Assembly (NCBI RefSeq): GCF_028712165.1
Contig: NZ_JAQTQR010000014.1
Location: 1 to 42,940, forward strand
DNA: 42,940 nucleotides
DNA from: Sulfuricurvum sp.
GTDB lineage: Bacteria > Campylobacterota > Campylobacteria > Campylobacterales > Sulfurimonadaceae
Reading direction: 5' to 3'
Part shown: one piece after another, positions 1-42,940 of the stretch
Position numbering within the stretch: the first letter of the stretch is position 1
Layout: each line of letters begins with the position of its first letter
The notes under the pieces: model-generated
The model's input: the letters and a program-made list of their open reading frames with translations, nothing else
Databases searched by the model: none
What the model was told of the DNA's origin: nothing
Position numbers and translations under genes: made by a program

Positions 1-431
1 TTAGCGGCGGTATATTCGATGAGAGGGATATCGGTGATCTCAAAACTGGCGATTTTATAGGCCGGAACATTGAGACTGGAGAGAAAGTCTACGGCACTCG
101 GATCGAAAGGTGAAGAGAACGCTTCCATCCCCAGATTTTTTGCATGATCGAAAAGCTGTTTATGCCACTCCCATGGTGTCATTGCTTCTGCATAGAGGTC
201 ATGAAACTTTCGTTTATCCCACAAGGTCCCTTGTGAAATAGTAAACATATCATTGTCACAATCGAGGGTGATAGTATCGGGTGTATAGGTTTGGAGTTTG
301 ATGGCATCTGCACCGGATTCTTTCATCGCAGTGATCGTTTTTAGTGCAGTTTCCAACGAGCCGTTATGGTTGGCCGAAAGTTCGGCGATGATAAAAACTT
401 TTTCATCAAGATTATGGCTACCGATTATCAT
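1..431 (-). CDS. pseI: Pseudaminic acid synthase PseI (partial, C-terminus beyond left edge)
   Basis: Family role: condenses phosphoenolpyruvate with 2,4-diacetamido-2,4,6-trideoxy-L-altrose (the PseG product) to make pseudaminic acid in the cytoplasm. About 143 codons are visible, including the NeuB-family N-terminal signature AELSANHNGS near residues 16-25 and the barrel segment YKIASFEI near the window edge; the usual length is about 340 aa, so more than half is missing. The ATG at 431 has a GGAGCG ribosome site lying inside the end of pseH, and the two genes overlap by 14 nt. Position after pseB-C-F-G-H favours PseI over the related sialic or legionaminic acid synthases. Confidence 0.93.
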   Translation of the reverse strand, partial: MIIGSHNLDEKVFIIAELSANHNGSLETALKTITAMKESGADAIKLQTYTPDTITLDCDNDMFTISQGTLWDKRKFHDLYAEAMTPWEWHKQLFDHAKNLGMEAFSSPFDPSAVDFLSSLNVPAYKIASFEITDIPLIEYTAA

Positions 432-891
432 TGTTGCGCTCCATGCAAATCATATCTCTCTCTTCGTGCGTAGTTCGATCAGTTTCTTTAAAATCGAATT
501 TTTGATACAAACGTTTAGCTTTTTCATTATCGCTGAATACATTGGCAATTAGTTTGGTCAGTTTCAACGTGTTAAACGCATATTGGATCAAAGAATCCAT
601 TAACAACGCTCCGATACCTCGTTTATCAGGATTTGCGTAGATCCCTATCTCTGCTGAGGTGGTTGTAATATCGGTTAAATCGACCACACCGAGATAATCA
701 TTACCCTGTCGGACTAAAAAGTAGCGTTTATCAGACCGATTTTTGAGGGATTCTATAAAATGGAGATGTTCATTTAGAGAGATTTCATTTGAATTGAACA
801 TCCACATTCGGATTTCACGATGATTCCGCCATGCGAGGATCATCTCTTTTTCTGTATCGTTCAATTCGGTAAACGGGATGAGTCGAATCAT
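418..891 (-). CDS. pseH: UDP-4-amino-4,6-dideoxy-AltNAc N-acetyltransferase PseH
   Basis: Family role: acetylates the 4-amino group of the PseC product with acetyl-CoA. The 157-aa protein has a GNAT fold: the acetyl-CoA loop KRGIGA is at residues 90-95 and the C-terminal NEKAKRLYQKFDF pattern at 122-134 is typical of RimI-like acetyltransferases. The start ATG overlaps the pseG stop by 4 nt (ATGA), indicating translational coupling, and the 3' end overlaps pseI by 14 nt. The exact substrate is assigned from the operon, because GNAT sequence alone does not fix specificity. Confidence 0.9.
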   Translation of the reverse strand: MIRLIPFTELNDTEKEMILAWRNHREIRMWMFNSNEISLNEHLHFIESLKNRSDKRYFLVRQGNDYLGVVDLTDITTTSAEIGIYANPDKRGIGALLMDSLIQYAFNTLKLTKLIANVFSDNEKAKRLYQKFDFKETDRTTHEERDMICMERNNDNR

Positions 892-1751
892 CGTAATTTT
901 TCCAATAGAGCATTAAATAGAGCCGATTTAAAATGCTCCATTACCGAAAGTCCTTCGCCCTTCATGTAGGTTACAAACTCACTTTGATTGTCGGCACTTT
1001 GGATGGCAATAAATGGGAGTTCCATAAACATCACCTCATGTGCGATTGAACTCGGTGTGATGATGGCAAAAGAGCACTCATGCATTAGTTCTGCAATATT
1101 CGAAACATTGATGTGCAAATGAATATTTGGATGTTCTTTGGCATAGTTCTGAAGTTCTTTGAGATGGGGATTTGAGGTCGTGGTGACAAGATTGACATGT
1201 TCATCTGATGGAAGTGCTTGTAGAATTTGTATCGAGAGATTCTTTGGGTCACTTCCCCCCATCGAAATAAATACAGCATCGGTCGAAGGCTTCGGGAGTT
1301 GTTTAGCGAGTCTAAATTCTTCCCGTATGAGTGGTTTGGCACAGTGAATCTCACAATATGCTGGTACAAGATCGGCATAGCGCTCACTTTTCGCATAGAT
1401 GTTTGGATTATAGAGGATATCGCAGTGATGGTGCTGATAGGTATCATCCATACTTAGAATCGTTACGCTGGTTTCCTCTTTGACACGTTTTTCATACGCG
1501 GCATCGATACCGTAATGATCGAATACGACAACATCGATCTCGTGAGAGATTATGCACTCAATGAGTTCTTCAGGTGTATCGGAAGCGAGAACATGGACGG
1601 GATAGGGGATGGTATCGATGATATTTCCGTTTAAGTCCCGACAGGCGAAGGAGATGGTTGCATCAGGATATTGTTTCGCTAAAACGAGATCACGCATAAT
1701 ATGGCCTAACCCGATTTGACTGGAAGAGTCGGCACGGATCAGGAGATTCAT
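888..1751 (-). CDS. pseG: UDP-2,4-diacetamido-2,4,6-trideoxy-L-altropyranose hydrolase PseG
   Basis: Family role: removes UDP from the pathway intermediate before condensation by PseI. The 287-aa protein has a GT-B, MurG-like layout. The N-terminal GLGHIMR motif contains His17, which corresponds to the catalytic His of characterised PseG proteins. A VFDHYG segment near residues 76-81 and a nucleotide-binding ISMGGSDPKN loop near 162-171 follow. It overlaps pseF by 4 nt upstream and pseH by 4 nt downstream (both ATGA), so the three genes are probably translationally coupled. Confidence 0.93.
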   Translation of the reverse strand: MNLLIRADSSSQIGLGHIMRDLVLAKQYPDATISFACRDLNGNIIDTIPYPVHVLASDTPEELIECIISHEIDVVVFDHYGIDAAYEKRVKEETSVTILSMDDTYQHHHCDILYNPNIYAKSERYADLVPAYCEIHCAKPLIREEFRLAKQLPKPSTDAVFISMGGSDPKNLSIQILQALPSDEHVNLVTTTSNPHLKELQNYAKEHPNIHLHINVSNIAELMHECSFAIITPSSIAHEVMFMELPFIAIQSADNQSEFVTYMKGEGLSVMEHFKSALFNALLEKLR

Positions 1752-2437
1752 GAGGGAAAAACAGCTTTAAACATCAATTCGGCTTGGAGCCAGTCTTCCG
1801 GGGTATCGATGTCTTGGACCAGATGGCGTGGCAATACTACCGTAGTTGCCGCTTTTGAAAAAATTGGTGTCCCGTTTAGCCATGCTTCGGGTTTACCCCA
1901 GTAAAATTGCCCTACATCATGATAAGCTTCAGGTAAATCCTGGCTTCTTGTAGCAAAATGCTCCGGCCAAAACATTTCAATATTGCCATCCTCATCACGT
2001 TTGACTCCCCGAAAAATCGGAAACGGAAATGTGGTTACGGGAAAGGCATACTCTTTATGATGCGTGATAAGTGCTTTATATGCATTTTGAATATCTTCAC
2101 TTCGGACAAACGGTGCCGTTGCATAGATACAGCATGCGGCATCAATGCTATCACCTTGTTCTTGCAGGGCTCGAATCGCATGGGCAATGACAGGGATCGT
2201 TGCCGTATGATCGTCGCTGAGCTCTTTAGGGCGAATAAAAGGGATCTCCGCGCCGTAACTGCGGGCGACATCCGCAATTTCTTCATCATCAGTCGTGACA
2301 ATAATACGATCAAAGAGTCCTGAATCCTGTGCTGCTTGGATACTGTAGGCGATGATCGGCTTGCCGCAAAAGGATTTGATGTTTTTACGCGGGATCCGTT
2401 TGCTGCCGCCGCGAGCCGGAATGATAGCAATATTCAT
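1748..2437 (-). CDS. pseF: Pseudaminic acid cytidylyltransferase PseF
   Basis: Family role: activates pseudaminic acid with CTP to give CMP-pseudaminic acid, the donor for flagellin glycosylation. The 229-aa protein opens with the CMP-sugar synthetase signature ARGGSKRIPRKN at residues 7-18 and contains the VTTDDEEIADVA segment of that family. The open frame extends 15 codons further upstream, but the ATG at 2437 directly precedes the signature and has an AAAGGGA ribosome site. It lies 10 nt downstream of pseC. NeuA and LegF are the alternatives; the pse operon decides. Confidence 0.92.
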   Translation of the reverse strand: MNIAIIPARGGSKRIPRKNIKSFCGKPIIAYSIQAAQDSGLFDRIIVTTDDEEIADVARSYGAEIPFIRPKELSDDHTATIPVIAHAIRALQEQGDSIDAACCIYATAPFVRSEDIQNAYKALITHHKEYAFPVTTFPFPIFRGVKRDEDGNIEMFWPEHFATRSQDLPEAYHDVGQFYWGKPEAWLNGTPIFSKAATTVVLPRHLVQDIDTPEDWLQAELMFKAVFPS

Positions 2438-2447
2438 AAAAATCCCT

Positions 2448-3575
2448 TTAAAAACTGCATCTGCGATAGGTATATTTCTCAATTACTTCAAGCACAATAT
2501 CAGCGACTTGTTTTGCATCTTCCATCGTCATTTTTTGATGGCATGGGATAGATAGCTCACTTTTATAAAAGAGCTCGGTACTAGGCAATTTCATCTCTCC
2601 AAAACGTTCTTTATAAAAACTGTTTTGATAAATCGGTTTATAGTGAACTTGCACACCCAATCCGCGAGATTGCAGCTCGGCAAAAATATCCTCTTTGACG
2701 CAGTGAAGTTCGGGATTAAGTAATAGCGGATAGAGATGACGGGCACTTTGTTGATTGTCTGGGATTGTAATCGTCGAGAAAAGAGAATGATTCTCGAACC
2801 TTTCATCGTAATAGCGGGCAATATGCTCCCGTATGTTTATAAAACGATCGAGTTTATGCAGTTGTGAAAGCCCCAGCGCCGCGGCAAACTCAGTTAGACG
2901 GAAATTATGACCAAGACTCACCATATCGGAGTTCCACAACTGTTTTTTGACAATACCGTGAGAGCGAAAGAGGCGAAGCCGCTTGGCGAATTCTTCGTTA
3001 TTGGTAACGACTGCGCCACCCTCACCGGTAGTGATGGGTTTGATCGCGTGAAAACTAAAAACAGTCATGTCGGCAAATGAGCCTATTTTTTGGTGGTTGA
3101 TATCGCTCCCCAGCGCATGGGAAGCATCTTCGATAACGAGAAGATTGTGTTTGTTTGCGAGGGTTTTAATCATCTCTATAGCAACCGGTTTGCCGGCAAA
3201 ATCGACGGGGATGATAGCGCGTGTCTGTGGTGTTATGAGTCGTTCGATCAGAGTTTCATCGATATTTCCATCCATTTTCACATCACAAAAGATCGGTTTT
3301 GCCCCCAGTGCGACTGCCATATTCGTGGTTGCAACAAAACTGATCGGTGTTGTGATGATTTCATCGTTTTCTTTGAGCTCTGCGACAGCATATGCTCCTA
3401 ATAAAGCCGATGTTGCCGAGTTAAAAGTGACACAGAATCGTGCTCCGACATAATGGGCAATTGCTTCTTCAAATTCTTCGACTTTGGCACCCTGAGTAAG
3501 ATGGGAACTTTTTAATATTTCTACAACGGCGGAAATATCATCCTCTTCGATGAGCTGGGTAGAGTAAGGAATCAT
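2448..3575 (-). CDS. pseC: UDP-4-amino-4,6-dideoxy-N-acetyl-beta-L-altrosamine transaminase PseC
   Basis: Family role: PLP-dependent transfer of an amino group from glutamate to the C4 keto group made by PseB. The 375-aa protein is a DegT/DnrJ/EryC1 aminotransferase: the cofactor Asp/His region is IEDASHALGS at 148-157, and the PLP lysine is K179 in FHAIKPITTGEGGA. Length and motif order match Campylobacter and Helicobacter PseC. It starts 2 nt after the pseB stop, so it is clearly in the same operon. Confidence 0.94.
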   Translation of the reverse strand: MIPYSTQLIEEDDISAVVEILKSSHLTQGAKVEEFEEAIAHYVGARFCVTFNSATSALLGAYAVAELKENDEIITTPISFVATTNMAVALGAKPIFCDVKMDGNIDETLIERLITPQTRAIIPVDFAGKPVAIEMIKTLANKHNLLVIEDASHALGSDINHQKIGSFADMTVFSFHAIKPITTGEGGAVVTNNEEFAKRLRLFRSHGIVKKQLWNSDMVSLGHNFRLTEFAAALGLSQLHKLDRFINIREHIARYYDERFENHSLFSTITIPDNQQSARHLYPLLLNPELHCVKEDIFAELQSRGLGVQVHYKPIYQNSFYKERFGEMKLPSTELFYKSELSIPCHQKMTMEDAKQVADIVLEVIEKYTYRRCSF

Positions 3576-3577
3576 TT

Positions 3578-4615
<1,038 letters not shown>

Positions 4616-4646
4616 TTAAGCAAAATCAATACCAATTTTTTGAGGT

Positions 4647-6044
4647 TTAGTTTTTACCATTCGAATAGGCATTAATTTGTGTTAAGAGTGAAGAAAAACT
4701 ATTGGTTAATTTGTTCATTATTGTATCATATTGAGTAAACCTAGCCGCCATTGCTTCGTAGCGCGCGTCTAACAATGCTTGTGATTTAGTCCTATTCGCA
4801 TTGAGCGCTTTTAATTCAGTTGCAGATCCCGTTGTCAGGGTATTTATAATACCATTTGTATCTGTATAACGAGCCATTAGAGTATTCATGGATGTGAAAA
4901 GCCCATCGGTTGTGATCGTGTTGTTATAACTGTCTGTAGTGGTCGTTCCGGCAAAAAAGGCTTCCGAGGCAGATGGATCTTCTTTGAATTTAGCCAAAAA
5001 AGTAGTGGAATTAAAACTCATTGTCCCTGTTTCACTTAGATCAATACCAAATTGCGGAAGTGAGTAACCGCTGCTGCTGACAGATGTGACTAAGCGATTA
5101 ATTTCACGTGTGATACTATTGATAGAGTTGTCACCGTTAAAAATACCGATAGTTCCGCCTTCTACATCCGTAGTTGTCATGCTGGTTAATTGAGAGGTTA
5201 ATGTATTGTAACTGGAGACAAATGAACTCATTGCATCACTGATGGCCTGAGTGTCTTGCTCGATTGATATATTGGCACTTCCACTGTTTTCGAGTAAGTT
5301 GAGTGTCATACCCGGGACAATATCTGTAATAGTATTACTACTTCGCGTCATACTGATACCGTTATATTTAAAGGTTGCATCACGTGCCGCTTGTATCTCT
5401 TGCATCCCTGTCGGATTGGTTGTTGCATCATAAGCGAGTAATTTTGTATCGAGAGTTCCGCTTGCGGAGTCCGTAAGAGTAATGGTTTGATCCGCACCTG
5501 TTTTGACGGAATTTAGAACAAGACGATAATCATTAGCCCCTACCTGCAGCGTGGATGCTTTGACACTGCCCCCGGCAATACTATTGATAGAATCTTTTAA
5601 ATCATCTAATGTAGTCGAAGCAGTATAATCTATGCTGTAAGCTACTCCTCCGACGGAGAGAGATAAAGTTCCTGATCCGGTTGCAACACTGTTTGTGGTT
5701 GCAGCAAAACTGCCAGACTCTTGGACATTATTTTGCGCCATTAACGTATCTGAAATTGAGAACGATTGTACAGCCACCCCTGAATTTGCCGTGACACTGA
5801 CGGAAGAGGTATTTCCGCTTACACTGCGTTGTTGATAGAGAGAGGTATCTCCTAAACTGCTTACATTGGATTTAAAGGTTGTTAAAAGACTACTCAAAAG
5901 ACTTAACGCACTGTCTTTTTGTTTCTGTAAAGTTATTTTGTTATCAATTGGAGTAATAATAGCTTTTGTGTCAGCCGCTTTAAGCTGATCAATAACAGTC
6001 TGTGTGAGTACTCCTGCTCCTGCTCCCAGTGAACTGACTGACAT
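4647..6044 (-). CDS. fliD: Flagellar filament cap protein FliD (HAP2)
   Basis: Family role: pentameric cap at the distal tip of the flagellum that helps exported flagellin fold into the filament. The 465-aa protein has the FliD N-terminal region (SSLGAGAGVLTQTVIDQLK near residues 4-22), a Ser/Thr/Asn-rich variable centre and a C-terminal coiled-coil region rich in Thr and Asn, as expected for hook-associated proteins; there is no signal peptide because export is by the flagellar type III system. The ATG at 6044 has an AAAAGGA site. A sigma-28-like promoter lies upstream. The gene heads the pseudaminic acid genes, with only 61 nt and no evident terminator before pseB. Confidence 0.93.
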   Translation of the reverse strand: MSVSSLGAGAGVLTQTVIDQLKAADTKAIITPIDNKITLQKQKDSALSLLSSLLTTFKSNVSSLGDTSLYQQRSVSGNTSSVSVTANSGVAVQSFSISDTLMAQNNVQESGSFAATTNSVATGSGTLSLSVGGVAYSIDYTASTTLDDLKDSINSIAGGSVKASTLQVGANDYRLVLNSVKTGADQTITLTDSASGTLDTKLLAYDATTNPTGMQEIQAARDATFKYNGISMTRSSNTITDIVPGMTLNLLENSGSANISIEQDTQAISDAMSSFVSSYNTLTSQLTSMTTTDVEGGTIGIFNGDNSINSITREINRLVTSVSSSGYSLPQFGIDLSETGTMSFNSTTFLAKFKEDPSASEAFFAGTTTTDSYNNTITTDGLFTSMNTLMARYTDTNGIINTLTTGSATELKALNANRTKSQALLDARYEAMAARFTQYDTIMNKLTNSFSSLLTQINAYSNGKN

Positions 6045-6078
6045 AGTAAATCCTTTTACTTTATATTACGTACAGACT

Positions 6079-6106
6079 ATATCGACTGAAACAGTCTAAA
6101 TGTTTA
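6079..6106 (-). promoter_or_regulatory. Putative sigma-28 (FliA) promoter of fliD
   Basis: On the minus strand, TAAA (6103-6106) and CGATAT (6079-6084) are separated by 18 nt, close to the flagellar sigma-28 pattern of TAAA and CGAT about 17 nt apart. The predicted start site is about 27 nt from the fliD ATG. A small inverted repeat, GACTG-AAA-CAGTC, sits between the boxes. Confidence 0.5.
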
Positions 6107-6146
6107 GTGAAACTACAAAAATATAAAAAGCAAAAAAGATGCCATC

Positions 6147-6175
6147 TTGCATTTAGTCCAACAGTTTGGTATAAT
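6147..6175 (+). promoter_or_regulatory. Sigma-70 promoter of ffs
   Basis: TTGCAT (6147-6152), a 17-nt spacer and a perfect TATAAT (6170-6175) place a start near 6182, at the first base of the SRP RNA fold. It diverges from the fliD promoter. Confidence 0.8.
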
Positions 6176-6181
6176 TCCGCC

Positions 6182-6296
6182 TCTCTCCTCTAGACCTGTG
6201 CAAGGGTATGGGCGGACATCGTGTCAGGGTAGGAATACAGCAGCACACCCGTTCATGTTTTGTGCCGCAGGTATCTGGTGGGGAGTCCTTTTTACC
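6182..6296 (+). ncRNA. ffs: Signal recognition particle 4.5S RNA
   Basis: The small bacterial SRP RNA binds Ffh and targets nascent membrane proteins to FtsY and SecYEG. The domain IV hairpin is complete: GTG stem (6221-6223), TCAGG (6224-6228), GTA stem, GGAA tetraloop (6232-6235), TAC stem, AGCAG (6239-6243) and CAC stem (6244-6246), the canonical symmetric and asymmetric loop arrangement. An outer helix is visible, for example ACCTG (6194-6198) with CAGGT (6268-6272), and a CTTTTT run near 6288 may mark the 3' end. Ends are approximate to about 10 nt. Confidence 0.9.
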
Positions 6297-6410
6297 CCTT
6301 TTCATCACAAAACTATCACAGCATATTTAAAACTACAAACTTAAAGAATAAATTTAACATACCTTGTCCTATAATCTTTTCAGATACACTAATTTTTTTT
6401 GGAGAGAGCA

Positions 6411-7223
6411 ATGCGAGCTGAATTAATGGAACAAATCGAGCATGTCCCAATGTTACCTGAGACTGTCAAAAAAGTAGAAGCGGTTTTTAATGATCCTGAC
6501 GGTGGTGTAGATGATATGGCAAATGCAATCAAAAACGATCCGATTATTACTGCATATATTTTGAAAACAGCCAATTCACCGATATATGGTCTCAGCCGAA
6601 CCGTAACGGATGTTGCCCATGCGATTTCCCTTTTGGGTAAAGAAGCCGTACGTACTTTTACAATCGCGTCGGCAGCCAATTCGTGTATGGATATTGATCT
6701 TTCACCGTATGGTATGACGAAAGAGACCTATCTGGCACGTTCACAAATGCAAAATGCTTTGGTAAGCCGATGGATATCCAAAGTTGATCGTTCGTTATTA
6801 GGGCATCTTTCATTAGCGTCATTTTTATTGGAATTAGGCAAAGTTGTTATCAGCCGCTATTTGATTGAGTCAAACCAGACAGCATTATTGAGTGATAGTT
6901 TAAAAGAAGGTTCATCAATCAAAAAATCTGAAATCGCTGCATGCGGAAGCAAATCGGAAGATGTGACGGCAACTCTCTTTTTTCGATGGAATTTCGATCC
7001 CGATTTGGTCCATTTGATCCGTTTTGCCAACGAGCCTGAAGATGCATCTGACTCTGAAACACAGGAGATGGCAAAATTTCTCAAAGTGGCAAAAGAAGCT
7101 ATCAATCTGGATGGAACAATCACGGATACAACCCTCAAACATGCACGTGAATTGATCGAAGAATACGGAATGAATCAAAACTTTTTTGATGAAGCGGTTG
7201 AGAAAATTCTCGCTGCCGCTTAA
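6411..7223 (+). CDS. HDOD domain protein
   Basis: The 270-aa protein is one HDOD domain over most of its length: LPETVKKVEAVFNDP near residues 15-29, NDPIITAYILKTANSP near 42-57 and AISLLGKEAVR near 71-81 are family hallmarks. HDOD domains resemble HD hydrolases but usually lack the catalytic HD pair, and they act in signalling scaffolds. No GGDEF, EAL or receiver domain is attached, so it is a stand-alone HDOD protein. The ATG at 6411 follows GGAGAGAG after a T-rich stretch; a TTG four codons upstream is less likely. A TATAAT at 6370-6375 is a possible -10 box. Confidence 0.85.
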   Translation: MRAELMEQIEHVPMLPETVKKVEAVFNDPDGGVDDMANAIKNDPIITAYILKTANSPIYGLSRTVTDVAHAISLLGKEAVRTFTIASAANSCMDIDLSPYGMTKETYLARSQMQNALVSRWISKVDRSLLGHLSLASFLLELGKVVISRYLIESNQTALLSDSLKEGSSIKKSEIAACGSKSEDVTATLFFRWNFDPDLVHLIRFANEPEDASDSETQEMAKFLKVAKEAINLDGTITDTTLKHARELIEEYGMNQNFFDEAVEKILAAA

Positions 7224-7226
7224 AAA

Positions 7227-7454
7227 TCAATCTTCTCTATAACTTCCCGCTTTGCACCCGCTTGGGCTGCTAGGCGGATTGTCCCGTAAATAACACAAAT
7301 CTTCATGTGCTTGTTTGAGTACTTTGCTTTCTCGTAATAGCGGCAACATCTTCTCATCTTTTTCATTGAGGGACAGCGATTGATTGTACAACAACGCTTT
7401 TACTTCGGCGTCAACGGCGGCGAGTGCTGCTTCGATATGAGTGAGGGAAACCAT
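7227..7454 (-). CDS. Small hypothetical protein (75 aa)
   Basis: I do not recognise a family. The protein is acidic to neutral and mostly helical in appearance (HIEAALAAVDAEVKALL near the N-terminus), with a Pro/Ser/Gly-rich tail. There is no signal peptide or membrane segment. The ATG at 7454 has a weak AGAGAA site. It ends 3 nt from the convergent HDOD gene and lies downstream of rnhB on the same strand, so it may be co-transcribed with rnhB. Confidence 0.6.
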   Translation of the reverse strand: MVSLTHIEAALAAVDAEVKALLYNQSLSLNEKDEKMLPLLRESKVLKQAHEDLCYLRDNPPSSPSGCKAGSYRED

Positions 7455-7492
7455 ACTGTTCTCTTTTTTTATCCAATTATAGCAATGGGGTA

Positions 7493-8041
7493 CTAAAACA
7501 ACGACGGCTGTAACGCCTTTAATTTAAATGTTTTACGATGAATTTCACAATACCCATGTTGTCGGATTGCTTCAACATGGGTAGCGGTGCCGTATCCTTT
7601 GTGTCCTTCAAATCCGTATTGTGGGTAGAGGGTGCTTAGCTCCACCATCTCACGATCACGCGTCACTTTCGCCAAAATCGATGCGGCACTGACTTCAGGT
7701 ACAGTTGCATCGGCTTTTACGAGTGTTGTGAGACCGCTGACGCCAAACGTCGAATTGCCATCATATAAATAATCAGCTTCTCCGATTGCCGACATGATTT
7801 CACGAAGCCCGGCTGCTAGGCATGCGGATATCCCCAGTTCATCGATTTGTGCCGCATCAAACCGTGCAATATGATAGGTAGAATTCTCCCGAATGAGTTC
7901 AAAGAGCGATTCGCGTTGTTTCTCGGTGAGCTTTTTAGAGTCATTAAGCCCTGATATCGGTTGATGTAAAATAACTCCCGCGATGGTAAGCGGTCCTGCC
8001 AATGGTCCTCGTCCTGCCTCATCTATGCCACAAAAATACAT
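7493..8041 (-). CDS. rnhB: Ribonuclease HII
   Basis: Family role: cleaves the RNA strand of RNA-DNA hybrids and starts removal of ribonucleotides embedded in DNA. The 182-aa protein starts MYFCGIDEAGRGPLAG, with the catalytic Asp-Glu pair D6 and E7 in the type II motif. The second conserved block EVSAASILAKVTRDREM and the block YPQYGFEGHKGYGT follow as expected. The frame is open 13 codons further upstream, but the ATG at 8041 fits the family N-terminus and follows a GGACGGATT sequence. Confidence 0.95.
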   Translation of the reverse strand: MYFCGIDEAGRGPLAGPLTIAGVILHQPISGLNDSKKLTEKQRESLFELIRENSTYHIARFDAAQIDELGISACLAAGLREIMSAIGEADYLYDGNSTFGVSGLTTLVKADATVPEVSAASILAKVTRDREMVELSTLYPQYGFEGHKGYGTATHVEAIRQHGYCEIHRKTFKLKALQPSLF

Positions 8042-8130
8042 AATCCGTCCATCATTAAAGTTATTGATATTGTATCGCAAGCGTTCACATTAAATAAGGT
8101 ATCATTCCTCAAAAAAAGGATTTTACAAAA

Positions 8131-8793
8131 ATGAGATCAATAATTGTAGCTTTATGTTTAGCTTCAGTAACGGCATCTGCCGCTACTATCTTGGGTTTTG
8201 GTGCAGAGGTTGATTACTATACTCCTACCGCCAGTGGAGATTTTAATTACAAAACGACGCAGACCCATTTTGGAAGTGATCAGGAATCGGGGTATCAAGT
8301 AGGAATTTACTTTGAACATCCTGCCCCTTTGATACCGAATTTACGGGTTGATTTGACCCCTGAAATCTCCTATAGCGGTTTGGACGGAGCTGCAGTCAGT
8401 AAAGTTTCATTGGATCAAGTTGACATTACACCTTATTATGAGATTATGGATAATATAATCGATTTGGATATCGGTATGACATTTAAAGTTCTTGAAGGGA
8501 AAATCGAAGGGACGGATAATCAATCTTTCAAAGAGGTGATCCCGATGGGTTATTTGGGGATAGCTATTACCCCTCCGCTCTCACCGCTCTCACTGGAAGG
8601 GAGTGTGAAATACATTGAATACAGCGGTGACTCACTGACCGATGCTCGGATTAAGGCCTGTTGGAAAATTGCACAAGGATTTGGTGCTCAGGCAGGGTAT
8701 CGATATGAATCTCTAAAAATCAGCGACCATTTTAATATAAATGCCGATACAACCTTTAAAGGGCCGTTTGTCGGATTGAATTATCGTTTCTAA
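8131..8793 (+). CDS. TIGR04219-type outer-membrane beta-barrel protein
   Basis: The 220-aa protein has a short signal peptide (MRSIIVALCLASVTASA, cleavage near residue 17) and then alternating amphipathic beta strands ending in GLNYRF, with a C-terminal Phe, as in outer-membrane barrels. It matches my recollection of the TIGR04219 family, common in sulfur- and hydrogen-oxidising Campylobacterota; the function is unknown. The start is well supported by AAAGGA 10 nt upstream. Its last 4 nt overlap the end of the convergent ATPase gene. Confidence 0.8.
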   Translation: MRSIIVALCLASVTASAATILGFGAEVDYYTPTASGDFNYKTTQTHFGSDQESGYQVGIYFEHPAPLIPNLRVDLTPEISYSGLDGAAVSKVSLDQVDITPYYEIMDNIIDLDIGMTFKVLEGKIEGTDNQSFKEVIPMGYLGIAITPPLSPLSLEGSVKYIEYSGDSLTDARIKACWKIAQGFGAQAGYRYESLKISDHFNINADTTFKGPFVGLNYRF

Positions 8794-9857
8794 CTATCAT
8801 CTCCCAGCGCCCACCGCTCAAACGGTATCATTTCTATACGTGAGATGGGGTGAGAGAGGGTGCTCTCCAGATTCATTGTCACTACGATAACTTCTCTAAC
8901 TCGGTTGGAGACGATAAACCCTTCTAATGCTTCTACTTTTTTAAAAAGTGCATGTTCATTGGCAAAAGGTGATGCAATAATAATTTGGGCTCTTTGCGGG
9001 AGGTAGAAATCGATCCCCTCATCATAATAACACTCAACATGACGCTTATCAAGTTCAGAAAAAACAAGATTCTCAAAAATCCGCCCGAAATGTTTTTGGA
9101 GGACAAGGGCGTGTTTAATGGCAATATCGCATAAATAGAGTTTTTTAACGGCGCTGGGATGGTTGAACTTGCCCAGTGATTTGAGATAGCCGCGATCAAA
9201 AAGAGATTGTAAATGCAGGTACAGTTTGTCTTTAGAGATTTTTCGTTCCCCTTTGAGACGTTCGTAGAGGTTGAATGCAGAGACTTTTTGCGTCACCATT
9301 TTTGAAGCTTGAGAGAGAATGGAAAATTCAATCGGCTCCAGCGCACGGTTCAAAATACTTTGCAGATAGAGTACCCGATCTTCACTGGCAATTTTGTGCA
9401 TTGCCGGAAATCCGCCCAATTGGAAAAAGTGGTTGAGAGCTGTACTGTCAAATTTACTTTCGAATGCTAAAAACTCCTCATAATCGAGTAACTCAAGATG
9501 GATAGTATGAAAAGGCAGTTCAAGTGTCTCTTCACTAGATAGGATAACTTGATCAATCTCAAAGAGCTCGATCGATTCAACATAATTGTCCAGAGCTAGG
9601 ATCGAAATCTTATTGTCACGGCAAAAAGTTTTTAACGAGGAATTGAGCTCGTTGATATCGAGACGACTGTCACGGCAATCAAAATAAAGGTAGGTAGATT
9701 TTTTATGCGTAAGGAGATAACTTTTAATCAGGGACGTTTTTCCAGATTGTGCTATCCCATAGATAAGTGTGCTTTCTTCACCGATTGAATGTTTGCGTTC
9801 AATAAATCCGCTGTTATGTAAATCGTATCGATAATACTCATCAAGTAAGGTATTCAT
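8790..9857 (-). CDS. P-loop ATPase, AAA_14/DUF4143-like, with degenerate Walker B
   Basis: The 355-aa protein has a Walker A motif GIAQSGKTS near residues 34-42, a middle lid-like region (LDYEEFLAF and LGGFPAMHKI, typical of AAA_14 ATPases), a winged-helix-like segment near residues 195-240 and a C-terminal DUF4143-like part (GRIFENLVFSELDKR). The expected Walker B LDE is LALDN here, so the Glu is replaced by Asn, and the nuclease-like EVDF motif of DUF4143 appears as GIDFYL. ATP hydrolysis and nuclease activity are therefore uncertain. The cellular role of this family is not established. It diverges from the ribosomal operon. Confidence 0.75.
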   Translation of the reverse strand: MNTLLDEYYRYDLHNSGFIERKHSIGEESTLIYGIAQSGKTSLIKSYLLTHKKSTYLYFDCRDSRLDINELNSSLKTFCRDNKISILALDNYVESIELFEIDQVILSSEETLELPFHTIHLELLDYEEFLAFESKFDSTALNHFFQLGGFPAMHKIASEDRVLYLQSILNRALEPIEFSILSQASKMVTQKVSAFNLYERLKGERKISKDKLYLHLQSLFDRGYLKSLGKFNHPSAVKKLYLCDIAIKHALVLQKHFGRIFENLVFSELDKRHVECYYDEGIDFYLPQRAQIIIASPFANEHALFKKVEALEGFIVSNRVREVIVVTMNLESTLSHPISRIEMIPFERWALGDDS

Positions 9858-9943
9858 ACCTAAAATGATACCCTAAAAAATAGTGCATCCTTATTAAAAG
9901 GAAGCAAATTTAGATCAATACACGTTTTTTACCCCTAAAATCC

Positions 9944-9972
9944 TTGACCCAGAGCAGATATGTCAGTATAAT
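9944..9972 (+). promoter_or_regulatory. Sigma-70 promoter of the ribosomal protein operon
   Basis: TTGACC (9944-9949), a 17-nt spacer and TATAAT (9967-9972) form a near-consensus promoter. The leader of about 50 nt contains a small AGTCA-GCAT-TGACT repeat (9988-10001) before the rpsJ ribosome site. Confidence 0.85.
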
Positions 9973-10030
9973 TTCGCCGCCTTATATAGTCAGCATTGAC
10001 TGACGAGTTCTTTTATCTAAGGAAAACATT

Positions 10031-10342
10031 ATGGAAAAAATTCGTTTGAAACTTAGAGCATACGATCATCGTGTACTTGATCGTTCAGTTGCCTCTATCG
10101 TTGAAGCTGTAAAGCGAACGGGTGCGGAAATCCGCGGACCGATCCCTTTGCCAACCAAGATTCGTAAATATACGGTTCTTAAATCTCCGCACGTCAATAA
10201 AGACTCTCGTGAGCAATTTGAGATTCGTATGCACGCACGTTTGATCGACATTGTGTCGGCTACGCCAGATACAGTTGATTCGTTGATGAAGCTTGACTTG
10301 GCTCCGGAAGTGGACGTAGAAGTTCGCTCTATGGACAAGTAA
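10031..10342 (+). CDS. rpsJ: 30S ribosomal protein S10
   Basis: First gene of the cluster. S10 sits in the 30S head and, with NusB, forms part of transcription antitermination complexes in other bacteria. The 103-aa length is standard, and the N-terminal pattern [15 protein letters not shown] followed by [15 protein letters not shown] (near residues 30-45) is the S10 signature. AAGGAAAA precedes the ATG. The gene follows a strong promoter directly; no fusA or tuf gene precedes it here. Confidence 0.98.
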
Positions 10343-10352
10343 GGAGTAGGGT

Positions 10353-10928
10353 GTGGAATACATTGTAGAAAAAATCGGCATGAGCCGAACTATCAGCGTT
10401 CCGAGCAAAGTGGTTACTCTTTTAAAAGTAAAAGAGATCAAAGTTTGTGAAGTGAACGACGGCGTTGCGCTTGTAGCGTATAGCCAAGGCAAATCGATGA
10501 ACAAACCGGTTGAAGGTCAACAAAAGAAATATAATCTTTCTGCTGAATTCAACAAATTCGCTACTTTAGAAGTCGCAAACACCGAAGCGGGTGATTTGGA
10601 TATGGCTCCTTTGGCAGACGCTAAAACGGTTAAATCATCTTTCAAAACAAAAGGTCGTGGTTTTACCGGCGTTATGAAACGTTGGAATTTTGCCGGCGGT
10701 CCTGGTGCGCATGGTCACCGTTTTCACCGTACTGGTGGATCTATCGGTAACCGCGAATGGCCTGGTAAAGTCCAAAAAGGGCGTAAAATGTCAGGTCAAT
10801 ACGGTAACGAGCAAGTTACTGTTAAAAATGAAGTAATGTCATACGACGCAGAAAACGGTGTGTTGGTTGTTGTGGGTTCAATCCCAGGCGCTAACGGTGC
10901 ACTAGGTCGAGTAAAGGTTGTTAAATAA
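10353..10928 (+). CDS. rplC: 50S ribosomal protein L3
   Basis: L3 folds early in 50S assembly and reaches the peptidyl-transferase centre. The 191-aa protein contains the long signature region [17 protein letters not shown] near 108-124 and HRTGGSIG near 131-138. The KMSGQYGN segment carries the Gln that PrmB methylates in E. coli. It starts with GTG, supported by AAGGAGTAGGG immediately upstream. The stop overlaps the rplD start by one base (TAATG). Confidence 0.97.
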
Positions 10929-11539
10929 TGAGCGCGATTGTACTGAACGAAAAATTCGAAAAAGCCTCTGAATTGGCATTGCCTGAGAGCTTCAGCGGCA
11001 TTAATACCCATAACCTCTACTTGTACGTTAAATCGTATCAAGCAAGTATCCGTTCTAATACAGCGTCTGTAAAAGGTCGTTCAACTATTAGCGGTGGTGG
11101 GAAAAAACCATGGGCTCAAAAAGGTAAAGGTGGCGCACGTGCTGGTTCACGTCGTTCACCGATCTTTGTTGGCGGTGCGATTGCACATGGTCCAAACACA
11201 GGTCGTAACTACGATCAAAAAATCAATAAAAAGCAAAAGAAACTAGCGCTTAAATGTGCGTTGGATGCTTTGGCTACAGCTGGAAAACTCTTCATCGTTG
11301 ATTCGATTGAAGTTCCAACTGGTAAAACAAAAGACGCATTGGCGTTGTTCAATGCATTGAATGTTCGTGATGCGTTGTTGGTGAAAAAGATTCTCGATGA
11401 GAATACCTATCTTGCATTCCGTAACATTGCTTCTACATACGTTGTAGAAGAGAATGAACTCAACGCCTTTTTGGCTGCGACATACCGTTCGGTGGTTATC
11501 GAAAAAGCGGTATGGGAAAATCTGACTAAAGAGAGCTAA
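10928..11539 (+). CDS. rplD: 50S ribosomal protein L4
   Basis: L4 lines the peptide exit tunnel; in E. coli it also represses the S10 operon, which cannot be assessed here. The 203-aa protein has the conserved basic tunnel loop [19 protein letters not shown] near 56-74 followed by [13 protein letters not shown]. Its start overlaps the L3 stop by one base, so the pair is translationally coupled. Confidence 0.97.
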
Positions 11540-11540
11540 G

Positions 11541-11822
11541 ATGGCAGATATTACTGATATCAAATCAATCCTGTATACAGAGAAGACTCTTGGTCTTCAA
11601 GAAGAGGGTGTAATCGTTGTTCAAACGTCTCCACGTATGACAAAGAACGCTCTTAAAGAGGTGTTTAGAGAGTATTTCGGAATCGTTCCGGCTCGTGTAA
11701 ACTCATTAAACCAAAGCGGAAAAGTTAAACGTTTCCGTGGTCTTGCTGGCAAACAAAACGACTTTAAAAAGTTTTATGTGAAATTGCCAGAAGGCGCACA
11801 AATCGATAGTTTGGCGGTGTAA
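11541..11822 (+). CDS. rplW: 50S ribosomal protein L23
   Basis: L23 lies at the exit tunnel and is the docking site for SRP and trigger factor. The protein is 93 aa, with [19 protein letters not shown] near the N-terminus and the conserved [15 protein letters not shown] segment in the second half. It is separated from rplD by 1 nt. Confidence 0.96.
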
Positions 11823-11823
11823 T

Positions 11824-12663
11824 ATGGCGATTAAAACGTATAAACCAACAACCCCGAGCCGACGTTTCTATACTAACGTTGATAACTCGGACATCACGGC
11901 AAAAGCGTCTGTTCGTTCATTGTTGATCAAACTTCCGGCTGCTGCTGGACGTAACAACAACGGTCGTATCACATCACGTCATAAAGAAGCGGGAGCTAAA
12001 AAGCTTTACCGTATTATCGATTTCAAACGCAATAAATTCGGTGTAAACGGAACTGTTGCAGCAATCGAATACGATCCGTACCGTAACTGTCGTATCGCTC
12101 TTATCAACTATGTTGATGGTGACAAACGTTACATCCTCCAACCTAAAGGTTTGGTAGTTGGTGATGTTATCTCTGCAGCAGAGAGCGGTTTGGACATTAA
12201 AGTCGGAAACGCAATGAAATTGATGAGCATCCCAGTCGGGACAACGGTTCACAATATCGAGCTTAAACCGGGCAAAGGTGGACAAATTGTCCGTTCAGCC
12301 GGAACATCTGCACAAATCATGGGTCGTGAGGGGAAATATGTTTCTCTTCGTCTTCCATCAAGTGAAATGCGTTATGTTTTGGGTGAATGTATGGCGACTG
12401 TCGGTACCGTAGGTAACGAAGAGTACATCAACATCGTTCTTGGTAAAGCTGGTCGTACACGTCATATGGGTATCCGTCCTCAGACTCGTGGTTCTGCGAT
12501 GAACCCTATCGATCACCCGCATGGTGGTGGTGAAGGTAAAACAAACTCAGGACGTCACCCGGTTACTCCATGGGGTAAACCGACTAAAGGTGCTAAAACA
12601 CGTAAGAAGAAAGCAAGTGATAAATTGATTATTACTCGCCGTAAATCCAATCCGAAGAGGTAG
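11824..12663 (+). CDS. rplB: 50S ribosomal protein L2
   Basis: L2 is a primary 23S-binding protein needed for subunit joining and peptidyl-transferase activity. The 279-aa protein shows the RNA-binding region near residues 60-130 and the C-terminal signature [14 protein letters not shown] near 225-238, which includes the strictly conserved His. A lysine/arginine-rich tail follows. The ATG lies 1 nt after the L23 stop. Confidence 0.98.
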
Positions 12664-12666
12664 ATA

Positions 12667-12948
12667 ATGGCTAGATCAGTAAAAAAAGGACCATTTGTTG
12701 ATGGACACCTTATGAAAAAAGTGATTGCTGCCAAAGAGACGAAAAGCAACAAACCTATCAAAACTTGGTCACGCCGTAGTGTGATCTTGCCAGATATGAT
12801 CGGTTTGACGTTTACCGTCCATAATGGCCGTCAGTTTGTACCGGTTTTCGTAACGGAAAACCACATCGGTTACAAACTTGGTGAATTTGCACCAACACGT
12901 ACGTTTAAGGGCCATAAAGGTTCTGTACAAAAGAAAATCGGGAAATAA
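12667..12948 (+). CDS. rpsS: 30S ribosomal protein S19
   Basis: S19 is in the 30S head and contacts the A-site tRNA region with S13. The 93-aa protein begins [17 protein letters not shown] and carries the family block [30 protein letters not shown], given here only as a location near residues 52-80. Its position between L2 and L22 is canonical. Confidence 0.97.
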
Positions 12949-12957
12949 GGAAGAGAT

Positions 12958-13275
12958 ATGGCAAGAGCACTATTAAAATTCGTTCGCGTATCTCCGACTA
13001 AATCTCGTTTGATCGCTCGCGAAGTTCAAGGAATGAATGCAGAGCAAGCTATGGCTGCGTTGGAATTTACTCCAAACAAAGCGGCTAAAATCATCGCTAA
13101 AGTGGTTGCGTCAGCAGTAGCTAACAGCGGTATCGATGCGGAAGATTGTATTATCAAATCATGCCGCGTTGATAACGGTCCGGTACTTAAACGTTTCACT
13201 CAACGTGCACGTGGTACCGCTTCTGGAATCCGCAAGCCGACAGCACACATTTTGGTAGAAGTAGAGGGTAAATAA
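12958..13275 (+). CDS. rplV: 50S ribosomal protein L22
   Basis: L22 has a globular domain on the 50S surface and a beta-hairpin reaching the exit tunnel. The protein is 105 aa, with [17 protein letters not shown] near the N-terminus and [19 protein letters not shown] at the hairpin tip, near residues 81-99. It is slightly shorter than the E. coli protein (110 aa). AAGGAAGAG precedes the ATG. Confidence 0.97.
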
Positions 13276-13277
13276 TT

Positions 13278-13988
13278 ATGGGTCATAAAGTTAATCCTAT
13301 CGGACTTCGTCTCGGTATCAACCGCAACTGGGAATCTCGCTGGTTTCCTAACTTTAAAACAGCTGCGGTTTCATTGGGCGAAGATCACAAAATCCGTACC
13401 TATTTGAAAAAAGAACTCTACTATGCAGGTGTGAGCAACATCGTAATCGAACGTACTGCGAAACGTCTTCGCGTTACAATCATTGCAGCTCGTCCTGGTA
13501 TCATTATCGGTAAGAAAGGTTCTGACATTGAAAAAATCAAAGAATCTCTTCAAACCCTTATCGGTAAACCGGTAGCAGTTAACATTAAAGAAGAGAAAAA
13601 AGCACAGGCTTCTGCACAACTCGTTGCAGAAAACGTTGCAACTCAACTTGAAAAACGTGTAGCGTTCCGCCGCGCGATGAAAAAAGTTATGCAAAATGCA
13701 CAACGTGCAGGCGCTAAAGGTATTAAAGTTTCAGTTGCCGGCCGTCTTGGCGGTGCTGAGATCGCTCGTACTGAGTGGTATCTTGAAGGTCGCGTACCGT
13801 TGCATACACTTCGTGCAAAAATCGATTACGGTTTTGCTGAAGCGCACACCACTTACGGTGTAATCGGTATCAAAGTTTGGATTTTCAAAGGTGAGGTTCT
13901 CACTAAAGGTATCCAACCAGAAGCAAAAGAATCTAAAGAAGAGCGTGGCGAAGATCAACAACGTCGTCCACGACGAAAGGCTAACTAA
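13278..13988 (+). CDS. rpsC: 30S ribosomal protein S3
   Basis: S3 forms part of the mRNA entry channel helicase with S4 and S5. The 236-aa protein has the conserved start [14 protein letters not shown], a KH RNA-binding domain with the [17 protein letters not shown] loop near residues 74-90, and a C-terminal domain with [14 protein letters not shown] and [18 protein letters not shown]. The tail is Glu/Arg/Lys-rich and probably disordered. Confidence 0.98.
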
Positions 13989-13990
13989 TC

Positions 13991-14416
13991 ATGTTGATGC
14001 CTAAACGTACGAAATATCGTAAAATGATGAAAGGGCGTAACCGTGGTTACGCTACAAATGCTAACAAACTTGATTTCGGTTCTATCGGATTCAAAGCAAC
14101 GGAAGCGGGACGTATTAACTCTCGTCAAATCGAAGCGGCTCGTATTGCAGCAAACCGTCATATCAAACGTCAAGGTAAAATCTGGATCCGCGTGTTCCCG
14201 GCTAAACCATTGACTGCCAAACCACTTGAAGTGCGTATGGGTAAAGGTAAAGGTTCTGTTGACCAATGGGTAATGAACATCAAACCAGGCCGTATCATTT
14301 TTGAAATGGGTGGTGTTGAAGAGACTCTTGCACGTGAAGCATTAGCGCTTGCGATGCAAAAACTTCCGTTCAAAACCAAAATTGTAACTGCGGAGATGAG
14401 CAATGAAATATACTGA
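13991..14416 (+). CDS. rplP: 50S ribosomal protein L16
   Basis: L16 organises the A-site region of the 50S. The 141-aa protein begins [19 protein letters not shown], as is usual for the family, and carries [12 protein letters not shown] near residues 82-93. The first of two in-frame ATGs (13991) is chosen because most L16 proteins start M-L-x-P-K-R. It overlaps rpmC by 14 nt. Confidence 0.97.
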
Positions 14417-14588
14417 TTTGAACGACAAAACAGCTGCTGAACTTCAAGGGATGCTCAAAGAGAAAAAAATTGAGCTTTTCACTTTGAAAATTAAGCAAAA
14501 AATGATGCAATTGACTAACACGAGCGAACTTCGCACGGCGAAAAAAGACATTGCACGCATTAACACTGCTATGAACGCAGTGAAGTAA
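14403..14588 (+). CDS. rpmC: 50S ribosomal protein L29
   Basis: L29 is a small helical-hairpin protein beside the exit tunnel next to L23. The 61-aa protein has the helix [17 protein letters not shown] and the second helix ending [18 protein letters not shown]. It starts inside rplP with a 14-nt overlap, and a GGAGATGAGCA sequence serves as its ribosome site. Confidence 0.95.
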
Positions 14589-14598
14589 GGGCAGAGCT

Positions 14599-14850
14599 AT
14601 GACACATAAACGTGAAATTCAAGGTATCGTAGTTACAAAAGCAGGCGAAAAAACAGCAACTATCGTTGTTGAACGCCGTGTAATGCACCCACGTTACCAC
14701 AAAACGGTAAAACGTTTCAAAAAGTACATGATTCATGACGAAAACAACCAACTAAACATTGGTGATGAAGTGATCGCGATCGAGTGTCGTCCACTTTCTA
14801 AAAGTAAATCGTTCCGCCTTAAAACTCTTGTTAAAGGAGTGAACGTATGA
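14599..14850 (+). CDS. rpsQ: 30S ribosomal protein S17
   Basis: S17 is a primary 16S-binding OB-fold protein. The 83-aa protein contains the signature [20 protein letters not shown] at the N-terminus and [19 protein letters not shown] near residues 55-73. Its last four bases overlap the rplN start (ATGA), so the two are coupled. Confidence 0.97.
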
Positions 14851-15215
14851 TTCAAAGTTTTACTCGTTTAGCGGTAGCTGATAACACAGGTGCAAAAGAG
14901 ATCATGTGTATTAAGGTTCTTGGCGGTTCAAAACGTCGTTATGCAACAGTTGGCGATGTAATCATCGCTTCTGTTAAAAAAGCGGCTCCAACCGGTAAGA
15001 TCAAAAAAGGTCAAGTTGTAACAGCAGTAGTTGTTCGTACGAAAAAAGAAGTTCACCGTGAAAATGGTTCACTTATCCGTTTCGACGAAAATGCAGCAGT
15101 TATCCTTGATAAAAAACGTGAGCCAATCGGTACACGTATTTTCGGACCTGTAAGCCGTGAAGTTCGTTACGCAGGTTTCATGAAAATCGTATCACTTGCT
15201 CCAGAGGTTGTATGA
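14847..15215 (+). CDS. rplN: 50S ribosomal protein L14
   Basis: L14 is at the subunit interface, where RsfS binds in other bacteria. The 122-aa length is exactly that of the family. Visible blocks are [20 protein letters not shown] at 2-21 and the [20 protein letters not shown] block near 79-98, ending [10 protein letters not shown]. It overlaps rpsQ by 4 nt. Confidence 0.98.
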
Positions 15216-15445
15216 TGGCAAAATTTAATTTCAAAAAAGGCGACATTGTTGAAGTGATCGCCGGTGATGACAAAGGTACTAAAGCAGAATTGCTTCAAGT
15301 TATGCCTAAGAAAAACAAAGTAATCGTTAAAGGTGTTCGTATTGCTAAAAAAGCGATCAAACCTAGCGAGCAAAATCCACAAGGCGGATTCTTGAGTAAA
15401 GAAATGCCTGTAGATGCATCAAATGTCCGTAAAGTTGAGGCGTAA
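15215..15445 (+). CDS. rplX: 50S ribosomal protein L24
   Basis: L24 is an assembly initiator with a KOW motif: [20 protein letters not shown] near residues 4-23. The protein is 76 aa, shorter than the E. coli protein (104 aa) but normal for Campylobacterota. Two tandem ATGs (15212 and 15215) are possible. I chose the second because AGAGG is then 7 nt away. With the first, the gene would overlap rplN by 4 nt. Confidence 0.94.
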
Positions 15446-15447
15446 TC

Positions 15448-15993
15448 ATGGCACGACTAAAAGATAAATATTTAGCTCTTAAACCAGAGCTTCAAACAGC
15501 ACTTGGGATTGCAAATGTAATGCAAGTTCCAGTTTTGGAAAAAGTGATCATCTCTGTCGGTTGTGGTTTTGCTATGAAAGACAACAAATTGATCCAAAGT
15601 ATCCAAGATACTATCAGCAACATTGCAGGACAACGTGCATCCGTTGTTGTAGCTAAAAAATCGGTTGCAGGATTTAAAGTACGTGAAGGGATGCCGGTTG
15701 GTGTTAAAGTAACACTTCGCGGTGCTCAAATGTACGATTTCATGGACAAATTGATCTCTGTATCACTTCCTCGTGTTAAAGACTTCCGTGGTATTCCACG
15801 TAACGGTTTTGACGGTCGCGGTAATTACAACTTCGGTTTGACTGAGCAGTTGATTTTCCCGGAAGTTGATTACGATTCAATTATGCAAATCCACGGGATG
15901 AACATCACAGTGGTAACAAGCGCTACAGCAGATAAAGATGCATTCAAACTTCTTGAAATGCTCGGTATGCCGTTTGCTAAAGGGAGAGAATAA
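15448..15993 (+). CDS. rplE: 50S ribosomal protein L5
   Basis: L5 binds 5S rRNA and contacts the 30S head (bridge B1b). The 181-aa protein has [20 protein letters not shown] near 71-90 and the C-terminal block [19 protein letters not shown] near 129-147. Its stop shares one base with the rpsN start. Confidence 0.98.
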
Positions 15994-16178
15994 TGGCTAA
16001 AAAGTCAATGATCGCTAAAGCGGCGCGTACACCTAAATTTGCGGTTCGTGCTTATACTCGTTGTCAGATTTGCGGTCGTCCGCACTCTGTTATCAGCGAT
16101 TTCGGAATTTGTCGCGTTTGCTTCCGTAAAATGGCAAACGAAGGGTTAATCCCAGGCGTTAGAAAGTCTTCTTGGTAA
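15993..16178 (+). CDS. rpsN: 30S ribosomal protein S14, zinc-binding type
   Basis: The 61-aa protein is the short, zinc-ribbon form of S14: CQIC and CRVC provide the four Cys ligands, and [18 protein letters not shown] is the conserved end. The alternative, roughly 100-aa zinc-free form is absent from the cluster. A 78-nt gap with a small hairpin separates it from rpsH, the largest gap within the ribosomal cluster. Confidence 0.97.
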
Positions 16179-16187
16179 AAACACGGA

Positions 16188-16208
16188 GAGGGTGTTTATA
16201 ACTCCCTC
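16188..16208 (+). promoter_or_regulatory. Small hairpin in the rpsN-rpsH gap
   Basis: GAGGG (16188-16192) and CCCTC (16204-16208) can pair around an 11-nt loop. The following sequence GGCCTTTTACC has only a short T-run, so a full terminator is unlikely. It may be an attenuation or RNA-processing site between the two halves of the cluster. Confidence 0.35.
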
Positions 16209-16256
16209 GGCCTTTTACCTGGTAAGAAACTCCTAATGATTAGATAAGGAAAATAA

Positions 16257-16652
16257 ATGATTAATGATTTGATCGCGGATTCGTTGACTCGTATCCGTAA
16301 TGCTGCAATGCGCAGATTGGATGTAACAACTTTGGTTCACTCAAAAGTAGTAGAAGCAGTTGTTGCAATTTTGGCTGATAAAGGCTACATCGAAAGTTTT
16401 AATGTTGTTGAAGACGGCGTTAAAAAAACAATCAATGTAGTTCTAAAATACGACGACAAAGGTCGTACAGTTATTAATGAAGTAAAACGTGTCTCTAAAC
16501 CGGGACGTCGTGTTTACAAAGGCAAAGATGAGCTAAAACGTTTCAAAAACGGTTATGGTACCATCATCGTCAGCAGTTCAAAAGGGGTTCTTCCTAACGA
16601 TAAAGCATTCGAGCTTGGCGTTGGCGGTGAAGTCCTTTGTACAATTTGGTAA
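16257..16652 (+). CDS. rpsH: 30S ribosomal protein S8
   Basis: S8 is a primary binder of the central domain of 16S rRNA; in E. coli it also represses the spc operon by binding its mRNA. The 131-aa protein has [16 protein letters not shown] at the N-terminus and [20 protein letters not shown] in the C-terminal RNA-binding region. AAGGAAAATAA precedes the ATG. Confidence 0.97.
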
Positions 16653-16661
16653 GGAGATAAG

Positions 16662-17198
16662 ATGTCACGTATTGGAAAACTTCCTATTTCTGTCCCAACT
16701 GATGTAAAAGTAACTCTTGACGGAACTGTACTTACTTTCGTAAAAGGTACTACAACACAAACCTTGGATACTCTCGGTAACTGTGGTGTTGTTCTTGAAG
16801 ATAATACATTGACGTTTAGCACAAACTCTGACCAACGTACGGATCGCGCTTTCTGGGGTACATATCGTGCACTAGCAGCAAATATCGTTACCGGTTTGAC
16901 TGCAGGTTTTGAGAAAAAACTTGAGATCAACGGTGTTGGTTATCGTGCAGCGGTTGAAGGTGCTATTTTGAAACTTCAACTTGGATTTAGCCATGATATC
17001 AATTTCGATATCCCTGCAGGAATTACCATTGCTGTAGAGAAAAACGTTATCAGTATCAAAGGCGCTGACAAACAACAAGTTGGTCAAGTCGCTGCTGTAA
17101 TCCGATCATTCCGTCCACCTGAGCCTTATAAAGGTAAAGGTGTTAAATATACCGATGAGACTATCCTGCGTAAAGCCGGTAAGACATCTAAGAAATAA
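16662..17198 (+). CDS. rplF: 50S ribosomal protein L6
   Basis: L6 lies near the sarcin-ricin loop and factor-binding site. The 178-aa protein begins [16 protein letters not shown] and ends with the family signature [15 protein letters not shown] (near residues 151-165) followed by RKAGKT. AAGGAGATAAG is the ribosome site. Confidence 0.98.
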
Positions 17199-17209
17199 GG
17201 AGCGATGAT

Positions 17210-17566
17210 ATGACAGGTAAAACACTTAAAATTAAAGCGGCTAAGCGTACACAACGTAAACGCCGTATTCGCTCTAAAATTTCTGGATGCGCGACATTGC
17301 CTCGTGTCTCTGTTTTCCGTTCAAACCGTTACATCAGCGCGCAAGCGATCAATGATGAAACGGCTGTAACGGTAGCGGCGGTACACTCAAAAACTTTGGG
17401 TCTTAAAGCAAACATCGAAGGTGCCGAAAAAGCCGGTGCTGTGTTTGCACAAACCCTCAAAGATGCCGGTATTAACGAAATCACGTTCGATCGTAACGGG
17501 TTTTTGTATCACGGTGTCGTTAAAGCGTTTGCCGAAGCACTTCGTGCAAATGAAATTAAGTTTTAA
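17210..17566 (+). CDS. rplR: 50S ribosomal protein L18
   Basis: L18 binds 5S rRNA with L5 and L25. The 118-aa protein has the basic N-terminal RNA-binding stretch RTQRKRRIRSKISG and the conserved LPRVSVFRSNRYISAQ block near 30-45. The C-terminal FDRNGFLYHGVVKAFAEALR matches the family. Confidence 0.97.
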   Translation: MTGKTLKIKAAKRTQRKRRIRSKISGCATLPRVSVFRSNRYISAQAINDETAVTVAAVHSKTLGLKANIEGAEKAGAVFAQTLKDAGINEITFDRNGFLYHGVVKAFAEALRANEIKF

Positions 17567-17572
17567 GGGCTG

Positions 17573-18019
17573 ATGATGCAAGCGATTAACAGAGAAGAAT
17601 TTTCAGAAGCGATTGTAAACATCGGTCGTGTAACCAAAGTTGTAAAGGGTGGTAGACGTTTTCGTTTTACCGCTCTAGTAGTTGTAGGAAATAAAAAAGG
17701 AACCGTAGGTTACGGAGTCGGTAAAGCCAAAGAGGTTCCCGATGCTATCCGTAAAGCGGTTGACGAAGCGTTCAAAAATTTGACTGAAGTGAAGATCAAA
17801 GGGACTACCATTGCTCATGATATCGAAGTTAAATACAACGCAAGTCGTATCTTGCTAAAACCTGCATCTGAAGGTACAGGGGTTATCGCCGGTGGCGCTA
17901 CCCGTCCGGTACTTGAGCTTGCGGGAATCCAAGACATCTTAACGAAGTCTTTGGGTTCTAACAATCCAAACACCGTGGTACGTGCAACAATTGATGCACT
18001 ATCACGTATCAAAGGATAA
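17573..18019 (+). CDS. rpsE: 30S ribosomal protein S5
   Basis: S5 contributes to decoding accuracy and the mRNA entry helicase. The 148-aa protein has the dsRNA-binding motif [20 protein letters not shown] near 21-40 and [20 protein letters not shown] near 45-64. Two tandem ATGs occur at 17573 and 17576. No rpmD (L30) gene follows; rplO begins 3 nt after the stop. Confidence 0.98.
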
Positions 18020-18022
18020 GTT

Positions 18023-18421
18023 ATGGCATTAGAAAACCTTACTCCTGCTGAGGGTTCAACCCACAGTACAAAACGTCTTGGCCGCGGCCAAGGAAGTGGC
18101 CAAGGTAAAACTGCCGGTAAAGGTCACAAAGGACAAAAAGCGCGTAAAGGTTACAATGAAAAACGTAACTTTGAGGGTGGACAACAACCACTTGCACGCC
18201 GTTTGCCAAAAATCGGATTTACATCACGTGTTGTAAAACCGACAATTATCAATGTTGAAAAAGTAAAAGAGGTTGCAGCACTTTCGGAAATCACTATGGA
18301 GAGCATCCGTAGTGTACACCGATTGGCTAAATCGGTTACAAGTGTTAAACTTGTCGGCGCTAGCGCTAAAGATTTAGCATCTAAAATCAAAGATGAAAAC
18401 GTTACAACAACTGGTAACTAA
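18023..18421 (+). CDS. rplO: 50S ribosomal protein L15
   Basis: L15 is a late-assembly protein of the 50S. The 132-aa protein shows the glycine-rich N-terminal extension [20 protein letters not shown] near residues 20-39 and [15 protein letters not shown] near 52-66. Its last base is the first base of the secY start (TAATG), which couples the ribosomal genes to the translocon gene. Confidence 0.97.
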
Positions 18422-19683
18422 TGAACCAACAAATTGTAAACAAGATCTTAATAACGATCGGTTTTCTATTTATATACCGACTACTGGCATACGTGCCGGT
18501 ACCGGGTGTTGACACAGCCGTCCTTGCTTCTTTCTTTGACTCTCATCAAGCTGACGCGTTAGGTCTGTTTAATATGTTTAGCGGTAAAGCCGTCGAACGT
18601 CTCTCCATTATCTCTCTCGGTATCATGCCTTACATCACCGCTTCAATTATCATGGAACTTTTAGCTGCAACATTCCCAAATTTAGGGCAAATGAAAAAAG
18701 AACGTGACGGTATGGTTAAATACATGCAAATTATTCGTTATGCAACGATTGTCATCACTATTGTGCAAGCAATCGGTGTAAGTATCGGTTTGCAAAGTAT
18801 GACCGGAAAAGACGGTGGAAGTGCTATATTAGTTGATCATTCAACGTTCATTCTTTTAGCAACGGTATCCATGTTGGCAGGAACAATGTTATTGATGTGG
18901 ATCGGTGAACAGATAACCCAAAGCGGTATCGGAAACGGTGTCTCTTTGATTATTTTTGCAGGTATCGTTTCAGCAATTCCAAGTGGATTGTCACACGCCA
19001 TTACAATGGTAAATACCGGAGCTATGAGTATTTTCTCGTTGTTAGCGATTATTGCTCTCGTCGTAGCTACCGTATTGGTCATCATTTATGTGGAACTGGG
19101 TGAACGCCGTATTCCGGTTACCTATGCTAAAAAGACGATGCTTCAAAATCAAAATAAACGGGTTATGAACTATATTCCGGTTAAAGTAAATCTCTCGGGT
19201 GTTATTCCGGTTATTTTTGCTTCAGCAATTTTGATGTTCCCAATGACAGTAATGTCCTCAAGTACAAATCCTTACGTTCAAGCAGTAGCGGATGTATTGA
19301 ATCCGAGTCACTATTTCTTTAACATTTTACAATTTCTGTTTATTGTCTTCTTTGCATTCTTTTATGCGTCAATCGTATTTAATGCAAAAGACATATCAGA
19401 CAATCTAAAACGCCAAGGTGGGTTTATTCCGGGTGTTCGTCCGGGCGAATCGACCAAAGAGTTTTTGAATGAAACGGCTGGACGTCTTACCGTTACCGGT
19501 GCAATCTATCTCGGTTTGATTGCAACATTGCCGTGGGTCATTGTAAAAGGGATGGGAGTACCGTTCTTTTTCGGAGGAACGGCAGTTCTGATCGTGGTTC
19601 AAGTTGCCCTCGATACGATGCGCCGCATCGAAGCACAGGTTTACATGAGTAAATATCAAACTCTTAGCGCGGTTGGCCTTTAA
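18421..19683 (+). CDS. secY: Protein translocase subunit SecY
   Basis: SecY is the channel-forming subunit of the Sec translocon in the inner membrane. The 420-aa protein has about ten hydrophobic segments. Recognisable family blocks are PGVDTAVLASFFDS near the plug, GIMPYITASIIMELL near residues 67-81, GIGNGVSLIIFAGI near 178-191 and FIPGVRPGESTKEFL near 334-348. Position between rplO and map is usual for the spc operon. Confidence 0.98.
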   Translation: MNQQIVNKILITIGFLFIYRLLAYVPVPGVDTAVLASFFDSHQADALGLFNMFSGKAVERLSIISLGIMPYITASIIMELLAATFPNLGQMKKERDGMVKYMQIIRYATIVITIVQAIGVSIGLQSMTGKDGGSAILVDHSTFILLATVSMLAGTMLLMWIGEQITQSGIGNGVSLIIFAGIVSAIPSGLSHAITMVNTGAMSIFSLLAIIALVVATVLVIIYVELGERRIPVTYAKKTMLQNQNKRVMNYIPVKVNLSGVIPVIFASAILMFPMTVMSSSTNPYVQAVADVLNPSHYFFNILQFLFIVFFAFFYASIVFNAKDISDNLKRQGGFIPGVRPGESTKEFLNETAGRLTVTGAIYLGLIATLPWVIVKGMGVPFFFGGTAVLIVVQVALDTMRRIEAQVYMSKYQTLSAVGL

Positions 19684-19685
19684 CA

Positions 19686-20444
19686 ATGGCGATTGCGCTA
19701 CGCAAAAATGATGAAATAGCAAAACTTCGCGCCGCGAATCAAATCGTCGGCGCGACGTTGGAATTATTAGCCTCCCATACTAAACCGGGAATCACCCTGA
19801 AAGAGCTTGATGCCATAGGTGAGGAGTATATCCGAAGCCAAGGTGCCAGCCCATCTTTTAAAGGACTTTACGGTTTTCCAAGTGCTGTTTGTACCTCTGT
19901 CAATGAAGTCATTATTCATGGCATTCCGACCGATTATGCTCTGAAAGAGGGTGATATTGTCGGATTTGACGTAGGAACCAAAAAAGGGGGATACTTTGGA
20001 GATGCAGCGATATCGCTCGGAGTCGGTGCAATCAGTGCCGAAGATGAAGCGTTGATAGCATGTTCCAAAGATGCTCTTTATTTTGCAATCGACATTATCC
20101 GTGACGGAATGCGTTTTAAAGAGCTTTCGTACGAGATTGAGCAGTTTATTCTCGGACGGGGATTTGTACCCCTACGAGGATTCTGTGGGCACGGTATCGG
20201 GAAAAAACCGCATGAAGAACCTGAAATTCCGAATTATTTGGACGGATCCAATGCAAAAGCGGGTCCGAAAATTAAAAACGGAATGGTATTTTGTTTGGAG
20301 CCGATGATTTGTCACAAAGAAGGAACTTCCAAAATTTTGGCAAATGGTTGGGATGTGGTGAGTACGGATGGGCTGAGAGGCTCTCATTACGAGCATACGG
20401 TTGCAATTATCAACGGTAGAGCTGAAATATTATCAATCGCGTAA
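19686..20444 (+). CDS. map: Methionine aminopeptidase, type I
   Basis: Family role: removes the N-terminal Met from nascent proteins. The 252-aa protein carries all five expected metal ligands: the two Asp in [15 protein letters not shown], the His of [12 protein letters not shown], the Glu of CLEPMI and the Glu of HYEHTVAI. The substrate-binding His is in VIIHGIP. It begins 2 nt after secY and precedes infA, a common arrangement. Confidence 0.97.
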
Positions 20445-20454
20445 AGGAATATAT

Positions 20455-20673
20455 ATGGCAAAAGATGATGTCATTGAAGTAGACGGAAAGATTATTGAGG
20501 CACTACCAAACGCAACGTTTCGTGTTGAGTTGCCTAACGGTCATGTTATTTTGTGTCACATCGCAGGTAAAATGCGAATGCACTACATTAAAATCCTCCC
20601 TGGGGATACGGTGAAAATCGAACTTACCCCTTACAGCCTGGACAAAGGGCGAATTACCTATCGCTACAAATAA
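20455..20673 (+). CDS. infA: Translation initiation factor IF-1
   Basis: IF-1 is a single S1/OB-fold protein that binds the 30S A site during initiation. The 72-aa length is exact, and the blocks [37 protein letters not shown] and [11 protein letters not shown] are diagnostic. The ATG at 20455 follows AAAGGAA; an open frame upstream overlaps map and is not used. It is followed by upp, not the rpmJ-rpsM-rpsK block found in many relatives. Confidence 0.98.
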
Positions 20674-20708
20674 GTGTCACTGCTTAGGCAGTCGGCATAC
20701 TTATATAC

Positions 20709-20714
20709 TATAAT
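20709..20714 (+). promoter_or_regulatory. Putative -10 box of upp
   Basis: A perfect TATAAT lies 25 nt upstream of the upp start codon, but no good -35 hexamer is at the standard distance. Just upstream, ACTGC-TTAG-GCAGT (20679-20692) is a short inverted repeat. Confidence 0.45.
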
Positions 20715-20739
20715 AGTGCATCTTTTTGAAAGAGAAATT

Positions 20740-21360
20740 ATGCACACTCATCCAGAACACCCCCTTCTACAATCGTTAGTGAATACACTGCGAGATATAA
20801 CTATTTCCCCTTTAACCTTTCGTCACACGATCCATGAAATAACAAAAATATTGCTCTATGAAGCCATGAGAACCTTTCCTATGAAACCGTATACGGTGAT
20901 GTCATGGCGAGGAGAACAAAATGTCCAGAGAATTGATGAATCTGAGATTATGGTTGTATCGGTATTGAGAGCGGCCTTACCGATGCATGACGCCGTTATT
21001 GACACACTGACTTATTCGGTATCAGGATTTTTAGGAATTAAACGAGATGAAATTACGCATAAAAGTCATCTCTACTATGACCGAGTTGGTGATTGCAGCG
21101 GGAAAACCGTCATTTTGGTTGATCCGATGATCGCAACAGGCGGATCATTGTGTGATGCGATTGAAATTTTGGAAAAAAAAGGGGCGGATAAAATTATTTC
21201 TCTTAATATTATCGCTTCGCCAGAGGGACTTGGTATTATCGAGGAAAGATATCCGAATATCGAAATTTTCATTGCTCAAATCGATGAGAGACTGGATGAA
21301 AATAAATTTATTATTCCGGGACTGGGTGATGCGGGTGATCGGGCATTTAATACCTTGTAA
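20740..21360 (+). CDS. upp: Uracil phosphoribosyltransferase
   Basis: Family role: salvage of uracil with PRPP to UMP. The 206-aa protein has the PRPP-binding loop ILVDPMIATGGSLCDAI near residues 126-142, and the C-terminal uracil-binding block IPGLGDAGDRAFNT. The frame is open 22 codons further upstream, but the ATG at 20740 has a GAAAGAGAA site and fits the family length. Confidence 0.95.
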   Translation: MHTHPEHPLLQSLVNTLRDITISPLTFRHTIHEITKILLYEAMRTFPMKPYTVMSWRGEQNVQRIDESEIMVVSVLRAALPMHDAVIDTLTYSVSGFLGIKRDEITHKSHLYYDRVGDCSGKTVILVDPMIATGGSLCDAIEILEKKGADKIISLNIIASPEGLGIIEERYPNIEIFIAQIDERLDENKFIIPGLGDAGDRAFNTL

Positions 21361-21361
21361 T

Positions 21362-22006
21362 ATGGAAAAAATAATGCGATGGATAATTTTGCTTCTGTGG
21401 GTTGGATACGCTAGTACTTTACTGGCAGATGAAGCAAAAAGCAAAGAAGCTCAAAAATCCTTTTGGGAAACCTATACATCAGCGCTGCGCGGCGATAAAG
21501 TATCGCAGTTCAATGTGGGGGTGATCTATGAACGGGGAATCGGTGTGGATCAGAATCAATCTATGGCCGCACAATGGTATCAAAAAGCAGCCGAACAGGG
21601 TCATGTGGATGCACAGTACAATCTAGCGATTATGTACGTCAGCGGACGGGGTGTGGATCAAAACACAACTGCCGGAATGATGTGGCTAGCTTCTGCTGCA
21701 AAGAGTGGAGATAAAGAGTCAAAAAAACTTTTACTGGAAGTAATCGACGGTAAGTATGACAAATTTGCCAAACCAAAACTGGATAAGGGCGTTTCGATTA
21801 CCGCATTACGGATGAAAACGGTTAAAGATACTGTGATATGCGATAGCGCGGGAGAATGCAGTCCTATTAAAGCGCATACAACGGTAACGTCAAAGATAAA
21901 AAACGGCAAATACTATAAGGTAAGCGGAGTCGGCGGGAAAAACGGGTGGGAAGCGTATGAAAAAGAGGGTTGGATAGAGGAAAGCAGCGTTGAAATTCAA
22001 CGCTGA
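21362..22006 (+). CDS. Sel1-repeat protein with signal peptide
   Basis: The 214-aa protein starts with a signal peptide (WIILLLWVGYASTLLA, cleavage near residue 22), then about two Sel1-like repeats: VSQFNVGVIYERGIGVDQN and VDAQYNLAIMYVSGRGVDQN each lead into a second helix. The C-terminal 80 residues contain a VICDSAGECSPI loop and resemble a bacterial SH3-like domain; this part is inferred. It is likely periplasmic and a protein-interaction scaffold. The ATG at 21362 is 1 nt after upp but has no clear ribosome site; the ATG at 21374 is an alternative. Confidence 0.8.
   Translation: MEKIMRWIILLLWVGYASTLLADEAKSKEAQKSFWETYTSALRGDKVSQFNVGVIYERGIGVDQNQSMAAQWYQKAAEQGHVDAQYNLAIMYVSGRGVDQNTTAGMMWLASAAKSGDKESKKLLLEVIDGKYDKFAKPKLDKGVSITALRMKTVKDTVICDSAGECSPIKAHTTVTSKIKNGKYYKVSGVGGKNGWEAYEKEGWIEESSVEIQR
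21985..22005. terminator. Hairpin at the convergent gene ends (weak terminator candidate)
   Basis: CAGCGTTG and CAACGCTG form an 8-bp stem with a 5-nt loop overlapping the last codons and stop of the Sel1 gene. There is no good T-run on either strand, so intrinsic termination is unsure. Confidence 0.35.
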
Positions 22007-22015
22007 ATTAAACTG

Positions 22016-22330
22016 TTATTTGATGTAGCTGCAGCAGTAATCGCAGATTGTTTTGACTTTGAGATTAAATGAACTGTTAGCAGGAACTTCAAAACTTTCC
22101 GGTCCTTTGATTGTAATCCATTCCTCTGAGCCAGGAAGCTGAATATCCATCTCTCCGCTCATGATCTCCATGATCTCTTTATCGCCTGTACCGAAAGTGT
22201 ATTCTCCAGGAGCCATTATTCCGAGGGTTTTGACACTTCCGTCGGCAAATTGGATTGTACGGCTGGAAACTTTTCCGTCAAAATAGAGATTGGCTTTTTT
22301 GATGATGGTGACATTTTCAAATTGAGACAT
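22016..22330 (-). CDS. ppnP: Pyrimidine/purine nucleoside phosphorylase PpnP
   Basis: Family role: small cupin-fold phosphorylase (formerly DUF1255/YaiE) that splits nucleosides with phosphate. The 104-aa protein contains the family blocks [17 protein letters not shown] near residues 13-29, [14 protein letters not shown] and [20 protein letters not shown]. The ATG at 22330 is preceded by AAAGGACC; a longer frame overlaps the upstream gene. The TGA-proximal end carries CDYCCSYIK, a slightly Cys-rich tail. Confidence 0.88.
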
Positions 22331-22358
22331 AGTGGTCCTTTTTAAATTAATGGCGCAA

Positions 22359-22574
22359 TTATAGCGGATTGAGTTCTTGCTTGATCTTTTTAGGCAAGTG
22401 GGCAAATGGGAAATCAGTTACGATTTTTGTCTCTTTCCCATCGTTAACATGAACTTCCAAAAGCATGGTGTCACGATTGAAACTGATGAGCGTATAGGTT
22501 CGATCATCTTCACTGTAAACGAGATTACGAGCTTTTAGGTGGCTAAAAGGGCTTTTGCGTGGTCTATATCCCAT
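22359..22574 (-). CDS. Small hypothetical protein (71 aa)
   Basis: I do not recognise a family. The protein is basic at the N-terminus ([17 protein letters not shown]) and then alternates short strands and turns; no membrane segment or signal peptide is visible. The ATG at 22574 overlaps the end of the CvfB-like gene by 11 nt and has AGGAG 10 nt upstream. It lies between the CvfB-like gene and ppnP on the same strand and probably belongs to that operon. Confidence 0.65.
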
Positions 22575-23403
22575 AAATTCCGTTCTCCTGAACTGTTATT
22601 TTTTTACTCTCTACGAGTTGTGTCAATGCACTTTTGAAATTCTTTTTACTGAGTCCAAACGTTTTTTGAATCAAATCCGGATCGCTTTTATAGTTGTACG
22701 GAAGCATTCCGCCGTTGGCTTTGATCATCGAGAGGATTTTATCCGCTGCTGTGGAGGCTTTTGCTTTTCCGATCATCTGAAGAGAGAGATCAAGTTTGCC
22801 GTCCGGACGCAGCACTTTTACAAACCCGTTTTTGATCTGTCCGACACGGACATCTTCAAAAATCTCATTCGCATAAATCATCCCCTCGTACTTGTGCTCT
22901 ACAATCACTTTGTACCCCATAGGAGTTTTGGCGATGATCATAAAACTGACGGGGGTATTAGGATAAAAACTTTTAGGAGGGGTTTCTAACGCCCCGCTGA
23001 TTTTTTCGGTTCCCACAAGTCGGTTAGTCTGTTCATCGAGGATGACGCGGACAAGTCGCTTTTCTCCAACGACAAACGGCCGTTTCTGAAGGGTTCGGGG
23101 AACAAAAAGGTCTTTCGGCAATCCCCAGTTAACAAATGCACCGATAGGGGTGGTATCAACTACTTCGACAAATGCAATTTCACCCAGCATCGCTTTAGGC
23201 ATTACGGTTGTCGCAACAGGGCGGTCTTCACTGTCGGTATAGACAAACACATCGATCGTATCGCCGATATGCATAGTGTCTGTTACGTATTGATTCGGCA
23301 ATAAAATATCGCTCTCATCCAACGCGCGTAAAAAAAGTCCGGGTGTCGTGTCCCGGTCGATAACGAGGATATTGATTTCCCCGATTTTTAGTGTTTCATT
23401 CAT
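22564..23403 (-). CDS. CvfB-like S1 RNA-binding protein
   Basis: The 279-aa protein resembles CvfB (YitL): tandem S1-type OB folds, for example IAFVEVVDTTPIGAFVNWGL near 83-102 and the third block near residues 165-215, then a C-terminal winged helix (DPDLIQKTFGLSKKNFKSAL). CvfB in Gram-positive bacteria is an RNA-binding regulator of virulence factors; the role here is unknown. The ATG at 23403 has no Shine-Dalgarno sequence, and a perfect TATAAT ends only 7 nt upstream, suggesting a leaderless mRNA. Confidence 0.85.
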   Translation of the reverse strand: MNETLKIGEINILVIDRDTTPGLFLRALDESDILLPNQYVTDTMHIGDTIDVFVYTDSEDRPVATTVMPKAMLGEIAFVEVVDTTPIGAFVNWGLPKDLFVPRTLQKRPFVVGEKRLVRVILDEQTNRLVGTEKISGALETPPKSFYPNTPVSFMIIAKTPMGYKVIVEHKYEGMIYANEIFEDVRVGQIKNGFVKVLRPDGKLDLSLQMIGKAKASTAADKILSMIKANGGMLPYNYKSDPDLIQKTFGLSKKNFKSALTQLVESKKITVQENGIYGI

Positions 23404-23406
23404 GGG

Positions 23407-23416
23407 TATAATTATA
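23407..23416. promoter_or_regulatory. Palindromic -10 box shared by divergent genes
   Basis: TATAATTATA reads TATAAT on both strands. On plus it is 33 nt from the SDR start codon and allows a normal leader; on minus it is 7 nt from the CvfB-like ATG. No strong -35 is visible on either side. Confidence 0.5.
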
Positions 23417-23444
23417 TCGACTATTTGCTTGCGGGAGAAAAAGG

Positions 23445-24197
23445 GTGAGAATTGTAATAACAGGTGCAAGCAGCGGTTTAGGTGAAGCGTTGGCGCTTCA
23501 TTATGCGTCGAAAGAGAATACATTGGTATTAATCGCACGCAGGGAAGATAGGTTGGCGGATGTGGCCGATCGATGCCGTGAGAGAGGTGCTGAAGTCGAA
23601 ATACTTGTGGCAGACGTCAATAATTTTAAGCAAATGGGGGAAATTGGGGGAAGATTATGCGAAAAGACGATTGACCGTATCATTCTCAATGCCGGAATTT
23701 CGGTCGGGCATAGCGGCGGAGTAACACCGTTTGAGGATTTTCACCGCTTGTTTCAAACCAACTTTCTGAGTGTTCACGCATTATTAGAACCGATCATCCC
23801 GAAAGTGATCGCTCAAGGGCATGGAGAAATCGTCTTTATCTCATCGCTTGCTTCAATACTTACGATGCCGACCTCGATCGCATACAGCAGTTCCAAAAGG
23901 GCACTTAATGCGTATGCCGAAGGGTTACATCATCAGCTGAAACCTCATGGTATAAATGTAATGACGATTATGCCGGGATTTATCGATTCGGAAATGACAC
24001 AGAAGAATCGTTTTAAGATGCCGTTTTTAATGAAAACGGAAGAAGGCATAGCGCGGATCACCCATGCGATTGAACGGAAAAAAATACGGTACGCTTTCCC
24101 TTTTAGGTTTTACTTAATGATTCGAATTGTCTCACTATTTCCGCAGTCCTTAAGAGACAAAATTGTACACTTCACTAATTTTAAAAAGGGTGCATAA
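23445..24197 (+). CDS. Short-chain dehydrogenase/reductase
   Basis: The 250-aa classical SDR has the cofactor motif TGASSGLG at 6-13, NAG near residue 82 (RIILNAGIS), a catalytic Ser in FISSLAS and YSSSK as the active-site Tyr/Lys pair. The substrate is unknown. It resembles the DltE/YqjQ-type SDRs with a C-terminal hydrophobic patch (YLMIRIVSLFP) that may touch the membrane. Translation starts at GTG, supported by GGGAG. It stands alone upstream of the formate dehydrogenase-like gene. Confidence 0.88.
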   Translation: MRIVITGASSGLGEALALHYASKENTLVLIARREDRLADVADRCRERGAEVEILVADVNNFKQMGEIGGRLCEKTIDRIILNAGISVGHSGGVTPFEDFHRLFQTNFLSVHALLEPIIPKVIAQGHGEIVFISSLASILTMPTSIAYSSSKRALNAYAEGLHHQLKPHGINVMTIMPGFIDSEMTQKNRFKMPFLMKTEEGIARITHAIERKKIRYAFPFRFYLMIRIVSLFPQSLRDKIVHFTNFKKGA

Positions 24198-24221
24198 CCC
24201 GTACTATCAAGGAAATATCCG

Positions 24222-26297
24222 ATGGTTATCGACAGCGTATGTACCTATTGCGGCGTAGGATGTGATATTTCCGCTGAGGTGGAGGACAATAAGATCCAAA
24301 AAATCTTTGCCAAAGAAGAGGGCGTTGTCTCTCAAGGGCGGTTATGTATTAAAGGAAAGCAGGGCTGGGATTTCGTTACTCATGCTAAACGGCTTCGTAA
24401 TGCACGGGTTCGAAAATCTTTTTTAGCCAAAAATGCCGCATTGTTTGCCGATCTGGATATGGATTATCTGGAACCTGTCGATCATGATTTTTACGAGATC
24501 AGTTACGAGAGTGCGTATGAACTCGTCGCCCGCAAACTCAGATCCATCACCGATGAGTTTGGTTCACACAGTTTTGCCGCTATCGGCGGTGCGCGCACCA
24601 GCTGTGAGGGCTCTTATCTATTCCAGCACTTTACCCGCCACGTCGTCGGTTCACCGCACGTTGACAACTGCGCTCGCGTTTGTCACTCACCATCCCTTAA
24701 GGGGATGCGTACGACGATCGGAGAGGGGGCGATGACCAATCCATTCGATGATATTTATGAAGCTGAGTATATGGTAGTCATGGGTTCCAATACCACCGAA
24801 GGACACCCGATCGTCGCCAATCGTATGCTTGATGTTATCAAACAAAAAAATATTGAGTTGGCTGTCTTGGATGTGCGCCGTATCCAGCTTTCAAAATCAG
24901 CAACGAATCATTTGAGTATCCCCTATGAAGCCAATCTGATGATTCTCAATATGTTGGCGTATGTCATCATAAGCGAGAATCTCGTCAATACCGAATTTGT
25001 GAATAGCCGCACCAAGGGGTATGAGGAGTATAAACACTCTATTTTAAACGATCCGTTTGCTAATCCAGAGTATCTTCTCCAAATCCCGGGATATGAATCG
25101 CTTGCGGAAGAGATTCGTATTGTCGCTCGTAAATACGCCACCCGTAAAAGTCTTTTTTTCTGGGGTCTTGGGATTACCGAACATCTGGACGGTTCGTACG
25201 CCGTTATGGCAATTACCCATTTGGCGATGCTGACCGGAAATATCGGCAAGCGCGGAGCAGGATTGATGCCGCTTCGGGGACAGAACAACGTGCAGGGAAC
25301 ATGTGATGTCGGGATGCTGCCATATTATGCTCCGGATTACCAACCGCCTAAAGAGGTGGGGATGATGACTCCTGATCTGATCGATGCAATGGTCGATGGA
25401 AAGATCAAGGCACTTTATAACATCAGCGAAGACATCGCCCATATCCATCCGAACCAAAATAAAATTCACGCTGCTTTGGGAAATCTCGATCTTTTGGTTG
25501 TGAATGAACTTTTTGATAACGAAATTACCAAATTCGCCGACATCATCTTCGGAGTAAAAAGTGCGTATGAGAAAACGGGTGTCTATGTGAATGCCGAACG
25601 CCGTCTGCATCTCTCTCAGCCTCTTATCCATGTCATGATGCCGGATGATTGGGAAGTAATCGCCGAAATATCCAAACGTTACGGGACCGATTTGGGCGTT
25701 AAAACTTCTCGTGATGTTTGGGAAAAAGTAAGGGTCGATGCCCCTATGCGCTTTGGCGGGGCAAGTTACGAAAAACTCGAAGCCAATCGCTTGCGCGGGT
25801 TACAATGGCCGGTGCAGGAAGAGGATATGCCGGTATTGCATATCGGAGAGTTCCGAACCAAAGACGGATTCGGAACATTTCGTTATAAACAATATGAGCC
25901 TAGAGGTCAGGTCGCTGAACTCTTAAAGGCTTCAACACATGAAGGATATTACCTTACAACCGGGCGTGTACTCGTCCATTACAACAACAGTGCACAAACT
26001 AATGCGTGTGATAAACTAAGCCGTTCCCACAGTGAAGATACATTACTCGTAAGTGTAGAAGATGAAGATTTCTTCGAGTATAAAGACTTTGTGGTCCTCA
26101 AAAGCGAATACGGGCAAACTGCCCCTTTGAGGGTAAAAGTGAGTTCAACGGTCAAAAAAGGGACCCTTTTTACCACATTCCACCACGCTAAGAGCAATAT
26201 TAACTTTCTGTTTGGAGATGAAGCGGACGAATTGATTAAAACGGCACGATTCAAATCAATCAAAGTCGAGGTAATCAAACCCGACTATCTGGAGTAG
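24222..26297 (+). CDS. Stand-alone formate dehydrogenase-like molybdopterin oxidoreductase (Cys type)
   Basis: The 691-aa protein is a DMSO-reductase-family molybdoenzyme: a [4Fe-4S] site from C7, C10, C14 and C42 with the following K44 (CIKGK), then the active-site block NCARVCHSPSLKG in which C154 takes the place of the selenocysteine of FdhF and is followed by the conserved H155. GEGAMTNPF and LRGQNNVQGTCDVG further support a formate dehydrogenase over a nitrate reductase. No Tat signal is present, so it is cytoplasmic. No FeS, diaphorase or cytochrome partner gene is adjacent; the electron acceptor is unknown. Confidence 0.82.
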   Translation: MVIDSVCTYCGVGCDISAEVEDNKIQKIFAKEEGVVSQGRLCIKGKQGWDFVTHAKRLRNARVRKSFLAKNAALFADLDMDYLEPVDHDFYEISYESAYELVARKLRSITDEFGSHSFAAIGGARTSCEGSYLFQHFTRHVVGSPHVDNCARVCHSPSLKGMRTTIGEGAMTNPFDDIYEAEYMVVMGSNTTEGHPIVANRMLDVIKQKNIELAVLDVRRIQLSKSATNHLSIPYEANLMILNMLAYVIISENLVNTEFVNSRTKGYEEYKHSILNDPFANPEYLLQIPGYESLAEEIRIVARKYATRKSLFFWGLGITEHLDGSYAVMAITHLAMLTGNIGKRGAGLMPLRGQNNVQGTCDVGMLPYYAPDYQPPKEVGMMTPDLIDAMVDGKIKALYNISEDIAHIHPNQNKIHAALGNLDLLVVNELFDNEITKFADIIFGVKSAYEKTGVYVNAERRLHLSQPLIHVMMPDDWEVIAEISKRYGTDLGVKTSRDVWEKVRVDAPMRFGGASYEKLEANRLRGLQWPVQEEDMPVLHIGEFRTKDGFGTFRYKQYEPRGQVAELLKASTHEGYYLTTGRVLVHYNNSAQTNACDKLSRSHSEDTLLVSVEDEDFFEYKDFVVLKSEYGQTAPLRVKVSSTVKKGTLFTTFHHAKSNINFLFGDEADELIKTARFKSIKVEVIKPDYLE

Positions 26298-26299
26298 TT

Positions 26300-26632
26300 G
26301 TGCACACACGCGCTCGTGGCAATATTGCAGAAGAGCGCGGGTGTGAGTATTTACGAAACAAAGGGCTTCGTATCATCGATCGTAACGTCTACAACCGTTT
26401 TGGGGAGATCGATATTATTGCTATGCACAATAATGTGCTCCACTTTGTCGAAGTGAAAAGTGCAATGAGTTATGAGCAGGCTGTGAACAATATCACCCCT
26501 GCAAAACTGCAAAAATTAAACCGGACGATTCAAACCTATCTTCAGCAAAAACGGCTCAATCTTGATTATTGTATCGATGCACTCATTATCACAGATGACG
26601 AGATAGAGTGGATTGAAAACATTACCCTTTAA
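26300..26632 (+). CDS. YraN/UPF0102 family endonuclease-like protein
   Basis: The 110-aa protein has a compact PD-(D/E)XK-like fold: RGNIAEERGCEYLRNKG at the start, FGEIDIIA with the metal-binding Asp near residue 36, and FVEVKSA with the E-x-K pair near 50-52. UPF0102 proteins are often encoded near rnhB in other bacteria, but their role is unsettled. It begins with GTG 2 nt after the formate dehydrogenase stop, using GGAG inside that gene's end. Confidence 0.88.
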   Translation: MHTRARGNIAEERGCEYLRNKGLRIIDRNVYNRFGEIDIIAMHNNVLHFVEVKSAMSYEQAVNNITPAKLQKLNRTIQTYLQQKRLNLDYCIDALIITDDEIEWIENITL

Positions 26633-26694
26633 CTCCTTTTCCCTGAGAAAAAATGTGAGAGTATTGTAATAAGTCATTTTAAAGATTGTGGCGT

Positions 26695-26700
26695 TATAAT
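26695..26700 (+). promoter_or_regulatory. Putative -10 box of trxA
   Basis: A perfect TATAAT lies 34 nt upstream of the trxA ATG. The -35 region is poor, so the promoter may need an activator or an upstream element. Confidence 0.5.
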
Positions 26701-26734
26701 GACCCCATATAAACATTGAACTCAAGGAAGTCAC

Positions 26735-27052
26735 ATGGCTAAATACACAGAATTGACAGTATCTAATTTTGACGAAGTAACCAAAGAAGGTGTTTCATTG
26801 GTAGATTTTTGGGCTCCATGGTGTGGACCTTGCCGTATGATCGCTCCGGTTATCGAAGAGTTGGCAGGCGAATTTGAAGGGAAAGCAAAAATCTGTAAAG
26901 TAAATACAGATGAAGAACAAGATATCGCTGTAAAATACGGTATTCGTTCTATCCCTACAATTCTTTTCTTCAAAAACGGTGAAGTTGTTGAACAAATGGT
27001 TGGTGCCGCATCAAAACAAGCGTTTGCGGATAAACTAAACGCTTTACTGTAA
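26735..27052 (+). CDS. trxA: Thioredoxin
   Basis: Cytoplasmic disulfide reductase. The 105-aa protein has the WCGPC active site at residues 29-33, the preceding VDFWAP strand and the cis-Pro loop [15 protein letters not shown] 7 nt upstream fixes the start. The partner reductase trxB is the next gene, 186 nt downstream but with its own leader. Confidence 0.98.
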
Positions 27053-27064
27053 TCTTTCTTTTTT

Positions 27065-27092
27065 AGAAGAATGGGAATAATATCCCTCTTCT
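27065..27092. repeat. Hairpin-forming inverted repeat after trxA
   Basis: AGAAGA pairs with TCTTCT and GGGA with TCCC, with a two-base bulge and a 6-nt loop. No T-run follows on the plus strand, so it could stabilise the trxA mRNA 3' end rather than terminate. Confidence 0.4.
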
Positions 27093-27238
27093 GAACCCTC
27101 TGTGAATTATTTAATACATTTATTTTAATTATAAATGAAATCTTAACTTTTTACCCCTTCCTCCCTCAAAAGTACCTCTTTATTTATTACACTGTATCAT
27201 ATACTTATATGAACGTTTTCAAAAACAGGAGATTACGG

Positions 27239-28177
27239 ATGTTGGATTGTGCGATTATCGGAGGAGGGCCTGCGGGATTGACTGCAGGCTTGTATACGAC
27301 ACGCGGTGGCTTGGAAAACGTTACGATGTTTGAAAAAGGGATGCCGGGCGGCCAGATTACGATGAGTTCTGAAATCGAAAACTATCCGGGTGTGACAGGT
27401 CATATTACCGGAATGGATTTGATGATTCCGTGGCCTGAGCAGTGCCAACGTTTCGGACTTAAACATGAGATGTCGGAAGTGAGTCGTGTTTCACGTCGCG
27501 AAGACGGTATTTTTTTGGTTCAAAAATCCGATGGCAGCGTTGATGAAGCTACGAGTGTTATCGTTTGTACCGGTTCAACCCCGAAACGGGCAGGATTTGC
27601 AGGTGAGGATACTTTTTTTGGACGGGGTGTCAGTACCTGCGCAACCTGTGACGGTTTTTTCTACAAAGGAAAAGAAGTCGCGGTGATCGGCGGAGGGGAT
27701 ACCGCTCTCGAAGAAGCACTCTATCTGGCAAAAATTTGTTCTAAAGTGTATTTGATTCATCGTCGTGATACGTTCCGCTCTGCACCGAATACGATAGCGA
27801 GAGTCAAAGAAACGGCCAATATCGAGTTGGTGTTAAATGCAACACCGCAAGAGGTTGTCGGTGACAAAATGGGTGTTAATGGAATCCATGTGAAGTTACA
27901 AGACGGGACTGTGCGTCAAATTGATGTTCCCGGTATCTTTGTTTTCGTCGGAAATAATGTAAATAATCAAGTATTGATTCAAGAAGACGGCAGCTTTTTG
28001 TGTGAAATGACCCCATGGGGAGAAGTGAAAGTCGATTTGAGTATGAAAACGTCTGTTCCAGGCCTTTATGCAGCCGGAGATATGCGTGCCGAAGCGCCTA
28101 AACAAGTGGTATGTGCCGCAGGTGACGGTGCAGTAGCTGCATTGCAGGCAATTGCATATGTAGACGGACACCATTAA
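27239..28177 (+). CDS. trxB: Thioredoxin reductase
   Basis: NADPH-dependent flavoprotein that reduces thioredoxin. The 312-aa protein has the FAD motif [14 protein letters not shown] near residues 6-19, the NADPH motif [13 protein letters not shown], the redox pair C134-A-T-C137 and the C-terminal FAD block GLYAAGDMR. The ATG at 27239 has AGGAG 7 nt upstream; an ATG ten codons earlier is also in frame but lacks a ribosome site. Confidence 0.96.
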
Positions 28178-28262
28178 CATTTTTTAATGAGGCCGTTTAC
28201 GCCCTTTTTAAAGACGAAGAGGGTAAAATATCTTTATTAATGTTTGAATAGGGATGATACAT

Positions 28263-29033
28263 ATGATTAGAGCAGGTGTATTTGGCGCTGGCGGGCGTGT
28301 GGGGAAACTATTGATTGAAGATTTACGCCATGAAAGTGAGATTTCATTAGGGGCAGTATATGTCCGTAATGAACTCAATTTTTCAATCGATCCTTCTGTT
28401 ATGGTAACGAATGATATGGCGACATTGCTCAAAGGGTGCGATGTAGTTATCGATTTTTCTTTGCCGGAAGCAACACAGGTTTTGCTTGAAAAGGCGATTG
28501 AGTATCCAAAACCTTTGGTAATCGGAACAACGGGATTGGATACTCATCAGATGAACCTGCTTAAAACAGCGAGTGAATCGATGCCTATCTTGTATGCGAC
28601 GAATATGTCTTTAGGGGTAGCATTACTCAATCAACTTGTTCATATAGCTTCTAAAACACTTGATGGTTTTGATATTGAGATTGTTGAGCAGCATCACCGC
28701 CATAAAAAAGATGCCCCAAGCGGTACAGCCCTGACATTGGCTCATTCTGCAGCAGCAGGACGAAATCTTGATTTAGATGCGGTACGTGTCAGCGGACGTA
28801 ACGGAAATATCGGTGAGCGTTCCAAAGACGAGATTGCAGTGATGGCATTGCGCGGCGGAGATATTGTCGGGCGCCATACGGTAGGTTTTTACAATGACGG
28901 CGAATTCATTGAGCTTCACCACACCGCAACTACCCGTAACACCTTTTCAAAGGGTGCTATTCGTGCCGCAAAATGGCTAGCCGGAAAACCAAACGGTTTA
29001 TACAGTATTCAAGACTGTTTAGAACTTGCATAA
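28263..29033 (+). CDS. dapB: 4-hydroxy-tetrahydrodipicolinate reductase
   Basis: Family role: NAD(P)H-dependent step of lysine and meso-diaminopimelate synthesis. The 256-aa protein has the nucleotide-binding [11 protein letters not shown] near residues 5-15, the substrate/catalytic block [15 protein letters not shown] near 139-153 and the C-terminal [14 protein letters not shown]. Of two in-frame ATGs (28254 and 28263) the second is chosen because the AGGG ribosome site abuts the first. It precedes purF by 11 nt. Confidence 0.96.
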
Positions 29034-29044
29034 GGAAACACACA

Positions 29045-30394
29045 GTGCGTAGTTTAAATGAAAAATGTGCAGTAGTCGGAATTTTTGACCATCCAGAGGC
29101 GTCCAAACTGGCGTATTTCTCTCTCCATGCTCTCCAACATCGCGGTCAAGAAGCTGCCGGAATCAGTACCAGTAACGGTGAAAAGCTTTATACGATCAAA
29201 GATCGCGGGTTGGTAACACAAGTGTTCGATACCCAAAAACTCAATACCCTTAAAGGGCATATGGCGATCGGTCATACCCGCTATTCAACCGCGGGGGATG
29301 ATTCGATTTTGGATGCTCAGCCGGTATTTGCCCGATACGATTTGGGAGAAATGTCGATCGTTCACAACGGAAATCTGACCAATGCCAAAGAGGTACGTGA
29401 TGCGCTCATCAAAAAAGGGGCGATTTTCCAAACCTTCATGGATACCGAAAACCTGATCCATTTGATCGCGAAAAGTGATCAGCATCATTTGACGGATCGT
29501 ATTATTGATGCGGTCAAAAAGATCGAAGGGGCCTATTCTCTTGTCTTCCTGAGCCGTTCTAAAATGTTTGCGATGCGTGATCCTCACGGATTCCGACCTC
29601 TGAGTCTCGGACGTGTAGGGGATGGATACGTTGTCGCGTCGGAAACGTGTGCCTTTGACCTGATCGGTGCCGAATATATCCGGGACGTTGAACCGGGTGA
29701 ACTGCTGATTTTCGAAAAAGGGAAGGCTCCAAAATCGATCAAAGTATTCGAGCCGACTCCGAAACACTGTATTTTCGAATATGTCTATTTTGCCCGTCCG
29801 GATTCGAACGTCTATACCCAAAACGTTTATGAAATGCGTAAAGCAATGGGGAAAGCATTGGCGCGTGAGCAGCCGGTTGTTGCTGATATGGTTGTTCCTG
29901 TTCCTGACGGAGGTGTTCCTGCCGCAATCGGTTATGCCCAAGAGAGCGGTATTCCGTTTGAAATGGCAATCATGCGTAACCACTACATCGGACGTACGTT
30001 TATCGAGCCGACTCAAGAGATGCGTGATTTGAAAGTTAAAATGAAACTCTCTCCGATCGAGCGTTTGATAAGAGGGAAACGCATTATTGTGATCGATGAT
30101 TCGATCGTTCGCGGTACAACCAGCCGACAGATCGTCCGTATGCTCAAAGCCGCAGGAGCGGCAGAAGTTCATATGCGTATTTCCAGCCCTCCGACAACCG
30201 ATCCTTGCTACTATGGCGTTGATACACCGGATAAAGAAAAACTGATCGCAGCCAATATGGCGAATGAAGAGATTTGTGCATTTATTGAGGCGGATTCTCT
30301 TGGATACTTGAGCAATGAAGCGCTTTTAGAAAGTGTCAACGGTAAAGAAGAAAATTATTGTACTGCCTGTTTTACCGGCAAATATATAATCTAA
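29045..30394 (+). CDS. purF: Amidophosphoribosyltransferase
   Basis: First committed step of purine synthesis: PRPP plus glutamine to phosphoribosylamine. The 449-aa protein starts with GTG, supported by AAGGAA; a 7-residue propeptide precedes Cys8, the expected N-terminal nucleophile (CAVVGIF). The glutaminase domain shows LQHRGQEAAGI and GHTRYSTAG; the PRPP loop is VIDDSIVRGTTSRQIV. The late cysteines, including CTAC near the C-terminus, fit the [4Fe-4S] B. subtilis-type enzyme. Confidence 0.96.
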   Translation: MRSLNEKCAVVGIFDHPEASKLAYFSLHALQHRGQEAAGISTSNGEKLYTIKDRGLVTQVFDTQKLNTLKGHMAIGHTRYSTAGDDSILDAQPVFARYDLGEMSIVHNGNLTNAKEVRDALIKKGAIFQTFMDTENLIHLIAKSDQHHLTDRIIDAVKKIEGAYSLVFLSRSKMFAMRDPHGFRPLSLGRVGDGYVVASETCAFDLIGAEYIRDVEPGELLIFEKGKAPKSIKVFEPTPKHCIFEYVYFARPDSNVYTQNVYEMRKAMGKALAREQPVVADMVVPVPDGGVPAAIGYAQESGIPFEMAIMRNHYIGRTFIEPTQEMRDLKVKMKLSPIERLIRGKRIIVIDDSIVRGTTSRQIVRMLKAAGAAEVHMRISSPPTTDPCYYGVDTPDKEKLIAANMANEEICAFIEADSLGYLSNEALLESVNGKEENYCTACFTGKYII

Positions 30395-30403
30395 GCGTCT
30401 TTT

Positions 30404-31366
30404 ATGCGGGAACAGATTTTTACGTTTGGCCAATATTTGCATCGTAAATTTGGAGCGAAAGTCTCCAAAGTTCCTGTATCAATCTCTGGGTTTACCTGCC
30501 CGAATATTGACGGTACGGTTGCGAAGGGTGGCTGTACCTTTTGTGAAAATGATTCATTCAGCCCCAGTCTGGATCGTGCCCGCGAACTGAAGGGCTTTTT
30601 TCTTAATCTCCATTCAACGACTAACCCCCATTTAGAAAAACAGCTTCAGCAGATGCAATGGCAGTTTGAAGCACTCTCAAAACGTTTACACAATGAGAAC
30701 GATACTGAAAAGTATATGGTCTACTTTCAGAGTTTTACCAACACCTATGCCCCTTTTGAAACACTCCAAGCCCTCTATGAAAAAGCCTTATCGTATGAAA
30801 ATGTTATAGGTCTGAGTATCGGAACCCGTTCGGACAGTATCAGTGATCAGACATTTGAATATCTCGCAGAACTTTCCAAAAAAACCGAAATCTGGGTTGA
30901 GTTTGGAATTCAGTCGATTTATGATGAGACGCTGGTGAGAATAAACCGCGGACACGACAGTGCCAATGTCAAAGAGGCGATTTTAAAAGCCAAATCGTAT
31001 GGTTTGAACGTATGCGGACATCTGATATTCGGACTTCCGGGAGAGACAAAAGAGATGATGTTGGAGACAGCAAAAGAAGCCTATGCATTAGGAATCGATT
31101 CGGTCAAATATCATCCTCTGTATGTCGTAAAACGGACTGCCTTGGCAAATGAGTATGCCAGAGGAGAGTTTACTCCGATTTCGCAAGAACTTTATCTGGA
31201 AGTTCTTACCGAAGCACTCCTTTTAAAACCCTCCTGTGTCAGCGTGCAGCGAATTACTGCGGGGATAAACGATGATTCGTTGATCGCACCGCAATGGTGC
31301 AGAGATAAAAATGAGCAATTTCGCGCCGTTAACGAGGCTCTTGCAGCAGTAGGATTAAAGTATTAA
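30404..31366 (+). CDS. TIGR01212 family radical SAM protein (YhcC-like)
   Basis: The 320-aa protein has an elongated radical SAM cluster motif near residues 31-48: a Cys in SGFTCPNIDG, then CTFC after a 10-residue gap, as in the TIGR01212/YhcC group. Further blocks are YFQSFTNTYAP near 103-113 and CGHLIFGLPGETKEMM in the middle of the barrel. The reaction of this family is not established to my knowledge. It starts 9 nt after purF and ends 9 nt from the convergent DUF2393 gene. Confidence 0.88.
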   Translation: MREQIFTFGQYLHRKFGAKVSKVPVSISGFTCPNIDGTVAKGGCTFCENDSFSPSLDRARELKGFFLNLHSTTNPHLEKQLQQMQWQFEALSKRLHNENDTEKYMVYFQSFTNTYAPFETLQALYEKALSYENVIGLSIGTRSDSISDQTFEYLAELSKKTEIWVEFGIQSIYDETLVRINRGHDSANVKEAILKAKSYGLNVCGHLIFGLPGETKEMMLETAKEAYALGIDSVKYHPLYVVKRTALANEYARGEFTPISQELYLEVLTEALLLKPSCVSVQRITAGINDDSLIAPQWCRDKNEQFRAVNEALAAVGLKY

Positions 31367-31375
31367 AATTGCTCT

Positions 31376-31903
31376 TTAATGAGCAACGGCTTTAGTGCGG
31401 TACGAAGTATCATTAAAATACGGCGGATAGTCGATCATAATCGTAAATGCTTTGGAATAGCCCGGCGGCAGATCGGTTGCAACTGTATAGTAGTAGTTGA
31501 TCGTTTGTGGTTGATATTTTGTATCAAAGGCTTCATTAAAGGCGTGAGGTGCCCCTCCGAATATACCGGACTGCTGTTTCTGAGTATTTTGAAGAGTAAG
31601 TTCCAATTGTACTCTTGCAAGGGGATATTCTCCCATATTTTTAACGACTCCGGTAAAAACGATTTGCTCACTTTGGAGTAAACGGTCATGCTTGAGGTTA
31701 AAAATTTTGGCTTTTTTAGTATAACTTTCCAGCCCTGCCAGCACAATAAAAGCACCGGCGATGATCACGATGAATGAGGCAAAAAGGATTGCGAGCTGTT
31801 GTATTAGACGTTTTGCCTGCAAGGCTGAAAATATTGAGAGTATGATTAATAGCAGCGCTATCCCAAGTACTAAATAATGCCAGACTGTTAAATAGATATT
31901 CAT
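31376..31903 (-). CDS. DUF2393-like membrane-anchored protein
   Basis: The 175-aa protein has two hydrophobic segments (near residues 9-27 and 36-58) and a periplasmic beta-rich domain with VFTGVVKNMGEYPLARVQLE. This fits DUF2393, a pair-forming family found in Campylobacterota; function unknown. An upstream GTG (31909) is possible, but the ATG at 31903 has GGAG 5 nt away and overlaps the previous stop as ATGA. Confidence 0.75.
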   Translation of the reverse strand: MNIYLTVWHYLVLGIALLLIILSIFSALQAKRLIQQLAILFASFIVIIAGAFIVLAGLESYTKKAKIFNLKHDRLLQSEQIVFTGVVKNMGEYPLARVQLELTLQNTQKQQSGIFGGAPHAFNEAFDTKYQPQTINYYYTVATDLPPGYSKAFTIMIDYPPYFNDTSYRTKAVAH

Positions 31904-32415
31904 CGGCACTCCGCATTGTACGTAAGATTATAATCTTTATCATACCGGAACGGCTCAATAAACATCTTAAACGGAGCGGATTTTCCGGGTGCTATCGTTT
32001 TTGTAATGGTAATTGAGCTTTTCTTAAACGGTATATAGGGATATATTTTATCGATATATTTATAATGAGTTACTTTGTAGACGCCGGCATGAATCGTACA
32101 CTCGCTAAAGGGACGTTTCGAGGTATTATTGATATCCCCTTTGATGAGGATCGCTTCCGTAAATTCGAGCGCTTTGACTTCGTGAATAATGAGAGAGTGT
32201 TTGAAAAGGTATTGATGGAGTGAAATATATCCGGCAACCGGACCTACGGTCAATACTCCGAATGCGGTAAAGACCAAAAATATGGCGATACCCATTCTAT
32301 TTCGTAAAACGATTGCCAAAATGAGCAGTAAAAGAAAAAGGATAAAAATACCTCCGAACAGAAGGTAATCGTAAATCAAAAGATGATGAATAAAATCGAT
32401 GATTCGGTTTTTCAT
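31900..32415 (-). CDS. DUF2393-like membrane-anchored protein
   Basis: The 171-aa protein has two hydrophobic segments near residues 15-37 and 42-65, then a soluble domain with LIKGDINNTSKRPFSECTIH that parallels the next gene (GxVxN in a beta strand). The two genes look like a diverged tandem duplication. The start overlaps the hisIE stop by 4 nt, and its stop overlaps the next start by 4 nt, so three genes are translationally coupled. Function unknown. Confidence 0.75.
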   Translation of the reverse strand: MKNRIIDFIHHLLIYDYLLFGGIFILFLLLLILAIVLRNRMGIAIFLVFTAFGVLTVGPVAGYISLHQYLFKHSLIIHEVKALEFTEAILIKGDINNTSKRPFSECTIHAGVYKVTHYKYIDKIYPYIPFKKSSITITKTIAPGKSAPFKMFIEPFRYDKDYNLTYNAECR

Positions 32416-33086
32416 TTGTTCCTAGAATTTTTCTCCGCGATACCGCTCATTCCAAATCGCCGTGCAAGCTCTTGTTTAATGCGGTCGGGAGAGATATTTT
32501 TGTGTCCCAATGCAACGAGTACGTGATACACTAAATCGGCACATTCGTAAATAATTTCATCTTCGTTTCCGTCTTTGATCGCAAAACTAAACTCTCCGGC
32601 CTCTTCAACCACTTTTTTGAGAATAGAGTTGTCTCCGCTGCTGAGCAGTTTAGCCGTCCATGAGGTAGCGGGATCGGCGTTTTTACGCGAAAGAATCGTG
32701 TGATAGAGTTCATCGATAATCCCGTATGCCGCCGCAGTATCGATTTGAGGTTCACTGATACTCTCTCCGGATTCAATATCGGTGAAGAAACAGGATTTAC
32801 GTCCGGTGTGACACGCAACCCCTTCTTGGCGAACGATCAGCAACAGGGTGTCATTATCGCAGTCGAGTAAAAACCGTTCGATATGCTGTAAATGTCCGCT
32901 GGATTCCCCTTTTTTCCAGAGCCGCTGTTTGGAGCGGGAATAGTAATGGGCTATCTTTGTCGACAGAGACAATTCCAATGCTTCGCGGTTCATATAGGCC
33001 ATCATTAACACTTCGAGTGTGGTAGAGTCTTGGACGATGACCGGTAGGAGTTCGGATTTTTGCCAATCAATGTGATCGAGATTCAT
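32412..33086 (-). CDS. hisIE: Bifunctional phosphoribosyl-AMP cyclohydrolase / phosphoribosyl-ATP pyrophosphatase
   Basis: Two histidine biosynthesis steps in one protein of 224 aa. The HisI part (residues 1-115) shows LEVLMMAYMNREAL, YYSRSKQRLWKKGESSGH, the metal-binding DCDND and CHTGRKSCFF. The HisE part follows with an EAGEFSFAIKDGNEDEIIYE segment and a DLVYHVLVAL helix (all MazG-like acidic residues). AAAAGG precedes the ATG. It is isolated from other his genes and coupled to two membrane protein genes. Confidence 0.95.
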   Translation of the reverse strand: MNLDHIDWQKSELLPVIVQDSTTLEVLMMAYMNREALELSLSTKIAHYYSRSKQRLWKKGESSGHLQHIERFLLDCDNDTLLLIVRQEGVACHTGRKSCFFTDIESGESISEPQIDTAAAYGIIDELYHTILSRKNADPATSWTAKLLSSGDNSILKKVVEEAGEFSFAIKDGNEDEIIYECADLVYHVLVALGHKNISPDRIKQELARRFGMSGIAEKNSRNK

Positions 33087-33102
33087 AAGCGGCCTTTTAA
33101 GT

Positions 33103-33138
33103 GTTTATTCCGAATCCACGAATGGATACGGAATAAAC
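33103..33138. repeat. Long hairpin between the SPFH gene and hisIE
   Basis: GTTTATTCCG and CGGAATAAAC pair over 10 bp; after one A-A mismatch ATCCA pairs with TGGAT around a CGAA loop. It lies 17 nt upstream of hisIE on the minus strand and directly adjoins the SPFH terminator hairpin. Confidence 0.5.
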
Positions 33139-33153
33139 TCTCCAAAAGGAGAG
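33138..33153 (-). terminator. Intrinsic terminator of the SPFH gene
   Basis: CTCTCC-TTTT-GGAGAG on the minus strand (6-bp stem) is followed by TTTATT, just 4 nt after the SPFH stop codon. Confidence 0.6.
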
Positions 33154-33156
33154 GGT

Positions 33157-34194
33157 TTATTTGGTTGAAGTGACGGTTTTCGCTTCAGGTGTTTTGGTGT
33201 CGAGCCAGATGTTTGGGGTGGAACCGCCCGGTGTGAGGAAAATCTTAGCATCTTTGTTCTCTTTGAGTGCTTCATTAAATTTGCCCTGAACGTGGATTTG
33301 TTCCATTTTCAACAATCCCGGAGTAATAGAGGCGCCGATGAGGTGATTCGCTTTGGCTTGAGCTTCGGCTTGGATGGTAATCGCGTTAGCGGTACCTTGT
33401 GCTTCCGTCTCTTTTTTGAATGCCTCTTGTTTTGCGCGCTCGACATCTTGTTGGGCACGTTCTACTTCTTGTTTCGCAACTTGAACGCGCTCGATCTGAT
33501 CTTTTACTTTTTGAGGAAGAACAATTTCACGCAGTTGGATGGACTCGAGTTCCGCAGGGGTATTTTTTTGTCCTCCGACGCTTGAACGTATACCCTCTTC
33601 AATTTTTTGAGCGATGGCATTTCTCATAATCGGCAACGATTCTGCCTCATATTGACCGACAACGTTACGGACGATGTCACGAGCTACCGGATCAATGATT
33701 TTATCTTCCCAGCTAAATCCCCAGTTAGAGATGGTTTGTGCCGCTAATTGCGGATTTAAACGATACTGTACGGTCAATTCGATCGAAACAGGAAGCCCCC
33801 GCTTATCGAGAACGGTAATCGCCGGTTTAAGCAAGATACCGTCTCCTGCGGTAGAGGCGCGATCCACTTTGTCGGCATAGTTGATAATGCGGACTTTGGT
33901 ATCGACGAGATAGACTTTTTGGATAAACGGGATTAGGAAATGAAGCCCCGGCATCAAAGCGCGTTCTTCATATTTTCCGTTGGTTGAGAGAATTCCGCGC
34001 TCACCTTCTGTGATAATGACAAACGGTTTCGCGAGAACAAGCAGTAAAATAAATCCGCCGATAATCCATAACATCCCTATTTTCTGAGAGTTCATATTGA
34101 AATCAAATTTCGGCGGTTTAGGGGATTGAAATCCGCCCCCTTTTTGCTCTTCTTTTTTCTTCTTGTTGAAATAGTCGTTCATATCACTGGCCAT
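33157..34194 (-). CDS. SPFH/Band 7 protein, HflK-like
   Basis: The 345-aa protein has a Lys/Gly/Pro-rich cytoplasmic N-terminus, one membrane segment near residues 42-60 (MLWIIGGFILLLVLA), then an SPFH domain beginning VITEGERGILSTNGK and including LPQKVKDQIERVQVAKQEVE. A long coiled coil rich in Glu, Lys and Ala (AKQEVERAQQDVERAKQEA) follows. HflK/HflC-type proteins form membrane rings around FtsH; no hflC neighbour is present, so a single-gene prohibitin-like form is likely. The ATG at 34194 with AAAGGA is preferred over two others in frame. Confidence 0.85.
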   Translation of the reverse strand: MASDMNDYFNKKKKEEQKGGGFQSPKPPKFDFNMNSQKIGMLWIIGGFILLLVLAKPFVIITEGERGILSTNGKYEERALMPGLHFLIPFIQKVYLVDTKVRIINYADKVDRASTAGDGILLKPAITVLDKRGLPVSIELTVQYRLNPQLAAQTISNWGFSWEDKIIDPVARDIVRNVVGQYEAESLPIMRNAIAQKIEEGIRSSVGGQKNTPAELESIQLREIVLPQKVKDQIERVQVAKQEVERAQQDVERAKQEAFKKETEAQGTANAITIQAEAQAKANHLIGASITPGLLKMEQIHVQGKFNEALKENKDAKIFLTPGGSTPNIWLDTKTPEAKTVTSTK

Positions 34195-34220
34195 AGAGTA
34201 AATCCTTTTATGATTCAAAT

Positions 34221-34262
34221 AAACGGGCTAATGCTAATTTTGCATCAGCTGAAAGCCCGTTT
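34221..34262. terminator. Terminator after ilvE (possibly bidirectional)
   Basis: AAACGGGCT and AGCCCGTTT form a 9-bp stem around a 24-nt loop that can fold further (ATGC/GCAT). T-rich sequence lies on both sides; the ilvE stop codon is immediately upstream on the minus strand. Confidence 0.65.
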
Positions 34263-34263
34263 T

Positions 34264-35184
34264 TTAATTAATGTACGTTAAGTAGTGATCGTAATCGGGG
34301 TTACGTCCACAAACAATGTCAAAATAGGCGGTTTGAATTTTTTCGGTAAGCGGTCCGCGTCCGCCTGCACCCAATACACGTGCATCGACTTCGCGGATAG
34401 GGGTGATTTCGGCAGCAGTTCCGGTAAGGAACGCTTCATCGGCAACGTAAATCTCTTCACGTGTGATTTTTCTGCGCGTTACTTTGACTCCCATGTTTTC
34501 TGCCATTTCAATGACGGTTTTTTGGGTGATTGAAACAAGCGAGTTGTCATTTGGAGGGGTGATGAGCTCGCCGTCTTTGATGAGGAAAAACGATGCACCG
34601 CTCGCCTCAGCAACGTATCCCTCATCATCGAGGAGTAACGCTTCGTCATATCCTGCTTCAACCGCTTCAAATTTTGCCATTTGAGAGTTGAGGTAGTTGC
34701 CGACAGCTTTGGCTTTACCCATATTTGATTTGTTGTTCGGGCGGCTGAATGATGAGATTTTGAGACGGATTCCCCGTTTCATCCCTTCTTCGCCGAGGTA
34801 AGCGCCCCATTCCCATGCGGCGACCGATACTTCAACCGGCGCTTCTTTATGATAAACACCCATAACACCGTAACCCAGATAGACAATCGGACGGAGATAG
34901 ACATTTTCGCCGGTAAATTCGTTAGCTTTCAAAAGCTCGATTTGCGCTTTATTAAGCTCTTCTACGGTGTAAGGGACAGTAATGAGCGTCATTTTTGCCG
35001 ATTCGATCAGACGCTTTGTATGGTCATTCAAGCGAAAAATTGCATACCCTTTTGGGGTTTTATACGCTTTAGTCCCTTCGATAGCACCGTTACCGTAGTG
35101 CAATGTGTGGGAAAGGACGTGAATTTTTGCTTCACTCCACGGGAGCAGTTTGCCATTCATCCAAATATATTTGGCTTCATTCAT
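34264..35184 (-). CDS. ilvE: Branched-chain amino acid aminotransferase
   Basis: PLP enzyme for the last step of Val, Leu and Ile synthesis. The 306-aa protein has the family N-terminus YIWMNGKLLPW, the SHTLHYGNGAIEGTKAY block near residues 25-41, the PLP Lys in KAVGNYLNS, and EAVEAGYDEALLLDDEGYVA followed by EASGASFF. The ATG at 35184 matches this family start; a frame of five more codons upstream is not needed. The only ribosome site, GGAG 9 nt upstream, is inside a possible hairpin. Confidence 0.94.
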   Translation of the reverse strand: MNEAKYIWMNGKLLPWSEAKIHVLSHTLHYGNGAIEGTKAYKTPKGYAIFRLNDHTKRLIESAKMTLITVPYTVEELNKAQIELLKANEFTGENVYLRPIVYLGYGVMGVYHKEAPVEVSVAAWEWGAYLGEEGMKRGIRLKISSFSRPNNKSNMGKAKAVGNYLNSQMAKFEAVEAGYDEALLLDDEGYVAEASGASFFLIKDGELITPPNDNSLVSITQKTVIEMAENMGVKVTRRKITREEIYVADEAFLTGTAAEITPIREVDARVLGAGGRGPLTEKIQTAYFDIVCGRNPDYDHYLTYIN

Positions 35185-35191
35185 AGGGAAG

Positions 35192-35216
35192 ATCTCCAAA
35201 AGAAAAATTGGGAGAT
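35192..35216 (-). promoter_or_regulatory. Hairpin that could hide the ilvE ribosome site
   Basis: On the minus strand ATCTCCCAA (35216-35208) can pair with TTGGAGAT (35199-35192), with one bulged C. The second arm contains the only candidate Shine-Dalgarno sequence of ilvE. Confidence 0.35.
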
Positions 35217-35250
35217 TTTAGCGCAGTTGCGATTTAAGGTTTATTAAGAG

Positions 35251-35275
35251 AATCTTCCCGCGATGCGGGAAGATT
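35251..35275 (-). terminator. Terminator of the globin gene
   Basis: A perfect 11-bp stem (AATCTTCCCGC with GCGGGAAGATT) and a 3-nt loop overlap the globin stop codon; on the minus strand it runs into CTCTTAATAAA. The T-run is modest. Confidence 0.6.
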
Positions 35276-35720
35276 AATGTGAAGGTGTATTGATCATCCA
35301 AATTGAAAAAATATCGATGTAGTTCCAAAACGATTGAATGTATTCAGGATTGATTCCCTCTGCTTCGAGCGGAGGGAGGAGTTCAGCATAAAATTCCAAC
35401 CAACGGCGGCGAGCACCCTCGTCAATACGGAACGGGGCATGTCGTCCAACCATACGCGGCTCACCTCGTGTTTGGGCAAAATAGTCCGGCCCTCCGCAGA
35501 TTTGGATAAAAAAGTCGGCGGCATGCTTTTTGGCAGCACTGAAATCATCTTCGTCATTTACAGGGAATAGAAAAGCGATGTCACTGTTGCGGATCATCTC
35601 ATAATGATCGTCCACTAATTTTCGAAAACGTTCTTCTCCTACTTGAAAGAAAAATCCGGGATGCGGTTTGGTAACGGGAGGTCTGACTCCGAGAACTCCA
35701 TCGGTGATCGTAAAATTCAT
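35274..35720 (-). CDS. Truncated haemoglobin, group II-like
   Basis: The 148-aa protein is a 2-over-2 globin. Its CGGPDYFAQTRGEPRMVGRH block contains the proximal His (RHAPFRI) in the pattern typical of group II, and a Trp follows in the G helix (RRRWLEFYAELL). Such globins bind O2 or NO and often protect against nitrosative or oxidative stress; the role here is inferred. The ATG at 35720 has GAGGA 8 nt upstream; ten more codons are open but not needed. It is divergent from the aldehyde dehydrogenase gene. Confidence 0.85.
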   Translation of the reverse strand: MNFTITDGVLGVRPPVTKPHPGFFFQVGEERFRKLVDDHYEMIRNSDIAFLFPVNDEDDFSAAKKHAADFFIQICGGPDYFAQTRGEPRMVGRHAPFRIDEGARRRWLEFYAELLPPLEAEGINPEYIQSFWNYIDIFSIWMINTPSH

Positions 35721-35819
35721 AAGTATATCCTCTGCGTATTTTTGAGACACATTCTAAAAGGAAGATGAAAAGAAACTCCTTAAAATATCCTCTTCCCCCA
35801 CTTTTTAGGTGATGATTTG

Positions 35820-35825
35820 TATAAT
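35820..35825 (+). promoter_or_regulatory. Putative -10 box of the aldehyde dehydrogenase gene
   Basis: A perfect TATAAT is 30 nt upstream of the start codon; the -35 region is not convincing. Confidence 0.45.
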
Positions 35826-35855
35826 TGAAACATAATTTACTACGGAGCCGATTGT

Positions 35856-37271
35856 ATGGATGCACACATTTGGATGGGATCACGACAAGTTGTTGCAAAA
35901 AAGTACGGCGAACGTCTCAGCCCGTATGATGGAAGGGTTGTTTCTCGTGCAGCAGAGTGCAGTGCCGAGGATGTGAAACAAGTTCTTATAATTGCTCAAA
36001 ATGCATCTAAAATCGCGAAAAAAATTCCATTGCATCAGCGGTGTGCATGGTTATTGGATGTGGCTTCAAAACTCAAAGAACAGCGTGAAGAGTTCGCAAA
36101 AGTCTTATGTGAAGAAGTGGGGAAACCGATCACCTATGCACGTATTGAAGTGGATCGATGTGTTGAGACAATTTCCCTTTCTGCCGAGACAATGCGTACA
36201 ATGCACGGGGAGACAATCAACACCGATGCGATGAGCAGCGGGCGCAAAGCTCATGCGTACTGGCGACGTGAAGCGGTGGGGGTCGTAGTTGCGATTACCC
36301 CGTTTAATTTTCCGCTCAATTTGGTTGCCCATAAACTCGCCCCCGCACTCGTAGCCGGAAATGCGGTTGTTCTGAAACCGACCCCCGAGGCGCCGCTTTG
36401 TGCCTATAAACTGGCACAGCTTTTTATCGAAAGCCCTTACGCCACTCCGGATGCATTGAGTGTGGTTTATGGCGATGCGGAAGTGGGAAGCGCGTTGGTC
36501 GGCAGTGATATCCCTAGAGTGATCAGCTTTACCGGATCGGTAGGAGTCGGAAATATCATTACTAAAAGTGCGGGGATTAAAAAGATCTCTTTGGAACTCG
36601 GCGGTAATGCGGCGACGTACATCGATACAAGTGCCGATTTGGATTATGCTGCCGGGCGATGCGCCATCGGTGCATTTGTCAACTCCGGACAAGTGTGTAT
36701 TTCGCTTCAGCGTATTTATGTGGAGAGTTCCATATACGACGAATTTGCCGCAAAAATGGCAGAAGCAACGTCTAAACTCGTTGTTGGTTCGCCGTATGAC
36801 GAGGCGACTTTTTTAGGACCGCTCATCAATGATGAAGCCGCAGAACGGGCAATGAATTGGGTCGAAAGTGCGATAGAAGAGGGTGCCCGTGCACTTACAC
36901 CTCCGCATCGTGAAGGGCGAATTTTTTTTCCGTGTGTTATGGCGGACGTTACTGAGTCGATGAAAATCGTCTGTGAAGAAGTTTTTGCTCCGATCGTGAG
37001 TCTGGTGCGTGTCAATGGAATCGATGATGCAATAGAACGGATGAATGATTCGCCGTACGGATTGCAGTTTTCGATTTTTACCAACAATCTCGCTCATGCG
37101 ACCAAAGCGATCGATGAACTTGAAGCGGGCGGTATCGTGATTAACGATATGCCGACGCTCCGTTTCGATATTCAGCCATACGGCGGTGTCAAACTCAGCG
37201 GTGTCGGTCGTGAAGGTCCGCGATTTGCGATCGAAGAGATGACGGAAATAAAGTCTATAGTAATTTTATAA
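35856..37271 (+). CDS. NAD(P)-dependent aldehyde dehydrogenase
   Basis: The 471-aa protein is an ALDH-superfamily enzyme: ITPFNFPLNLVAHKLAPAL with the oxyanion Asn near residue 150, FTGSVGVG for cofactor binding, the catalytic Glu of LELGGN and the nucleophile Cys of NSGQVCIS. EEVFAPIVS is also present. It resembles lactaldehyde/glycolaldehyde and GapN-like groups more than betaine-aldehyde enzymes, but the substrate cannot be fixed. Only bcp follows, 13 nt downstream, so they may form an operon linked to carbonyl or peroxide stress. Confidence 0.88.
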   Translation: MDAHIWMGSRQVVAKKYGERLSPYDGRVVSRAAECSAEDVKQVLIIAQNASKIAKKIPLHQRCAWLLDVASKLKEQREEFAKVLCEEVGKPITYARIEVDRCVETISLSAETMRTMHGETINTDAMSSGRKAHAYWRREAVGVVVAITPFNFPLNLVAHKLAPALVAGNAVVLKPTPEAPLCAYKLAQLFIESPYATPDALSVVYGDAEVGSALVGSDIPRVISFTGSVGVGNIITKSAGIKKISLELGGNAATYIDTSADLDYAAGRCAIGAFVNSGQVCISLQRIYVESSIYDEFAAKMAEATSKLVVGSPYDEATFLGPLINDEAAERAMNWVESAIEEGARALTPPHREGRIFFPCVMADVTESMKIVCEEVFAPIVSLVRVNGIDDAIERMNDSPYGLQFSIFTNNLAHATKAIDELEAGGIVINDMPTLRFDIQPYGGVKLSGVGREGPRFAIEEMTEIKSIVIL

Positions 37272-37284
37272 AAAGGTATTGATA

Positions 37285-37752
37285 ATGTTAGAAGTAGGAA
37301 CTACAGCCCCCGATTTTTGTCTAAGCAACCAAGATGACGTAGAGATCTGTTCACGCGATTTACGCGGAAAATGGATTGTTTTGTATTTTTACCCGAAAGA
37401 TTCTACCCCGGGATGCACGACCGAAGCGTGTGAATTCAGTGATGCTATGGATGAATACGATGATATGGGTGCGATTATCCTCGGCGTGAGTGCCGACAGT
37501 ACCAAATCACATCGTAATTTCATCGAGAAAAAATCACTCGGTATTACACTTCTTAGTGATCCAAGCACACAGATGATGCAGGATTACAGCGTATGGGCGA
37601 TGAAGAAGAATTACGGCAAAGAGTATATGGGAATCGTCCGTACAACTTATATTATCGATCCGAAAGGGATCGTAAAAGCGGCATGGTCGAATGTAAAAGT
37701 AAAAGACCATGTGGCAAAAGTAAAAGAAGAACTCGCGAAGTTGGTGGGATAG
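37285..37752 (+). CDS. bcp: Thioredoxin-dependent peroxiredoxin Bcp/PrxQ
   Basis: Family role: thioredoxin-dependent reduction of peroxides. The 155-aa protein has the peroxidatic and resolving Cys in PGCTTEACEF (five residues apart, atypical 2-Cys PrxQ), plus FYPKDSTPG upstream and the Arg of VRTTYIIDPKG. The ATG at 37285 is preferred over a TTG two codons earlier. AAGG is the ribosome site. Confidence 0.95.
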   Translation: MLEVGTTAPDFCLSNQDDVEICSRDLRGKWIVLYFYPKDSTPGCTTEACEFSDAMDEYDDMGAIILGVSADSTKSHRNFIEKKSLGITLLSDPSTQMMQDYSVWAMKKNYGKEYMGIVRTTYIIDPKGIVKAAWSNVKVKDHVAKVKEELAKLVG

Positions 37753-37760
37753 TTTTTGTG

Positions 37761-38330
37761 TCATCCATCCGTTCGCCCTGAGCCTGTCGAAGGGTAAACG
37801 ATCTCAAATACTTTTGCTTCTTCCCCGAATGAGTGGTAGAGATAAAGCTTGCGAGGCTTTGTCTCCCATTTTTTAAATCGCTGGGACGGCTTTTTAAGAT
37901 ACTCTTCGATAATTTTGACTTGTTCCTCTACACCTAATCCCAATAAGCGACATTCGAGCGGTTGTATTGTCCCTGTACGTATATCTTTTACATCCAAATC
38001 ATATTTGATGCAGGGTTCAAAAATCAGCCTCTTTTCCTCTTCATCAGAGATAATTTTTAATTCTGATGAGAGTCTATGTACTTGTTTGTCTATCGATACA
38101 TAAATCCGAAAGTAGATGCATTTGAGTGCAAAATACCCATTAGTGTCATAGAGGGAACTTTTAGTCTTGATCGTTTCAATCACATCATCAATAGTGTGGG
38201 ATTGTCCGACAAACGGGGCGATATTATCGCGGTCTTTTTTCAATCGGATAGAGGTTCCTCGCATGTCCGTAACGGTTCCGCTATTACCGCATTTGTGCAT
38301 AAGTTTGAAATCATAGTGTATCGTTGTCAT
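37761..38330 (-). CDS. Unrecognised 189-aa protein sharing the EVE-HNH promoter motif
   Basis: I do not recognise a family. The protein has no signal peptide or membrane segment. Short N-terminal features are HKCGNSGTVTDMRGTS and DRDNIAPFVGQSH; the centre is charged (SDEEEKRLIFEPCIKYDLD) and the end is rich in Lys and aromatic residues. The last 11 residues (YPSTGSGRTDG) are encoded by a dispersed palindromic repeat that also supplies the stop, so the original C-terminus was probably replaced. The ATG has an ideal AAGGAG site. Its promoter carries the same inverted-repeat operator as the HNH gene. Confidence 0.7.
   Translation of the reverse strand: MTTIHYDFKLMHKCGNSGTVTDMRGTSIRLKKDRDNIAPFVGQSHTIDDVIETIKTKSSLYDTNGYFALKCIYFRIYVSIDKQVHRLSSELKIISDEEEKRLIFEPCIKYDLDVKDIRTGTIQPLECRLLGLGVEEQVKIIEEYLKKPSQRFKKWETKPRKLYLYHSFGEEAKVFEIVYPSTGSGRTDG
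37770..37795 (-). repeat. Dispersed palindromic (REP-like) repeat, left copy
   Basis: On the minus strand it reads CCCTTCGACA-G-GCTCAGGG flanked by A and CGAACG. It differs by one base from 42163-42188, which lies in the opposite orientation. CCCT and AGGG can close a stem. It lies inside the 3' end of the 189-aa gene. Confidence 0.8.
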
Positions 38331-38348
38331 AGGTTACTCCTTGAAAGA

Positions 38349-38386
38349 AGTATAAAACAAGTGAATTACAAAGTTATGTTACTCAT
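38349..38386 (-). promoter_or_regulatory. Promoter/operator of the 189-aa gene
   Basis: Minus-strand -10 TATACT (38349-38354), 6 nt, half-site GTGAATTAC (38361-38369, as read on plus), an 8-nt spacer, then GTTACTCAT (38378-38386), a 6/9 match to the inverted half-site. It overlaps the end of the exonuclease gene and mirrors the site at 39858-39896. Confidence 0.6.
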
Positions 38387-38893
38387 CTTATTCAAAATTT
38401 CCAGCGTCTTGGTAACGTCGTAAATTGCGCTGTGATAGTGTGCCTCGTCAAACTCGATTTTATAGAATTTGCACGTTTCGATAAGCTTGGGATTTTTAGT
38501 ATTTCCCCGCGCGTCCAACGCTTTGACGTTGTGCTTATTCTCTTTCATGGTACAAAAATGGCGATCAAAACGCACCAGTTTAGCAATATGCCGAAGCTCG
38601 AAAGTGACGTTATGCGCCACTAACGTTTTTGCCCCTTTACAAAATTCGATAAACTCATAGTCATCGATAAAATACTCAGGATAATCCGCATTTGAGCGCA
38701 GTTTTTCGATCCGCTCGGGAGAGAGCTGATGGACGGCTAAGGCATGAGGGTTTACCTCGTATTCGGAGAAGTAGTAACGGTGAAACGTATCCGCGATCAC
38801 ATATGACCCGCCGACGTTTTTCACACGAAATGCGGCGACTTCGATCACATCATGAATGTTGGCGGAGTTGGTTTCGAAGTCTAGGATAATCAA
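38366..38893 (-). CDS. DEDDh-type 3'-5' exonuclease
   Basis: The 175-aa protein is a single RNase T/DnaQ-like exonuclease domain: motif I LDFETN with D5 and E7, motif II AHNVTFE and motif III HSAIYD with H154 and D159. The motif II Asp that normally follows Phe is Glu (E99), an unusual but chemically conservative change. Family enzymes degrade DNA or RNA 3' ends. It is 9 nt downstream of the EVE-HNH gene on the same strand and likely co-transcribed with it. Confidence 0.85.
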   Translation of the reverse strand: MIILDFETNSANIHDVIEVAAFRVKNVGGSYVIADTFHRYYFSEYEVNPHALAVHQLSPERIEKLRSNADYPEYFIDDYEFIEFCKGAKTLVAHNVTFELRHIAKLVRFDRHFCTMKENKHNVKALDARGNTKNPKLIETCKFYKIEFDEAHYHSAIYDVTKTLEILNKMSNITL

Positions 38894-38902
38894 TTGGCTC
38901 TC

Positions 38903-39835
38903 TTATTTATTAAGCATTTTTTTCATTTCATTGATTGTGTATGCAGGCTTTTGTTTATGAAGCATTGCATGACAATTCGGGCAAACGGGTATCAAATCTT
39001 TTTCAGGATCAACTTCATAATTTTCTGCAATACTCGATATTTCTCTTAGGTGGTGTACATGAATAAAATTCTTTCCAATCTCTCCATACGATTTTTCAAA
39101 ATCAAATTTACATATAGCACAGATATATCCATGTTTTTTTACACATTCTTGTCTTGCTTTTGGATTTCTTTCATAAGCATTGACTGTTATCTGTTTTTTT
39201 GCACCTTCAATTAATGTTTCTGCATCATTTTGATTGATCTCTTCAGGTATAAATTCTTCATACCCATTATTCATGATTAAATCATATAATTTTTGCGGAT
39301 ATTCACTCTCTAAAAATTTGTAAACTTTTCCATTGATTCCTAACGCATTGATCTTTTTTTCAAGTTCTGAAAATTCGGTTTGTCCTAAAACAAAGGGGTT
39401 GTCTTTTAAATTCTTAATGACTTTTAGCTTTATGTCTCCGTTATGATCTGCTTTTGAGATAATTTTACAGACCAAGTAAATTCCAACGGTCGGATACTTC
39501 GTAGTGGTATGAGTTGCTCCGTTATAATAAAAGACAACATCATCAATGTTGTCTTTCAATCCATGATGTACTTTTTCTTGCTTAAACTCATTACCATCAT
39601 TTGTATGATTAATAAATTCGTCCGTACCGTCGTTTTCCCATACACTCATAGACGCTTTGACTTGCCAAAAATTTATAGGTTTAGGAGTTTTTTTGCTCTT
39701 GTACAATTCTAGTTCATTGTCGATTTGTGCAAAGATCTCGGGGTGATTTTTACTTTTAATATCATCATAATTTTTTCCATCATCAATCCTTTTTTTACAC
39801 ATATTCAAGATTGCGTTCAAATCGCTTTGGTTCAT
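38903..39835 (-). CDS. EVE-like/HNH endonuclease (candidate modification-dependent restriction enzyme)
   Basis: The 310-aa protein appears to have two parts. Residues about 53-175 (NFWQVKASMSVW, DDVVFYYNGA, VGIYLVCKIISKAD) resemble an EVE/PUA-like modified-base reader. Residues about 228-309 are an HNH nuclease with zinc pairs C239/C242 and C285/C288, H261-H262 in HVHHL, and the CPNCHAMLH end. EVE-HNH fusions are known as modification-dependent restriction endonucleases. The EVE assignment is from pattern only. AAAGG precedes the ATG. A perfect inverted-repeat operator lies at its promoter. Confidence 0.75.
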   Translation of the reverse strand: MNQSDLNAILNMCKKRIDDGKNYDDIKSKNHPEIFAQIDNELELYKSKKTPKPINFWQVKASMSVWENDGTDEFINHTNDGNEFKQEKVHHGLKDNIDDVVFYYNGATHTTTKYPTVGIYLVCKIISKADHNGDIKLKVIKNLKDNPFVLGQTEFSELEKKINALGINGKVYKFLESEYPQKLYDLIMNNGYEEFIPEEINQNDAETLIEGAKKQITVNAYERNPKARQECVKKHGYICAICKFDFEKSYGEIGKNFIHVHHLREISSIAENYEVDPEKDLIPVCPNCHAMLHKQKPAYTINEMKKMLNK

Positions 39836-39857
39836 AGTTTAACCTTTTATTTTTTTA

Positions 39858-39896
39858 ATTATATTGCAAGTGAATTACATATATAGGTAATTCACT
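39858..39896 (-). promoter_or_regulatory. Promoter/operator of the EVE-HNH gene
   Basis: Minus-strand -10 TATAAT (39858-39863). After 6 nt comes the inverted repeat AGTGAATTAC-N8-GTAATTCACT (39869-39896, 10-bp perfect arms). The repeat covers the expected -35 region, so a bound regulator would block or recruit RNA polymerase. The ATG is 22 nt from the -10 box. Confidence 0.65.
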
Positions 39897-39902
39897 ACTA
39901 AA

Positions 39903-41150
39903 TTATTTATTTAATATATTCGTTATATTTTCATAATGAGATTCCAAATGTTCAGTAAAACTAATGATTTCTTTTGATAATCCAGTTGTTAATATATCAA
40001 ATTCTTTTTCATCAAATAGTTCATAAGTCAATTGTCTTTCTTGAAGTGTATAAAATCTAACTTTCGAAGAAATACTCATTTTCATTTCTTCTTGTATTTT
40101 TCTAATTTGATCATTTGTTCTTTGCTTTTCAGTGTTTATATTTAGGATAATAAAATCAATTACAATTTTATGTTTCTTTTGATCATAAACTACTTCTATT
40201 TCAACAATATAATTTTTAATATTTAATGGTCTTCGAATATAAAAACCAAATGGCACTCTAGCTTTACTATATCCTATACGAGCATTACTCAAATGGAAGG
40301 GGCATAAAGATTTATCTTCTTTCATAAATTCTTCTTTATATACAATAGAGTATTCATTTTTATTCATTGCTTTTAATAATTTATTTTTTACCGTTTGCCA
40401 AAAATCAATTTCTTTTTTAGCCCATAAAAGTGGATAACTTTTTGCTATAGAATCTATAGCCTTTATATCATTAACGCTATTGACCATCTTGTGTAAAGAA
40501 TCTTCCATTTTTTTATTCCTTTTGTCTGTTATTTTGTGAATTAAATTTTTATATTGAACAAGCCCTTCTCTCAAAGTTTGCTGATTACTTACTGTTTGAA
40601 TACACTGATCAATCCATTCATCTATATCATCGCGAAAAGATAATGTGTAGTAATCTGTACCTGCTATCAAATTCTTTTTACTATCATCTGAAGCATAATC
40701 TCCAAATTTTGTTAAATAAAACAGTTTGCTATCTTGAGCATGATTTTTTCGTTTTTTCAGCTCTTCGTTGTAATCTGATAATTGTTTATATTGATCTCCT
40801 GCATCAATCTTCATTTCTACACCAATAATAAATTTTTTAGTTTCAATAACAAAATCTATACGTCTATTTGCAGTAGTAGGGTCTTCCCTACTTACTCGAA
40901 TGATTTCGCCATAGTCAGTAAGTTTTAAAACATTTTCAATAAATAGTTTTAAGAATAAATCTTTTTTTCTATGACTTCCATGTGGACTCAATAGCTCATA
41001 AATAAATGTTGAATGTGTTTCAACCTCTTTTTTTTCAATTTGGAGAATCGAAAAAATATTAAAATGTGAACCATGTACAGCTTCTTCTTGCTCCGTTACA
41101 AGAACATTCTTTTTTATTTCATTGATTATTTCCGATATTTTTGCAGTCAT
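39903..41150 (-). CDS. PD-(D/E)XK nuclease, PDDEXK_4-like
   Basis: The 415-aa protein shows the PDDEXK_4 pattern: HFNIFSILQIEKKEVETHS near residues 29-47, FIYELLSPHGSH and LFLKLFIENVL, then the active-site set D99 (RRIDF), E112 and K114 (VEMK), followed by DAGDQYKQLSDY with conserved Gln residues. YLTKFG follows. The remaining 250 residues are unassigned and may bind target or partner. The gene is visibly AT-rich compared with its neighbours, suggesting transfer. It starts 4 nt inside the WYL gene's end (ATGA). Confidence 0.82.
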   Translation of the reverse strand: MTAKISEIINEIKKNVLVTEQEEAVHGSHFNIFSILQIEKKEVETHSTFIYELLSPHGSHRKKDLFLKLFIENVLKLTDYGEIIRVSREDPTTANRRIDFVIETKKFIIGVEMKIDAGDQYKQLSDYNEELKKRKNHAQDSKLFYLTKFGDYASDDSKKNLIAGTDYYTLSFRDDIDEWIDQCIQTVSNQQTLREGLVQYKNLIHKITDKRNKKMEDSLHKMVNSVNDIKAIDSIAKSYPLLWAKKEIDFWQTVKNKLLKAMNKNEYSIVYKEEFMKEDKSLCPFHLSNARIGYSKARVPFGFYIRRPLNIKNYIVEIEVVYDQKKHKIVIDFIILNINTEKQRTNDQIRKIQEEMKMSISSKVRFYTLQERQLTYELFDEKEFDILTTGLSKEIISFTEHLESHYENITNILNK

Positions 41151-42088
41151 TTAAGCCTTTCAATATACTCATTCAGATTTTTATATACTATCTCTCCTAA
41201 CGTATCAGGTCGAATTACTCTAACATACGGAACATACCGTTGAATCGTCGGAATGATCTCCATAAAATCAGTGATATAAAGCTCAATGTCGCAAGAGCCG
41301 TCATGGTACGTTTTTAGAATACGCTGAGTTTTAGAGATCGCTTTACGTTTGAAATACTTGGCAACTTTTGCATCCAAAAACAGCTCAATCGAAAACGGTT
41401 CGACATGCGGTTCATAAAAAGCATTGATCGCGTTATCAAATCCCTCTATAATCGACTCATCAAACGTAAACTCGGTATCCAGTAGCGTAATGTCAGAAAT
41501 GGTGTTGAGGTGATAGCGTCTGATCTCAGAGTATGCTACATCGTAGTTGATTAGATACCAAAACCCTTCAAGGTTTAAAATCTTCAAAGGATAAAGATTT
41601 CTCGACTTATTGTTGTAGGTACACGCTATCTCCCTATGGTGGGTAATCGCATTTTTGATTTGTATGATTTCAGTTTTGAAATCATCGATTTTTTCGATCA
41701 TAGTCTCTTGATAAAAGCTGTTAGATAAGCTCTCTTCGAATTTTTGAAACAGCGCGTCGGTTTGTGTCGCAAACCCTTCATCACTGAACTTATCTTTGCT
41801 TTTGGCTTTGAGCAATGCGATTACTGCGAGTTCGTCACTGTTCAGTAGAGTGCTTGCCAAAAAGTTGCTTTTGGCACAATAACATTTGAGGCTGTAGTCA
41901 TAGTAGATCATTCCATCATTGAACAAGGGGATGAGATACTCTTTAAAATCGAGTTGAATGATTCTTTTGGTGAGGTTTAGCTGTTCAGCTAATTCGGGGG
42001 TTGAAAGTTTGGCTCCGGAGGAGAGGAGGGTTAATAGGTACGATAGTCTTTTACTTCTGTTAGTTTTTAAACTATCCACCCTTAACAA
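41147..42088 (-). CDS. WYL-domain transcriptional regulator
   Basis: The 313-aa protein has an N-terminal winged helix-turn-helix (about residues 13-55: RLSYLLTLLSSGAKLSTPEL then LAEQLNLTKRIIQLDFKEY), and a WYL domain with FWYLINYD near 176-183 followed by IRRYHLNTISDITLLD. WYL proteins sense nucleic-acid ligands and often control defence genes. The start is TTG at 42088, with AGG sites just upstream; a GTG three codons later is an alternative. It overlaps the nuclease gene by 4 nt and is its first co-transcribed gene. Confidence 0.87.
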   Translation of the reverse strand: MLRVDSLKTNRSKRLSYLLTLLSSGAKLSTPELAEQLNLTKRIIQLDFKEYLIPLFNDGMIYYDYSLKCYCAKSNFLASTLLNSDELAVIALLKAKSKDKFSDEGFATQTDALFQKFEESLSNSFYQETMIEKIDDFKTEIIQIKNAITHHREIACTYNNKSRNLYPLKILNLEGFWYLINYDVAYSEIRRYHLNTISDITLLDTEFTFDESIIEGFDNAINAFYEPHVEPFSIELFLDAKVAKYFKRKAISKTQRILKTYHDGSCDIELYITDFMEIIPTIQRYVPYVRVIRPDTLGEIVYKNLNEYIERLK

Positions 42089-42095
42089 ACCTACC

Positions 42096-42113
42096 TACTA
42101 ATATTCTGTAGTA
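42096..42113. promoter_or_regulatory. Short inverted repeat upstream of the WYL gene
   Basis: TACTA-N8-TAGTA, 7 nt upstream of the TTG start, has the same 8-nt spacing as the operators downstream but a different half-site. It may be an autoregulatory site or chance. Confidence 0.3.
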
Positions 42114-42155
42114 TATTCTAACATTTATTTATGATTTTAAAAGTCAAAGTGTAAG

Positions 42156-42233
42156 CCCGTTAACCCTTCGACAAGCTCAGGGCGAACGAGCTCTCGCGTC
42201 ATGGTTCGACATGCTCACCACGAACGAAACGGG
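42156..42233 (+). repeat. Dispersed palindromic (REP-like) double repeat, right copy
   Basis: Two units: CCCTTCGACA-A-GCTCAGGG (42164-42182) with flanking CGAACG, and TGGTTCGACA-T-GCTCACCA (42202-42220) with flanking CGAACG. The stems covary (CCCT/AGGG against TGGT/ACCA) while the loop core TCGACA-N-GCTC is kept. CCCGTT and AACGGG bracket the pair. It lies between the WYL gene and the DUF3373-type gene. Confidence 0.8.
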
Positions 42234-42237
42234 AAGT

Positions 42238-42940
42238 TTAAAATTTATATCGCAAATACGCCCGAATATCTTGGGCTTTATCGACTACCGCACTGGCTAA
42301 ATCGGTATTGGCCGGAATATCACTGATTTTCATCGGAGTTCCGCTTTGACTTCCGAAGAAACCATTGCTTCCGCTGTAGTCATAATTGATGTAGGTATAT
42401 CGGAGCTGAAAACTGAGTCCCGTGGTAAGCGGCTCGGTGAAATAAAGCTCGTATGCATCTCCGCGAGCGGCAATTTTTGAGCCGATAGCGGTGTCTTCCC
42501 CATAGGTAAAGGATCTCCAGTATTGACTGCCGTGATTGAATTCCACTCCCCATTTCCCTTTTTCACTTATGAGTGAGGGCATTTGGGTACCGATCCAATA
42601 GCTGTAGCCGGTTTCACTCTCAGGTGAGCCTAACATCGCTTTGCCGCTATCCGGATCGGTTTTGGACATGGCGCCGCTTGCAAATATCGTCGTTTGACCC
42701 AAATAATCGCCATAGCCCTGTATTCCGTGTAATGCTACGAATGCCGAAGCAAGATGGAGCGAACCGACACTTTGCAAAGACGGATCGTAATTTGCGGGGT
42801 TAAAGTTTCCGAATTGATCGAATCCCGCATTGGTAATATCGATCAGATTATCGGCATGGGTATATTGAAGTTCCGTTTCGATGTTTTTGCTGTGATAGGG
42901 GACGATATTTACAGCATACATGCGGATGTTTCCGGTATCG
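42238..42940 (-). CDS. DUF3373-type outer-membrane protein (partial, N-terminus beyond right edge)
   Basis: The frame stays open to the window edge, so the true start is outside; 233 residues are visible. Alternating amphipathic strands (LSFQLRYTYINYDYSGS near the end) and the final RAYLRYKF with terminal Phe indicate an outer-membrane beta barrel. The sequence resembles DUF3373 proteins of sulfur-oxidising Campylobacterota, which are about twice this length. Transported substrate unknown. Confidence 0.78.
   Translation of the reverse strand, partial: DTGNIRMYAVNIVPYHSKNIETELQYTHADNLIDITNAGFDQFGNFNPANYDPSLQSVGSLHLASAFVALHGIQGYGDYLGQTTIFASGAMSKTDPDSGKAMLGSPESETGYSYWIGTQMPSLISEKGKWGVEFNHGSQYWRSFTYGEDTAIGSKIAARGDAYELYFTEPLTTGLSFQLRYTYINYDYSGSNGFFGSQSGTPMKISDIPANTDLASAVVDKAQDIRAYLRYKF

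What the first reader, a model, noticed from the sequence alone, without database searches (positions are those of the whole stretch)
37761..42240. Candidate WYL-regulated nuclease defence cassette
Five minus-strand genes lie between two inverted copies of a dispersed repeat: WYL regulator, PDDEXK_4 nuclease, EVE-like/HNH endonuclease, DEDDh exonuclease and an unrecognised 189-aa protein. Neighbouring genes are core metabolism. WYL and the nuclease are coupled by ATGA; the exonuclease is 9 nt after the HNH gene. The nuclease gene is AT-rich compared with its flanks. Each family is found in defence loci; the combination is one I do not recognise as a described system.
Basis: partly seen in the sequence, partly recalled or inferred. 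Interest (0 to 1): 0.8.

Follow-up and report, generated by a model that had tools for sequence, protein, structure and literature searches.

The report
Restriction cassette with swappable nuclease
In three sulfur-bacterium genomes the same set of genes (a switch protein, a reader that probably recognises chemically modified DNA, and an unknown protein) holds a different gene, in two cases a DNA-cutting enzyme, in the same slot, which looks like a phage-defence cassette whose blade is exchanged while the handle stays.

Summary
The five genes are as described: WYL/WCX regulator, PDDEXK_4 nuclease, a protein with HNH C-terminus, DEDDh exonuclease, orphan 189-aa protein. Two Sulfuricurvum genomes carry the cassette too. 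WYL (89% identical), the 190-aa N-terminal part of the HNH protein (78-83%) and the orphan (75-79%) keep their order. The gene behind WYL differs each time: PDDEXK_4, another PDDEXK_4 at 36%, or an unrelated short protein. HNH tail and exonuclease are missing from both relatives. The 190-aa part is EVE-like through relatives; two relatives in other genera are EVE-PDDEXK_4 fusions, one directly behind a WYL gene. Two near-palindromes, before the EVE-like and orphan genes, occur only in the cassette, each followed by a -10-like box. Best reading: a WYL-controlled, modification-dependent (type IV-like) restriction cassette with an EVE reader and exchangeable nuclease. It is not a fixed five-gene system: the exonuclease is a dispensable, widespread stand-alone gene and the flanking repeats are genome-wide. 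Building blocks (EVE-HNH, EVE-PD-(D/E)XK, WYL regulators of defence loci) are known; the in-trans arrangement with a swapped nuclease slot and an orphan partner is a variant I did not find described. No function was tested.

The parts
41147..42088 (-). WYL/WCX transcriptional regulator (HTH-WYL-WCX), 313 aa, TTG start
   Evidence: Pfam WYL 4.4e-9, WCX 5.2e-6; 89% identical in G014 and G078; relatives precede other defence genes
39903..41150 (-). PDDEXK_4 nuclease, 415 aa; variable slot of the cassette
   Evidence: PF14281 3e-33; PADLOC PDC-S26 2e-68; D99, E112, K114, Q123 invariant in the 8-sequence alignment; replaced in G078 (36%) and G014 (unrelated)
39870..39895 (.). P1: palindrome upstream of the EVE-like gene, followed by a -10-like TATAAT; candidate operator
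   Evidence: homology between the cassettes resumes at 39892
39266..39835 (-). EVE-like reader domain (residues 1-190 of the 310-aa protein); a free-standing 190-aa gene in G014 and G078
   Evidence: 78-83% identity to the 190-aa proteins; hhalign to the G143 EVE-PDDEXK_4 fusion prob 97.6, E 4.6e-12; that fusion hits PF01878 above its cut-off
38903..39265 (-). HNH nuclease tail (residues 191-310), present only in the window copy
   Evidence: PF01844 3e-5; similarity to 6ghc, 5-methylcytosine-specific restriction enzyme A, 5e-4; absent in G014, G078
38366..38893 (-). DEDDh exonuclease, 175 aa; dispensable member
   Evidence: RNase_T 6e-12; missing in G014 and G078, where a short probable scar remains; stand-alone elsewhere in 41/151 genomes
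38361..38385 (.). P2: second near-palindrome, upstream of the 189-aa gene, followed by a -10-like TATACT; candidate operator
37761..38330 (-). Orphan 189-aa protein; known only from the three Sulfuricurvum cassettes; residues 1-30 nearly invariant
   Evidence: in residues 1-30, 14 synonymous against 1 non-synonymous changed codons versus G078
42095..42111 (.). Imperfect inverted repeat CTACTAATATTCTGTAG upstream of WYL; possible WYL autoregulatory site
   Evidence: read in the sequence; conserved in G078, not in G014
37770..37800 (+). Dispersed repeat, left copy; overlaps the 3' end of the 189-aa ORF
42158..42188 (-). Dispersed repeat, right copy, inverted

Best explanation
A WYL-regulated, modification-dependent (type IV-like) restriction cassette built as a chassis with an exchangeable nuclease. 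The WYL/WCX protein keeps the cassette off until infection or DNA damage (inferred). The EVE-like protein reads a modified base in incoming phage DNA (inferred from the domain). The DEDDh exonuclease would degrade the cut DNA and is optional. The orphan 189-aa protein is a conserved partner of unknown activity. Two cassette-specific palindromes probably are operators for the EVE and orphan transcripts. Shown here: domain identities, conserved order in three genomes, replacement of the slot gene, EVE-PDDEXK_4 fusions in relatives, cassette-specific palindromes with -10-like boxes. Inferred: defence, modified-DNA targeting, regulation, and cooperation in trans.
For: Conserved WYL, EVE-like and orphan genes in order in G000, G014, G078, with G078 at another chromosomal site, so the set moves together. 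Slot gene exchanged. EVE-HNH_2 proteins in G138 and G337. Catalytic residues kept: PDDEXK motif invariant, HNH motif intact, DEDDh motif residues invariant in 30 relatives. A WYL gene lies within about 2 kb in 8 of 30 PDDEXK_4 loci. Related WYL genes precede a CBASS-type patatin effector, a Tin-like protein and PADLOC candidate families. The paired palindromes occur only in the three cassette genomes of eleven searched. Literature: EVE-PD(D/E)XK and EVE-HNH are predicted type IV enzymes (PMC7641849); VcaM4I EVE-HNH binds 5mC/5hmC DNA and restricts 5hmC phage (PMC7897488); the WYL repressor BrxR binds inverted-repeat sites in a defence island (PMC9122601).
Against: The window's EVE-like region does not hit Pfam EVE directly and the AlphaFold model was too poor to test the fold (pLDDT 43). 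WYL+PDDEXK_4 occurs without EVE in G134 and G069, and EVE-HNH_2 occurs without an adjacent WYL in G138 and G337, so each may work alone. P1 and P2 would let EVE and the orphan be expressed separately from the nuclease. The G014 slot protein is not detectably a nuclease. No direct evidence of phage restriction.
Confidence: 0.48

Rival explanations
1. Accretion in a defence hotspot: WYL+PDDEXK_4 is one system, the EVE-HNH protein is an independent type IV enzyme, DEDDh and the orphan are separate passengers; they only share a site.
For: WYL+PDDEXK_4 stands alone in G134, G069; EVE-HNH_2 alone in G138, G337; DEDDh alone in 41 genomes; base composition differs between the genes, 26% to 44% GC; separate promoter-like sites before EVE and orphan.
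Against: Chassis order kept at two chromosomal sites; the same palindrome in front of both EVE and orphan and nowhere else in the genomes; EVE-PDDEXK_4 fusion with WYL upstream.
Confidence: 0.3
2. Abortive-infection cassette: the slot nuclease is a suicide effector, WYL is its repressor and infection sensor, and EVE/orphan proteins act as neutralisers or triggers.
For: PDDEXK_4 is a PADLOC single-gene defence candidate (PDC-S26); related WYL genes precede effector genes such as patatin; no methyltransferase for self-protection in the cassette.
Against: EVE fused to PDDEXK_4 in relatives points to targeting rather than neutralisation. Type IV enzymes need no methyltransferase either.
Confidence: 0.12
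3. The EVE-like protein reads modified RNA and the nucleases act on RNA or on host nucleic acid; the cassette is a stress-response unit and not a defence system.
For: EVE/PUA-superfamily domains also bind RNA (PMC7641849); WYL regulators also respond to DNA damage (abstract of PMC10693628).
Against: Patchy presence (3 of the sampled genomes), slot replacement and HNH/PDDEXK_4 fusions are typical of defence.
Confidence: 0.05

Closest known systems
EVE-HNH modification-dependent endonucleases (VcaM4I; PMC7897488)
   Same: Reader domain of EVE type followed by an HNH nuclease in one chain, as in the window's 310-aa protein
EVE-PD(D/E)XK predicted type IV enzymes (Bell et al. 2020, PMC7641849)
   Same: Same two domain classes; single-chain EVE-PDDEXK_4 relatives found here in G143 and G460
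BrxR/CapW-type WYL regulators of defence islands (PMC9122601, PMC9122589)
   Same: HTH-WYL-WCX protein at the head of a putative defence locus; inverted repeats at promoters, more than one site per locus
   Different: No BREX or CBASS genes; the two conserved palindromes lie before downstream genes and do not match the repeat before WYL
PADLOC candidate PDC-S26 (PDDEXK_4)
   Same: Full-length match of the slot nuclease (2e-68)
   Different: The 'S' label is, to my knowledge, for single-gene candidates; here it is one interchangeable part of a multi-gene cassette. Neither that name nor the Pfam name or accession occurs in the papers library

Membership tests
EVE-HNH modification-dependent endonuclease (VcaM4I type) | EVE/PUA-fold modification reader | tested here: inconclusive
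   No direct PF01878 hit; homology to a relative that does hit it; AlphaFold model unusable
EVE-HNH modification-dependent endonuclease (VcaM4I type) | C-terminal HNH nuclease with intact motif | tested here: met
   PF01844 above cut-off; HH...N...H and two CxxC pairs aligned
EVE-HNH modification-dependent endonuclease (VcaM4I type) | Cuts 5mC/5hmC DNA | not testable with these tools
   needs biochemistry
EVE-HNH modification-dependent endonuclease (VcaM4I type) | Reader and nuclease in one chain (asked of the cassette family, not of the window copy alone) | tested here: not met
   met in the window copy, but G014 and G078 readers end at residue 190 without HNH
PDDEXK_4 / PDC-S26 | PF14281 domain over the curated cut-off with D...ExK...Q active site | tested here: met
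   115.8 bits against 22.3; D99, E112, K114, Q123 invariant
BrxR/CapW WYL regulator | HTH + WYL + WCX architecture | tested here: met
   WYL and WCX over cut-off; HTH_11 only below cut-off, 17.5 against 25 bits
BrxR/CapW WYL regulator | Inverted-repeat operators in the controlled locus, bound by the regulator | tested here: inconclusive
   Conserved cassette-only palindromes P1, P2; which protein binds them is untested
BREX or CBASS | pglX/pglZ/brxC, or CD-NTase with effector | tested here: not met
   None of the five genes matches such a family
   HNH tail and DEDDh absent in both relatives; nuclease replaced

The most novel reading that the evidence does not exclude
A modular type IV restriction system in which a constant, WYL-controlled EVE reader plus an obligate orphan partner works in trans with whichever nuclease is delivered into a fixed slot between the WYL 3' end and a cassette-specific palindrome, so that effector swapping at the slot is a built-in feature.
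Probability: 0.2. Interest if true: 0.72.

Novelty: new variant of a known kind. Interest (0 to 1): 0.5.

Why it matters
Modification-dependent enzymes that need no NTP are described as one-chain fusions of a reader and a nuclease (PMC7897488). It would also give the uncharacterised PDDEXK_4/PDC-S26 nucleases, found in 66 of 397 genomes of the phylum sampled, a possible targeting partner.

Tried and rejected
(1) Flanking repeats as mobility ends: rejected as a requirement, since the repeat is genome-wide and no copy lies near the G078 cassette. (2) DEDDh as a core member: rejected, being missing in both relatives and stand-alone in 41/151 genomes. At first I read ~20 nt at the 3' end of its gap in G014/G078 as a remnant of the gene; most of that is the conserved P2 site, so only the 5' part (TGATTATCYTAGAY, coding MIILD) supports a deletion scar. 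By my rough estimate that match has a chance of order 1e-4, so the scar is probable, not proven. (3) P1/P2 as RNA hairpins: the P1 of G078 does not fold (z +0.46) though its sequence is conserved, so a DNA site is more likely. (4) G014 slot protein as a PDDEXK_4: hhalign finds nothing (probability 0.1%); only a D...ExK-like motif by eye. It also spans two contig ends joined by me on a 20-nt overlap with one mismatch. (5) AlphaFold for the orphan and the EVE-HNH protein: pLDDT 48 and 43, not used for fold searches. (6) Viral contigs, plasmids and phages: no orphan relative in any of the three; no EVE-region relative in viral contigs; plasmid hits to the 310-aa protein are mainly to its HNH part. 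(7) sigma-70 promoter scan: no excess over shuffles, so the -10-like boxes rest on conservation only.
Full report
WHAT IS THERE. Five minus-strand ORFs lie at 37761-42088 exactly as described. Pfam finds WYL+WCX, PDDEXK_4, HNH (only in residues 239-295 of the 310-aa protein) and RNase_T/DEDDh; the 189-aa protein matches nothing. PADLOC calls the nuclease PDC-S26 at 2e-68. The nuclease gene is 26% GC, the EVE part 32%, the HNH tail 31%, WYL 38%, orphan 40%, DEDDh 44%; the window is 42%.

RELATIVES. Among 151 genomes of the same bacterial family, the orphan occurs in three, all one genus. The genome-contig scan names the other two as Sulfuricurvum sp. PD_MW2 (G014) and Sulfuricurvum sp. LH_M14 (G078). 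In G078 the order is WYL (89%) - PDDEXK_4 (36%) - 190-aa reader (78%, no HNH) - orphan (75%), and none of the genes around it matches the window's genes, so it sits at another chromosomal place. In G014 the orphan and reader lie next to the same peroxiredoxin gene as in the window, and WYL lies next to the same porin-like gene on another contig; the two contig ends overlap by 20 nt with one mismatch. Reading across that join gives a 179-aa slot protein without detectable similarity to PDDEXK_4. It carries a VDFVI...ALELK stretch that could be a PD-(D/E)XK core, by eye only.

THE SLOT. At DNA level the window and G014 match at 42188-41197 (89%), 39892-39278 (87%) and 38391-37702 (81%), with nothing detectable between; G078 gives nearly the same second and third blocks and a first block running into the nuclease gene.

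PALINDROMES. P1 (39870-39895) and P2 (38361-38385) share the pattern GTRAATTAC-N7..8-GTWAYTYA. In the window's genome this pattern occurs only at these two places. A slightly stricter pattern finds two sites each in G014 and G078, both in the cassette, and none in eight genomes without it; in the window it finds P1, while window P2 differs by one letter. Aligned on the coding strand, P1 and P2 of all three genomes share the palindrome followed by a -10-like TATAAT/TATACT/TAAAAT at constant distance and then the start codon. They look like operators at internal promoters. The P1 of G078 does not form a stable RNA hairpin, which speaks for a DNA site. Which protein binds them is unknown. The inverted repeat before WYL (42095-42111) has another sequence and is kept in G078 only.

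Window residues 1-190 do not reach Pfam EVE alone. The window protein aligns with a G143 protein (blastp 8e-12; hhalign 97.6%, E 4.6e-12) that hits PF01878 above its cut-off and PDDEXK_4 at 1.9e-17. G460, in another bacterial family, has the same EVE-PDDEXK_4 order in a complete 563-aa protein. G143's fusion gene starts 83 nt behind a WYL gene; it is cut by the contig end. G138 and G337 have the same domain fused to an HNH_2-type nuclease. The domain therefore recurs next to nucleases: in cis with PDDEXK_4, HNH_2 or HNH, and in trans with the slot genes here. EVE-PD(D/E)XK and EVE-HNH are recognised predicted type IV enzyme classes (PMC7641849), and VcaM4I is the studied EVE-HNH example (PMC7897488). 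The structure prediction here was too poor to confirm the fold.

WYL AND PDDEXK_4. WYL is adjacent to PDDEXK_4 in G134 and G069 without EVE or orphan. In the phylum, 8 of 30 PDDEXK_4 loci have a WYL gene within about 2 kb. With about 0.4 such WYL genes per genome (62 matches in 151 genomes), chance would give well under 1%, although several of these loci are close relatives. Other WYL genes of this type precede a CBASS-type patatin effector, a Tin-like protein and PADLOC candidate families. This is the behaviour of a general defence-locus regulator such as BrxR (PMC9122601).

DEDDh. All 30 relatives inspected keep the motif residues (DFE; HNxxFE; HSAxYD). The gene is found in 41 of 151 genomes, and none of the other loci inspected carries the cassette genes. 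The similarity at the far end is mostly the P2 site and does not count.

ORPHAN. The 189-aa protein is known only from the three cassettes. It is a real gene: in residues 1-30 window and G078 differ by 14 synonymous and 1 non-synonymous codons, while residues 31-90 vary freely (23 non-synonymous). Its last ~10 residues in the window come from the dispersed repeat.

HOW IT MOST LIKELY WORKS. WYL represses; infection relieves it; the EVE reader binds modified phage DNA; the slot nuclease, and in this copy the HNH tail, cut; DEDDh trims. Only the anatomy is shown. The strongest rival is plain accretion of independent defence genes at one site. Against it stand the shared palindromes, the common presence at a second chromosomal site and the EVE-PDDEXK_4 fusion behind WYL. 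For it stand the solitary occurrences of each part.

VERDICT. Observation confirmed; interpretation partly supported; new variant of a known kind; interest 0.5. The three-genome base is small, and one of the three relies on a contig join.

Noticed in passing
L095:6918-9254 (G078:C5): The same G078 genome has a second WYL-associated PDDEXK_4 gene (298 aa), separated from the WYL gene by a 150-aa ORF and placed in front of it.
   Followed up: partly
   Followed up: partly
window 37770-37800, 42158-42188: Dispersed repeat with core CCTTCGACARGCTCAGG, 12 copies in this genome and 42 in congener G051; it extends the reading frame of a neighbouring gene by about ten codons (PSTGSGRTDG).
   Followed up: partly
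L037, L038, L040, L042-L044 (G126, G106, G084, G098, G080, G062): One WYL type (33-34% identical to the window's) recurs in many genomes of the genus in front of different downstream genes, suggesting a second family of WYL-headed variable loci.
   Followed up: no
window 6187-6284: Bacterial small SRP RNA gene (Rfam RF00169, 58 bits); no tRNA in the window.
   Followed up: no
window 13988-18421: About 4.4 kb without any ORF of 200 aa or more and without Rfam or tRNA matches.
   Followed up: no
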